Assembly: GCA_029204225.1 (NCBI GenBank)
Contig: CM055106.1
Coordinates: forward strand, 51,343,325-51,407,324
Direction: 5' to 3'
Origin: Diphasiastrum complanatum
Taxonomy: Eukaryota; Streptophyta; Lycopodiopsida; Lycopodiales; Lycopodiaceae
DNA: 64,000 nt
In this document: positions 1 through 64,000 of the stretch, piece by piece
Position numbering within the stretch: position 1 is the first letter of the stretch
Layout: every line of letters starts with the position of its first letter
Translations under genes and position numbers: made by a program
Notes under the pieces: model-generated
The model's input: the letters and a program-made list of their open reading frames with translations, nothing else
Database searches by the model: none
Told to the model about the DNA's origin: nothing

Positions 1-437
1 ACAGGTTCCGTGATAGCTTCTATCAGGTAACCATTGTTAGTCTAGATGGGGATTTCTGGTGTGGTTTGGGTGACGAATGGTTTGATCAAAGCTTTGGTGT
101 GGCGATGGGAGATGGGTTGACGATCATCGAACATAATACCAATGATTACCATCGAGTCGGTGTTAATCCTGACCTTGTACATGGTACCTTGGTACATGAA
201 GTGAAAACGAGCCTTGTCCTCGTCCCAGATGGCGTAAGCGTGAAGGGCGAGGCCCATGTTAATCTCAGAATGGAAGAGCGCCGGGTAAAAACCCATTGCT
301 TCAAGGAGTGGGCTGGCTGTCTGCAGCCATGGTTGGATCAGAGTGTCAGAGGGTAGAGGCCAAATCTACGTGGCCTTGGGGATGTCATGCTGGATCACCT
401 GTTTGGAGCCAGAGTCTTCAGAGGATGAGGAGGCCAT
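1..437 (-). pseudogene. retroelement-like ORF fragment, truncated by window edge
   Basis: A minus-strand frame opens with ATG at 435-437 (peptide starts MASSSSEDSG) and reads through Trp-, Leu- and Pro-rich sequence to the window edge. It is broken by in-frame TAG codons at 366-368 and 42-44. The middle part (GFYPALFHSEINMGLAL) reads like real protein, not a shadow. It could be the N-terminal part of a retroelement gag or a plant transposon-associated protein, but I do not recognise a defined domain. Both stops are explained by CAG to TAG changes. Assignment to a mobile element is inference from the decay and the surroundings. Confidence 0.4.
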
Positions 438-608
438 GTTAGCAAGGATGATTAGTGGTCGAAAAAGTCGGAAAAGTAGAAAAAATGGTGGAAAATGGAA
501 AAAGATGTGGAAACAGTAGAAAACAGAGAATAATGAGTGTTGGATGACAATGATTGTAGTTTAGAGTGCAGATCGGTGTTTAATATGAGACTCAAAACAA
601 TAGCTACA

Positions 609-759
<151 letters not shown>

Positions 760-882
760 TGTATAAATCACTAACTCTAAGGAGCTAGTTACTTAAGATC
801 TTTTTGGTCATTTGATCACTCTGTGCATACAGATTATTCAACTCAACAACACCTATCTATCTTTCTCTTCGTTCAGATACAT

Positions 883-976
883 ATTTATAGCTGTCAGAGT
901 CTTTTGATTAGTTGTAATTACAGTTAGAAGATGATTATTTATAGCTGTCAGAGTCTTTTAATTAATTGTAATTACA
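883..976. repeat. two-copy direct repeat, 54-bp period
   Basis: A 40-bp unit beginning ATTTATAGCTGTCAGAG occurs at 883-922 and again at 937-976 with two differences. It is AT-rich and non-coding and looks like a local tandem duplication. Confidence 0.85.
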
Positions 977-1029
977 ATTTACAAGATAATTAACAACTAT
1001 TTAAACAAAGATCCGTAGATTTGTTATTT

Positions 1030-1400
1030 GGAGCATCGTGAAGGAGGAGAAGTACAAAGAGTAACGTATCCTCTGTATATGTCGTAGTGCAAAGATGTAG
1101 GCCGTGATGGCCGTAGTCTGTCTGCAATCGTTTGAACAACTGTTGGTCGTTCGATTAGCTGTTGATCGTTTGCTTTGTAGGTGATCACTTGCTTCCTTTG
1201 TTGATAATCGTAAATGATAACTTGCAGAGCTAAACGATGAGTTGGGTCAACCGTTGTTAGTTGACTTTGTAGGAACTCATAAGTCGTCATCACTGGTCGA
1301 CTTTGTTGATAATCGTAAGTAGGTTGCTTATGTTTAAAAACGGTTGAGGAGAGTTGACTCTGGTCATTCGTAGGAGATCATAAGAAGGTCACTTGCGGTG
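1030..1400. repeat. degenerate short-period repeat, no gene
   Basis: Variants of GTTGATAATCGTAA, GACTTTGTAGG and GTCGACTTTG recur irregularly here. The 89-codon minus-strand frame across it is repeat-derived in appearance (many Gln, Thr, Tyr, Arg) and I do not call it a gene. Similar GTCGAC/GACTTTG wording appears near 47.3 kb in an LTR start, so this may be old LTR sequence. Confidence 0.4.
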
Positions 1401-1639
1401 GTCGACGGGATTCCGCAAGTGCTCATAGATGGTATCCTACGAGTTTTAATGACTCCCTTGCAGTTTGTGGTTTGAGTCGTGCTTTTCCATAAACAATGTT
1501 TTAACGGTTCCCTTCAGTTAGACCATAATCTGGCGATGACTTTGTAGTTCTGCCTGATTCAACTTTGCATGTAATTCTGTAGACTGATTTTGAGAAATAG
1601 AATTCTTTGAGAGTAGAAGGAGGGCGAAGGGATGAGTAG

Positions 1640-2892
1640 AGAAATTTAAACACTATCTCCACTTATGTTCCTCCCACACCACCCACTTCTCCATCGAAGG
1701 CTGCTGAGGGCGACCAACCGTTGCCTGATGACGCATTTGTACAAACTATTTCTATTCCATCACTAGATCAGGCAGATCTCATCGCACCAAATGACAAGAG
1801 ATCATTGGAGAAACTCATAGAAGATGATAATGATGACACTATACATGTCGTCGGGGCTACTACCTCACAAGCCCTTGCAAGCGTCAATGTATTGGCTGCT
1901 CCAACGGACCTAACGACGACCTACCAAGCCTTGGGGACATTCATCCAAGACGCAGTAGCAGCCAGAGCCTCGTTGGACAACCAAGTACTACATTTGGCAA
2001 CCAACAACACCCAGCTGCGAGCAAAAATCACAAAGCTGCAGCACGAGCTGATCATCGCTCAACAACACGAACAAGACGGGCATCGGGAGACCACACAGCT
2101 GCAGCAAAAGCAGGACGGCCTCAACTAGTATATGTAGATCCTCTCCAAAGCATTGACGGATGTCTCCACCAAGGTGTAGGAGCTTCAGTCTGAATCATCC
2201 CAATGGCTTGCCCCCCTCCAGTCGCAACTTTAAATATATGAAGCAGAAAATACACGCCTGGGGGCGAAGGTGCAAGCATTACAAAGTGAAAAACTCTCCT
2301 GGTTAGCTCAACCTGCACCTAACTCAAGGCCACTATCTCAAATAGAGATGAATCTCTTTAGGCGTTAGGTGCAGGTCTATAGTCAAACTCTGAACAGCTA
2401 CCACCCTAGGCGGAGTTCGACAAGTACCGGGCCAGTGCAACTCAGGAGCTCACCCAGGCCAAACAAGCCCTCAAGGCTTGTCAACAGTTTATGGAACATA
2501 AGGCTCAACCAACCCCGGTGGTGATTCCAAAGCCACCTCTCTTTGATGTTGCATAGGCAAGTACAAGCTACGATCAAGGCCAGCAGGCAGCAGGGGCCAC
2601 CAGTTAGGATTAGGGGTCAGGCGGGCAAGACCAAGGACCTCCCGATACTAGAGCTGAGATGCAAGGCCAAGGCCAAGACACGGGTCCCAGCCATAGCCAC
2701 GGGGAAGGACAAGCCTCCTCATCAAGAGGCTCACACACTATATCTGCCAGCCGTGCTTTCAGATGCCCCAAGTCTGTGGAGGAGAAAATCAACGAGTTCT
2801 TATCCAAATATCCCCACGAGTCTTCAAGAGGCGGTTGGAAAATATCCTTTTCAACGCAAACTATCAAGGAAAACGAGCAATCACAGGGGTAA
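1640..2892 (+). pseudogene. gag-like coiled-coil protein, decayed
   Basis: A long plus-strand reading begins in a Pro-rich stretch (VPPTPPTSPS, about 1660-1700). It continues through an acidic segment into heptad-like coiled coil with many Gln, Leu and Lys (1960-2330). After a frame change it gives KYRASATQELTQAKQALK (2420-2480), then a Gly/Gln/Ser-rich linker and a final part with KSVEEKINEFLSKYPHE (2776-2830). Stops at 2126, 2135, 2174, 2231 and 2366 are TAG or TAA where Gln would fit. The architecture (coiled coil then flexible polar tail) suits a plant retroelement gag, but no CCHC knuckle remains and I cannot place the family. Confidence 0.5.
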
Positions 2893-2924
2893 GCATCTCA
2901 AATGCAACCAGTTCGACGATCTGT

Positions 2925-3255
2925 GATGCGAATGCTTTCGTTTCGTGTTTTGCTTCGCGATCACTTGGCTATAAGCGTAAATCAATTTTAGAGCTCACTT
3001 AAGTTTCATTTCGTTTCGCTTCGTTTTGTTTTGTTTTATTTTGTTTCGTCTCGTCTCATTACAGAGCCTGATTGATCTTTTATTGAATTCTTCTCTTTCA
3101 TCTAGTTTCAATTCGTTTCATTTCATTTCGCGATCTTTATGCTTCCAGCATGAATCAATGTCAGAGCTCGTTTAAATTTCACTTCACTTCGTTTTGTTTT
3201 CGTCTAGATTTCGTCTCGTTTTGTTTTGTTGTGTTACAGAGCCTGATTGATCCAT
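2925..3255. repeat. two-copy tandem repeat, about 170-bp unit
   Basis: Each copy holds a TTTCGCGATC-like start, an AGAGCTC block, a run of TTTCGTTTCG/TTTTGTTTTG words and ends with TACAGAGCCTGATTGATC (ends near 3078 and 3254). The copies are diverged. I see no coding potential. Confidence 0.7.
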
Positions 3256-3439
3256 CACGAATTATTCTCAAACAGAAATAATCCGAGTTTCACGAATCGT
3301 TCGAGACTTTTATCAGTTTGTCACTAGAGTTCTAGCTGGAATTTGCATTTTCTGAGTGACATTTTTCGCATCAGAAACTATCAACTTTCGAAGGCTAAAA
3401 CAACTATACTTCTCAAAGGATAAGGAGTGTGAATTGTCA

Positions 3440-3760
3440 TTGACAACGTAGCACAAAAACTACTAGAAGAATATCCCAATAAACTAGACTGGGAAAGAAA
3501 AGATGAGAAAGCAATGTCAATCATTGCATTCTCACTAAGTGAAAAAAATATTGCTGAACTTGAAGACTGTGAAACTAGTCAAGAAACATGGCAAAAATTA
3601 AAAGACAAGTATGAAGTTAAGACTGCTATTGAGGTGATGCATCTACATATCAATTGTAGAACCTGAAATGGGATGGAGGCAATCTTGATCATCACATCAA
3701 GAGGGTGAAGAGCATTTATTCGCAACTATCAATGGTAGGGCATGAACATGAATGTAGGGT
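3440..3760 (+). pseudogene. Ty1/copia gag (UBN2-type) fragment
   Basis: The frame gives DWERKDEKAMSIIAFSLSE, then EDCETSQETWQKLKDKYEVK and EVMHLHINCRT before a stop near 3664. This is the pattern of the UBN2/DUF4219 gag of plant copia elements, and it matches the gag of the copia element at 23.5 kb nearly motif by motif (AEWIRKDERAMAII, EDCESSHAVWERLKQKY, VMHLHNQL). Only the central third is left. After the stop the reading shifts frame. Confidence 0.8.
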
Positions 3761-3960
3761 TGAAGATCTCGCGTTATAGTACCCCTCCTGTCTGTCAACA
3801 AGGGTTAGAACACTGGATAGGTGTCTAACTATGAATAGATGCTCTTTTAGATAGTTCTCTACTTTTTCCCTAACACTAGCACCACTAACACTACTCACCC
3901 CTAACTCTACTCCATTAAACTAACATTCATCATGATTTTTATGAAAGGGAAGAGAGAGTA

Positions 3961-4070
<110 letters not shown>

Positions 4071-4485
4071 TGAGATGGAGGTCAGCTCAAATGCTCAATG
4101 TCATTGCTTATGGAGAAACTTTAACTAGCATAAACAAAAGCATGGAAAATGGAAATAATAAGCAATCCACAACAATGGCATAAGCAAGAGTGATTAGCAA
4201 ATGAGGATGCTTGAGTTCCCAAAATGGTAGAGTCTCCTCCTCTCTATTAAGCATGAAAAATAGAGTACAAATGGTGTATGTTTATAAATGGGGAAGGCCC
4301 TTGCCCCAAAATCCTTTTGGCTAATATGTACATTGATCCTATCCATTCATCTTGGACCCAACTTAATCCAAGGGTCCACAAAAAGTACATTAGAAATCAC
4401 AAGATTCATGTGAGTCCAAAGTTGGACCCAACTCTAAAATAATAAACTTCTAAGTTTAAAATGACTTTGGGCCTCAAGTTTTATT

Positions 4486-4822
4486 TTAGTTACAAGGGGC
4501 CCAAGTCCCCGTGCCATAGAGTGTTTGGCGAATCATCATGAGTCTGATGCACTTGATTTGTAGACAGGTGTACCTTTGATTGATACAGATTACTTTTCTT
4601 CTGCCTTGAGTGATAAACGTACTAGTACTTGCATCAACAACATTGCATGCTTCATCTGAAAATGTCACACGCATCTCTGCATCAGCTATTTTTGCCATTG
4701 ATAACAAGTCCAAAGTGTGAGGTAGCTCCTGAGTCTAGGATTACCTCCTGTGGGTCAGGTTGACACTGCACACATTTCTGCACAGATGTAGGTGGTCGAA
4801 TTACCATGATTTGATCTTTCTT
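4486..4822 (-). pseudogene. Ty1/copia protease / gag-pre-integrase fragment
   Basis: On the minus strand the reading gives VILDSGATSH (around 4720-4750), the copia aspartic protease motif D-S-G-A. A short deletion follows, then DLLSMAKIADAEMRVTFSDE (4655-4712), the post-protease segment before the integrase zinc finger. It aligns with KDLLFVSKMADLGIRALFD in the copia element at 24.65 kb. The integrase and everything beyond are gone. Confidence 0.8.
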
Positions 4823-5050
4823 CGCGAACATGTATTCTGTATTTTTTGTCTTCTTATTTTTTTTCTTTTATGCATCAACCAGAAAGTATATAGTTCGCAA
4901 ACTTTTTTGTGTCGCATCGTGTAACTTCCAGATTAGAAAGATCAAACATCTACAACTAATCACGAATTACAAGAGTGGCAGATTAGCCAAGATCTAGAGT
5001 ACTTGTGATGATGTCATTATATCTGATCAAATACTTGTACCCCTTGGTAC

Positions 5051-5611
5051 TTGGCTGATCTTCTTGGTCAGTTGAGGAGCATGACTGCTTTTGTGTCATG
5101 TCGTGTCGTTTCGTGTCCATCGATTGGTTCAGTCATGGAGGACTCTGATGCGGTGATGAACTTGCTTAGATCTAGCCTGCCATCATTATATGAAAACTGG
5201 GTGATGGTCATTTTGACGCACTCAGATCTTTTGCTATCTAGAGTCATAACTATGTTGTTGCAAGAGGACATTTGAAAGAATGGTTCATCCTCATCCTCCA
5301 TTGAAGACTCACATGCTCTGTACTCAAAGAAAGATTCCAATCAAAAGCAGAAGCAGAAGAAGGCAGTCAAGCAAGCAAACACCAATCAGAAGCAATCAAA
5401 CAAGCCTACATAGAATCAAAATCAGCAACTTGCTTAGAATGAGAAGAAGATGTTCTACAAATCTTGCAAGAGAACAAATCACGAGATCCAGGACTACAGA
5501 ATCCTCAAGTTCATCAACAACAACAAGAAGCAGCTAGACCAGAAAGCCAATGTAGTAGCACAAACATCAGAGAACCCTAATGATGAATATGAGCATAATG
5601 CGTTTATGTGA
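5051..5611 (+). pseudogene. Ty1/copia gag fragment
   Basis: DSDAVMNLLRSSLPSLYENW (5134-5200) matches the gag segment that ends in LPPSY in plant copia elements. It is followed by a Lys/Gln-rich linker and a degenerate zinc knuckle (FYKSCKRTNHEIQDY, about 5453-5500) in which the first and last cysteines of the CCHC pattern are replaced. Several frameshifts and stops interrupt the reading. Confidence 0.75.
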
Positions 5612-5841
5612 ATTATCAGCATGTCCAACAAAATCCATACGTGCCATGTATACAGAAAATCCACATTTGGATTCGTATTCCTTCTCACTGAACGGTCCAA
5701 TATCTTGGAATCGCAGAAAACCAACCTCCATCACATTGTTCTAAACAGAGTCGGAGTACATTATAGCTACACTGGCTACGAAGGTGCATTGTCCATCAAT
5801 CCTAGATTCCATTCTAGGAGTAATTAGCAAATTGAGATCAA

Positions 5842-5975
5842 GTATCACTAAATAAGAAGCAGAATTCTCAACAAGGAGATATGTTTAAAATTTTGCAGAA
5901 CACAATACATGGCACCTGATATGTTTACGAAGGCATTAAGCCTTCTCCCTAAGCTTCAATGTGATAGGTGTAGTT
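5842..5975 (+). pseudogene. Ty1/copia RNase H C-terminal tail
   Basis: IEIKYH, then NKEICLKFCRTQYMAPDMFTKAL, reads across 5833-5945. This is the IE..YH..R / AD..TK.L signature of the end of copia pol. It lies in the same orientation as the gag fragment just upstream, so the two are probably the ends of one element with the middle deleted. Confidence 0.75.
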
Positions 5976-6119
5976 CAATGCACTGAGAAAAACCAGATCC
6001 ATTTCGGTTTCTGCATTTTACCAACATTTCTAACAATGATTTAGCTAAGCGTCAGTTTTCTTTTCCATGACTGCTGGATTGTAATCTAATCGATACAAGA
6101 TCAGGTCGGGATGAATCGA

Positions 6120-6295
6120 TATTTTTGTTTAATCGGGTTGAGTCGTTGTCGAATCAAATCATGTGTCGAGTCGTGTCGAGTGTTGTTGTCGAATTTTGAA
6201 TGTCAAATGTCAAATGTTGAGTGTTGAGTCGAACGAATAATGTCGAGTGTCAAGAAGAATGTCGAGTGTCGTTGTCTAGTTTGTTGGAAAGGGTG
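6120..6295. repeat. GTCGAGT-rich short-period repeat
   Basis: The words GTCGAGTGT, GTCGTGTCGAG, GTTGAGTCG and AATGTCAAATGTC recur irregularly over about 175 bp. No coding content is seen. Between 6300 and 7000 I see only AT-rich sequence that would include the promoter of the dioxygenase gene. Confidence 0.75.
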
Positions 6296-7026
6296 GTTGA
6301 GTTCACCACTTCCAACAGGCTATGCATAAATTCCACCAGCTTCTCTTTGAAAGAGAGTACTACATATAATGTGACATCGATAATAAGATGACATATTCTG
6401 ACTTCCAAGCATGAAACTTACCTACAAGCTCTTTTGAAGATTTTACCCATGGCCACCCCACTTGTGGAGGTAACTCCAAGAGTAGCTTAAGCTTATAATC
6501 AACGAAGACTCTCTTGTTATAATTGACAAAAAGCATCGAGACCAAAGTATTAATGCGGTATAGCAGACATAGTCATTGCTCGATCTTAATATGATAGTTT
6601 TCCAGGATGAAATGTCAAACAAATATGGCAATATAAATATCCAGATTCCATCCCTGCATTTTTGAGTTCACGATCACCACCAGTTGTTTTGCCAGCTCAC
6701 ATAACTTAATCTACAATACTAGAGTAGCTACTTTTGATCTCGCAAATCCATGCAAATATATTTTGGTATTTTTAAGGTGATATTTTGATGGCACGTAGCT
6801 GCTACTGCAGTTGCAGCTGAAAGTATATCTTTCATAAAAATTCACAGAGCGGATACTAAAATGATTATTTTATGAAATATTTCATAGCAGCAGTTACCGA
6901 AACTGAATATGGATGATCAAGGTCTTGATTCTTAATCACCCATATAGACACGGTCACCCCGTTGGACATTGTCCTCTTTAAGCTTTTAGGTAACCTTCGT
7001 CAGTCTTTGTATCTTTCTCTGTCTAG

Positions 7027-8300
7027 ATGGAAAAATTTCCGGTAGAGACATTTCGAGTAGAGGGTAGATTTGGAATTTATGATGCTGGAGTGCAAGCACT
7101 TTTTGAGCGAGGAGTTAAGAAGATCCCTGACAAGTATGTCAAATCAGTACATGATCGACCATGTGCAAAAAATGTAGTCCTTACTCGGCGTATACCCGTC
7201 ATAGACATGTCAAAGATTTATGGAGATGAACGGGTAAAAGTGATACAAGAGTTGAAATGTGCATGTGAGGATTGGGGGATATTTCAAGTGATAAATCATG
7301 ATGTTCCTGAACGCTCTATGCAGTCTATGATGGAAATGGCTCATCGATTCTTCGATCTCCCAGCGGAAAAGAAAATGCAGTACTATGATAGCGATCCTTC
7401 CTCAGAAACACGCTATGGAATAAGCTATAATGCAGATAAAGAGACGATATTAGACTGGAGAGACTTTCTGCTCCAACGATGTCATCCTCTTTCAGATGAA
7501 CTCATCAGCACATGGCCGGATATGCCTTCTTCGTACAGGTTAGAAATTGTGACATTCACTATGCCGATTCATCATCTTTGCTGTAATTACATTTGGTATC
7601 TGTCTTAATGAATATTAAGGTCATTTTTTGTCTGTGCTTAGGGAAATCGCCAAGAATTACGCCATGAACATCCGCATATTGACACTGAGATTGCTGGCCA
7701 TGCTTTCGGAGAGCCTAGGTTTATATAGGGAGTATTTGGCTGATGTTCTAAAGGAGCACGAACAAAAGATGCTCATAAACCATTACCCACCTTGTCCACA
7801 ACCAGACCTTACACTGGGTGTGAGTGGACATACTGATCCCAACGTCATCACCGTACTTCAGCAGGATGAAGTTGAAGGTCTACAAGTCCTTAGAGATGGT
7901 CTGTGGATCGCAGTTCATCCCATTCGAAATGCATTCGTCGTAAACATGGGCGATCAAATGCAGGTATGTTTGTGTGCTGCTTCCAAGATTCTGTCTGGCC
8001 TTGATCTGTACCTCTCTTCTCAGACACTTATGTCACTATGTCCTTGGCTGGTGGCAGATTATTACCAATGGCAAATATCAGTGCGCAGAACACCGAGCAG
8101 TCGTGAACTCAACCAAAACTCGCTTCTCCATCGCTACTTTCTATGGACCTTCTCTGGATGCCGTTATTTGCCCAGCTCCAAAACTGATAGATCAGGATCA
8201 TCCTCCTCATTATCGCCAAGTTATCTATGGAGACTACCTCAGAGCATTCCGGGCCAAAGGTCCAAACAAGAAGGCTTACCTTCAATCTGTCTTGTTATAG
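7027..8300 (+). CDS. 2-oxoglutarate/Fe(II)-dependent dioxygenase, DMR6/DLO-like
   Basis: Three exons with GT-AG introns: 7027-7538, 7642-7963 and 8058-8300. They join in frame to 358 residues, the usual length for plant DOXC-class enzymes. TAG at 7024-7026 lies directly before the ATG in the same frame, which fixes the start. The N-terminal DIOX_N part includes RRIPVIDMS (about 55-63) and WGIFQVINHDVP (83-94). The catalytic domain has HYPPCPQPDLTLG, the Fe ligands His234 and Asp236 (GHTDPN) and His290 (AEHRAV), and the 2-oxoglutarate-binding Arg300-x-Ser302. The GHTDPN and EGLQVLRDG wording resembles the DMR6/DLO salicylate-hydroxylase and flavone-synthase-like group; the substrate is not readable. 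The gene is cytosolic by absence of a signal. No disabling change is visible, so it is likely functional. Confidence 0.92.
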
Positions 8301-9447
8301 TAAAAGCACAATATCTTATAATAATGGTTGGTTGATGATAATTTAATACACCTGATGATCCAACATCTTCTAGGAAAGGTTGGGGGGCTGATGATCATCC
8401 AATGCAGCTGCTCATTTAGCACAACATCCTATAGTAAAGGTTTTCTGATGATCATCCAAGGCAACTGCATTGGTGCTTACTATTCCGAAATGCTATATTA
8501 TGACACAGACTTTAATATATGCACGGCTGGAAACATGTAGTCCAGATCCTGGGTGAAGTAGGAAGATAATCTCTTTCATTGCGCTGCAGATCAAGTCAAT
8601 AAAACTTGAGAGCGTAACCAGGACCTATTATATGTATGAGAGACCAAGTCACCCATTCAAAATAATTTCTCATTTGGCAACCTCTAAATAGTACCGATCT
8701 ACTTCAACTAATAGGTACAGCATGACCAGTGCACATTCACAATATAGGCCTATCCAGTTTTCTCTCAAGGCCAATTAGAGCTCCACCTGAGAATAGAATC
8801 CTGCACGACTATATGTACACATTAAGATGTCTACAAATAGCCCAAGGAGTTCTCTATATTGTTTTCTTTATAATATTTACACAATAGTTTATCATTCACA
8901 AAATGTGAACAAAAGAACAAGAAATAACTTTGTGGTATACCACAAAGGATTTGCTACAATGGTTTGGATTATTATAAATGTTTGAATTCAAATATATGAT
9001 TGAGTCTTATTGTGTAAAAAGCATCAAACATTTTGCAGCACTACATTATTTAAAAAATGTGGCATAGTTGTTGACCATTTATTAACTCACCTTGAAAATC
9101 TAAGTTTGCTTCAAATTGTGCACATGGGTGTAGGGGCATAAAGAAGTATGTATCAGACTATTTCATAAATGCAAGTGACAACTTTTATTTGATGTAATTG
9201 GCAACCAAAGCTAGTTTGTGATTGATAGTTACGCAATCTTTAATTATAATTTACAATATTGCTTTAATAATTCAAATAATAATATTATGAAAGCAAACTA
9301 ATGTATTTGTTTAAATTATGTAAAGATCATGAAATCAATAGATGTTCTTAGTTAGTGTTTCACATCATTAGATCAAAATGTCGCATAGTTATATATAAGT
9401 ATGATTTTTAAAATAGTGTCCATGCAACGTTGTGTTTGATGCCATTT
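8301..9447. other. AT-rich intergenic stretch, 3' flank of the dioxygenase
   Basis: I see no gene. The first 250 bp hold imperfect repeats of GATGATCATCCAA and CAACATC(T/C)TATAGTAAAGG, probably a duplicated 3' UTR segment. The rest is AT-rich without coding signal. Confidence 0.6.
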
Positions 9448-9559
9448 TGTTGGAGAGTGCTTCTTGGTTTCCAAGGGGAGGCTCGAACCTGGGACCAAAG
9501 AAACTTTGGATGCCAAGCTAACCAGTTGAGCCAACCCCGTTGGGTTCTGTTGGAGAGTG
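9448..9559 (-). mobile_element. short tRNA-derived SINE-like insertion with 12-bp target duplication
   Basis: Read on the minus strand, the 88-bp core holds TGGCTCAACTGG (box A-like, near 9530) and GGTTCGAGCCT (box B-like, 9480-9490), the two internal RNA polymerase III promoter blocks of tRNA genes, at tRNA-like spacing. The anticodon-arm region can only form CCAAAG/CTTTGG with a too-short loop, so it is not a working tRNA. The core is bounded on both sides by TGTTGGAGAGTG (9448-9459 and 9548-9559), a 12-bp direct repeat expected from LINE-type insertion. Confidence 0.6.
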
Positions 9560-9727
9560 ATCAAATTGGTATATAAATCAGAAGTGGCATTTATGAATAT
9601 TGTGATTTGTAAACTACACAAAGTCAAAAACTCCTTGAAAATATCATCCACCATTAATTGAGACATCTATTCTTTATGATACAGACTTAGAACAATTCAT
9701 GCAAAATTCAGAATATCGAGATTTGGA

Positions 9728-9744
9728 ACACACACACACACACA
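9728..9744. repeat. (AC)n microsatellite, short
   Basis: Eight AC units. A second tract of similar length lies at 10054-10072. Confidence 0.9.
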
Positions 9745-11240
9745 TCTTGATTATATACATCATATTATACCAAAATGTATTTGGTGGTGCAATATATTGA
9801 ACCTTTAACCATGTCAAGATTGTTGGTGTTCGATTTATTGTCAAATTTGTCATAATGTATTTATTTGAATCACCACAATAATACAATAATACAAGTTTTT
9901 GTATTCTATGATGAGGGCGGAGTATATTTATCCCATATAATAGGAGTTTTGTAGCCAAGATTGTAACAACTCGCTCGATTCTCAGCTCGTTATTAACAAA
10001 CACTCAAGAGCTAGGTACAGACAAACTAGCTCAACTAAATGTGCATGGACCTAACACACACACACACACACATTGATTTATTGTCCAAGTTTAATTCTTG
10101 CTTTGTAGTGCATTACATAGTGACAATGACTTTGCAAAAGGTGTTCAAAAAAATCTTGGCATATGAGCACCCTTGTTAAAATGCTAGGTTCAATGCTTTT
10201 GTCTTTGATTATGTGGTTGTTGAGTTGCATATTTTACGCCAATTTAACTTTTGTTTAAGGATATTTTTAACCATCTAGTTGTTGTTTAAAATATTGTGAT
10301 GACGTGGTTTGTGTTTATAAGGACTTTACAAAAAAAAGAAGTAAAGACATACCTAATCTTCTAACATTAGCTGGGGGCTACACTATATGGTCTAGACATG
10401 TCCGAATTGCTTGACATCACAATTGTGGAAAAAATTTACTTCTAATTAGTCAAGCTACTTGTATGTCTGCTTATCTTACACCACTTATTTCCTCGACATA
10501 TCTATATAGACACATAGATATAAAGTGCGTGTGTTGTACATTATTTGATGACAACTGGTCTAAAGTTTACTATTTTTGTTAAAATATTGTTGTGGATTTT
10601 TCTTTGAACGTGGGGACAAACTTAATATACTTGTTATAGTTCTCATATTTCCTTTGATGTTATGGTAGACTATCTAATTTTTACGTAGGTGGATAACGAG
10701 TGAATAACTTATTTCATGTGGTATACTTTAGGAAATACCATGATAAGTCTAACTTAATACTATGACTATAGACATTATTAGAGTCTCCTAATTCGAGAAC
10801 ATTGATTTGATGTACAAGAACAATAATGTATGAGAGACTAGAAGTTTGAAACTTGCAATATGGGACTCGAAGCCTGTCCTTTATATATACCCAATGATGG
10901 TGGTGCTTCCATATCTTCGATATACGCTTACCATGACAATAGGCTTTCAAATGTAGACTTATAAAAGATTGTGCATATGTCAAAAAACCTTATCACAACC
11001 AAGTCTAGGAATATCATAGCACCTTGTTGATAAATTGTAAGGCTTCCTAGTACACATCATTTTAGAGTTTGTTTATATTTAGATGGACCCAATAAACTTC
11101 TTAAAACTCATGCGGCAATCTTTTCAGATTCAGATAATGACTTGCTCAATCTTCAACATTTTGGACATTCTCATGAAAAAATATTTTTTAAATAATATAA
11201 TATAATATTTTTGTATTTCATGTAAGAAATTAGCTACATT
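9745..11240. other. AT-rich spacer, no gene seen
   Basis: No frame here reads like protein. It contains a second (AC)n tract at 10054-10072 and otherwise AT-rich unique-looking sequence. Confidence 0.5.
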
Positions 11241-11890
11241 TTAAAGTTTAACTCCTCTAGTCTTAATTATAGTAGGATATTCAAGTTGAAAACCATACAT
11301 AAACATAAATGGACTAAAATATGTGGTCAAATGCTTATCATTACCATATTTATGTGCATTAAATTCTAAATAATCAGAAGAACTCATATTAAGAGTAGTT
11401 TTAAGACTTAAAATATTGTTAACCAAAAGTGTCCACTGAATTGTTCATCTCGATCACTCACTTTGTCCTTGAGATGTCTATAAAGCTGAATCGCTCTACA
11501 AATATTTGAGCTAAGTCAAATGTCTTTGTAGTTATCTTTACAAGAATGAACGTAACTAGTTTGGTAAGGTAGTTAAGTGCTGCTCAAAAAAAAAAATTGG
11601 AAATCAACTAAACAATCCATAAAAATGTTGTCTCATTTCTTATTGAAAATTTTAATGGATCTAATTACAACTATAATTACTTAAGTGCGTAGCTTTAACT
11701 AAATGTCATTGTTCACAATTAATAACAAATAATTTGATGAGGGGTTAAACTTTTTGGTAGTAATCTTTGAATCAAATAAAGTATTTTGTGCCCTGCACTT
11801 GTTGAGTGCCCTGCACTCGTTGTCCTTACTTGGTAACACACATTTTTCATTTCTAAACAACAATTTATTCTTGATAGAGATTTTCAGCTG
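11241..11890 (-). pseudogene. Ty3/gypsy integrase remnant
   Basis: Read leftwards on the minus strand, pieces in order match a gypsy integrase. LLFRNEKCVLPSKDN (before the zinc finger) lies near 11840-11880. WDNIFMDCLVDF (start of the rve core) follows near 11610-11650, then SYVHSCKDNYKD. HLKDKVSDRDEQFSGHFW lies near 11430-11480 and holds the second catalytic Asp. MSSSDYLEFNAHKYGNDKH and YFSPFMFMYGF complete the set at 11250-11385. The usual H-P-T-DGQ-T-E segment is missing. Frameshifts and stops make it inactive. Confidence 0.75.
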
Positions 11891-12915
11891 CTATGTTATT
11901 ATCCTTCATGATTAACTAAGCATGTTGTCCCTCAGTTACATCACTATTGAGCATTTTTTTTATTGTGATTCTTTTAATATTGACTAAAGTAACAATCCTC
12001 TTGGCAAATCTCTTCAAGAAAAAGATAAATTGAAGAAACATTAGAGCATTTAGCTTCTATTCATCTTTCAAAGAGTAGTCACAAAGATAGAAATCCACAT
12101 TGCTTGTATTTAATAATAGAGCAATGTTCACAACAATGATGAAAAAGAGAGTACTTGAAAGAGATGGGGAGGAGGATGTGCCTCCTCACATTTAACCACT
12201 TACATTATGATCATGTTCACATCGTAAAGTCTTATTACTGAAATTCATGGCATAAGGCCTTTGAGGCCTATTAGTGACATTAATACATATAGGTACATTA
12301 TTACTAGTAATTGTTAAAATTGCCACAAGTACTTGCTTGGCAATTTTGGTTTTATCTTAAAGAGATGATGTAGCCACTTAAACCAGACCTTAGGAACGTT
12401 AAATATAATGTACTTTTACTAATCAAGGAAAAAAATCAGCCTTCACACAATTATGATTTATGCAGTTACAAAGGCATGATTTCTAGGTGCCTAGATTCAT
12501 TGAATTTTGGAGTTTCTATGGGACCCACCACATTAAGCATTAGAGGAAGTTTGAGCTCAAAAAGGGCCGCATATGAATTTGTGCCAAAGATCTCTTTTGC
12601 ACTTTGTCACTATTTTCAACCAATATCTTTGAATCGCTATAACTTTTTAGTAGTAGCTGAGAAAGTTAAAATAGCAATGATCGACTTATACAGTGCTTTC
12701 CTATTTCGACGACACCACGTGTGCTTAGTTCTAGAGTTATTGGGCGATCTTTCTTTTACGAGCCCTTTGAGTGTTTTTAAGGAACTCATCTTTGTACTTA
12801 CTAGTAGTTCTTGAATACACAGTTTGAAGAGAGTAATTCTGTATTCTTGTTGCACTTGACGTTGTGCTGTAGTGATTGATCCGGTCGGGTGCTTTCAATT
12901 GTGTTTTTCTTAACT
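11891..12915. other. AT-rich spacer passing into LTR-like sequence
   Basis: The left half is AT-rich without signal. The right part (about 12470-12915) directly precedes a primer-binding site and so probably represents the end of a 5' LTR; the 112-codon plus-strand frame at 12476-12814 shows no known domain and is likely LTR sequence. I could not fix the LTR start. Confidence 0.4.
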
Positions 12916-12928
12916 TGGTATCAGAGCT
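12916..12928 (+). promoter_or_regulatory. retroelement primer-binding site (tRNA-iMet)
   Basis: TGGTATCAGAGCT is complementary to the 3' end of plant initiator tRNA-Met, the standard primer of copia elements. Similar sites occur at 23467 and 56456, each directly after an LTR end. Confidence 0.8.
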
Positions 12929-13634
12929 CTTGGTGGCTGGAATCACCAGACAAGAACTGAGAGCTGCGAATTCACGACGGTTTGTTGGCTAGGAAGCACA
13001 AAACCGAGTCTGTGGAGATTCGTGGAACGACTCAAAACTATAAAAAGGATTCAGAGACAGGGAATTGTTGGTTGAATAAAAAAGCAAGCAAGTTTGAAGC
13101 TGAAAAATTCTTTTGGAGGGTTGCTTGGCATTTGTGATTGGTTTGAATCCAATCGAATACTGTTTGAAGAGCGGTTTGGAGCAGAAGATAACCTACAGTA
13201 GGGTGACCTCAGTAAGCTAGGAGCTGCAAAGGAAAGCTCAGGGAAAGCCTGAGTAAAGCTCAGTATATTCTTCTCTTCAAAAATTGCTAGGGTTTCAAGA
13301 GACAAAATCAGAGATATCTCCCTATAGGAGGACGTTTTTCAAGCTGTGACAGGCTGTGAATGGGCGTCCTGATAGCGCGATTCTGCGGTAGGAAGGCCGC
13401 GACTGGCCGTAGAGGAGGAAGACAGCTAGAGCGATTAATGAGGAGCAGCCATAGCCCGTGAAGGAGTAAGAAAACTCCATCGCTGATAGAGAGAGAAGAA
13501 GGGGAGGTCGCGGGAGCTGTCGCGCGCTCAGTCATGATCACCAGCTAGCGGCCCAAAGTGTTCAGTACTTTGAGGGCCTTTGATCAACACACAGACGTGT
13601 TGACAGCCGTCTGATCTTGATTCATACAGATCAA
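12929..13634 (+). mobile_element. untranslated leader of a copia element, internally deleted
   Basis: This stretch follows the primer-binding site. It holds a moderately GC-rich leader with no gag frame and runs straight into the RNase H tail of a copia element. I read it as the 5' leader of an element whose coding part was lost by deletion, or as two elements fused. Confidence 0.4.
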
Positions 13635-13767
13635 CGATGGTCTTCAGATTGCCTTGTTGATCTACTCACTAAAGCCTTGCCAAAGGGTTCATTTATCAAG
13701 TTAAGATCTGCCTTAGGAGTTTTAGATAGATGTACTATAGTTGTATCATGTAAAAATTGAGGAGGAG
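13635..13767 (+). pseudogene. Ty1/copia RNase H tail and polypurine tract
   Basis: SSDCLVDLLTKALPKGSF, then KLRSALGVLDRC, parallels SSECIADILTKPLSKDPF and KLRYALGIVDRC at the end of the copia element at 20.1 kb. The stop is followed by the polypurine tract TTGAGGAGGAG (13757-13767), the plus-strand priming site that abuts the 3' LTR. Confidence 0.8.
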
Positions 13768-14399
13768 TGTTAGAATTATGCAATTTTCACATGGTTTTTG
13801 ATGTATTTTGACATCTATGTGGATACACATGTGTGAGGACCTGAAATGACACTTGAAATATTCAGATCCATTTTGATTAGCTTTCATTTGAGTCTAATAT
13901 GACATCTCCTAAATTATAGGAGTTAGGTCCTAGATTGTAGGAGTCTAGAAGGTCAACACAAACCACCAATGGATGATGTGGCAAACTTGATAGATCTTAT
14001 CCAAAGTGGATATGGATGAGTACAATGAGCTATCCCACACAGTGCTGGACACAACTTAGAGAGAGATTATTGTGATTTTGTACTTGATCCATGATGGATC
14101 CATTATTGAGCTAATGATGAGGAATCTTGGTTTGTGAAGCAATCTTTGTTTTTTCACTCTCTTAAGCACTTTCTTTGTGGATGAATGCTAAGTAGATGTT
14201 TAGTAAACTATTTCTCTGTTATCAGGTCGTATAGTAGCTGTACTTCACACATGTGAAGCCGTGGATCATTATTTTTTATTGTTCTTGCTTGGAATCACAA
14301 AGATTGTCAAGTAGAAGCTAGATTTGGAAGCTAGTCTTGATATAGATCAAGATCCCAAGCTACCAATCACTCTTTGTGATCATTTGTAGATCAAATTCA
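13768..14399 (+). mobile_element. copia 3' LTR
   Basis: Starts TGTTAGAATT right after the polypurine tract and is assigned an end at ...CAAATTCA. It is distantly related to the LTR at 20155-20977: shared blocks include the ACACATGTGTGAG and TTCACACATGTGAA palindromes and a common ending (CCAAGCTACCAATCACTCT against AAGCAACCAATAACTCTCT). The exact right end is inferred. Confidence 0.65.
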
Positions 14400-14435
14400 G
14401 TCCTTAAACTCTGAGTTTTGACAATGAGTGCCCAT

Positions 14436-15010
14436 TACACCGTCCTTACGAACCACAACAATGTATACTGTGTGATATGACCACTCATACCACATCCAAC
14501 TGTAGGTACAACCCATGCAACATGCAATACTCTCAACCTCAGTAATATGTCCCATGCACACACCCACAAGCACCATATAACCCACATTATATGACACCAG
14601 TCCAAGTCTAGAAATTACCTAGACAAGAACTACCTCCACAACAACAATGCTTGGCACTTCCAGGTCCAAGAGGATCTGCTCCACCCAACAGGCCAAACCG
14701 ACAAAACCGACCTCCAGTTCAGGCCCATGTAGTGCAGAATACCTCCTATGACACACCAGCCTATGACACTACTTATGATGATGGTCATCCTGTCACATAC
14801 ATACATGAGGCATTTACGTCATCTCCTAATGAGCCATATTATCAAGCGGAATCACCTACTGAAGTTGATCAAAATGATTATGTCATTTTCCTTTCAACAC
14901 TTCAAAGGAGATGTTTTGTCTGCGGAAAAACCACTCACTTTAAGAGTGAATGTCAGCTTCGATATGACTTTGTAGTTGAATGTGCTAATTGTATCAAGAA
15001 CCACCATTAG
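14436..15010 (+). pseudogene. retroelement gag with two CCHC zinc knuckles
   Basis: One reading frame carries CILCDMTTHTTSNC (14454-14495) and, about 140 codons on, CFVCGKTTHFKSEC (14913-14954). Both are intact C-x2-C-x4-H-x4-C knuckles, the nucleic-acid-binding motif of gag nucleocapsids. A Pro/Asn/Gln-rich linker joins them. The upstream part has in-frame stops; from about 14618 to the stop at 15008 the frame is open. Double knuckles are common in gypsy and some copia gags, and the family is undecided. Confidence 0.7.
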
Positions 15011-15236
15011 AGAAAATATGGGCCCAAAGAGGGCCCTATAAGAAATGCCATGTAGGAGAGAGAAAAATAACTATAATTTGAAATAGGAGTGACATTTCTG
15101 AAAAAAGCCTATGCCATCTCTATCTCCAGGGTCAAAAACAAGTGTTTAGCGCCATCTCTATCTCCAACAGAGTCGTTAGCACCATCTCCAGCTTTGTTAT
15201 TGTCATTGTGTTGTTTGTTACTATACTACTGTACTG

Positions 15237-15638
15237 ATGACAAAGCTTTATCATCTTCATGTGGATCTGTCACCAGAATATGCTCCTCTCAAGACGAGAA
15301 ATTCAAAGCAACCCAAATTGTCAACTTCTGATATGGTCCGATACAGGGAGGAAAAGCTAAAACATGTAGATTTATGGTCATCAGGAACTTTGTATCCTAT
15401 TGATCCATGTTCATTGCAAGATCCAGATTTTCATTCGATGAGTCAGTTAATAATCTATATGTGTCATGGTAAAAATGGCCTTTTGGGTTACTGTGAGAAC
15501 TTGATGCTCTATGGGAATGCACATTCAATGCAAAGAATACATTATTTGGAAGAGGAATCAAGGAAAATATCAAAGGAGTGCGAAGAAAAATCTACAAAGA
15601 TGAAAACTTGTTTGGGTGAAAATGAGATGTTCATCTAA
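15237..15638 (+). CDS. hypothetical ORF, 133 codons
   Basis: The frame MTKLYHLHVDLSPEYAPL... ends EKSTKMKTCLGENEMFI. It has a balanced composition and a Lys/Glu-rich end (YLEEESRKISKECEEKST) that could form a helix. I do not recognise a domain. It follows the gag fragment at 14.4-15.0 kb in the same orientation and could be further retroelement sequence. Weak evidence for a real gene. Confidence 0.25.
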   Translation: MTKLYHLHVDLSPEYAPLKTRNSKQPKLSTSDMVRYREEKLKHVDLWSSGTLYPIDPCSLQDPDFHSMSQLIIYMCHGKNGLLGYCENLMLYGNAHSMQRIHYLEEESRKISKECEEKSTKMKTCLGENEMFI

Positions 15639-15659
15639 TCTATTCATTAAACATCAGAT

Positions 15660-16150
15660 TACAATGGAAATGCAAGAAATCAAGAACATAGCTAAAAGTA
15701 GCAAAACTTCACCAAATTAGGCAAAGTAAGGTATCTTTATTCATGATTATTGATCATTCACAAGATAGGGGCCTGATTCTAGAGCATGATCATACCTCTC
15801 ATGTGATTTTAGGCACATGAACCACTTTCCTCATCAAGAAAGCTCTCCAAGAAGCTCCAAGATCTTTTAAAACTCGAAATTACAAAATGAACAATAGCCT
15901 CCAAATTTAGCACGACCTCAGCTATTTATAGTGGTCATTTGTGTCTCTACTATAAATTTGGGGCCTTATTTAGCTAAATTGGGCCTTACAACCATTATTA
16001 CAATTCTACTATTCTCAATTATAGCGAGGTTGTTCAAACCACTTTATTAACTGTCCTGTTGACTAGTTCTAATCTAATTTAGTTCCATGGCTATATTTGA
16101 CAATTCATTAGTAAGCCCATGGGCTAATTACATGCAGCACATGACAGACA
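15660..16150 (-). mobile_element. LTR on the minus strand with polypurine tract and TATA box
   Basis: On the minus strand AGTAGGGGGAG (16151-16161) is a polypurine tract and is followed by TGTCTGTCATG, an LTR-type start. Inside lies ACTATAAATAGCTGAGG (15935-15950), a good TATA box. The far end is not resolved. The DNA to the right (16160-16900, minus strand) would then be the end of its coding part, but only short open frames remain there (one of 96 codons at 16557-16847 with no clear domain). Confidence 0.5.
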
Positions 16151-16959
16151 CTCCCCCTACTTTAAGCATTTTTGCCCTCAAAAATGAAGACCATGTAGTC
16201 CTTTGTTGAGTGCCATGTCTCGTGAATCCTTTGGCAATAGTCGAGAAGTATTTGGCCACCTTGAATAAGAAACATCTTTTCTTGTATTATTTTTGTCAGT
16301 AGCCATCTACCATTTAAATTTTGTTGCCTCAGGTTCAACTTCCAGCTTATTGTTGTAGAATAAGGTTGTAACGAGTTTTTTTCATAGAGAACATTTGATC
16401 TACAACTGATCCCATAGAATTGATAACATCACTAAAGAAGAGATTGATGAAACACAAGAAAGCCTCAAGTTGCATTAGTTCTGTATGGGTTGACAGGATC
16501 CAAGCAACAGGACATTCAATAGTCTTCTTCTTTAGTATCTTCCTTGATTGGATAGGCTATCCAATTTCAGATGCATCTTTTTTTGTCCCTGCATCCGGTG
16601 TTATAGCCTTATGCATTGCTCCTTGATGTAGAATTGTGGTATCCATTTCTAACTCCAGAGCATTTATTAGAGCCATGCATCTCACATTCGGATTCATCAA
16701 ATCCCATGCAGTGAAGGGATCTTTTTGGTCATCTGTACCCAAGGAATTTGATGATTTTGAATTCAATTTCCATGTTAACCTGCTTTCCTTGTTGATAGGA
16801 TTGATGAAATCCTCTAATGCAGAGTGAAAGCTAGGAATTTTTGGCAAGATCTTTGTGTATCATTCAAGCTTGTGTGCTAGTTTGATAAAGACAAGCCTAT
16901 AGGAATTCTTGTGAGCTTTAGGCCCTTCATAGATCTTTTAAAAGAGCATTCATTCTACA

Positions 16960-17640
16960 ATGTCATCCATGGGTGGATATTTGATGGAATCAAGTGAGAG
17001 GCTCACTTCCACAAATCATTCCATTTGGAAAGTGAGAATGGAATCACTCCTAGTGATCCATGATCTATTTGACATAGTTCAAGGAGTTGAGGAAGAGTCT
17101 CAAACTCCCCAAGAACAAGCCAAATACAAGAAGAGAGCAAGATTAGCTCTACATTGCATAAAGTTAAATGTATGCAATGACCTCTTGCAAGAGGTGTCTT
17201 CTTGTACCTCATCCAAAGAGGCTTGGGATTCATTAAAGAGCATCTATGAATCCAGTAATACTTCAAGAATCCTCATGCTAAGAAATCAAGTTTTCCAAAG
17301 CATGAAAGGAAGTGGAGAGATTGGACAAGAGTATGTCCTTAGGATCAAATCTCTTAACAAGGAGTTAAGTGCAATAGGAGAGAAGATTCAAGATCAAGAG
17401 CTAGTACAAATCATCTTGAATGGTCTAGGTAATGAGTTCACCAACTTAATCCAATCATTTTCCATTCAAGACACTCTTCCATCCATTGAAAAGTTGCACG
17501 ATGTTCTTGTGGCCGAGGAGAGTAGGCTTCTACACCTCAAGACAAGAATGAATAGCTTGTCACTTAATGGAGGAGAGGAGAAAGCTAACTTTACATGCAA
17601 GAAGAAGCAACATCCATTAAGGCAAGGAGGCCGAGATGAA
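16960..17640 (+). pseudogene. copia gag (UBN2)
   Basis: ATG at 16960 opens MSSMGGYLMESSERLTSTNH. It continues with the UBN2 gag pattern: SIWKVRMESLLVIHDLFD, EAWDSLKSIYESSN, then IKSLNKELSAIGEKI and LNGLGNEFTNLIQSF. Near 17600-17640 the reading must shift frame to join the zinc knuckle and protease. Up to that point it is open, so it is one of the better preserved parts of the element. Gag would form the particle that packages element RNA. Confidence 0.85.
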
Positions 17641-18451
17641 GAATGGAGGATCTACTTCCAAAGGAAAAGTGAAGGACAAGGCAAAACTCAAGTGTTTCTT
17701 TTGTGGAAAGAAAGGACACTTTGCCTCAAAATGCTACTTGAAGAAGAATCAACAAGCCAATGGAGATCAAGGGAACATTGCTCAAGAGGAAGAAGATGAG
17801 GATGGATTTAACACATCCTTAATGGTTGCATCTACACCAACTTCAAGTCAAGACACATGGTGGATAGATAGTGGGGCTAGTTCCCACATGTCTTTTAACA
17901 AGCATTATTTTTCTACTCTTCTATCTTGTAATGACTCTAAGAAGTCAATATACACTGCTAGTGATCAAGCATGCAAGATAGATGGCATAGGATCTATACC
18001 TCTTTGCTTAGGCACATCTAAAAGGATAGATCTAGATAATGTTTTGTATGTTCCTACCATTTCAAGAAACTTGCATAGTGTAGGACAATTAATGGACAAT
18101 GGACTAGATGTACATTTCAAGAATGGAGTTTGTTCCATCTTGAAAAATGATAAGTGCATAGCTAGTGGCATTAAGCAAGGTAGACTTTTCAAGTTGGATG
18201 CTAATGTTGCAAGTGAAAGTGTGAACTTGGCTAGGGAGGAGCTAACTCAAGTGGAGCTTTGGCATAAGAGATTAGGCCATCCTAATCTTCAATCTATGGA
18301 GTCAATGGCAAGAAAGGAACTAGCTCTCGGCCTACCAAGAGTTTCAAAAAGTGTGGAAAGATGTGTGAGGCATGTGGCCTTGCAAAGTCACACAAATCTT
18401 CTTACAATCTTCATCAAGATCTCTCTCTCCCTTGGATCTCATACATTCTGA
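17636..18451 (+). pseudogene. copia nucleocapsid knuckle, protease, start of integrase
   Basis: An intact knuckle CFFCGKKGHFASKC (17695-17736), then the protease motif WWIDSGASSHMS (about 17860-17895) with catalytic Asp, then the gag-pre-integrase segment LWHKRLGHPNLQSMESMAR (18258-18310) with the zinc-binding His pair. A frameshift near 18360 breaks the line before the Cys pair, which resumes in another frame. Confidence 0.85.
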
Positions 18452-18770
18452 TGTACATACTTTTTCACATGCAAGTAATGGAGGTGCCTTGATGTATGTA
18501 ACTTTTATAGGTGATTGTACTAGATTCACATGGATTGAGTTAGTATCAAAAAAAGTCTTGTTTATAAAGCTTTCATTAAGTTCAAGTCTCTAGTAGAGAA
18601 ATAACTTAGTACTTCCATCAAAGCACTAAGATGTGATAATGGAGGAGAGTACACCTCCAATAGAATGAAAGACTTTTGTGAGATCAATGGCATTAAGTTG
18701 CAATACACTTGTTCCTACACCCCCCAACAAAATGGGGTGGCTGAGAGGAAAAATAGGAGTCGATGTGAGT
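18365..18770 (+). pseudogene. copia integrase core, broken
   Basis: LDLIHSDVHTFSHASNGGAL (from about 18432) carries the first catalytic Asp. After a further frameshift RCDNGGEYTSNRMKDFCEI (18630-18690) holds the second Asp, and PQQNGVAERKNRS (18722-18760) holds the catalytic Glu. The integrase C-terminal part is missing: the next recognisable residues, at 18822, already belong to RT. Confidence 0.8.
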
Positions 18771-18821
18771 GTGCAAAGTCTTTAAGACTTGATGCATCAC
18801 TTCCCATCTCATTTTGGATTG

Positions 18822-20141
18822 AATTATGAAGAAACATTTGCACCTGTAGCTAAGCTTGTAACCATTAGATAAATCATTTGCATTGCTACTTTGTTCAAGT
18901 GGGATCTCTACCAAATGGATGTGAAAAATGCCTTCTTGAATGGCTTCTTAGAAGAGGAAATCTACATGATGCAACCCGAGGGCTTCATCAAGGTTGGTGA
19001 GGAGCAAAATGTGTGCTACTTAAGGAGGAGCCTATATGGCTTGAAGCAAGCACCTAGAGCTTGGTACTCTAGGTTGCATGATTTCCTCTATTCTCTTGGC
19101 TTTGTACTAAGTGCTTCTGAACCTTCTTTATATTTCAAATGTAATGAAAGAATGCTCATCATTTTGGTACTTTATGTTGATGACATCATTTTGACAAGAA
19201 ATGATGACGAAGGCATAAGCAAAGTAAAAGTTGATTTATCTAGTGAGTTCAAGATGGTAGATCTAGGCTTCCTAAAGTGTATACTTGGGATATAAGTGTC
19301 TAGAAGTAGCAATTGTACTTTCATAAGTCAATCTAAGTATGCTACTTCCATTCTTGAAAGATTTGGTATGAAAGATTGTAAGGGGATTGACACCCCTATG
19401 GAGCATGTTGTGAAAGCAACTAATGAAGGTGATGAAGCATCCTTTGAGGACATCACCCTCTTTAGGAAGCTTATAGGCTCTCTAATCTATTTGACCATCA
19501 CTAGACCTGACTTAAGTTTTTGTGTAAGCAAGTTGAGTCAAAGTATGCAAGCTCCTTTGGTTCATCATTGGAAAAGTGCCAAAAGAGTACTTAGATATGT
19601 TTCTAGTACTAGATTTTTTGGCATACTTTATGAAGGATATAACTTGCACTTGAGAAACTACTCGGATTCAGATTTTGCAGGTGACAAGATGGATAGGAAG
19701 TCCATTAGTGCATTTGCAACATTTCTGTGTGGAGGAGTAATATCTTGGTTTTCCAAAAAGCAAGATACAATCTCACTATCTTCTTGTGAAGCCGAGTACA
19801 AGGCATTGACTTCAACAACCAAAGAGCTTATGTGGCTAAGAAGACTCTTGATGGAACTACATGTGCTAGAGGCCGAGGAGATCCCTTACATATTTTTTGA
19901 CAATCAAGCTTCTCAACAAATTGCTTCAAATCCTATCTTCCATGCTCTAACAAAGCATATTGAGATAGCTCACCACTTTGTGAGGGAGAAGGTACAATCC
20001 AAAGAGGTGCAACTACATCATGTACCATCATCTGAATGCATAGCTGATATCTTAACCAAGCCATTGTCCAAAGATCCATTTTTTAAGTTAAGATATGCTC
20101 TTGGAATTGTAGATAGATGTACATTAGATTTGCCAAGTTAG
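18822..20141 (+). pseudogene. copia reverse transcriptase and RNase H
   Basis: LNYEETFAPVAKLVTIR (18822) starts the RT. QMDVKNAFLNGFLEEEIYM follows, then SLYGLKQAPRAWY and the active site LYVDDIILT (19169-19195), all intact. The frame continues through the single stop TAA at 19293-19295 into RNase H, with catalytic Asp in YSDSDFAGD, Glu in SSCEAEYKAL and Asp in FFDNQASQ. It ends at SSECIADILTKPLSKDPF. Stops at 18872 and 19295 and the N-terminal deletion make it non-autonomous. Confidence 0.85.
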
Positions 20142-20154
20142 AAGTGAGGAGGAG

Positions 20155-20977
20155 TGTTGAAAATTGTCACTTCTCACTTGACATTGGTTTTTGTATAAAA
20201 CATTAGAATAATGTTGATGATCTGATTTCAATGTGTGGAGCCTGTTCCCACGTGTGAAAGGATGTACTTTTCATGCTTGTATATATCTAAATTCATTTTG
20301 TATCAATCTAGGTAGTGTGAACATGATATGACTAGTTTTTAGTCAAGTTGACTAGTCACCTAAAAATTAGCTTTTCCTTGCATGTGCATGAGTAAATGCT
20401 CCCACATGGCAAGTGGATGTTCACTCGTGTGTATAGAGTACTAGAAGATAAGAGTTGACCATTTTTCTTAGATCCTATTTTATAGGAAATATTCCTATAT
20501 TCTAGGAGACTAGCTTTTTGGATTTTAGCCATATTCTAGGAGGTCAACTTTGGATAAGGATCAAGGATGGATCAAATGGATAGATCTGAGTGATGTGGCA
20601 CTCTTCACACGTGTGAAGACCTGCTGGACTGTACCAGACTCGTGGATGTACTTGATCCATAAAAAAATCATTATTTTGCTAAGAAGATTGATGAGACTTT
20701 TGCATTCTACACTTTTGTGAGGTTTCTAGTCATTTGTCTTGTGATTTCTATGAATGATTGTTATCTAGGATTATTGTACTTGTTGTTTCAGGTGCAGGCT
20801 GTACTGTGGACAATACTCCACACATGTGAGGCCGCTCTCACTAGTTAATGATGTGTTGATCCATTGCTCTTGCTTAAATCCAAGTGTAGTGAATCTAAAT
20901 CAAGATCTAATGTGTAGAACTCGATAGATCCATTGATTAAGCAACCAATAACTCTCTATGATTGTAAATTACAATCA
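20155..20977 (+). mobile_element. copia 3' LTR
   Basis: Starts TGTTGAAAATTGTC directly after the polypurine tract and is assigned an end at ATTACAATCA. It contains CTTCACACGTGTGAAG (20603-20618), a perfect 16-bp palindrome around a G-box, and two partial versions at 20245 and 20818. The right boundary is inferred by comparison with the LTR at 13768. Confidence 0.7.
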
Positions 20978-21480
20978 TTACTGTCCTAAAAACTGTAAAA
21001 TTTATCAATCTTTGTGTTATTTAAGCTTACTAATTATTCATATTGGGTATTTAGAAAAAAAATTTTAATTTTGCACTTAATTCATTTTTGTAAGTAACTT
21101 AATAATAATTCATATTGCTTAGGTAGACAAATTTTTTAATTTAACACTTGAATCATTTTTTTACATGCCAAAATATTAAGATAACATTTTTAACAAGCTT
21201 TTAAAATAACATCAAGATATTATATAAAAAAAATCAAACATTATAATGTTCTAAAATTTTGAATTCACTTAATTTAACAATTTTTTTTATGATAACAAAT
21301 TGATCACAACTAACGTTTATATTATCTTAACAAAAGGAACCTAAGATTTTTAAAAATATCTTGCTTCACTTAGTTTAAATTTTAAATTTTTTGCAAAATG
21401 TAGCATTTACAAATCATTTTTTTTTCTTCTATTTGAAGTTTCAAAATTTATGGGATTTTAAAAAAATCTCTAAATCATAA
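20978..21480. other. very AT-rich spacer, no gene
   Basis: Long A/T runs with no coding signal. Confidence 0.6.
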
Positions 21481-22120
21481 AAAAAATGGGCTTCCGCCAC
21501 TTCTTGTTTCAAAAGTTTTCGCGTTTATGGCCTGGGTGAGAGAGCGCGAGGCCCAGCTGCTAGCGGCTTTTCTCTCTTAGAAAGATTTCGTGGGCTTTAT
21601 ACAATCCTTTTATGAGATTCTTCTTGAAGTTTCCTACACCACTAAGGTCGTCCTACCTCTGACTTTCTGAGGCAATTTACGACTTGTCGATTGGTGCCCA
21701 ATTGACTACAAATAGTCCGTTATTCTGAGAAATCCATCGTTAGCTCATGGAATTGGAAAATTCCACAATTTCTCAGTTTCTCACCCAATTTGACTCTATA
21801 AATTGCTATGGCTCTCTGTCTTGCAAGCCCCGTTGTGCCAAATGGTTGTCCACACAGTGAATAACTAAGCCACCACCGATGATTTTCCCGTACCCAACGT
21901 GCAAGAATTTTTTTTTGTGAATTCTCGGAAATTCATCTACGACGATCGTTCTGATCTTCCGCAAAGCTCCGATTGAAGGAACTTTGTTGTCTCCTGCCAT
22001 CCAGACTGCCGATACCCTGTATGAAGTCCTCTCTCCTGAGATGCTCTGAGTGCTACTTTTCTTGGTGAAAGACGCTATCCCATAGTTCCACCGGATCGTG
22101 CATTCCTGCATCACCATGTC
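21481..22120 (-). mobile_element. leader region of a minus-strand LTR element
   Basis: This lies downstream (minus strand) of a primer-binding site. It is less AT-rich than its left neighbour. The 103-codon frame at 21806-22117 starts right after the primer-binding site and has no domain I recognise, so it is more likely leader than gag. Confidence 0.4.
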
Positions 22121-22132
22121 GCTCTGACACCA
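22121..22132 (-). promoter_or_regulatory. retroelement primer-binding site (minus strand)
   Basis: On the minus strand TGGTGTCAGAGC directly follows the LTR end TTTTAACA. It differs by one base from the initiator tRNA-Met site TGGTATCAGAGC used by the other elements here. Confidence 0.75.
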
Positions 22133-22474
22133 TGTTAAAATCCTGTTATGATCTAGTGCAGTATGCTGATCACATTAATCAATCACCATAGACACTCCTC
22201 ACAAGCTCTCAAAGATGGCACAACAAAAGCTTTAAATTACTAAAAGAAAATTGTACATATGCCAAAAGCCCCAACATGCATGGGCTCGACAAGTGTCAAC
22301 ACACTAAAAAGGCACCTGTTTGACTAATAGGCCCAACATGGGCTAAAACACTGACAAACCTAGGACATGCCCCTGAGTGTAGCATAATGAAACCAAAAAT
22401 ATACTATACAGGCTAATTTTCCAACGTGTGTGGCTACTCGGCTAACCCAAGAAGCCAACAACTGATTTCTAACA
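22133..22474 (-). mobile_element. 342-bp LTR, minus strand
   Basis: Minus-strand sequence starts TGTTAGAAATC at 22474 and ends TTTTAACA at 22133, with matching short inverted ends TGTTA/TAACA and the primer-binding site next to it. Its partner LTR was not found to the left, so the element is probably truncated. Confidence 0.75.
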
Positions 22475-22628
22475 TTATTCCATTAACACTTGTTTGGATA
22501 AGTTAGTAGCAAATGATGAGAATGCATATGAAGTGAATTGTGTGTCAATGTGTAGCGTGTTGGATTCATCATCAAAGATCCTTCATTTTTTTTGTACATT
22601 TTGTATGGATCCATGGAGTGTGTGGTAC

Positions 22629-23466
22629 TGTCAGAAATGGTGAACTCCTGCAACTTTGTGGCAGCATGAACAAGACACGAAGGTCGAACAATTCATGACA
22701 GTCAACGTGACTTTGACTCAAAGCATGATCGAGAACAATTCGAGACAGTCAACGTGTCTTTGACTCAAAGCACGAACGATTCGTGAATCCATTGCGAATC
22801 GCAAACACTCCTCTAGAAACGCAAAGCTGAAAAAGGGACGCGAAATGAAAACTACAAAAAGAACAAAAGCAAACGGGAGATTACGAAATACACGAAGGAA
22901 AATCTTTCACATTGCCAGTTGGCAGCTCAACGGGCTTCACGCCCAGTTGAAACGAGTAGCAACAACACAGACTAACTAACTAGTTGATTAGTGTTAACTA
23001 GTGATGTGATTCTATGTTTAGCAATCTTGTAAACTCCACATAGTGGAGGTATAAATGATCCTCTCTGGATCAAAAAAGTAAGTAGTGTATACAGAGATCT
23101 GTAAGAGACAGAGAGAGATGTAGCAAATAGAGGAAGAAAGAAAAGACACCATAGCTGTGTATGAAAGTCTGCCAATGAGCAAAACACAGCGAAAGAGTAG
23201 AATGTCATTCCGCCAACGAGCGAGACACTGATGAATTCACTCTAAACTAAACCTGATAATTCAGTCACTCTATTTTTGTGCATCTCGTCTTATGATGTGT
23301 GTCATGATTGCTAGAATAGAATGTGTTCTATGATGCGTAGTCGAGTGTCTGGGTTCTTGTAAGGGCTTCCGCACAAAAGAAAATCAAAAGACAGAAAATT
23401 GTTCGCGATAAAGAAGACGAAGTGAGGACGAACACGAATCAGTCCCACACACGTGCTCCCGCGACA
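22629..23466 (+). mobile_element. copia 5' LTR (838 bp)
   Basis: Bounded by TGTC...GACA. Near its start it holds an imperfect tandem duplication, with ACAGTCAACGTGACTTTGAC followed about 50 bp later by the same words with GTGTCTTTGAC. It also holds ATAGTGGAGGTATAAATGATCC (a likely TATAAAT promoter element) near 23040-23060. It is collinear with the 3' LTR except for small indels. Confidence 0.9.
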
Positions 23467-23478
23467 TGGTATCAGAGC
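23467..23478 (+). promoter_or_regulatory. primer-binding site (tRNA-iMet)
   Basis: TGGTATCAGAGC begins with the first base after the 5' LTR, matching the 3' end of plant initiator tRNA-Met. Confidence 0.9.
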
Positions 23479-23531
23479 CGACAGGTTGTCACTACTGATA
23501 TCCCAACAATGATTCTTCCAGACAACATAAT

Positions 23532-24345
23532 ATGGCTACGACAATCCAGACCAGAGTAGCAATCAGTCTCGATGGCACAAATTACAGAATCTGGAAATTC
23601 AAAATCAAAACACTCTTGAAGGGTGAAGGCATCTGGTCGGTGACCGAGCTCTCAGAGGTGCAGCCTCCAGAGGGAGACCTGAGGAGAGCTGAATGGATCA
23701 GAAAGGATGAGCGCGCAATGGCGATCATCGTTTCGTCCATAAATGAAGATCTGCTCATGCAGATTGAAGACTGTGAAAGCAGCCATGCAGTATGGGAACG
23801 ACTAAAGCAGAAGTATAAAGTGAGGACTGTAGCTTCAGTCATGCACCTTCACAATCAACTGCAATTAATACGGTGGGATGACAACTAGTTGGATCAGCAC
23901 ATTGAGAAGATTAGAACAATCTTCGCTCAACTCGCTGCATCAGGACAAGAGCACCAGGTCCCAGCACCATAGCAGTTGATGTACTTCATGAAATCTCTAC
24001 CACCGTCCTATCAGCCGCTGAGAATGCTCATACTGAGTCTACCAGATATGACATTCGACAAAGCAGTCAGTCTTGTTGCTGATGAGAGACTGATGAGAAA
24101 CGAAGGAGAGAGAAGCAGTGATCAAGAGAAGGCTCCCTTCACGAAAGGCAAGAAGAAGAACAAAAGCAAGCCAAGATTCGAGAAGACGAAGTCCTCGAAT
24201 CAATAATCTTCTTCCTGCGATCACTACCACAAACCAGGCCATACAGCCAACAAATGCTGGTTCAATCCAGCAATAGAAAGGGCATTCTGCATACGACTGC
24301 AGATTCAATCCAAAAAGAGAAAACAAAGCTGAAAAGGCAAACGTT
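23532..24345 (+). pseudogene. copia gag with stop codons and damaged zinc knuckle
   Basis: ATG at 23532 opens MATTIQTRVAISLDGTNYRI, then WKFKIKTLLKGEGIW and the UBN2 core to LIRWDDN. TAG at 23886-23888 interrupts it. Further stops are TAG near 23970 and TAA at 24204-24206. The knuckle reads CDHYHKPGHTANKC: the second Cys of CCHC has become Tyr. Each stop is one C-to-T change from Gln. The middle part after the first stop (YFMKSLPPSYQPLRMLI) is typical gag. Confidence 0.85.
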
Positions 24346-25758
24346 GTAGAATCATCTAAAGATGCAAAAAGAGGTGACGAATCTTTCACGATACTCGACG
24401 AAGCTTCGACAAGCTACTCCGAACATGACTACGATGTGGTCATCGATTCAAGAGCAACATCTCACATAACCTGCAACAAGAAGATCTTGATCAACTTTCG
24501 TGAACTCAAAAATGAGAGAGCAGTGATTCTAGGCGATGGAAGCAGACACGATGTCAAAGGCATCGGCCTTCTACAGCTATGAACACTGTCAGGCCAAGCA
24601 GAGCTTCCAGGAGCACTCTATGTGGCCTCACTCAGAAAAGATCTGCTATTTGTCTCCAAGATGGCAGATCTAGGCATTCGAGCTTTGTTCGACGGCAACA
24701 CTTGTCGTATGATCAAGAAGACGACAAACAAGTTGCTGACGGTCGGATGTAGAGAAGGAAATCTCTACCAAGCCAAAATAATCAGCAACTGTGATAGCAT
24801 ATTAAATGTTTCAAAAAACAAAGATCAGCTTTGGCATAGGAGATTGTATCATCTAAACATGAGGAGCCTGTACGACATGAGCACAAAGGACATTGTCACA
24901 GGTCTCAAAATATCAAAGCCCGAGGCTGAGTTCTGCGAAGCTTGTCAAAAAGACAAGCAACATCGGAGTCCATTTATACACGAAGGAAGAAGATCCAAGG
25001 AAGTTCTTGAGCTTGTCCACTCTGATGTGTGTGGACTGATGAAAACAAATTCGCTCTCAGGTTCGAAATATTTTCTAACGTTCTTAGATGATTACAGTCG
25101 AATGACCACAATCTACTACTTAAAGAAGAAATCCAAAGTATTTAATTCTTTCAAGAAGTTCGTGGCATTCGCAGAGCGACACACCTCGAAGAAGATACAG
25201 ATCCTTAGATCTGACAATGGAGGTGAATACAAAAACACAGAATTCTCAAGATTCTGCGAAGAACAGAGGATCGAACACCAGTTCACTCCTGCATACACAC
25301 CAGAATACAATCGTGTGGTAGAAAAAAAAAACAGAACGCTAGTTGAAGGAGCCAGATGCATGATGACACAGGCTCAATTGCCAGGCCAATTCTGGGCCGA
25401 AGCAATAGCTGCAACAGTACATCTGCAGAACAGATCAACAACGACAGTGCTGGAGAACGAAACATCGTACGAGATGTGGACAGGTAGAAATCCTGATCTA
25501 TCATACGCACGAGTGTTTAAATGTGCAGCATACAAGCACATTCCAAAAGAAAAGAGAAGCAAATTCGACGACAAATCCGAACAAACAATCATGGTCGGCT
25601 ACTCAAACGGAACACATCTGTACAGACTCTACGATCCAACCACGAAGAAGGTTGTTTCGAGCAGAGATGTGAAGTTCGATGAGTCCACATTCTCTAGACT
25701 GAAAGAGGAAAGAGGCCATGAGATCTTCACACTGCTGCCTATTCAAGAGGGAGATTGA
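24345..25758 (+). pseudogene. copia protease and integrase
   Basis: The protease active site reads VIDSRATSHITC (24441-24476): the invariant D-S-G is D-S-R, a G-to-R change likely to kill the enzyme. A TGA at 24580-24582 follows. The integrase frame is then open to 25758: zinc-finger residues in LWHRRLYHLNMRSL and FCEACQKDKQH, catalytic Asp in HSDVCG and SDNGGEY, Glu in VVEKKNRTL, and the C-terminal YSNGTHLYRLYDPTTKKV segment that recurs in copia integrases. Confidence 0.88.
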
Positions 25759-26632
25759 GGATAGTCATCAAATCAGCATGAAGCAGAGGATCGACCCCAC
25801 GAACAAGAAATGTTCGAGCAGCGACGAAACGAACCTCGAAGGTCAACAAGACAAAGAAGACCTCCAGATCGCTATTCTGACAATCTTCAATGGAGCGAAG
25901 ACATGCAGTTCGAGTACTGCAGGAAGAACAGAAGATGGAAGGTATACCCTACTAGAACTTAATCGGTAGTCTGATGTACTTAACAATTTGTACCAGACCC
26001 GATCTAGCCTTCTTTGTTTACGCATTGAGCCAATTCTGTTCCAATCATGGTCCAGCACATTGCAAACGAATCCTACAGTATCTGAAGGGTACCTAGAATG
26101 TTGGATTAACCTACAGAGCTAGAAACGAAGCGAAAGGATTTGAGCTGCATCACTACAGTGATGCAAGCTGGGCGAGTTGCAAAGATGACAACAAGTCCAT
26201 AACTGGAGGCTGTACTATAGCGTGTGGAGCTGCAATCAGCTGAATATGCAAAAAGCAAACCCTTGGTAGCTCAATCCTCTTGTGAAGCTGAGTATGTTGC
26301 AGCTTCGAAAGTGGCAAATGAGGTAGTGTGGCTGCAAATGATGTTGGAGGCAATCGGGATACCACAAGAGGGGCCAAGCACGATGATGATGGACTCTCAG
26401 AGTGCCACCTATCTGTCCCAGGATCCTGTCTTCCATTCAAAGACAAAGCACACTCCTATGAAATACCGTCATATTTGAGATTTGATCTCGAAAGGAGAGC
26501 TCCAGGTCCAGTTCATAAAATCAGAAAATATGATTGCAGATCTCTTCACAAAACCGCTCGACAAGCCACTCTTTACCAAGCAAAGAGAGACAATTGGATT
26601 AAACGAACAAAGTTGCAAGGTTCAAGAGGGAT
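25759..26632 (+). pseudogene. copia RT remnant, RNase H and polypurine tract
   Basis: From about 25830 a frame-shifted Arg-rich linker leads directly to LMYLTICTRPDLAF (about 25974-26015), which lies near the end of RT. The whole RT catalytic part, including Y-x-D-D, is absent. RNase H keeps HHYSDASWASC, SSCEAEYVAASK, MMMDSQSAT and MIADLFTKPL, broken by stops near 26093, 26243 and 26476. The polypurine tract CAAGAGGGA ends at 26631 next to the 3' LTR. Confidence 0.85.
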
Positions 26633-27478
26633 TGTCAGAAATGGTGAACTCCTGCAACTTTGTGACAACACGAACAAGACACGAAGGTCGAACAATTCGC
26701 GACAGTCAACGTGACTTTGACTCAAAGCACGAATGAGAACAATTCACCACAGTCAACGTGTCTTTGACTTGAAGCACGAACGATTCACGAATCAATCGCG
26801 AATCGCAAACACTCCTCCAGGACCACAAAGCCGAAAAAGGGACGCGAAACGAAAACTACGAAAAGAACAAAAGCAAACGGAAGATTACGAAACAGACGAA
26901 GGAAAATCTTTTGCGCTGCCAGCTGGCAGCTCAACGGGTTTCACGCCCAGGTGAAATGAGTAGCAACGACACAGACTAACTAACTAGTTGATTAGTGTTA
27001 ACTAGTGATGTGATTCTATGCGATCTTGTAAACTCCACATAGTGGAGGTATAAATGATCCTCTCTGAATCAAAAAAGTAAGTAGTGAATACAAGTAGTGT
27101 ATACAGAGATCTATAAGAGACAGAGAGAGACATAGCGAATAGAGTAAGAAAGAAAGGACACCATAGCTGTGTATGAAAATCTGCCAACGAGTAGAACATA
27201 GTGAAAGAGTAAAATGTCATTCCGCCAACGAGCGAGACACGAACAAATTCACTCTAAACTAAAACTGACAATTCAGTCACTCTATTTTCGTGCATCTCGT
27301 CTTATGTTGTGTGTCATGATTGCTAGAATAGAATGTGTTCTGTGATGCGTAGTCGAGTGTCTGGGTTCCTATAAGGGCTTCTGCACAAAAGAAAACCAAA
27401 AGACAGAAAATTGTTCGCGATAAAGAAGACGAAGTGAGGACGAACACGAATCAGTCCCACGCACGCGCTCCCGTGACA
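26633..27478 (+). mobile_element. copia 3' LTR (846 bp)
   Basis: Same start and end as the 5' LTR. It carries a small duplication (GTAGTG...TACAAGTAGTGTATAC near 27080) missing from the 5' copy, and many C/T differences. Confidence 0.9.
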
Positions 27479-27616
27479 GGTATAATGTTCACAATTTTAG
27501 CTCCTTTTTTATGCTTTTAGGCAATCCATGAAGGAACCATATTACCAAAGCATGGTCAACAATCAAGATTGGGTTGCATTCAAATTGAAGATGTTTAATT
27601 CACTCGATATAATCTC

Positions 27617-28010
27617 TAACTCTTTCTCTCTTTCCCATTTTTCTCTTGTTCAGCAAGAGAAAAAAATATTCTAAAAATTTGGGGGGTTCGAATTTTGTGA
27701 TCAAAACTGCCTTGACCACTTCCCCAATCAATTCTTTCCTCAACAGCTTGATTGAAATACCAATCTTGGGGTGATTTTAGTGAGAGCCATGGGAAATAAC
27801 TTGAGCTATCTTTTGGGTTGTTCTCCCAATATATCTCACAGGCTTTGCCATAGGTTTGCGAAAATATGATTGGATCAAATGATCCATCACACTTGGGTAT
27901 CTCTAACCTAGGAATTCTTCTTATTGTCTACAGTGGTCTAGCAACTATCAACTAGTCCACTGGATCCATATGTATAGGATCTTTCGTTATTTTCCTAGTG
28001 TTCCAAAGAA
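27617..28010 (-). pseudogene. Ty3/gypsy-type gag fragment
   Basis: On the minus strand a frame with no Met start reads PRLEIPKCDGSFDPIIFSQ, then YGKACEIYWENNPKDSSSYF, then LKSPQDWYFNQAVEERIDWG (27700-27914). The IP..DGS.DP / YFP..L...A..WY layout is that of the Retrotrans_gag core, which assembles the particle. It ends at a stop near 27617. Upstream the reading has in-frame stops. Confidence 0.65.
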
Positions 28011-29035
28011 TGGAACAAGCATTTCTTCAATTGAGAGGTTGTCTAAATGGTTCATTTTATCCTTTTAACACACTATGGAGCTATTTCCTGGTTAGAAACT
28101 TTCACAATCTGCATATAATCTCTTACTACTCCACTCCATGAAGGTTCCTAAAACAAATGTTGGGTTGACAAATAGAAAAAATGGGTATAGAAAGAAAACC
28201 TTCTTCTAGGTGCTTATTGATTGAGAATTAACCGTTGTAGACTTGACAATAGCTGGATTAGAGCCATTTGTAGTGTTGGCTAACTTGGCGAAGGTTCTCC
28301 ACAATGAAATAAAAAATTTGGATGTCTACAAAGGTTTAGAAGGTACAAAAGGATATTTTTGGCATTGTAACTTTAGCAGTGTGTCATAATCATCAAAGAA
28401 ACTCTTGTTGACTTATACACAAACAAAAAATGTACATAGGGGATTTGGCGAATGTTGGACAAAGGTTCATGTGTTATCATAATAGGGATTTGGTGAAAGA
28501 CCTTTTTTTCTTTGTAGTATTCACTCAAAATCTTCTTGCTAATTGTGATGATGGAACTAACCTTTGTAGAATGGTTTGTTAGTTAGTCTCATAATGAGAG
28601 CGTAAGACATCACCTTCTATTAAAGGCTTCAAGTTTGGCAAGGACTCTTTAGCTCCTTTGCATCACAAAGACAATATTTAAAAAATCTCGTGTACTTGGA
28701 GGAGTGCTTGAATGCCATAATCAACGATTATCAAAAATAGAGTTAAGAAAAAGCACCTTTAAGGTATGTTACTATAAATAAAAAGCGTAGATTCCTCATA
28801 TTTTACTAAAAATAATCTTTCTTCTATGACAAAAGAGCCCCTTTCTTTTTTATGGGAGGGTAGACATATTGACAAATCACGAAGAGCAATTGACTAAAAA
28901 GGCTAAAGCTCAAGTGCCATGATCATTGATACATCTAGCTTGGATCGTGTATATAGTACAAATTTCAGAGCGACTGCAAATGCAAAACTACAAAGATATT
29001 GTCCTCCAAACTTGTAAAAATAATACTTACCATTC
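28011..29035. other. AT-rich spacer 3' of GRAS gene 1, no gene seen
   Basis: No frame reads like protein. The last part would contain the 3' UTR of the minus-strand GRAS gene. Confidence 0.5.
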
Positions 29036-31048
29036 TTAAATCCGCCAAGCAGAAACACCATGTGTATATTGGCCCTTCCAACCTAAGAGCAACCATCCTC
29101 CACGCTCATCCACCACAAAATCTCTGTGGTACATTTTCAGTAAATCTCTAGCTCTGTTGTAAGTGCTCGTAGGAAGAGGTAGAATCTTGAAGCCGGCTCT
29201 CTGTGTTAGAGCCTGCCATCTAGGATAAGGTTCACTCCTCTCCACTCTCTCTAAACCCTCACACGCTAAAACATTTAGAATGGCACGACCAAAAACAATC
29301 TGCTCCATAAGAAGTCGCTCGGAAGAATCCCTTGGGATGCACGCATCTAATGCCTCAAAAACAGTTAAATAATTAGCAAAACATTCGTGGAAGCGTCTCA
29401 CAAAACCCAATGGTGAATTGTTTTGCGTGTTGACAATCCCTTGTAAAAAAATCTTAGGATTCATGCTCCGAATTTTTTTGAGTACAATCTTTCTAGGGCT
29501 CTCCGCCATCATGGTTTCATCCATAAGATGTCTAAGCCTGAACATGCAATTCACAACCAGCACTTCATCATCATGCCTTAGATGCAAAGATGCAGGCTGA
29601 ATGTTTTCCCACTTAATTGCCAAAGCATCATACTGAAATGGAACTCCCCAAAGACGAGCGAAGTCAGCAAGCCGACGACCTGTCTCTTCCACTCTGCCTG
29701 CAGGCTTAAAACCAGGCTGAGGAAAATCAATGCCTGTGATTCTCAAACGAGGGGGACCGCCTTGTCGATTTGCAAGAGCCTGAATCAGACCAGACCACTG
29801 TATGCCGTACAGGATTCCAAAATCCACTATGTGAAGTCTGGACTCCCCTTCACAAGCACGAAGAATCATCTCATTGGCGTAGAAGTGAGGAATCGTGTTG
29901 AAGGGAGTGGTATCCAAGAAGACACGGATGGCCTTCAGCATCTCTGATACTGACGGACCGTATTTTGTCAGTGAAGTGTATAGGCGAGCACCATTCCCAG
30001 ATAATTTGGCTGCCAAAGCCTCCACAAAATAATGTGCTAAACGCTGTTTCCAGCTCCCGAAAGGAGTCGATCGCCTTCTTATGTCATTGATAAGTTTTCC
30101 GGCCTTCTTTACATCATTTGACGACACTGCCTGTGCACATTCTACTAGCATTGGGATCAGGTCTGCTGAGGCTGGATCATTGGAGTCAACTGCCTTTGGC
30201 TGAGCTTTCGCAGCGGGTCGGGAAAAACAGTGGACTCTCTTGGATATGTCTCCAGGTACCTTGCCCTCCCACTCAGATTCTGCATGAGGACTGCCATCAG
30301 AGCTCCGTACAACTTCACTTTTTGATGACAAAGCGGTACTTATATTTACAGAATCCTTAACCGATATCTCATCGCTTTGATGCCATACAGGTTCAATAAT
30401 TTTTGCTCGTTGGGAATTTCCCAAAAGATCATCTTGTTGATCTGTGTTGTTCTTATAGAGATAATTGCTACGAGTCGAGTTATGAGATTTGATGTTGCCT
30501 GGAAGCAACGACTCTTCTGAGCGCTCGACCTGTGCAAGAAATTTGTTAAAGAGTACTTGGCTGCTGTCTGGAGATAACTGTCTAGAGTTCAAAAAGCTTT
30601 GGGAAGACCCTTCCACTTTTGCATCAGAAGACACATGTTGGAAGGATTTAGAGATGAAGCTATTGCTATTTACCTGAGGCTCTATTAAAAGAGTGCCTAT
30701 TTCATTTTCCTGCATCTCTTGGCTGCTCAGGATATCCTGCTGTTCCATCTCATCTTCATTCGTGATTTGCTCGAGTACACCGAATGAGGCCGTTTCGCAC
30801 CCTGACGATGAAGAATTCTCCAAAAGCCCTGCCAGCTCCGTCTCCATTGCCTTGTACGAACTACTCTCTACAAACATACATTTGTGATCGTCCAGATATT
30901 CCCCATCCATTAGAAGTTGAGATATGTAATTCAGTGCAGCGTTTGAATGACAATAATCCTCTGAAAATCGGGAATGATTATCTGACGTTTTGCACTTTGA
31001 CCAATTTCCTGCCATTGGGAGTTTGTCCTCGCACCAAGTTCCTTCCAT
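29036..31048 (-). CDS. GRAS-domain transcription regulator 1 (SCL9/SCL14-like, LISCL type)
   Basis: Single-exon gene with no stop. In-frame ATGs lie at 31048 (670 residues) and 31015 (659 residues). The paralogue at 60.5 kb starts at the position equal to 31015, so that start may be the conserved one. Counting from 31048, the N-terminal 290 residues are Ser/Glu/Gln-rich and likely disordered. The GRAS domain follows: LHRI from DPASADLIPMLVECAQ, the VHIID box as LHIVDFGILYGIQW (405-418), then LHRII, and PFYRE-like parts with ILNVLACEGLERVER. The SAW end is GWLLLGWKGQYTHGVSAW. The wording is that of the LISCL group, nuclear co-regulators linked to stress and meiosis in seed plants. The target genes are not predictable from sequence. 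Confidence 0.95.
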   Translation of the reverse strand: MEGTWCEDKLPMAGNWSKCKTSDNHSRFSEDYCHSNAALNYISQLLMDGEYLDDHKCMFVESSSYKAMETELAGLLENSSSSGCETASFGVLEQITNEDEMEQQDILSSQEMQENEIGTLLIEPQVNSNSFISKSFQHVSSDAKVEGSSQSFLNSRQLSPDSSQVLFNKFLAQVERSEESLLPGNIKSHNSTRSNYLYKNNTDQQDDLLGNSQRAKIIEPVWHQSDEISVKDSVNISTALSSKSEVVRSSDGSPHAESEWEGKVPGDISKRVHCFSRPAAKAQPKAVDSNDPASADLIPMLVECAQAVSSNDVKKAGKLINDIRRRSTPFGSWKQRLAHYFVEALAAKLSGNGARLYTSLTKYGPSVSEMLKAIRVFLDTTPFNTIPHFYANEMILRACEGESRLHIVDFGILYGIQWSGLIQALANRQGGPPRLRITGIDFPQPGFKPAGRVEETGRRLADFARLWGVPFQYDALAIKWENIQPASLHLRHDDEVLVVNCMFRLRHLMDETMMAESPRKIVLKKIRSMNPKIFLQGIVNTQNNSPLGFVRRFHECFANYLTVFEALDACIPRDSSERLLMEQIVFGRAILNVLACEGLERVERSEPYPRWQALTQRAGFKILPLPTSTYNRARDLLKMYHRDFVVDERGGWLLLGWKGQYTHGVSAWRI

Positions 31049-31500
31049 TGATGAAGGAGACACACCTAACAAGGCAAGAATTATCGAGAAGGCAAGGGCG
31101 CGGGCGCCCGATGGATAAGATGGTTAAGAGTAAGAGGCATCGTCTGTCTGTCTGTCTGTCTGTCTTAAATTGAATCTGCTATTTTTCAGTGTCTGAATAA
31201 GAAAGAAAGAAGAAAGCACGAAATGCTTTGTTTGATCGAGGCCCGGGATGGTACAACAAGAACAACATACTGTTTCCACCCTTTGATCCAGGAAGTAGTG
31301 TAGCAAAAGACTTCCGTCTCACTTACGCAAACCCAACCAGCCACGAATTTGACCCTGCCTGCTTGGCGCTCCCTTACATGCAAGCGCTGTGGGGCTCATC
31401 AACAAAGAAGTTCAGGCCAGATCAACTACCATGTTTGGAAATTGGTGGGATTTTGACTTATTACATCACCATCAACGGCTATATAACTATGTGTTGAGGT
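31049..31500 (-). promoter_or_regulatory. upstream region of GRAS gene 1
   Basis: It carries a (GTCT)n run at 31142-31165 and a GC-rich palindromic patch (GGCGCGGGCGCCCG, 31097-31110). The 40 bp before the ATG resemble the leader of GRAS gene 2 (CTTGTTAGGTGTGTCTCC against CTTGTTTAGGTGTATGTCC). The 89-codon plus-strand frame here has no recognisable domain. Promoter role is inferred from position. Confidence 0.45.
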
Positions 31501-32450
31501 TGGTGATCAATGGAGTTTAGGAAAAAGTTAAAAGGACAAAATGTGGAGGGGATCTCAACTTGGACCTTGCAAGGCTTAGCGCTCAATTACCCAACACGTA
31601 AGTGATCCAAATGCTCTTTGCTTTGAAGTCAAATTGCATGCAAGACTTGTTTCTCTCTATTTCTAATGGAAATTCTATGTTTTATCTTTGTGTGTGAAAG
31701 CAAAAGCAAGAGATTTATGTCTCTCAAATAGCAGGAGGAGATCATTTATGGGATATATCTCATTGGACTTGAACTTCGAGAATTGAAGTTCCATGTCATT
31801 CTTTTCTATGATCCAATGCATGTATTCCTTGCATGAAAGATGTGTGGCATGTCTACATGGTTTATCCAATTCCTACTATTTTATTGTGTTGTATGTATAA
31901 AGGGCATGTTGGAGATTACCTTTCACTTTGTTTGTTGGAGAACGTTTCACAATTTTGGAGCGATTTGGAGAGGATCTACATTTTGGAGATCATTTTTATC
32001 ACAATTTATCATTTCCATATCTATGGAGCTGTGTACAATTTTATTGACGCGAGATCAAGTGCTAGATGCTCGCAATTAATGAATTGGGCTTTTATCTTTA
32101 TATACTTTTTCTTGTCTCCAAATAATTTTTGGTTGATCAATTTCAAGGACTGATGATATTTTACTCTTATCAACAAGAATAGTGTGGGTAGATACTACAT
32201 GGCGATAGCCTATCACAACCCCAAGTGATAGGGATATTCCAATTACAAAAGATAGTGAAGGGAGTAAGTAATATGAAGATTTTGGGATCTAGTACATATA
32301 CCAGTTATTGCAAAAGATTACAGTCATAGAATACCATAGTTACTTTAATTACAATTTGTCTCTTACAATCCACTATTGTGTTGTTACATGTAGCATTACA
32401 GATATATTTTTGTGGACATACATGATAGAACTGACCTTCCAATGTTTTTC
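31501..32450. other. AT-rich spacer, no gene seen
   Basis: Short frames only, with no protein family signal. Confidence 0.5.
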
Positions 32451-32454
32451 TGAG

Positions 32455-32600
32455 TGTTGGACCCTTTCCATGCCTCCCTAATCGGATGTATCTAGAGGGC
32501 AAAGAAGGGGGTTCTATGGATCTATTCTGGGTGACTAGTCTGTTATAATATCGGATTTGGATCCAATGGGGATAGGGTAAACGACGAGATAGGAGTGGGA
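32455..32600 (-). repeat. copy A of a gypsy-associated repeat
   Basis: From TTGGACCCTTTCCATG to AATGGGGATAGGGTAAA this is a diverged copy of 33467-33600 in the same orientation. Copy B adjoins the LTR of the minus-strand gypsy element, so copy A is probably part of a second, eroded LTR or leader. A (GA)12 tract at 32849-32872 lies between the copies. Confidence 0.65.
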
Positions 32601-32848
32601 ATCTAGGCTTGCTAAGGTTGTCGATCTTACCTTAGGATTTAATCATGGAGTAGCCTAGATTTGTGTGTTGTTCACTTTGTTGCCTCCTCTCTTTTTGGTC
32701 TTTTTCTTGGTTTGGTTTGTTTGTGCTTATCTAGGCATCCTTGGCTCCAAATCTTCTCCTCAAGAGGTTGATCTTCGCAAGGGAGATGAACGATGAAAGA
32801 AAGCCTACCTATGGAGCTTAATAATCACTCCATGATATTGTTAATTAT

Positions 32849-32872
32849 GAGAGAGAGAGAGAGAGAGAGAGA
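32849..32872. repeat. (GA)n microsatellite, short
   Basis: Twelve GA units. From here to 33460 no gene is seen. Confidence 0.95.
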
Positions 32873-33459
32873 TTCAAAAGTGAAACCGGCAGAGATATGA
32901 TAATCCAAAACAAAGGAATGGCTCCTTTTTGAGAGGTGAGCCTACTTCACTCTGATTGGCTATTGAAGTTCAATTCATGATCTTGACCATCAAGATCACT
33001 TTGTGTGAGGACAAATTATGTTTCCTAACTTAGGAACTTTACAAAATCCAAGTTTATATAATAAATGGTTGTGCTCCATGGCACTTATTAGAGGCTAAGG
33101 CCCAATGTTGGACTCACACACACAAGATGTCAACTGGTCACCTGTTTCTAATATTTCTGACTCTCTACTTCATTTATGTAGTTTTTGGACTTATTGCAGG
33201 AGCCTCTTGCCATATTTTAGAATATTTCACATCGTTCCCAACATCAGACAACATGCTCCTGCTGCCAATGGCACTGCCTCTGACTGGTCCTTGGGATTGT
33301 AGTGTTTGGTGATGACGAGTTGCTGGTGTTGTCAAAATTGTAGAGAGCGTAGGCATATATGGATATATATTTTTTGTGCTCTAGAAAAGTGTAGATAGGA
33401 GTTCACTTACGTAAAACCTGAGACTTTATTTGATGACAATATTAGCAAGAACATGGACC

Positions 33460-33745
33460 AAAAAAATGTTGGACCCTTTCCATGTCTCCCCAATCGGATG
33501 GATCTAGAGGGCAAAGAAGGGGTTTTATGGATCTATTTCGGGTGAGTAGTCGGTTGTAGTATTGGGTTTCAATCCAATGGGGAGAGAGTAAAAGCGACAG
33601 AGCTTCACTAAGTGAAGTGACAAATGACTCAAATTTTGTCCTTATATAGCAGAATTTAGAGTGCGTATTAGGTGAAATGTACTTTCCCCAATTCAGTTCC
33701 GACCAAAATTTTGTAGAGACCTTCTTCATAGCATCCACACCAACT
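33460..33745 (-). mobile_element. LTR part of the minus-strand gypsy element
   Basis: On the minus strand the segment 33625-33730 carries ACACCTAATACGCACTCTAA-like wording (plus strand AGAGTGCGTATTAGGTGAAA) followed by CTATATAAGGAC, a TATA box. It matches 54440-54540 next to the second copy of this gypsy family closely. Repeat copy B (33467-33600) lies downstream of the TATA and would be in the transcribed part of the LTR or leader. Confidence 0.6.
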
Positions 33746-34810
33746 GAAATGGTGCTTCCCTTGTAAGCTGTCCTGAATGCCCACAGAGCAGCATGTAACT
33801 TGTGCTCTCAATCAGATCTGCTAGCTTCAACTATTTTCGTGATTACGCTACACATGATCTTATTGGATGATTCTGCCTGTCCATTACCACGAGGGTAATA
33901 AGGCGTGATGAATCTATGGATCACAAAGAATCCTTCCAATAGGATCTTGATGATCTCATTGACGAAATGGCTTTCGCGATCGCTGACTATCTCCACTGGG
34001 CAGCGCACAATGATATTCTCATACAGAAACTTTGCAGTTGCTCGAGCGTCAGCTATTCGCACTGCCTTGGCTTCGACCCACTTGGTGAGGTAATTTGTGG
34101 CCACAATAATATATCGGGCTTGTGAACTTCTTGCGGCAAGATGAATTGGACCGATGTAGTCGAATTCCCACTTCTCAAATGGTGCTTGAGCTAGAACTGG
34201 ATGTATAGGATCATAGTTCAGCCTTGTTAGCCTCCTAGCTCTCTTGCACACATCACACTTCTTCAAGTATCCATCTGTATCCTTATGAATCGTTGGCCAC
34301 CAGCATGCTGATTGCAGAATCCTGCGAACTGTGATGTCGGATGCAAAATGACCGCCACCCATGCCTTCATGCGAAATTGAAATAAATTGGGTGGCCTCAT
34401 GTAGAAGAATACATCTTTGAAAAATATCGTCCGGTCCTCTTCGATATAACTGGTCGGCAATCAGTTGATAAGGCTTTGCTTTCAGAATCAGTCTCCGTTG
34501 TTCCACCTTGGGTAAAGATTTAGCTGGCTGGCCCCACATTAAATATTCAACTATATCTGCGGCCCATTCTGGTACAGTGTCAATGTATAATAAGGCAGCG
34601 TCAGGTAGCTCATCGTTAGGTAGGCCAGCAATTTCGTTCTGCTTGATTTGTGACACATGATCTGCCATGTAATGTTGCTTCCCCTTTGGAACCACTATTC
34701 AAAAATCAAATTCCAACAACAGAAGTAACCATCGAGTGATTCTCTCTGTGTTGCAAGCTTTATTAACAAGCTATAACAAGGGTTGATGGTCCGTATAAAA
34801 AGAAAAATGT
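33746..34810 (-). pseudogene. Ty3/gypsy integrase
   Basis: The minus-strand frame is open from about 34695 to 33808. It contains the zinc finger (HEGMGGGHFASDITVRRILQ, then CDVCKRARR), then FEKWEFDYIGPIHLAARSSQ with the first catalytic Asp, VEIVSDRESHFVNEI with the second, and RGNGQAESSNK with Glu. The stop TGA follows EASRSD where the second gypsy copy (55.7 kb) has Trp. After AYKGST the sequence jumps to LTR-like DNA, so the integrase C-terminus present in the other copy is deleted. Confidence 0.88.
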
Positions 34811-35310
34811 GTGGCCATCAAGCAATGTCAAAACTTCTTAACCATGTAAATCATAGCCAGTGCCTCCCACTCTGTTGTTGAATAATTTACCTCTGAGTCA
34901 CTGAGCTGTCGGCTTGCAAATCGAACTGAAAAATACTTTTTGTGTTCTCCTGGCTGGGTTAAGACAACTCCTACTGCATACTTCGATACATCTGTATGCA
35001 CATGAAACTCTATGGACCAATTGGGTGGGCGTAATATTGGCGCTAAGACCAATGCATCTTTAAGCTTCTGGAAAGCCTGTAGGGCTTCCTCAGTCCAATG
35101 TGGTTCCGTTGTGAGTTTGTAGATTGGTCGTGCTAACTCCGCAAAGTCTAGAATGAATATTAGGTAGTAGTTAGCATGTCCCATAAAAATGTAGACTCTT
35201 CGAATCATTCCTGGTGGTGGCAGATCAACAATGATCCTTATCTTTGATAGGTCTATGGCGATCCCGTGTTTGGATACTATGTGGCCGAGAATTAGGCCAT
35301 GTGTCACCCA
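34811..35310 (-). pseudogene. Ty3/gypsy RT thumb and RNase H
   Basis: An open minus-strand frame contains LGHIVSKHGIAIDLSKI, FMGHANYYLIFILDFAEL (the FLG..NYYRRF motif, altered), RPIYKLTTEPHWTEEALQAF, FHVHTDVSKYAVGVVL (RNase H Asp) and YFSVRFASRQLSDSEVNYS with TEWEALAMIY (Glu). This continues the RT of the same element. The frame ends at the stop near 34825. Confidence 0.85.
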
Positions 35311-36290
35311 AAACTGACACTTTTATGGATTTAGGGATATCTGATACTCGCTGCATTTCTTCAACACCATTTCCAAATTGGATAAGTGCTCAGAGTTAGG
35401 TCCATGCATGCACAGCCTCATCCAAAAAATCCTCCAGAAATTTTTGCAAATACTCTTTGAATTCCACCTACATAACTTGTTGAAAGGTACTTGGGGCATT
35501 GCAAAGCCCAAACAGCATCACCTTATAGGCATAGGTGCCCCATTAATTGGCGAATGTTGTCTTGTGATGATCTTGCGGCGCTATTTTTACCTGATTGTAG
35601 CCGTTGAAACCGTCCAGGAAACTGTAGGCTTCTGCTCCTGTTACTCTGTCTAGAACACTTTTCATAAATGGTGGGAAAATGATCCTTCTTGGTGACTGCA
35701 TTTAATGCTTTTAGGTTCACACAAATTCGTATTTTTCCGTTCTTCTAGGGTACTATGACTATTGGTGACACCCATTCCGTGTGCTCGATTTCATAGATGA
35801 AATCAGCATCTAGCAATTTCATCACTTCTTGCTTGATCAGCTCTGTATAGTTCGAGTTGCAGCGATAGTAAAGGCAAGTTACCTTGGGGACTGCTCCATC
35901 CACCAAGGGTATGGTATGCTAGACTACGGTTGGTGGGATACCCTTCAGATCACTATAATTCCAAGCGAAACAATCCTTGTATTCCACCAATAATGAATGT
36001 AATCTTTTAAATTGAGTGGGCGTTAACTATTCTCCTACATGCAAGATCTTTTCTTCTTCTCCTGTCTCTGCTAGATTCATAAGTTGCGTTCACGTAGGTC
36101 CTTCAAAGACTTGTTCCGCTGGTTCCTGATTTTGATCAGGTTCTCATTGAGCTTGCGTCATTATGATTACTACGTCGTCTAAGGTATAGTTCTTGGAGGT
36201 TTCTGGCATCTCGTGAATTGGCATTCGGCGAGATTCCTCCTTCAGCATATTGATCTTATCCCGACTCATAATCTTTGGGTTATCAGTCAT
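35311..36290 (-). pseudogene. Ty3/gypsy reverse transcriptase, many stops, active site altered
   Basis: Reading leftwards on the minus strand: LLVEYKDCFAWNYSDLKGIP (about 35940-36000), IEHTEWVSPIVIVP and GKIRICVNLKALNAVTKKDH (35680-35745), AEAYSFLDGFNGYNQVKIAP (35590-35640), and VMLFGLCNAPSTFQQVM (35480-35530). The catalytic segment reads DFLDEAVH (about 35410-35435), where gypsy RTs have x-x-D-D, so the second Asp is Glu. Most stops are TAG, TAA or TGA at plausible Gln, Arg or Trp positions. Confidence 0.85.
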
Positions 36291-37185
36291 TTATGAAGAA
36301 GCTGACGCTGCATCTGGGTCCATTTGAACTGACTTCAAGGAGTCTAACACCTTCTTTTTTCTGTTTCTGCTCACATAGTTGGGTTCATCCTTGTTATCCT
36401 TCTTCTGTATTGGTGTGACATTCGCTTCATGATTGCGAATATCAACATCCACCATAGCTATAACCTCCTCTGGCAGATCGCTCCATCGGATCACATGGTT
36501 GCAACATTGTTTCAACTGGTTCTTTTTGTTGGTAGATGCCTTGGGTGGATCTATCTTGGAAACTTTAGCCATTGCAGATTTTTGTGGTGGCTGAGCTGGT
36601 ACTTTCTTAATTCCGTAACGATCTGGGTCCATATGTTGCAAGACCTGCTCATCAGTTAGCTCAGTCTCCTTGTTATAGGTAAAAGCATGTTGCCAAGGGA
36701 CTAAATCATCGTCCACATGGTTCTCAATAGCTTCCTTTGACAGCCATGCTACATTGATCATGTTCACCCCGAAAGTGATTGGTGTGTCCAATGTATAGCA
36801 CTTGGGTGAAGATGTGTTGGATTTTGGATCTAAATATCTTACAAGCATGCCCAGCCATACAGTCAACAGTTGCTAATGCATTTGTCCATCTCATGATATC
36901 TATTTCAGAATCGTAATGACCTCCCCTGGCTTGCCTTGGGCGATCAATTGTATGATCAGTGGTGGATGATGCGTCATCAGCTTTTGGTGTAATTAGTTTC
37001 ACCGCCCATGTGGTTGGATCAACCTTTACAGCCTGCGTTCTGTTTTTGAAGGTGAGTTTCCCGGTTCTCCAGTTGTGAACCACTTGCGCAGTCCTCAACC
37101 ACGGTCTTTCTAGATGTGATGGGCAGAAGGGGACTCTGGTATGTCCATCACCACGAAAGTGATCACATTAGAGAAACTTAGACCT
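36291..37185 (-). pseudogene. Ty3/gypsy protease end and protease-RT spacer
   Basis: Right end: NVITFVVMDIPESPSAHH, then ERPWLRTAQVVHNWRTGKL (37040-37170), which fits the LLGRPWL..A segment at the end of gypsy aspartic proteases. The catalytic D-T/S-G is not found: the element is truncated there. A hydrophilic spacer of about 190 codons follows, with CCNHVIRWSDLPEEV and many Lys/Asp, open to 36291. No gag lies upstream. Confidence 0.75.
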
Positions 37186-37194
37186 CGACGAGGG

Positions 37195-37300
37195 CCTTTG
37201 AAAAAGATGTTTTTTTATTTTTTTTCTTATTTTCGTTGCCATGTGGACCAATTGAAACTTTAGCTTTGGGGTTTTACGTAATGTAGAATTTTTCAAATAT
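37195..37300. repeat. dispersed repeat, also at 63860-63960
   Basis: GGGCCTTTGAAAAAGATG, then a T-rich run, CCATGTGGACCAATTGAAAC and TTACGTAATGTAG. The same order of words, diverged, occurs at the right edge of the window (GGGGCTTTTAAAAAAGATAC, CCACATGGTCCAATCAAAAC, CTACGTAACGTAG). Probably ends of a small non-autonomous transposon; the family is not identified. Confidence 0.5.
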
Positions 37301-37489
37301 AAATAAAATAAAAACTTTTTAAATATATTGTTGTTTCGTTGGGCAGCATGTGAAAATGCTATTGGTTGATGAGGCCTGCCCTTCCAGCTCATCACTACCC
37401 GAAGAGACCCAAAAATATTAAAAATGAATATGATAGATAGTTGAGATGAGAAAATCGATGTACAATCAATGTATATGCATTGTCAAACC

Positions 37490-37510
37490 ATGGTTAACAA
37501 GGTTAACCAT
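37490..37510. other. 9-bp perfect hairpin
   Basis: ATGGTTAAC, loop AAG, GTTAACCAT. It lies in an AT-rich spacer upstream of the unrecognised gene at 37.7 kb. No poly-T follows, so a terminator role is not suggested. Confidence 0.6.
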
Positions 37511-37718
37511 AGTTAATTTGTGGCACCAAATAGATTAGTGTTTCAAATTTTCGCCAACACTTTTTCTCATATTCATGGCTTTTTGGCTACGCAAATTTTC
37601 AGGTCCATAGTTTATTGTTTCAGATTTTTGCATGCAAATTACGAATGGTGCCATCAAGGAAGCCGTGCTCCTCAATCGGCTCTGTGCTTCTATTCAACGA
37701 GACAAATGATAATGGATC

Positions 37719-38590
37719 ATGGGTGTCAAGAAAATATTCAAAAAACTCTTGGATTTTGATGCATCTATTATCAAGAGGAGTATTTCAAAAAAGGAAAAGG
37801 TCAAAACTATCATTTCAATCTTATTGGAAGGGCAGAATTTTGGATTTCAGAACATCATCAAGAGGAAAATCTATTTTTGAAATTCTAGTCCAACATGTAT
37901 ATATGCATTCAGAGATAAATGTGCAAGGATTCAACCGTCAAGATCACAAAAAAGGCAACTGTGAGTATTGATATTTTTGATACTTTGATTTTTGTCATTC
38001 ATAAATATCTAGTAGTAAACTTGCCAATCTGATCATTTTTCTCTTGCAGATTTATATCCATCCAACATAAATGAATGGGAGCCGAGTGGATCTTTAGCAG
38101 GTGTGTTAGATGTTATTCACACTAATATTGGACCACTGCAATATCGACGTAGAACTACAAAAGATCTAGCTGATAGTGAGATCGTTTTTTATGAATCAAT
38201 GTACATTCTTGAAACAAAAGCAAATTTTGGACAAATAGTACCAATTCCATTACCTAGTTTTGAAAGTGATGAATGGATTGCACCAGATGCTACAGTTTCA
38301 AAATCATTTCGTTGCAAGATATATAATGATGTAAAAAATTCATTAAAAATGAGCACGGGATAAAAAACAGTCAGATTGAGTTGGTTTATTTCCTTGAATA
38401 TATTTGTGGATTTCTTTTCAAGTGTCAATGTACACAAAACCCCAACGACATTTGTATGCCAAAATTTATCAGATAGTTTAATATCTAAACTTATGGATGA
38501 AGGCTGGGACAAAAGATCAGATGAGAAATAGAATGCAGAATTAAATTGTCTTCCATGTGCTTCCGTTATCAAATTGAAAAACAAATGTTG
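37719..38590 (+). pseudogene. unrecognised protein gene with intron, frameshifted
   Basis: ATG at 37719 opens MGVKKIFKKLLDFDASIIKR, followed by KVKTIISILLEGQNFGFQ. A one-base excess in the T-run 37874-37878 shifts the frame, after which EILVQHVYMHSEINVQGF continues to 37960. A clean GT-AG intron (37961-38049, GTGAGT donor, TTCTCTTGCAG acceptor) joins in frame to YLYPSNINEWEPSGSLAGVL. The next part runs through TKDLADSEIVFYESMY to KIYNDVKNSL. At the A-run 38345-38349 another slip is needed to reach NEHGIKNSQIELVYFLEYIC. I do not know the family. The protein-like reading, intron and homopolymer slips suggest a real gene that has decayed, or assembly errors in a live one. Confidence 0.45.
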
Positions 38591-38628
38591 AACTTATGTT
38601 TCCATTATCAAAGATGGAAAAAAAATAA

Positions 38629-39017
38629 ATGGCACTCGATCAAGACTTGGAAGCCAGTGGACATTCAAAACGAAAAAATATTGAAATTATATACAATGAT
38701 GTCGTTTTGACATGTGTTGAGGTGGAAGAAGATTGGGGTCTAAACTACATCCGGCGGGAACTATTGCTCCTACAAGATGATGTACTTTCAAACTTCAGAT
38801 TCATTTTCAATGGTAAACTCTAAGTAACTGTAAACACTCGATCTTTTATGAATAGTTTCAATCAAAACTTTCTAATACAAACTTTGTACTAATTCTAACT
38901 AACTTTGTATGAGTTTTATGCAGGTACATAAAAGACATGAGCTCGAGATCAAATGCAGAGATATTGGCGAAACAATCCAACTTATGGAAGAACATTGAGA
39001 TTCACGATCAACAAATA
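38629..39017 (+). pseudogene. possible last exons of the unrecognised gene
   Basis: The frame from ATG 38629 gives NIEIIYNDVVLTCVEVEEDW, then GLNYIRRELLLLQDDVLSNF and FIFNG. This is a compact alpha/beta pattern that could be a ubiquitin-like or PB1-like fold (inference only). A GT donor at 38813 and TTTTATGCAG acceptor near 38923 could remove an intron; the following DNA also reads HELEIKCRDIGETIQLMEEH in one frame. It lies just after and in the same orientation as the gene at 37.7-38.6 kb. No function is proposed. Confidence 0.35.
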
Positions 39018-39181
39018 TAAGCCAATCATCATGTCTTTTTATCATTATAGAAAAATTGCATTCCAGTATTAGACCATGGACACAAGCTGATTGTAAAAAT
39101 CTATTGTGATATCAATAAAAAAAAACTCATAAACGGGTTGTTTACAAGTAAAAGGATTGTATCTTTTTTTTGGATGTCTCT

Positions 39182-40455
39182 CTATTTACAAATAGATCTA
39201 AATGCAATCAATTTTTCTATATTTTCTATATCAGTATTAGGAACTGATAAGGCAACAGCTCCTTCTATAATCTCACCCTCCTCTGTTTCGGGAAGGGCCT
39301 CAATGCCTTTTAAGACAAGAGGAATATATGTTACAAAATTGCCTTCCTCTGTATTAGGAAGGACTTTTATTCCTTTTTGATCATATAAAATAAGATCTGC
39401 ATCCTGAACAACCTGAAAGGCTGTTAAGGCAGGAGCAGCTTCCTTTTGAGGGCCCTCGATTGCAGGTGCAACACTTACACTATACTAGGATAGGTTTTGA
39501 TCAACTGTTTCTGAAATCTATATACATCATCAAGAGTATACGGCTCAAGAGTGAATTGTCATCACAAAACACAAGAATCAGCAAATTACAAACAATGATA
39601 GTAATAAAATATGAATAAGAATGAAATGAACTACAAATGAATAGAATATTACCTTTTCAATATCTACATCCATTTGTAAATTATATCGAGGGACCTAATC
39701 TAAAGCTTCTACGTGTATCTAGAAGAAAAAAATCAAAAAAGTTGCCGAGAAGATCAATTTTGTTAGCTAGGTAGGCCTGGTATTGATTATAATGGTCAGA
39801 ATAAAAAAAAAACCTAGGCTGGATCGTATGGAATTCTCACAAAAAGATTATGTATAGGAGCATAAACAGAAGTGGAAACAATATTTACAGGTTTCTTTGT
39901 TATTTTGTCTAGCTCCTCTTGGGTAATCAACACTTTTGGTGATGAAACCTGTTGAGGAGCTAGACAATTAACAAGAGGAGGAAGGGGTGAAGATTCTCGA
40001 TCTGAGTCATATTCTCCAGTATCTGACTCAGAGCTTAGGAAGACACGAGGTCTCTTGGTCGGGATACATCTAGGAGGAAGGGAAGCAGCTGGCCTTCGAG
40101 ATCCAGCCTTCTTGGGGACAGACTGCTTTCTCTTCCTCCTAGAGGTAGTAGGCACGTTGGTTCTATCCAGAGGCAGGTCTCTGGAGGTGTTGGCATTATC
40201 AACATGCAGACCAGAATATCTGTCCCGAAGCCTTTTGAGAATGACGAAATCCTTTGGCATGATGGTGACACGCTTATCATGCACTGCCAAAAGACAAATA
40301 TCCTCAAAAAATTGGGACATATAATCTTCTACAGCACCCTGTAAGGCCTGCATGGTTGTCACGGCAAAATGAACATTTAGCCCAAGTGACAGAGTGACAT
40401 TTCGAATAGATCGGCCGAAAGGAGCTCTAGGGATCAACAATTCAGTTGATCTTTA
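39182..40455 (-). pseudogene. divergent histone H3-fold gene with long C-terminal extension
   Basis: Minus strand. Exon 1 (40455-39814) reads STELLIPRAPFGRSIRNV, then MQALQGAVEDYMSQFFED and LAVHDKRVTIMPKDFVILK. It covers alphaN end, alpha1, loop 1, alpha2, loop 2 (KRVTIMPKD exactly as in H3) and alpha3. Loop 1 has the H3 length, not the longer CENH3 one, though LLIP.APF recalls CENH3. A tail of about 265 residues follows the fold: a basic patch (SRRKRKQSVPKKAG), an acidic Ser patch (SSESDTGEYDSDRESS), then two more exons, 39653-39718 and 39182-39517, in phase 0 with GT-AG introns of 95 and 135 bp. TAG ends exon 1 and one lies in each later exon, and a TAA precedes Arg-Ser-Thr-Glu. All four sit where Gln (CAG/CAA) fits: H3 has Gln at that upstream position, and CAG|GT would be a consensus donor. 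A DNA-packaging role would be nucleosomal; the present copy is probably dead. Confidence 0.75.
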
Positions 40456-40675
40456 GAGTTTTTTGATCTTCCTCAGCCAGATCTGCCTTCTATTTTCTCC
40501 TATCAAATGTCCACTGATCTTCTTCAATCACTGGCCTTGTCTCTTCACCTGTCACGATCTCCCATAGCTTCTTTTCCATCATAATGTCCTTCAGTTTGAA
40601 TTTCCAAACTGCATAGTTGCCAGCACCTTCTAATTTGCTTGACTCATTGAGGACACTCTCGCTTAGAGTTGTCAT
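40456..40675 (-). pseudogene. Ty1/copia gag start fused to the H3-like gene
   Basis: ATG at 40673-40675 opens MTTLSESVLNESSKLEGAGN, then YAVWKFKLKDIMMEKKLWEI and VTGEETRP. This is the DUF4219/UBN2 start of a copia gag. A stop follows at FDRRK, then KADLAEEDQKTLKIN. The reading reaches the first histone codons at about 40455, where the two homologies overlap by a few bases, so the junction is short and could rest on microhomology. The element lies in the same orientation as the H3-like gene. Confidence 0.75.
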
Positions 40676-40782
40676 TACTGGATAAATGAGTCCGGATCAC
40701 AAAAAAATGGCTCAATCTGAGCACACAACCTGTCTCCAAATTTTATCACACCACAAAATTGTATATATATGGTTGTACACCT

Positions 40783-41027
40783 GATATCAGTATGACGCGT
40801 CGGCGCACGACTGCTCAGAAATCTATTGAGCTCGCGCGCGTAGATCCAATATTGGTACCGGTATGCGATATCTGTATGACGCACAGATGTACGACTGTTC
40901 AGTATTTTCTTTGTCTTTGGCGCGTGGATCCAATATTTGTAGGATATGCTATATCTGTACAACGCGTGGATGTACGATTGTTCATGATTTTTCTTACCTC
41001 TGGCACGTCGATCCGATATTAGTACAG
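40783..41027. repeat. three-copy tandem repeat, 83-84 bp unit, CGCG-rich
   Basis: Copies start at 40783, 40867 and 40950 with GATATC(A/T)GTATGACGC or TATATCTGTACAACGC, carry CGACTG(C/T)TCA, a CGCG-containing block and GATCCAATATT, and end before the next start. They lie upstream of the copia gag start on the minus strand, so they may belong to its LTR. Confidence 0.85.
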
Positions 41028-41270
41028 AAAAGATGAAAAATAGAGGGAATATTCTAGATTTTCCACTTCGGCACGGCGGCTATGCCGCCTCCTCTTTGCA
41101 AAGATTTCAAAAAGTGTGATCATTCAAAAGACAGAGATCAGTAATGTGAAAAGTATGAAACCTCCTAACTTTGAATGGCAGGACTAGACACTATCTAATG
41201 TGATTTGCGATACTCCAAACAAACAAATGAGAGATTTCTTGACAAACCTCTCACAAAAATAGCACTTTCC

Positions 41271-41460
41271 ACAACAACTAGGAAGTATTGTAAAAATCTC
41301 CCCCACTCAACAGATTTTCAATCTGTTTGATGCTGCCCTGGCCTTTCTGATGCCTCCGACACTGTGCTTTTCACAACAACTAGGAAGTATTGTAAAAATC
41401 TCCCCACTCATCAGATTTTCAATCTGTCTGATGTTGCCCTGGCCTTTTTTATGCCAAAAA
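41271..41460. repeat. two-copy tandem repeat, 102-bp period
   Basis: ACAACAACTAGGAAGTATTG starts at 41271 and again at 41373. Each copy goes on through AAAATCTCCCC(C)ACTC, CAGATTTTCAATCTGT and TGCCCTGGCCTTT. On the minus strand AGTGGGGGAGATTTTT looks like a polypurine tract, so this may be the 3' border of an LTR element. Confidence 0.85.
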
Positions 41461-42540
<1,080 letters not shown>

Positions 42541-43530
42541 AAATCTTTATTAACGTCTTTTTTCATGCCCAAAGGCATATAAGACGAAACAAGTACATCA
42601 AAATGGATGGCACCAAGATGGAGCAATGTCATCAAAACAACAAAACTAAAACCAAACTAACTAAGAAGAGAAAAATCTCTTCAATGACTCTCAACCTAAC
42701 TCCGAACAATAAGCTTCAATGAAAGGCTCTCACGCAGGAGGCAACTTTAAATACAGTCTGAAAATTCTGTGTTGACTAAAAGCTCTCACGTAGGAGGCAT
42801 CACTGAGTGATGAGTTCCGGATGGGGTGACTAGAAAATGTCGACCATCCCAAAAAATAACCCTTTTTCCTATTGCATTTGCTTCCTCAATGAGCTGCTTC
42901 CGTTCCTTCCACTGTAAGGCAGTTAGATTCTCATAAACGAAAACGTTACTGCCTTTAAGACATCCACGATGCTTAAGAACTTCATTACGATAATCAGTGT
43001 ATTTGAAACGGATGAAGACAACTGTCGAACTTACTGTGCCAAGTTGCTTCCACGGCGCCTTCCTCTTCCTCATAGGAAAGTGAGGCCAGAAGTTCTTTGG
43101 CTGCAAGCAGGGGGTCAGTTTCGGAAAGACCTCTAACACGGACATTTTGAGATTTGTATTCTCGTTTGGCTTGTTCTTCCATTGCTTGTGAAACCATCTG
43201 ATTACTTTTTGCTTCGGTATTTTTGAGCATGTTAGCCCAACTTTTTGTCGAGGTCTGAATTTTCTCCTCCAGTGCCTTGACCTGCGTTCTTGAAGAGCCA
43301 ACAGATCCGTGTGCATACTAGTTATGAGAGACATTAGACCGGAAAGGGGTGGCGCACTGCATGTATCGCATAGATCACCCAGGAGTGTCATAGAAGCATG
43401 AGCTGGAGATGAGGCAGAAAGAGGCGGTGATGGAGCAATTTGCTTCTTTCCTTTCCGACAGGTAGTAACCCAGTCTGATTCCATTAAGCATTGACAAATA
43501 GGTCGCTGGTAGACAGGGTCCAAAAACAGA
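42541..43530 (-). pseudogene. LINE (L1-type) ORF1 relic
   Basis: Minus strand. An N-terminal part from about 43523 leads to a coiled-coil segment (KALEEKIQTSTKSWANML, second frame). An RRM-like part follows (NVRVRGLSETDPLLAAKELL), then in the first frame again VVFIRFKYTDYRNEVLKHRG, GCLKGSNVFVYENLTALQW and LIEEANAIGKRVIFWDG. The LKG..V.V.E.LT..Q / GKR.......F pattern is that of the L1 ORF1 C-terminal domain, an RNA chaperone. ORF2 (endonuclease, RT) is absent: after the ORF1 stop only about 250 bp separate it from the tail. Non-autonomous or internally deleted copy. Confidence 0.7.
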
Positions 43531-43769
43531 TTGTTGTGCTCCAGGATAGTCGTAGGTAAGGCAAGGCAAGGCCTCGCTTCAGGTCCGTTGCAAATCGATG
43601 TAGGCAGGGCGCAGATAAATTGCTGTAAATATGTGAGAGAGTTGGACAGATTTCAAGGGAACCATCGTGATGGCAGATTACAGGTGGAGCGATGGCCGTT
43701 GGACGGATTTCATGGCACCATTGCAAACTGGAGCTAGACCACCATCACGGGCTGGGGCGCCATCACCAT

Positions 43770-43893
<124 letters not shown>

Positions 43894-43975
43894 GCCCCCC
43901 CCCCCCCCCCCGTACTCCCCACTTCCCCCATCCTTTTCTCCCTCCCTCCCCCGTACCTGCTCCCCCCCCCCCGGG

Positions 43976-44900
43976 GGCCGATAGCCCGATTTGGGGTGGA
44001 GCGGCCCGGGGGCACCATGGCCTACAGCCTCCCTTCCAGGAAAGTGCGAGGGGGGTGTCCCGAGCAGTGTGAGATGCCCATGAAACAGTAAAGTTTTAAT
44101 ATATATAGATAAGGCCCAGTGCCCAATTTCTTTTTTCTTTTTATTTTGGAAATGTCTTGAAAAACAAAATTTTACATATAAATTTAGAATCTAAAGTTTT
44201 TGTAAGCCTTTCACCACAACTCTCATGTGAATAGCCAATACAAAATTGACACATAGCACATGAAAATTTTAATCAAATATCAATGTGGATTACCACCATA
44301 TTGCACATGCATTTTTCGACAAAATTTGCTTGTGTGATGTCATGGCTAGTCATTGGATGTTCACAAGCACATTTCGTAGGCAAAAAGAAACTTCAAATTT
44401 ATTTTTTGCACCTGCTCATTATGTGGAAAATGACAATAAAACAAAAAAAAATGTAAAAATCTCAAAAGAAATGAGAAAAGAAATATTTGAGTAAAACAAC
44501 ATAAAAATCCCCATGTGCAAATTATATAAAGGAAGGCCTAAGGGCCTTGGGCCTTCCACCCTAGGGCGGCACCCTTGGATAGTCGTTACCTAGGTTAAAA
44601 GGTCCTCATACTAGTAGTGCCTTCTCCCCCAATTTTTTTTCAGATGTTTTCCAACCATTGAGAAATTCCCATGTCGACATCCAATGAGGGACTGGCACCT
44701 CCACAATTGACATTATGAAAGAACTTGCATGTGGATGGCTAGTGAGCAAGAACCATATAACATACACAAATCTTGATGCAATATGTATGCACCATGTGGC
44801 ATTTACTCATTGTTTGTTTATTTAGAAATATCTTGATGCAAGAAAAGTAGTAAATATAGTACTCTAGAAATGAATTTAGGTGAGTGGGAGTGAAGATTAA
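43976..44900. other. spacer and part of an LTR, no gene seen
   Basis: AT-rich with short frames. The right part (to 44908) would be the LTR of the minus-strand copia element that starts TGTTGGAGTTAATC at 44908. Confidence 0.45.
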
Positions 44901-44907
44901 CTCCAAC

Positions 44908-44918
44908 ACTCCCCCTTA
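44908..44918 (-). promoter_or_regulatory. copia polypurine tract / LTR start (minus strand)
   Basis: TTAAGGGGGAG followed by TGTTGGAGTTAATCTTCAC on the minus strand. The same LTR start occurs on the plus strand at 47221 (TGTTGGAGTTAATCTCCAC). Confidence 0.75.
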
Positions 44919-44921
44919 AGC

Positions 44922-45990
44922 TTAACTCCTAGGATCTTGAATGAAGCTTAATAAGTTGCATAAATCAACATGCTTTTCCCTCGACAGGGGCTTTGTCAGA
45001 ATATCAACCAACATACTATCAGTATGACAGTTATTTAATTCGACAAGCTTGTTCAGAAATTTCTCTCTAAGAAAATGAAATTGAGCTTCAATGTGTTTAG
45101 TTCTAGATTGAGTTTGTGGGCTCAGAGATAGAGCTATGTAGCTCTGATTGTCGCAATGGAGCATAGTTGATCTGAATTGAGAGAACATCAAATCCCGAAG
45201 CAATTTTCTGAGCCAAATAATTTCCTTCAAAGAAGAGATGGCTGTAACATATTTGGTCTTTGTGGAAGAAAAAGAAAAGCATTTCTGCTTTCGACTATTC
45301 CATGAAATGGGTTCTCCTGCTAAAAAGCATAGGTAGCCAGAAGTGGATTTTCGTGTGTCCCCATCTCGCATCTAGAGTTAAAGCGTCCTCTATATTTCCA
45401 TTATAACATAGAGCATAGTGCTTTGTGGCTTGAATGTATCTTAGTACTCTCAGTAGAGTTAAAGCCTTGGGTCGACAAATGCAGACCATGGCATACATGA
45501 TCGATCCAACTACCGATTGATAGGGGTGGGTATTTGCACATCTCCTTCTTCTCTGCTTCAATCGTTGTGTGTCCTTTGGTAGTTTGAATCCTGGACTCAT
45601 AGGCAAGTCTGTCGACTTGCATGCTTCCATGCCATTTAGATACCTTTCTGGCTTATCGTGATCCTTCTGTTCGCTCTGTCTCTAGTTATCTCAATCCCGA
45701 GGAGGTAGCGCACTAGGCCTAAATTGTTCATTTCAAATTCCTTCGACAATAGAGACTTGGTCTCTTGAGTAACTGATTTGAATTGCCGATGATCAGATAC
45801 TCATCAATGTATAGAGCTATTAAGACATAGCATGGGCCTCTGTGTTTGAGATAAACATTAGAGTCGGCAGAATTTGGAATGAAGTCATGCTGCAACAAGA
45901 ATCGATTGATTCTGATTTTCTTAAATCTCTGTTCTCCGCAATACTGAGTGTGAGTGATTTCGAATCTACTAGCAATCTCGTATGCATTAC
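44922..45990 (-). pseudogene. Ty1/copia RT end and RNase H
   Basis: Minus strand: INRFLLQHDFIPNSADSNVY, then the RT active-site segment ALYIDEYLIIGNS (about 45795-45835, Y-I-D-E in place of Y-x-D-D). Next come RYLLGIEITRDRANRR and a segment with YQSVVGSIMYAM. RNase H keeps RKSTSGYLCFLAGEPISWNS and MLHCDNQSYIAL but reads TKTKYVTAIS where the catalytic Glu motif should be. The end is DSMLVDILTKPLSREKHVD. Frameshifts near 45360 and 45640-45720 and missing upstream parts make it a relic. Confidence 0.82.
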
Positions 45991-46768
45991 TTGACTCATT
46001 CTTTGGTTAGACAGTACGATATTTCATTACAGTCGTTTGTTGTGTTTCTGTGAAGTTGAGCTAAAGAATTGTCTTTAAACTTATTTACTTGTCTATGCGT
46101 ATACTTTGTGTTTGACATTCGAGTAAATATACCTTTGGTGCAGTTTTCCACAGTTGCTGATGTAAAAGTATGTATGTTGTGAAATGCTAGTCCCTGACTG
46201 AGGAACTGAGTCATTGATCTGTAGTCATGTTATTAACAAAGATATTTGTTTCTAACATATTTGTGAACTGATTGAGTTCTTTAACCATGGTTGAGGACTT
46301 CTGTCTAGAACACATGAGTTCATGAACAAGATTAACTTTTTGTCTGTTTGTACGTGACTGCATCGAACATATCACAGATCCTTGTTGACAACTTAATCAG
46401 TCAGAGTGCAATTCATTTGAGTTACTCTGATATCATTTTACATACAGAATGCTTTATCTTCGGTTTGATAGAGGAAGACTGTTGTTTAGCATTCATTACC
46501 TGTATTCACCTTTCCTAAAAGTGGTACTGGCTGCTTACAAAATGTCTATTGACAACCAGATTTTCTCTCGACTCCATTTTATTTGAAATAAGTCAATAAT
46601 GCATCAACTTAAAAACTTTTTAAGGGATATCTTCTTGGGGAACGATCTAAATACTACATAAATATAGCAATTCGGTGTTGGTATATTACGACATGTGCCA
46701 ATTTTTGGCATCGTTTCTAGTCAAATAAAATTGATGCAAACTGACAACTCCATCTCCATCCCCATTGT
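45991..46768. other. AT-rich spacer, no gene recognised
   Basis: A 72-codon minus-strand frame (45996-46214) follows the copia relic but has no known domain. Confidence 0.4.
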
Positions 46769-47220
46769 ATGTCAGATAGAGCTGCTTGACTAGAAAGATA
46801 TCGGAGACTTCGTGAAGAATTTTTCAAAAGACTTCAAGAATCTTTTCAAAGAGGAGAATCACCTTTTCTAAATTTGAATCCTGAAAACCTATTTGAAAAT
46901 CTGCTTCCTGAAGCTTCTGCTATAGTTGAACCAGGTTTCAAAGCCGTAAATCCACAGCCAGATCCTGATCCTAATCTTGAGGCGGATCCCGAACCAGAAT
47001 CGAGTATGGAAGGCCCTAGTTTTTGCATTACAAAAAATCACTGGTGAAATCACTAATGAATAGAATTATTAGTTACTAAAATACTGCTATAGAAAGCATG
47101 AATCTATAGTACAGGTAGCTGCTTTTATAAAAGCAATTACATTACCTCCTTTAGAAAAGAGTGGTGCAACTCTCCTATGGAAGAATGTGTTGGATGCAGC
47201 CCTTGTAAAATGCTTCAATG
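46769..47220 (+). pseudogene. gag-like retroelement fragment cut by an LTR
   Basis: ATG at 46769, then after one TGA: YRRLREEFFKRLQESFQRGE, then FLNLNPENLFENLLPEASAI and NPQPDPDPNLEADPEPES. After two more stops KHESIVQVAAFIKAI and LEKSGATLLWKNVLDAALVK follow. It reads like a gag N-terminal part with a Pro/Asp/Glu linker. The reading stops being gag-like exactly at 47221, where an LTR start (TGTTGGAGTTAATC) begins. Family assignment is tentative. Confidence 0.45.
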
Positions 47221-47500
47221 TGTTGGAGTTAATCTCCACTCCTACTCACTTAAACACATTTCTTGAGTACTATATTCTCTCTCAACAGCAATAGCAGTCT
47301 TACTCGCAAAAGTCAAACAATCTATGCATACATTGACTTTGAAGCAGAGCAAGATCAACTTGACTTCATCGACGTTGACTTCACTGACTTAGCCGAAGTC
47401 TATCGACATTCCGACTTTGACTCCATCGACATCTTTTCAGGGGCGAACAAGTCGACTCGACTCATTCGACACCTTCAATGATTGTCGACTAGTCAAAATG
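47221..47500 (+). mobile_element. copia LTR fragment, inverted relative to the LTR at 44908
   Basis: The first 55 bp match the LTR start at 44908 (opposite strand) with a few changes (TGTTGGAGTTAATCTCCAC, TTTCTTGAGTACTATATT). The following 200 bp are rich in GACTT(T/C)GAC and TCGAC words. The end is not defined. Confidence 0.6.
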
Positions 47501-48576
47501 GAGCTCATCGTCTGCTCTGTACATTGCAGACTACGTCACCGTTCACTATGCAGTAATTGCATCACCTCACGATTTTTACTCGTAGAGTTGTAAGCTTCGT
47601 GACTACTGCAACTGATGTGTATATACGTATAATAAATCAATAACAAGATTTAAAAAAAATGGGAAATCTATATACTCAATACATGAGTCAATAGCATGAA
47701 TCAGAGTTCCTTCGTGAACTCCTTTGTATCCTACTATATGATCCCAGAGGGTCGGAGATCTTTAGAGAGAATGAAAGTAATTCAAGAAGTAGAGATAACA
47801 TTCAATCTATAATTAGCATAGTAAGATCATGACACATAGTGCGCTACTACTGTGAACTATTCTTGAAACAAAGTCATGATCTGATTGTTGTATTCTATTT
47901 TCTTTATGTGTGTTTGCACTAATGAATGCTTTCTGATAATTCCTTTTTCTTGTAATGATACTCGTTCCACGACTCATGCAAAATATCTGACTTGAAGGAT
48001 ATGGCTATCATAAACACCTAACTGCTTCGCTTCCTTCATGATTGTCTTTGACACCTAGAAAGATATTCCTCTAGTCGATCTAAGTAACAGTTTGAATCAA
48101 CTGTCGGTAAAGATCATGTTGAGTTTTTCTCTTGACTATCCAAGTGTCATTTCATTTCAAGAGGTCATGACTTTAAGTAAAAGGTAGGTCCTTAACAACT
48201 ATACTCGAAAAAATGGTGTAGGCCTCTTCAATATATATAGTTGTCCAGCACGTATCCTCATTCCTAAGTATAAATTGTCATTTTTGAATAAATATAGAAA
48301 TATATGGTATCACATATCCCTCTCCTCAAATGGGAAACGCCCTCGTAAACATATATTTTTCATTTTGAGGTTTATTCATTTCTTAGAAAAGAATATTTTC
48401 GTGTTGATCGTTAGGTCACACATAAAGATATTTCTTCAATTGTTGGATGGATGATGGTCACTTGATATTTTAGAATCAAATATTGATTCAAATTATGTTT
48501 CGGCATCATAAAATAAGCATCACCACATATGAAACTCAGCATCACATAATCTGCAACGCAATGTAGAAGAAAAACT
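47501..48576. other. AT-rich spacer, no gene seen
   Basis: Nothing readable as protein. Part may be LTR. Confidence 0.5.
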
Positions 48577-49303
48577 TCATGTATTAAGCTCTTCATGTAG
48601 CTGTTCTGCCATCTCTAAGTCCCTTTGACACTCGAGCAACAGTACATCTTCTTTTTCTCTGGTGTAACTCTTGATAGGTAAGTTGCCATAAGGTATTAAC
48701 CTTACAGGGAGTAGAGAACCATCAAAAAGTTCTTGAATTGATTGGAAATCTTCTTCAGAGTTTTTCCTAAGTGAAAACTGTTTGAATAAAGTAGAGGAGA
48801 ACTGAAGAAATTTACACTTTACAAATAAACTTTGAACCGAAAATAAAACTTTGGCTACAAATGTGCCAAACTTCGAAAAATTATATATACAAAATGTTCT
48901 ATATTCACGGGATTTAAATCTGTCTTGCAAATTATGTTTTATATCCAAAAAATATCTATAAAAGTTCCTCTCCCAATCAATGTAGATACTATACAGCTCC
49001 GGATATGCCATGTTAATATCCAACAATGGACATGCATCGTCGAATTCTTCGATATTTGCTCGGCCCTCTGGTGAATACAACTTGAACTGCACATGCTTCC
49101 TCCAAAACTTTTGCTTCGAGTCGGTATGTTGCAAAAACTAGTAATCCTTGATTCGGATGTATTCCAGCGCATACAAAAATGTGGACCCTATGTACAATTC
49201 AACTGATCCAAAGGGAATAACTTTGAACTTTCCTTGGATGATGGCCCAGCATAGACATCCTTTCTGCTCTATGCTTTTTTTCGGTATGAGAGAAGGTATA
49301 CTT
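48577..49303 (-). pseudogene. unrecognised protein-like frame, one internal TAG
   Basis: A minus-strand frame of about 240 codons runs from 49303 to the stop at 48577 with a single TAG (49138-49140) where Gln would fit. It starts SIPSLIPKKSIEQKGCLCWA, passes IPFGSVELYIGSTFLYALEY, then FWRKHVQFKLYSPEGRANIE and FDDACPLLDINMAYPELYSI. It ends with LLLECQRDLEMAEQLHEELN, a likely helix. Aromatic-rich, balanced composition and length speak for a real protein. Minus-strand TTCTAG just before it could be a splice acceptor. No family is recognised. It is cut on the right by the 5'-truncated gypsy element. Confidence 0.45.
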
Positions 49304-49304
49304 C

Positions 49305-49960
49305 TAGAATCTACGTGAACTAAAAGGTTTCCTTGGACATGTGAGTTATTATCGAAGATTTATCCAAAATCACGCCTATATTGTTACAGTCTTATGCAGT
49401 TACTTAAAAAGTATGTTGCTTATATTTGGACGACAGCCCAACAAAAAGCATTCGAGAACTCAAGCACAGATTGATGAATGCTCCAATTCTGAGACCACCT
49501 AACTGGTCGGAACTATTTCATTGTTATGTTGATATGTCAGCATTCGCTATTGGTGTTTGTCTAAGTTAGAAGGACGAACAGAAGAAAGACCATCCAATAT
49601 ACTATGCAAGTTGCCAGCTTAGCTCCTCGGAAAAGAATTATTCAGCAACAGAAAGAGAAGCACTTGGAATGATTTCTACTGTGAAAATTTTTTGGCATTA
49701 TTTGCTGGGATATGTTTTTATATTCCATGTTGATCATTATGTTTTAAAGTATCTTGTTATTAAGCCTGATTTATCTGGACGAATAGCTCGATGGGTTTTG
49801 CTGCTACAAGAGTTCAATTATCAAATAGAGGTTCGTCAAGGAAAGTATCATACTAATGCTGATTATCTTTCATGCCTAAATACGGGAAGGATTGAAGAGC
49901 CGTTGAATGATCACTTTCCAGATGAAAATTTGTTTGAGCTATCCTCTACAAATTTTTAAT
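49305..49960 (+). pseudogene. Ty3/gypsy RT end and RNase H
   Basis: NLRELKGFLGHVSYYRRFIQ (49309-49365) is the standard end of gypsy RT; everything before it is missing. Frame-shifted RNase H follows: IYYASCQLSSSEKNYSATER and EREALGMISTVKIFWHYLLG. The final LLQEFNYQIEVRQGKYHTNA and ADYLSCL are typical. Stops occur in the first third. Confidence 0.85.
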
Positions 49961-50039
49961 ATTCTGATATTATAGTTTATCTTAAAGATCGGATATATCC
50001 TGATGGATATGATTTTGAGAAGAAACAATATTTCAATAC

Positions 50040-51185
50040 AAGGTTGCACCTTATACCATCATTAACAATGTTTTGTTTAAGCTTGGTGCAGATCCTCAGC
50101 TAAAAAGGTGTCTTGAAGTAGAAGATATACCAAAGGTTATTCAAGCCTTACATTCAAAAGATGCTGGTGGACATTTCGCTTTAAAGGATAATGTTAATAA
50201 GATTATGACTGCCAAGTATTGGTGGCCTACCATGTTTAAGGATGTCTCAATCTATATCCGATCTTGTGATCCATGCCAAAGATATGGTAAACCAACCAAA
50301 TCTATGAATTGGCCATTGACGCCAATCATTCCTCTCGCACCATTTGAAAAGCGGGGGATTGACTTTGTTGGACCAATTAAGCCAGTAACTCGACACACAA
50401 AATGTTGATACATTTTGGTAGCAACAGATTATGCAACGAAGAATGTTGAAGCAGAAGTGATGAAATGAAACGATACGAAAACTATCGCTACTTTTCTATT
50501 CAAATCTATAATTACACGTTATGGGTGTCCTCTTGAGTTAGTCAATGATCGTCGTCATCATTTTCTAAATGATACAATTCGACTACTGACTACTTATTTT
50601 CTGATCAAACATAGAAAGAGAACCCCTTATAATCCGGAAGCCAATGGACTAACTGAAAGAGTGAATGGAATTTTATGCCAGATCCTTAACAAAATCACTA
50701 TTGCACATGCTACAGATTGGGATGAAAAGCTACCTTCAGTACTATGGGCATATAGAAATACGGAGAAGATCACAACTAAATAAACTCCTTATTTCCTTAC
50801 ATATAGTATGCATCCAATTCTTCCGATGGAATTCGAAGTGCCAACTTTTCGAATACAAGCTGAACGAAGAGAAGATTGTATTAATGAAAGTTTGTTGACC
50901 ATTGAAGAACTATCCGAATCACGAAACAATTTGAAGGAGATTATAGAGAGAATACAAGAAGAGCGAAAGAAAAAGCATGATACTCATATCAAAATTGTTA
51001 ATCTTAAACTCGGTGATTATGCTTTAATATATGACAGTCGACATCAAAAATTCCTTGACAAGCTACATATGAGATTGATGGGGCCGTATAAAGTTATTGA
51101 AGTATTTGAAAACGGATCTATCCAACTTCAGTCACTGGATGGTGAATTACTGCCAATACACATTAATGGTTCCAGACTGAAGTAA
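50040..51185 (+). pseudogene. Ty3/gypsy integrase
   Basis: Zinc finger: HSKDAGGHFALKDNVNKIM, then CDPCQRYGKP. The core opens FEKRGIDFVGPIKPVTRHTK (first Asp) and continues LVATDYATKNVEA. The second motif reads ELVNDRRHHFLNDT (VSDR altered to VNDR but Asp kept). Glu lies in EANGLTERVNG. The C-terminal GPY-type domain is KLGDYALIYDSRHQKFLDKL, then LMGPYKVIEVFENGSIQLQ. Stops: TGA near 50406, TGA near 50466, TAA near 50781. The last 125 codons are open. Confidence 0.88.
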
Positions 51186-52098
51186 TATTATCTTTGATGA
51201 AGAATTTCGAGGGGAAAATCTTTCGAGTATCTTTCAAGAACCTTTTGAGAATCTTCCATCACAAGTTTTTTTTTTTTTTCATTTTTATCGAATTTCTTTA
51301 ATTTTTGTCTTTGCGAAATTTTTTTTTTCTTTTCTTTTATTATATCTATTAATTAGTTATTATTTATTATTGTTTACTTTTAGATTTAGTAAATCTCTTT
51401 TTATTTAATGCGTATATTTACACATGTTATAAAACGTCATTCATATATAAGTTCATATTTCTGGCCACATGGAAGACTGCGTAGGCATGATTATATATTT
51501 TTTAAATTTAAACGGTCTTAATTTATTATTTCTTAGTCACCACTTTTTATTTATGAATGTGACAATTGTCAGATCATGTTGCCACGTAATCATCGTCTCC
51601 ATTGTGTCATTGTTAAAACCTCTACTTTTCTATTTTCACTTCACAATTTCTTTTTACCTTCTTGCTCTCTATCGCTCATTGCTTTTGTGCTTGCTGCTAC
51701 TCTTCTATCAATCTGCGATCATATTTGCAATCAAAATGGGACTTTGAACAGAATAACTATCTGACATATGAAAAGAACTTTCTCCTCAAATGCAACTTCA
51801 AAGTGACATCTCTCATTTCATATAATAACATTTGTATCAATTAGCAGTCACTATCTTTGAATGCTACATAAAATGCCTACATCTCTCGAGAGAAAAGAGA
51901 GATGGCAAGATTTGAAAAAAGAAGAGCGGCAACCAAAATACAAGAATTGAGAAAACTCAAAACTCAAAAATAAAAAAATGAGCAGCATGACAACATTTAA
52001 ATCAAAGATCAATCTCATTCTTCAAGTGCTACTTGAAATGATAAACTGGTATGTGAAATGTATAAAGGCACTAAGTATGTTTCATTTATTTTTTTTTT
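51186..52098. other. AT-rich 3' region of the gypsy relic, no gene
   Basis: T-rich runs (51255-51345) and short hydrophobic frames of low complexity. The LTR of the gypsy element is expected here but I could not define its ends. Confidence 0.4.
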
Positions 52099-52560
52099 TC
52101 CCACGTGTGAAATTAGTGTACTTGTCATGTACCATAATCACATATGTCGATATCAAGACTCATATTCAGAAGCTAAAGCTTACATTGCAGAGGTGTCGAG
52201 ACACTTGTTTGTCACTTCACCCCAAAAAATGTAGTTTTCTAGATATATGACACATGGCATCAATCTATGGATTGCATGAGCCAAATAGTGTGGTTAGGTG
52301 TCACATCCTATGTGTAGAGGACAGCTCACATGTGTGGAAAAAGCTAAAGTAGGCAAGTTTTTGCTTCTAGAAGATTTTCATGAAGATCTCTATATGGTAG
52401 GAAATTGGACCAAAAATGCTCAAAATATAAAGTTTGATCCAAGTGTCAAATTTGCATGATGATGACAAAGCATCCTCACACGTGTGAGATCTGATGCATG
52501 ATCAGTACCTCGAACTCCAAGAAGTGTATATATAGAGGCATATTTGGCCATAATCACAAC
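52099..52560 (+). mobile_element. LTR-like stretch with ACGT palindromes and TATA box
   Basis: TCCCACGTGTGAAA (52099-52112), CTCACATGTGTGG (52325-52337) and the palindrome CTCACACGTGTGAG (52475-52488) recur as in the copia LTRs at 13.8 and 20.2 kb. They are followed by GTGTATATATAGAGGC (52525-52540), a TATA box. No border or coding part is evident. Confidence 0.5.
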
Positions 52561-52624
52561 TACATATATGTGTGTTTTGCCACACGAACCTGATACTTAG
52601 CCAAAATTTTGACATTTTTCTTAT

Positions 52625-53002
52625 GCGTGGCACTGCCACGCGTGGCATATCCATGCTAAAACTTTTTCGAGGACCCTGCCAGTGAAATTTAGATTGGAGA
52701 AGAAGTCCGGCAAAACACGTGGCCGTGCCACGCAAAAAAATTTTAAACTAAAACTTAGAATTTGAACGCCAAAATATGTCAGCGTGGCACAACCACACAT
52801 GGAAGTGCCATGTACGGTTGTCATTTAACCAATTTTCATGTGACATAATTTTATTTTATTTGCCATGCGTGGCAAATCTCTAGAGAAAATTCCAAAGCGA
52901 TGGCTTTTTTTTATTGCCACGCGTGGCAATATTAAAATACAATACTTAGAAAAATTTTGTTTTGAAAATTTGCCATGCATGGCAGTGCCACGCATGGCAA
53001 AA
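52625..53002. repeat. array of GCCACGCGTGGC-type palindromes
   Basis: Variants of TGCCACGCGTGGCA recur: 52625-52650, 52715-52733, 52781-52812, 52861-52874, 52913-52930 (ATTGCCACGCGTGGCAAT, a perfect 18-bp palindrome) and a double unit at 52969-53002 (TTTGCCATGCATGGCA then GTGCCACGCATGGCAAA). Spacers are AT-rich. Confidence 0.85.
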
Positions 53003-53712
53003 TTAGTTTGTTGTAATTTTTTTTTTTTTATCTATTATGAATAATAAGTTAATAAAAAACAACTTTATGATTAATTTAAAAGCAAATAAGATTTTTTTCT
53101 ATATTTTGAATAGGTGTATACTTATAATAAAATGTGGACTAAAAATTAAATGATCATTATCTCAAATTATTATGCTCTGACAAATTAAAGTTACAATCAG
53201 TTGAATATTACATGCTATCTTATGTATTTATAGACATTATGATGTGTTTCTATATTGAGAAAAAAATTTAATCAAAATTTGACAATTTTTTAAATATGGT
53301 ATTGATGGGTAAAAATATAAGCGTGAGCTTAATATGCATGTGAAAGGATGCTAAGTACCTTACATTTGAGAGCCGTGTGGTAGCTTGTTAAGTTAATTTG
53401 TTGATAAAAAAATTGCAATGTTATACACCTTTGTGTGTTTGCAAAGATCAATGAATAGTTGAACAATATTGTGGCAAAGTGTATTATTATCTCAAAGATG
53501 ATGTTTTTTAATTATAATATATAAATAATCAACACATATATCTTTTAATTAGTTCACACATCTATTGATTCTAGGTGATTGCGAGATGCGTTTGAAATGA
53601 AATTTTAGAAATGCAACATCGTAGAGAAATATAATAATTTTAATTTGAAAACAATATATATTGACCACAATGGATCATTTTATGACAAAATTATTTGTGA
53701 CATGTACAAACT
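53003..53712. other. very AT-rich spacer, no gene
   Basis: Nothing readable as protein or RNA gene. Confidence 0.6.
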
Positions 53713-54075
53713 TTATTCATCATCGCAAGATTCAAATTCATCAACCAATACATCTTGCAACTCATCTCCGCTAAGATGATTTTCATCATCACTATTGAAA
53801 TCAAAATCTCTCTCAATATTGTCCTCATGCAAAGAATCATTGTTGTCGTCTTCATCATCTGAGTTGTCGAAATCATGAGAATCAATTCTCAAGTTTTGAA
53901 TATTTATAAAACTCGAAGGTATATGTACATCTTCATCAGATATACTTGTGTTGTCCAAATTTAGATCTTCCATTTCATTCTCAACATATGCATTTTCAAA
54001 TACATGTCTTGAGCGTGGCTTAATTTGAACAACATACCACCAATCTTTGTTTAGTCGATCTAGTTGAAAAAATAC
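53713..54075 (-). pseudogene. CACTA (En/Spm) transposon C-terminal exon (DUF4216-like)
   Basis: On the minus strand an acceptor (GCTAAATGTGCAG) precedes VFFQLDRLNKDWWYVVQIKP. This fits the VFY..D....W..VV..KPR segment of DUF4216, found at the end of CACTA transposase-associated proteins. A strongly acidic tail follows (DSHDFDNSDDEDDNNDS, then FNSDDENHLSGDELQDVLVD), as usual for these proteins. The exon is open to its stop at 53713; the upstream transposase is not in the window. Confidence 0.6.
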
Positions 54076-54429
54076 CTGCACATTTAGCAATGTTAGGATT
54101 AGATATTTGTTATGCTCACATTTTAATTCACAATAAATAGTTGTAATGAAAAAGTAGTGTAGATGATTAATATAACATTGATCACAATTGACAAAAAGAA
54201 AAAAATGTGAAATTCATACACACCTGTTCAATCTTGATTTTGGAAGTAATTTTGTGTAATTCTCTCTATTTGTCTACATTTGTTTTGATTGTTTTGAGGT
54301 TCTATCATAATGTATTTTGTTTTTAGGTTGGAGTCCGTACTCTGACAGGGTTTCACACGTGTGAAACCAGCAAGTACATTTACCTTCTTGTTAGAATTTT
54401 TTTATGTCTAGAATTGATCTAGATTGATC

Positions 54430-55235
54430 TTACTCGATTTTTGCCTTTATATAACAGAAATTAGAGTGCGTATTAGGTGAAATGCACTTTTCCCAGCTCA
54501 ATTCCAACCAAATTTTTGTAAGGACCTTCTTCACACAATTCTAAGACCTCAAAGAAGTCTGAAAAGGTTCATAAGTCATTTGACTACCCTACGAAGGTTT
54601 TGTGAGGGTTCAGATTGTCTACGAGGGTTCAACACTCACAGGAGGTGTCTCTCACACAACTTGCTCCAGATGTTGGATTTTCAAGATCAGACCCTATAGG
54701 CAGGCTAATTTCATTGTTTTGATTCCATTTATGCCCTCTACGAAGGTTGGTTTGCTGATCTTGGTGCTCTATGAAGGTTCCAAAGATTCTGCCTTTATGA
54801 ACTCTCGTAAACACTCAAATTTGATGATTTTCCATCAATAACTCTCGTAGACATTTCCATAGATGCATCTGAGTCAGATCTGGTGATTGTCAAAGTTTCA
54901 AGAGCTTACTCCTAAGAGATCTCAAAAAATCATGAAACAAGTGTTCTTTTTGAGTGTTTTTTGACGAAATCTTGATATTCTCTGTTTCTTAACTCTTGTA
55001 AACTGATATTCCATTGCATCCAAGTCAGATCTGAATATAGGTAATTTTTTAAAAGTTTTGATTGATAATTGATAGCTGATTCATCAATTTAAATGAATTT
55101 TGCCTAATGTAATATGATAATCTGCTTTCCGGTAGATCTTGATGGATTTGGCTTGATCTGACTAGATTTCTCTAGATCTGGCTATGATGACCTTGAAGAT
55201 GGACTTTTTGTGATTTGTCATCACCGTCCTTGATC
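54430..55235 (-). mobile_element. LTR of the second minus-strand gypsy copy
   Basis: 54440-54540 matches the LTR stretch at 33625-33730, including the TATA sequence (minus strand TTATATAAAGGC). Between it and the pol stop at 55243 the DNA repeats CTCTACGAAGGTT-like words (54589, 54619, 54736, 54768). LTR borders are not fixed. Confidence 0.6.
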
Positions 55236-55242
55236 TGTTTCA

Positions 55243-55811
55243 CTATGGTGGCCAATACTTGTGCAACCGGCTACCATTGATGGGCATGTCAAATGGCATC
55301 CCATCTAACTGCTCGAGGTTCATGACTCCATGGCTGAGGATCTCCTTTACTCGAAACAGGCCTTCGTCTGTGAACTTCAACTTTCTCTTGATCGCCTTGA
55401 TTTTATACAAGGACCAGATCTCCAGATCGAAGATCTTTCTTGTGCAACCGACGATCATTCCATGCTTTGCATCGTTCTTTCTTAGCTGCCAATGCATGCA
55501 CATCTAATAAGCATGTCTCACAAAGTTTATGTAGTGCTTCAAGGCATAATTGCAGAGATTTGGATTCATCAAGACGTTGCATTGTGGCAATTCTCAATGA
55601 GGGTACCAAAAACTCCACCAGCATTACCACATCCTGACCATAAACCAACTGAAATGGCGTGCAGTCAGTGCTTCCCTTGTAAGATATTCTAAATGTCCAC
55701 CGAGCACCATATAACTTGTGCTCCCAATCAGATCTGCTAGCTTCGACTATTTTCGTGAGTATGCTACACAAGATCTTATTGGATGATTCTGCCTGTCCAT
55801 TATTGCGAGGA
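55243..55811 (-). pseudogene. Ty3/gypsy integrase C-terminal part, second copy
   Basis: Minus strand: NGQAESSNKI (catalytic Glu), then CSILTKIVEASRSDWEHKLY, then STDCTPFQLVYGQDVVM and RLHKKDLRSGDLVLV. After a frameshift near 55410 the chromo-like end is KIKAIKRKLKFTDEGLFRVK and LEQLDGMPFDMPINGSRLHK, to the stop at 55243. It is the same family as the element at 33.7-37.2 kb and keeps the C-terminus that copy lost. On the right it is cut by a copia LTR at 55812. Confidence 0.85.
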
Positions 55812-56455
55812 TTGTAAAAATTGTCAACATTTCCTAGCTAGTTTGAGGCCTAAATTGGCAATTTTTGTACATAGTTTGGAATCTAACATTTTACACGTGT
55901 GAAAGAGGCCTAGATACTTTTATTTTAGTATATATTTCATGTTGAAGAAGTCTCAAACTTCAAGACGACACCAAAATCATGTTATTTGGACATATAGGCA
56001 ATTGGCTATTTTAGGCTACTGGTGCTCTAAATTTGGGTCCTAAGTTCTAGAGAGAGGAGAGAGAGTCATCTCTCTCACCTATATTAGGCTGAAATTCATG
56101 GAGAACAAGTTGGAGAAACTTATTGTATTGTTGAGAGAGATCAATAGATCATTGTCACTGTTTCTTCCTCCATTGTGAACATTGATTTGTGTATTATCTT
56201 CAAGCTTTTGTGTGTGATCTTAAGAGGTTTCCAAAAGTGGTAGGCTGCTGTTGGGAGCCTTGTTTGCTGTTATTTTTGGCTGCCATTAGTACCTTTTATT
56301 AGTTTTTTTTGTCTCTTGAATGCTTTGTCAAATTCATGTGTATCAAAGGTAGCATTAGGATGTTTTGCCATTTCTAGCTTTTGTAGCTTGTTGTGCAAAG
56401 ATCTTAGCCAAGTATCTTGGGAGTTTGGATCCATTCAAGATCCACTTTTTTCACA
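55812..56455 (+). mobile_element. copia 5' LTR (644 bp)
   Basis: Starts TGTAAAAATTGTCAAC at 55812 and ends TTTTTTCACA at 56455, directly before a primer-binding site. It carries TTACACGTGTGAAAG near its start, as other LTRs here do. It lies immediately against the broken gypsy integrase, so it inserted there or marks a rearrangement. Confidence 0.8.
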
Positions 56456-56468
56456 TGGTATCAGAGCT
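56456..56468 (+). promoter_or_regulatory. primer-binding site (tRNA-iMet)
   Basis: TGGTATCAGAGCT abuts the LTR end. Confidence 0.85.
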
Positions 56469-57304
56469 AGTTAGCTGTTATTTTTAGTAAGGTTTCCATT
56501 TATGGTGATATTTGGATGTTTGATCAAGTTCTAACATAATTATGCATTGCACTGTTGATCAAATCTTACTAACCTTTGTTTTGTGAGTTGAACTTGTGGA
56601 TCAAAAGCATATTTCAGGTCTATTGAAGATCAGAGGCTGAGAAGAAGCTATTTTGGATCAGATCATAACACTTAGTCATTTGTTGATTGTGAGGCTTGTG
56701 CATATTCAAGACTAACAATGTTTTGTTCAATGTATTGTTGACAATCTCCACTTCTGTGGATGAACACTCTCCTTAAGTGGATGAAACTTCTCCTTAAGTG
56801 GATGAAAAATACTCTTTGAGTGATATTGTATTTCTCCAAAAGGCTGAGCAAATTAGCTTCACCATAGCCATGACAAAGCTTCTTTGAATGATACTCTCCA
56901 AGCATTTTGAGAAGCCTTCCACCACTTGAGCACTTTTGCCATTAGTTTGATCCATCCTTGAAGCATGTGGTTAGTTCCTCCTCCTTGAAGATAGCTGCAA
57001 CTCCAATAAAGAATCAAGAGTTTTTCTTGATCCATAAGGATCATAAAGATCCAACATCATGTGAACAAGATCTAGAGATTTAGATATGACAAAATCGCTA
57101 AGAATTTGCATGTCAAGATTAACACTATTTTGCAATATCTCTTCCTGAGTGGATATCATGCTAATCTCAAATCTAATGAGGCTCAATACTCTATTATGGA
57201 GATAAGTATCCACAGTGGATGCTTCACTTATCTCTATTTTTAATAAAGCTCTTGCTCTTTCTATTTCTATCTCCATCTCTAGCTATCTCTCTCTCTCCTT
57301 CTTT
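56469..57304. other. interior of copia element, no gag recognised
   Basis: Minus-strand frames of 60-100 codons (one at 56971-57276 rich in Leu, Ile and Glu) cover most of this stretch but show no known domain. On the plus strand, where gag is expected, no open frame exists. The origin is unclear: foreign insert or decayed leader. Confidence 0.3.
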
Positions 57305-57362
57305 GGTTGGGACCAAATAGTTTGGGGAAGGTGCTCGAGCCTCCCAAGTCTTTTCTAACCAA

Positions 57363-57438
<76 letters not shown>

Positions 57439-57600
57439 ACGTTGGGATAGAATAGCTTTGGGTAGGTGCTCGAGCCCCCAAAGCCTTTCTCGACCTAGGA
57501 ATTCTCTCTCTCTCTAAGTAGCGATCGAATAGTTTGGGGAAGGTGCTCGGGCCTCCCAAACCTCTTGCTATTTGGGCTTTCTTTCTCTCTCTCCCTTCTC
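57305..57600. repeat. three-copy repeat with CT arrays between
   Basis: ATAGTTTGGGGAAGGTGCTC, then GAGCCTCCCAA, occurs at about 57316, 57450 and 57530 (diverged). Each copy is followed by a CT tract; the largest is (CT)n at 57366-57434. Confidence 0.8.
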
Positions 57601-57699
57601 TTTGTGCTATGCAGGTTGAGGCGGGGTTGATGCTCCCAGCGTTCGGACCCCATGCTACAAAGACGACACAACAAGAATCCATTAGTGCTCATTGTATTT

Positions 57700-58020
57700 T
57701 CATAGGTGATGGAACTATATCATGGATGTCGAAGAAACAAGCCACTATCTCATTGTCATCAATCATCTTTTGTGACAGTCAATTAGCCCAAAGGTTGGCA
57801 ACCAATCCTATCTCTCATACTAGGAGCAAGCATATTGAGGTGCAATATCATTTTGTGAGGGAGCAAGTCATTGCAAAGGAGGTGGAGCTTCAACATGTGT
57901 CCTCAAGGGAATGTGTAAATGATATCTTCACCAAAGAATTGGGAAAGGAGTTGTTCATGAAGCATAGGACATCACTTGGAGTGTTATCAAAGTCTATGCT
58001 AAAACTAGTTGAAGAGGGAG
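57700..58020 (+). pseudogene. Ty1/copia RNase H end and polypurine tract
   Basis: GTISWMSKKQATISLSS is followed at once by IIFCDSQLAQRLATNPISH: the segment with the catalytic Glu is deleted. RSKHIEVQYHFVREQVIAKE, VSSREC and NDIFTKELGKELF follow. The polypurine tract GAAGAGGGAG (58011-58020) abuts the next LTR. Confidence 0.82.
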
Positions 58021-58670
58021 TGTGAAAGATTCAACTAGTTTGATCATATTTGCTACATTTCTATATTTGACAAATTGAGGCCAACTTTGTTTTAGACTTA
58101 GAGTTTGACTTTTCAAAGTTCATTAGTCTAAATTTCATTTGAATAAAAGCTTTTTGAAAGTGTTGGAAAGTTAGAAGTCGAGTTTGAGTAGATTCAAATT
58201 TGAATGTTGGGTACTTTGAATCTAGACCCAAAAATAGTAGGATTAGCATTTTGGTGGGAAAGCCAAATGGCCAAATAGGGTTTGGACCTGTTATAAAAGG
58301 ATGTAACTCGTGGAGAGACATATCTTCTCTATTCTTTATCTCATTTTATGCTTGTACATGGTTCTCTTGGGTTCTACTATCCATTGTTGCACTATACTTG
58401 TGATTGCATGCAATTCTATGTGTAGAATGATCTATATTTGTTATTTTTGGATCCACACGTGTGAAATATAGTAGCTTGCTGGTTTTGTACAGACAACAAC
58501 AATACTTTATCTTTTGATTCATGTTTGATCAAGTTCTATTAGAGTTTGCATCTCATTTTGTGTGTAGATGCTGATTTTTCTACATTGGTGAGATTGGTAG
58601 AGTAGCTTCTTTTGTAACCCAAGATCTTTTTGTGGATTGGATCGTCATTGATTTGAAATCCTTCACATCC
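58021..58670 (+). mobile_element. copia 3' LTR, right end uncertain
   Basis: Starts TGTGAAAGATTC after the polypurine tract and carries CCACACGTGTGAAA at 58453-58466. It differs from the LTR at 55812, so the two do not belong to one element. The end near 58670 is a guess from length. Confidence 0.55.
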
Positions 58671-60300
58671 ATTACCCGACTATTTCCATGATGATTTGAT
58701 TGAGATTATTGAAAAGACCGGTGAAATCCACGAGTTGACTATAGAGAAGAAGTCGAATGCAGATTGTGCAAACGAGCTAGATATCAGTAGATATGTGAAA
58801 CTACTTATTTGATAGTGTCAAGGAAGTGTATATCCTCATTGCCATACACCTGAAGGCCTTGAAAACTTTCATAGGGTGATCAAGCTGGCCCCTAGGATTG
58901 GAAGTAGTGATTCCTTGATTATCCGTGTGAGCCCCTTTCCTAGTGCAATTTTTCGACCAAGATCAATCCCCTGTTGGAAAATGCCCTAGTAGGGTACTTG
59001 GCAATACATTATCAAATAAAGATTCATTGCTAGTTGATGCTATCATATTAGATAATATTTTTTAATGGTTCTCAATGTGAAATTTTCACACGTGTGGGAA
59101 TGCCACAAAGTGTGATTTGATCTCCTAAGGGTTTGTGATTGCACCTAAATGAAATGTAGATTGAGAACCAAGATCAAACACTCAATTTGATGGCAAGAAC
59201 ACTCATCAACAAGTATAAAATTAGCATACAAGCACTTTCACACGTGTGGAGAAGCACAAATGAAAAAACTAAGTATGAAAAACACCTTGCTCTCGAGTAG
59301 AGAGAGAAATTAGCAATCAAGTCTCGGATAGAGAGAGAATCCAATAATGACTAGAATCACCAAAACTCGAGGTAGTCCATGTTCAATTTCTATTGGACCC
59401 CTTTTTTAGCACCTTTTAAATCTTATTGGATGAGTGACTCAACATCTTCTTGATTTGATTGGACCCTTCTAATGAAATTCTTACGTATGATTGGACCCTT
59501 GACCTTATGCCAACACTTTGACTTGGTCACTCATCAAATCTAATCTTTGACACGTGTAGTGAGCCTAACTAGCTCGAGCTACATCATAATCTTGGCCTAA
59601 TAATGGAAATACATGTGTACTTGACTATTTTGCCTCTAAACCCAAAAATGGCCCACTCAACTTCCTACACATAGATGCTTGATGGAAAAACTTGCTCAAA
59701 CCCATAAAATCAACATAGATAGCTTTTTGATTTTTCACACTCAATCTTTTAGACAAGTAAATGCAAGGAAAAATGGCTAAATCTTAAGACATTGTTTGAG
59801 CAATTGTGAATCTATGATTAAATGCCCATATCTTTTCAATAGAACTCCAGATTGAAGTTTTTTTTGAAGTTTGACCATTATATCCACATGTTTGTCATCA
59901 TATCTTGCTTACAATCTACTCAAAATCATTGGTTCAACTTTTTATCAATATTTGTATATGCTTAGTATCTAAATATTCAAATTAAATTACCATATGACTA
60001 AAGAATAAAATGTGCATATTTACTAAGAGTGGTTTCACACGAAAGAGTCAAGGCCATTTCAAAATTTTCACTTTTTCACCAATTTGAAAGCCGAGGTCCT
60101 TCCGCGTCATTCCATGTGAAAGGCCCTTGTTTTAGGTCAAGGTCAAGGTCAATTAATATATATTGTAGAGTTTTACCTTCTTGTAAAATCCCTGAATAGA
60201 TGTAATCTTCAAAATGAAAAGTGTAAAAAGATAGGGTTTTTGTTAGGGTTTGTTTTTAGAGTATAGGGTTTTGAGGAGGAAAAGTATCCATTAAAGGGAG
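58671..60300. other. spacer with further LTR-like DNA, no gene
   Basis: From 58973 (TGTTGGAAAATGCCC) on, the DNA carries TTTCACACGTGTGG-type motifs at 59083 and 59236 and looks like another eroded LTR, but no borders are clear. The rest is AT-rich. Confidence 0.4.
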
Positions 60301-60301
60301 G

Positions 60302-60424
60302 AGAGAGAGGTGAGAGAGAGAGAGAGAGAGACACACACACACACGCTTGAACTCTTGCAATTACACAGAAAAGTAGCCATTAAAGCGAGGTGAGAGAGAG
60401 AGACACTTGAACTCTTGCAATTAC
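60302..60424 (+). repeat. duplicated segment in the leader of GRAS gene 2
   Basis: AAAGTA(T/G)CCATTAAAG(G/C)GAGG, a GA run and CTTGAACTCTTGCAATTACAC occur twice (the last block at 60345-60365 and 60405-60425). The first copy has a longer GA run plus an (AC)n tract. It lies 100-220 bp before the GRAS start and so probably in its 5' UTR or proximal promoter. Confidence 0.8.
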
Positions 60425-60521
60425 ACCGGACAGCACTTTGAGCTCTTGGAATCTTCTCGATTAGTCCAGCTTGCCTTGTGGAGAATTCAATTGTCTTGTT
60501 TAGGTGTATGTCCCTTCGTGA

Positions 60522-62423
60522 ATGGCAGGAAATCGGTCCGGCCCAGATATTGATTCCCAATTTGCAGAGAATATTTGTCATTCGAATGCTGCACTGACTT
60601 ACATATCTCAAATTTTAATGGACGAGGATGATCTGGACGAGCACAAAAAGTGTATGTCTTTGACGAGTATCTCGTACAAGGCAATGGAAAAAGAGCTGGC
60701 AGGTCTTTTGAACAATTCTACGTCCTCAGGACTGAGCGAGACAGCCTCATCTGGTGTACTCAAGAAATTTGAGAGTGAAAATGAGGTGGAGAAGCAGAAG
60801 ATCTTGACCAGCCAAGTGATGCAGGTAAATGAAATAGATATTCTTTCAATGGAGTCTCCGGAGCGTATGGCGATAGATTCTGAGCAGTACATGACTAGCA
60901 ATGGCTTCATTTCTACATCCTTACCACATGTGCCCTCTTATGTGGGAGGGTCCTTTACAAGCTTTTCAATCTCTAGACAATTAACTCCAGACAGTAGTCA
61001 AGTACTCTTAAATGAATTTCTTGCACAGGGTGAAGATCCAGTAGAGTCGTCACTCAACGGCAATCAAGAGGTCCGGGCTGACATATCATTATTTCAAGGC
61101 AATATCAGATCTGGTAAGTCAACTCATGACGATAATCTTTCTAAGAACAATATAGATCAACAGGACAGTCTTTTGGAAACTTCGCGGAGAAAAAATGTTT
61201 TTAAAAATGTGTGGCATCACAAGAGCCTCCACTCTTTTGCCCGACCGGCTGCGAGAGCTCAGCCAAAGGCAGTTGACTCCACTGATCCAGCCTCAGCAGG
61301 TCTGATCCAAATGTTAGTAGAATGCGCACAGGCAGTGTCATCAAATGATGTAAAGGAGGCCGGGCGACTTATCAATGACATAAGAAGACAATCGTCTCCT
61401 TTCGGAAGCTGGAAACAGCGTCTGGCACACTATTTTGTGGAGGCTTTGGCAGCCAGATTATCTGGGGCTGGTCCTCGCCTTTACATTTCACTGCAAAATT
61501 ACAGTCCGTCCGTAATGGAGATGTTGAAGGCCTTGCGCGTTTACTTGGATCGAACTCCCTACATCAAGATTCCTCACTTTTATGCCAATGAGATCATTCT
61601 TCATGCGTGTGAAAGAGAGTCCAGACTTCACATAGTGGACTTTGGAATCTTGTATGGCATCCAATGGCCTAGCCTGATCGAGGCTCTTGCAAATCGACAA
61701 GGCGGTCCTCCTCGTTTGAGAATCACAGGCATTGAATTTCCTCAGCCTGGTTTTAAGCCTGCGGGCAGAGTGGAAGAGACAGGTCGTCGGCTGGCCGAAG
61801 TCGCTAGTCTTTGCAAAGTTCCCTTTGAGTATCATGCCTTGGCAATCAAGTGGGAAAACATTCAGCCTGCATCTTTGCATTTAAGACATGACGACGTGCT
61901 GATTGTGAACTGCATGTTTAGGCTTAGGCATCTTATGGATGAAACCATGATGGCGGAAAGCCCCAGGAAGATATTACTGGAAAAAATTAGAAGCATGAAC
62001 CCTAAAATTTTTCTACAAGGAGATCTTAACACAGGAAATAACTCACCTTTGGGTTTTATGAATCGCTTCCACGAATCTCTTGCGGATTACACAAATAAAT
62101 TCGAGGCAATTGATGCATGCATTCCAAGGGATTCCCCTGAGCGACTTTTAAGGGATCAGGTATGTTATGGTAGTGTCATTCTAAATGTTTTAGCCTGCGA
62201 GGGTTTAGAGAGAGTTGAGAGGGGCGAACGTTATACTAGATGGCAGTTTCTGACACAGAGAGCCGGCTTCAAAATTTCACCTCTTCATACAAGGGCTTGT
62301 AACAAAGTCAGAGATCTACTGAAAATGTACCACAAAAATTTTGGGGTGAGTGAGCATGGAGGATGGTTGCTCTTAGGTTGGAGGGGCCGACCTACACATT
62401 GTGTTTCTGCTTGGCAAATTTAA
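60522..62423 (+). CDS. GRAS-domain transcription regulator 2 (SCL9/SCL14-like, LISCL type)
   Basis: Single exon, 633 residues, no stop. TGA at 60519-60521 directly before the ATG in the same frame fixes the start. The N-terminal 240 residues are Ser/Glu-rich. The GRAS domain starts near STDPASAGLIQMLVECAQAV (252-271). VHIID lies at 369-382 (LHIVDFGILYGIQW), then GRVEETGRRLAEVASLCKVP, MFRLRHLMDETMMAESPRK, and the PFYRE-like ILNVLACEGLERVERGE. It ends GWLLLGWRGRPTHCVSAWQI. The protein is a close paralogue of the gene at 29.0 kb: most GRAS-domain positions are identical. It lacks about 40 residues just before the domain that gene 1 has. Its role is that of a nuclear GRAS co-regulator; targets are unknown. 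Confidence 0.95.
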   Translation: MAGNRSGPDIDSQFAENICHSNAALTYISQILMDEDDLDEHKKCMSLTSISYKAMEKELAGLLNNSTSSGLSETASSGVLKKFESENEVEKQKILTSQVMQVNEIDILSMESPERMAIDSEQYMTSNGFISTSLPHVPSYVGGSFTSFSISRQLTPDSSQVLLNEFLAQGEDPVESSLNGNQEVRADISLFQGNIRSGKSTHDDNLSKNNIDQQDSLLETSRRKNVFKNVWHHKSLHSFARPAARAQPKAVDSTDPASAGLIQMLVECAQAVSSNDVKEAGRLINDIRRQSSPFGSWKQRLAHYFVEALAARLSGAGPRLYISLQNYSPSVMEMLKALRVYLDRTPYIKIPHFYANEIILHACERESRLHIVDFGILYGIQWPSLIEALANRQGGPPRLRITGIEFPQPGFKPAGRVEETGRRLAEVASLCKVPFEYHALAIKWENIQPASLHLRHDDVLIVNCMFRLRHLMDETMMAESPRKILLEKIRSMNPKIFLQGDLNTGNNSPLGFMNRFHESLADYTNKFEAIDACIPRDSPERLLRDQVCYGSVILNVLACEGLERVERGERYTRWQFLTQRAGFKISPLHTRACNKVRDLLKMYHKNFGVSEHGGWLLLGWRGRPTHCVSAWQI

Positions 62424-63184
62424 GAATGGCAAGTATCCATCTCCACGTGTTGAGGACCAAATTGTGTTGTGCTTTGTAAATTTGCTCTTGTTTTCGTTCT
62501 CAAATCTGTCCTATATGGCTAGATGCTTATTATGAGTGCTATGATAGAAGTTGGGCTCAAGGCCAAGGGTTTCTCCTCGCTATACGATTGATGTCTTTGT
62601 TTTTTAATACACTGCTGTGAATGGATTTGTGTGTAATCTTCTGCTTTTATCCTCTGATCGATTATATTAACTGTACTATTTAGTTTCAACTTTTTAACCC
62701 TGTCTTGCCTTGCAAGGAGTGTGCTTGTGAAAACATTTTAAAGCATCTTATAAAAAACCCCTAAGATTTCTATGAAGTCAATAAAAGGCTAAAATAAATC
62801 TTAAAATTTAAATTCAGAACTAAAATCAATAGATTTTGAACATTGAAAACTTACAAATCTAAAAATGAAGTGGTAAAATATGAGTCTCAACAATTGGCCT
62901 GTTTGTATTCGGTTTTTTTGAGCACTGCTCAGCAATCATGTGCAACATGAACATGAATGTGTTTTGGCTTTCATTCCAATGAAAGCAGTTATTCAGGAGG
63001 ACAAGAAGGAAGTATTTTGCCTTTCAACTACACAAAAAATTAGGCATGCATGTGTTTTGCACATAGGAGGCATGGTCCACAGTGATTTTCAATCTCAATG
63101 GCATGTGACCAATAAAACCGTGCCACTCGGTTAATGTTGGAGTATATGTGCTGAGAAATCTGCATGCGTGACAACGTCAATTAG
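62424..63184. other. 3' flank of GRAS gene 2, no gene seen
   Basis: AT-rich. It includes the expected 3' UTR. A 64-codon plus-strand frame at 62940-63134 has no recognisable domain. Confidence 0.5.
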
Positions 63185-63355
63185 TTTTCTATTTTTGATT
63201 TGTTGAGTGCCGTTTTTTGTGGCTTGTTGAAGACTACAACTATCATCTCATGGTTGGTTGCATGGATCTACTGTATAGGATCCATCTTCGGGATAGCTCT
63301 TGCTCAATTGCTCGGTGTGCTGATTCTGCTTGCTGCCACAGGAGCCCAGGGTTGA
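63185..63355 (+). other. short hydrophobic ORF, possible orphan exon
   Basis: 56 codons without a Met start read SIFDLLSAVFCGLLKTTTII, then SWLVAWIYCIGSIFGIALAQ and LLGVLILLAATGAQG. This is one or two likely membrane helices. It could be a leftover exon of a membrane protein, but the family is not recognised and chance is possible. Confidence 0.2.
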
Positions 63356-63597
63356 GGTAATGTTGCATTCTCCTTCAGGCTTTTGATTCAGATGAGATAA
63401 GAAATAGACTTAAAATGGAGTGTTCACATTTGTGGATGTAACTTTTTTTCTTGATTGGATGCAGTTTTGGGAGCAGCAAAGGCACCTGAATTCTGATATC
63501 TGTAAATTTAGAGGAAGATTGAAATTGTTTAGCTATTAAAATTTAAGTACTATTAGTGAATGTTTGACTGTTTTTTTGAAGAATTGAAAAACAAAAG

Positions 63598-63676
63598 GTT
63601 CGAACCATTTTCCGATTCGAACCTGGCCTGGTGGTTCGAACCTCAAAGAATCGGTTCAAATTGGCCGGTTCGAATC
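63598..63676. repeat. cluster of GGTTCGAACC-type words
   Basis: Five variants (GGTTCGAACC, GATTCGAACC, GGTTCGAACC, GGTTCAAAT, GGTTCGAATC) lie within 80 bp, some inverted. They resemble the B box of tRNA-derived promoters, but no A box or tRNA fold is present. Confidence 0.7.
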
Positions 63677-63811
63677 GGGATGCAACCTTGGTCTGATCAC
63701 TTGCCATCATCCCATTGAATTGAACTAAACAATGCTTGAAATTTTTCAGTTAAACATAGCATAAGAAAGCCCTCAAAGTAGCAAAAGACATCATTTGCTA
63801 CGTGTGTGAGA

Positions 63812-63845
63812 GAGCGATGAAGACATTAGAGCGATGAAGACATTA
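63812..63845. repeat. 17-bp tandem duplication
   Basis: GAGCGATGAAGACATTA occurs twice in direct succession. Confidence 0.95.
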
Positions 63846-63859
63846 GAGAAAAAAGGGGC

Positions 63860-63960
63860 TTTTAAAAAAGATACTTTTTATTCTTTTTCTCAAAAGTTTC
63901 TTCCACATGGTCCAATCAAAACACTCAAATTTGAAATCTACGTAACGTAGCTCCTTCAAA
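63860..63960. repeat. dispersed repeat, second copy of 37195-37300
   Basis: The same order of words as at 37.2 kb: G-rich start, T-rich run, CCACATGGTCCAATCAAAAC, CTACGTAACGTAG. Confidence 0.5.
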
Positions 63961-64000
63961 TTGATTTTCGTTTCTTTTTAAAAGAACTGTAATTTTGCAT

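Follow-up and report, generated by a model that had tools for sequence, protein, structure and literature searches.

Histone H3 is among the most constrained eukaryotic proteins. The end of its alpha3 helix lies near the octamer surface in nucleosomes, and the C-terminal tail of CENP-A, which is short, is functional and read by CENP-C. According to the papers cited here, the plant 'H3-like' class is heterogeneous, with N-terminal parts absent or degenerate and introns present or not (PMC4357034), the ciliate Stylonychia expresses the divergent and developmentally regulated H3 variants H3.7-H3.9 (PMC4122937), the dinoflagellate Alexandrium monilatum expresses an H3 that is extended at the C-terminus and has 167 residues in all (PMC4751559), and among viral histones, long C-terminal tails occur on proteins of H2A and H2B type (PMC9145170).

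Here we describe a histone-H3-like locus on the minus strand of a 64,000-nucleotide stretch of DNA from the clubmoss Diphasiastrum complanatum, the whole of which is called the window below. The locus shares with canonical plant H3 (H3.1/H3.3) an ungapped alpha1-alpha3 region and the length of loop 1, but differs from it and from the 'H3-like' class in having a long C-terminal extension, in-frame stops and no N-terminus. It is identical to Arabidopsis H3.1 at 38 of 89 core positions and to three CENH3/CENP-A sequences at 34-36 of 90, a similar distance, so that neither group is clearly the closer one; the compared CENH3s themselves are closer to H3 (50-59 of 90) than the locus is to H3.1. Unlike CENH3/CENP-A, the locus has a loop 1 that is two residues shorter and a tail of hundreds of residues rather than a few, and it shares with the Arabidopsis CENH3 sequence used for comparison a Pro after LLI and a Phe after the KD of alpha3. 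The Stylonychia variants are, like the locus, strongly divergent, but are expressed. The A. monilatum H3 is likewise lengthened at its C-terminus and is the one C-terminally extended H3 in the papers cited here, but its extension amounts to ~30 residues, judged from the length of the protein, and its N-terminal portion is described as a close match to human H3.

The H3 homology, the in-frame stops and the loss of the 5' part at a junction with a Copia gag fragment lead us to read the locus, with a probability of about 0.72, as a pseudogene, in which the 3' part of a divergent, tail-bearing histone-H3-like clubmoss gene survives. An earlier note on this DNA had proposed a lineage-specific H3 variant. 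As a statement of ancestry this is supported: the H3 concerned was divergent, ran on far beyond its usual C-terminus and was not CENH3-like in loop 1. As a statement about a present gene it does not, since there are three or four stops, no start was found, the front is a Copia fragment and the numbering of annotated loci implies no gene here.

The histone H3-like core

40212..40482, minus strand: histone-H3-like fold, part of alphaN and then alpha1-loop1-alpha2-loop2-alpha3 (tblastn, Pfam Histone, PDB H3 chains)
40453..40455, minus strand: in-frame TAA inside alphaN, opposite a Gln of canonical H3

The stop-to-stop frame 40452-39814 on the minus strand has 212 codons ahead of its stop. A histone profile search, which the earlier note had proposed as a check, matched the frame 40452-39817 to Pfam Histone (PF00125) with an E value of 2.7e-16 (60.4 bits, cut-off 26.4), and aligned frame residues 1-72 with model positions 47-118 of 122. 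The best matches of the same frame in the PDB were histone H3 chains (E 1.7e-14, residues 1-77), and the best 60 of 174 matches were all H3 or histone-domain chains. CENP-T_C (8.6e-06) and CENP-S (0.00089) matched as well, both below their Pfam cut-offs. In tblastn, canonical H3 residues 46-132 aligned without gaps to 40482-40222, with 38 of 87 residues identical, and Pfam, PDB and tblastn thus place the H3 landmarks on the minus strand where the earlier note had read them. The tblastn homology begins ~10 codons upstream of the exon 1 proposed in that note and runs through the TAA inside alphaN, where 'IWLRKIKKL*RSTELLI' of the locus is aligned with 'VALREIRKYQKSTELLI' of canonical H3. No further H3 or alphaN match better than E 0.30 was found by tblastn in the window.

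From alpha1 through loop 1, alpha2 and loop 2 to alpha3 the core aligns free of gaps, and loop 1 has the canonical length, as the note had observed in saying that the gene lacks the longer loop of CENH3. In all three CENH3/CENP-A sequences compared (human CENP-A and the CENH3s of Arabidopsis and maize) this loop is two residues longer. CENH3 identity was rejected, because loop 1 of the core is too short. In the alignment, with residues numbered as in H3, the core keeps R69, R72, F84, H113, R116, T118 and D123, while R63 and R83 are lost.

The C-terminal tail, putative downstream exons and their relatives

39817..40211, minus strand: C-terminal tail in exon 1, basic (SRRKRKQSVPKKAGSRRPA) and then acidic-Ser (SSESDTGEYDSDRESS); open frame with three-base periodicity
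39814..39816, minus strand: in-frame TAG, the last codon of the exon 1 proposed earlier
39719..39813, minus strand: putative intron 1, read from the sequence; its donor GTTTTT is weak, its acceptor is rich in pyrimidines and ends in TTCTAG; GC 0.31
39653..39718, minus strand: putative exon 2 (22 codons), interrupted in frame by TAG at 39697-39695, from translation and periodicity
39518..39652, minus strand: putative intron 2, donor GTAATA, acceptor TATAG, read from the sequence; GC 0.27 over 39519-39652
39182..39517, minus strand: putative exon 3, interrupted in frame by TAG at 39487-39485 and ending in TAG at 39184-39182, from translation and periodicity

Histone H3 ends soon after alpha3; the frame of the locus continues open for ~135 codons beyond it. 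None of 5000 dinucleotide shuffles of the 405 bases at 39817-40221 was free of stops (mean 8.2 stops), which bears out the earlier claim that the frame runs past alpha3, and the composition of the translated exon 1 agrees with the description of this tail as basic and then acidic-Ser. Exon 3 holds an open frame of 100 codons (39185-39484), and a fraction of 0.0002 of 5000 shuffles was as open; the stop count of putative exon 2 is ordinary, 34.7% of 5000 shuffles having as few. Three-base periodicity was found in the tail and in exon 3 (p 0.001 each), weakly in exon 2 (p 0.035) and also in putative intron 1 (p 0.007), with values of p 0.10 in the H3 core and p 0.96 in the 3' flank. Codon-usage scores failed to separate the strands: the coding frame scored 0.09 in the core and 0.06 in the tail, and one reverse frame scored 0.14 in core and tail. 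The two further exons had been described as joining in phase 0. The phase is indeed kept and the periodicity of exons 2 and 3 speaks for them, but a continuous coding sequence is contradicted by an in-frame TAG in each.

Searches of the PDB gave no relative of the tail (39817-40206) at E values up to 1 and nothing credible for exon 3 (one chain at E 0.088). NCBIfam likewise gave nothing credible, with one match to the H3-like frame at E 0.11 and none to exon 3. AlphaFold predictions reached pLDDT values of 46 and 35, so the predicted structure adds little.

Relatives were sought in protein searches that reach only proteins sharing exact words with the query, within a length range. In a first search, two proteins among 196 candidates were found, both mite H3s matching in the fold only. 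In a second, with the three exons, in which stops were written as X, three proteins among 4101 candidates were found at E values up to 1, namely the same two mite H3s and O6H91_Y440400 of D. complanatum. No protein with an H3 and such a tail was among the 196 and 4101 candidates, and the intact orthologues with the same tail for which the earlier note had advised a search were thus not met there. Among the literature matches listed, from open-licence papers, none concerned an H3 variant of clubmosses with a long tail at its C-terminus.

O6H91_Y440400 has 402 residues, lies on a 42-kb contig and matches exon 3 with its C-terminus at 37 of 44 residues (84%). It has no histone match (its single Pfam match has an E value of 0.21), and its first part resembles what we take to be an At1g16860-type membrane protein. 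Judged from these sequences, exon-3-like sequence is present at a second D. complanatum locus, outside an H3 context as annotated. The last ~50 residues of this protein seem to form an exon-3-like end on a membrane-protein-like gene, perhaps a chimeric gene model.

The annotation of exon-3-like sequence as the end of a different gene, together with the weak donor (TAG|GTTTTT) proposed earlier, could mean that exons 2 and 3 come from another gene or a repeat and are chance neighbours of an H3 fragment. This reading, which is compatible with a pseudogene, is doubtful: the three segments share phase 0, periodicity is lost in the 3' flank, and no splicing is required for the first ~135 codons of the tail, which run straight on from the H3 frame.

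Acquisition from a large DNA virus, which the earlier note had also considered, found no support here. Four pattern scans of IMG/VR left 0 confirmed of 109, 31, 18 and 1 matches, and in a motif scan none of 97 loci matched at E 1e-3. These five scans are sensitive only to close relatives or to one conserved motif, so a distant viral origin is compatible with their null result. Viral histones with long C-terminal tails lend the idea some plausibility, those described in PMC9145170 being of H2A and H2B type, but the absence of a relative in the five scans, the putative introns and the plant surroundings make a viral source extremely unlikely.

In-frame stops, the missing front and the Copia fragment

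The exons of the earlier note, once translated, contain four in-frame stops (TAA 40455-40453; TAG 39816-39814, 39697-39695 and 39487-39485), all TAA or TAG and none TGA. An alternative donor, GTGAGA at 39840, is also in phase 0 and puts the exon-1 TAG inside the intron; the other three stops stay. The intact three-exon gene was rejected on account of these stops. We found neither a start codon nor an N-terminal tail upstream of the core, nor the full length of alphaN, and the homology ends at about H3 residue 46, near 40486. The first in-frame ATG after the TAA is frame residue 34, at the start of alpha2; it lies past alpha1, and the present locus should therefore make no histone. The uninterrupted frame with a start codon of a functional H3 is absent, and what the locus has instead, three or four in-frame stops in a recognisable gene that lacks its 5' part, are the disabling changes of a pseudogene. 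No frameshift is needed over ~345 codons, which is unusual for an old pseudogene and possibly reflects recent death or a missed function.

Two GRAS genes frame the annotation of this region. The one at 29039-31123 (minus strand) is identical to all 622 residues of the model O6H91_15G090300, which omits 48 residues, and the one at 60522-62420 (plus strand) to all 600 of O6H91_15G090400, which omits 33. By these locus tags the window belongs to D. complanatum chromosome 15, between O6H91_15G090300 and O6H91_15G090400, and from the consecutive numbers no annotated gene would be expected at 39-40 kb. Reading the stops as sense through another genetic code or RNA editing was left aside, as the GRAS genes of the window read normally. 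As separate observations, the two GRAS genes are in inverted arrangement, and the 48 and 33 residues absent from their models lie in frames that are otherwise open, perhaps because the models contain spurious introns.

A living lineage-specific H3 variant, its gene misread through assembly errors, alternative exons or stop readthrough, would agree with the lack of indels, with the coding-like periodicity of tail and exon 3 and with the donor that avoids the exon-1 TAG. It would still have to accommodate the TAA in alphaN, the TAGs in exons 2 and 3, the missing start and N-terminus, the CpG depletion of the exons (see below) and a locus numbering that implies no gene, and we regard it as very unlikely.

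Before the H3-like domain lie two features of the same strand:

40478..40675, minus strand: Copia-type gag start of ~65 residues, which carries a TAG of its own (40492-40490) and breaks off at the H3 junction (DUF4219, tblastn)
40783..41024, minus strand: an ~84-base unit ahead of the gag start, present in three degenerate copies, two of them 73% and 68% identical to the one taken as reference

DUF4219 matched 40493-40666 at 4.7e-05 with 23.4 bits, below its cut-off of 27, and the gag start matched two other Copia gags in the window (tblastn, E 1.2e-4 and 2.8e-4). Gag and H3-like core are on the same strand in different frames, and a gag-H3 fusion protein was ruled out on that ground. The ~84-base tandem units are perhaps the leader or LTR of the Copia fragment. 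When 38000-41200 was compared with the window it matched, besides itself, only its own ~84-base tandem units, so that no second LTR was seen, and the repeat searches found no paired LTRs around the H3 part, as capture by an LTR retrotransposon would call for. Elsewhere the surroundings contain Copia- and Gypsy-like frames, most named by eye and one integrase by Pfam.

This neighbourhood raises the question whether the H3-like gene was cargo of a mobile element, for example a Copia-derived chimera, and the locus one dead copy of many, an explanation that overlaps with the one preferred here. The gag directly before the H3 domain on the same strand, the element-like frames around it and the sequence 84% identical to 44 exon-3 residues on another D. 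complanatum contig, in a gene model with no histone match, would all suit such an origin. It is nevertheless unlikely, as the second LTR is absent, the gag and H3 frames differ, putative introns would not be expected after capture by retrotransposition and a single other partial copy was seen.

Probable past constraint, decay and setting

CpG observed/expected was lower in the exons (0.37) than in the window (0.52) or in the two GRAS genes (0.60-0.63). The ratio of CAG+CTG to TAG+CTA was 42:37 in the exons, and 76:38 and 70:35 in the GRAS genes. As transposon controls, a Copia stretch gave a CpG value of 0.68 and a ratio of 136:67, and a Gypsy stretch 0.58 and 59:54. The restriction of the stops to TAA and TAG, the CpG depletion of the exons and their ratio of CAG+CTG to TAG+CTA would fit cytosine deamination. 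Silencing as the cause of the depletion is a guess, since the Copia and Gypsy control stretches are not depleted.

Among the columns that are invariant in seven references (four H3 and three CENH3/CENP-A), 18 of 26 are kept, compared with agreement with Arabidopsis H3.1 in 20 of the 63 other columns (Fisher p 0.0019). The observed BLOSUM score of 183 was set against 400 simulated neutral decays to the same identity, which had a mean of 153, a standard deviation of 12 and a highest value of 190. Simulated neutral decay from canonical H3 gave a mean of 2.6 stops per 87 codons; 24.5% of 400 runs had at most one stop, so that the scarcity of stops in the core is in itself weak evidence of past constraint. 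These sequence comparisons give moderate support to what is most likely, namely that the divergence of the core took place under constraint of the H3 type and preceded the death of the copy.

Under the pseudogene reading, the ancestral product would have had an H3 fold followed by ~260 residues, made up of a basic part, an acidic-serine part and a less biased part from two more exons. While the gene was alive, this protein would have formed a pair with H4, and its C-terminal tail would have been exposed, serving for docking or being regulated through its charge. Within the tail, the basic stretch may have acted in nuclear import or in contacts with DNA. The acidic-serine stretch may have offered a docking site open to phosphorylation, if the C-terminal tail of CENP-A is a guide. 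The front may then have been lost to a Copia insertion with deletion, or the copy may have been left as a fragment beside Copia, after which it would have been silenced and have decayed by point mutation. At the present locus there is most likely no mechanism at all.

We tentatively suggest, as an idea more probably wrong than right, that clubmosses have, or recently had, an H3-like family with a ~260-residue C-terminal extension, of which this locus would be a dead member among dispersed copies, with at least one other locus carrying part of the tail, and of which intact members in Lycopodiaceae may work as nucleosomal H3s. If a former plant H3 did bear hundreds of C-terminal residues, the C-terminus of H3 can carry a domain, and the question of its docking partner is raised. 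Seen as a pseudogene, the locus is ordinary for a plant genome rich in transposons, with some interest as the trace of an unusual H3; most likely a relic, it is also a caution that a frame may read fluently and its splice sites look plausible although the gene is not alive.

A search of 36000-46000 against Rfam gave nothing at the gathering threshold. On the plus strand, 37640-38363 looks like a convergent gene remnant, with a GTGAGT donor at 37961, an acceptor ending at 38049 and a stop near 38363. Within it, 38019-38360 has no Pfam match, and 38047-38360 has no relative in a viral scan and shows periodicity at p 0.001. A further gene-like piece on the plus strand, 38629-38823, starts with MALDQDLEASGHSKRKN and has no Pfam match; when it is joined to the segment downstream of 38913, two of nine donor-acceptor pairs leave an open frame.
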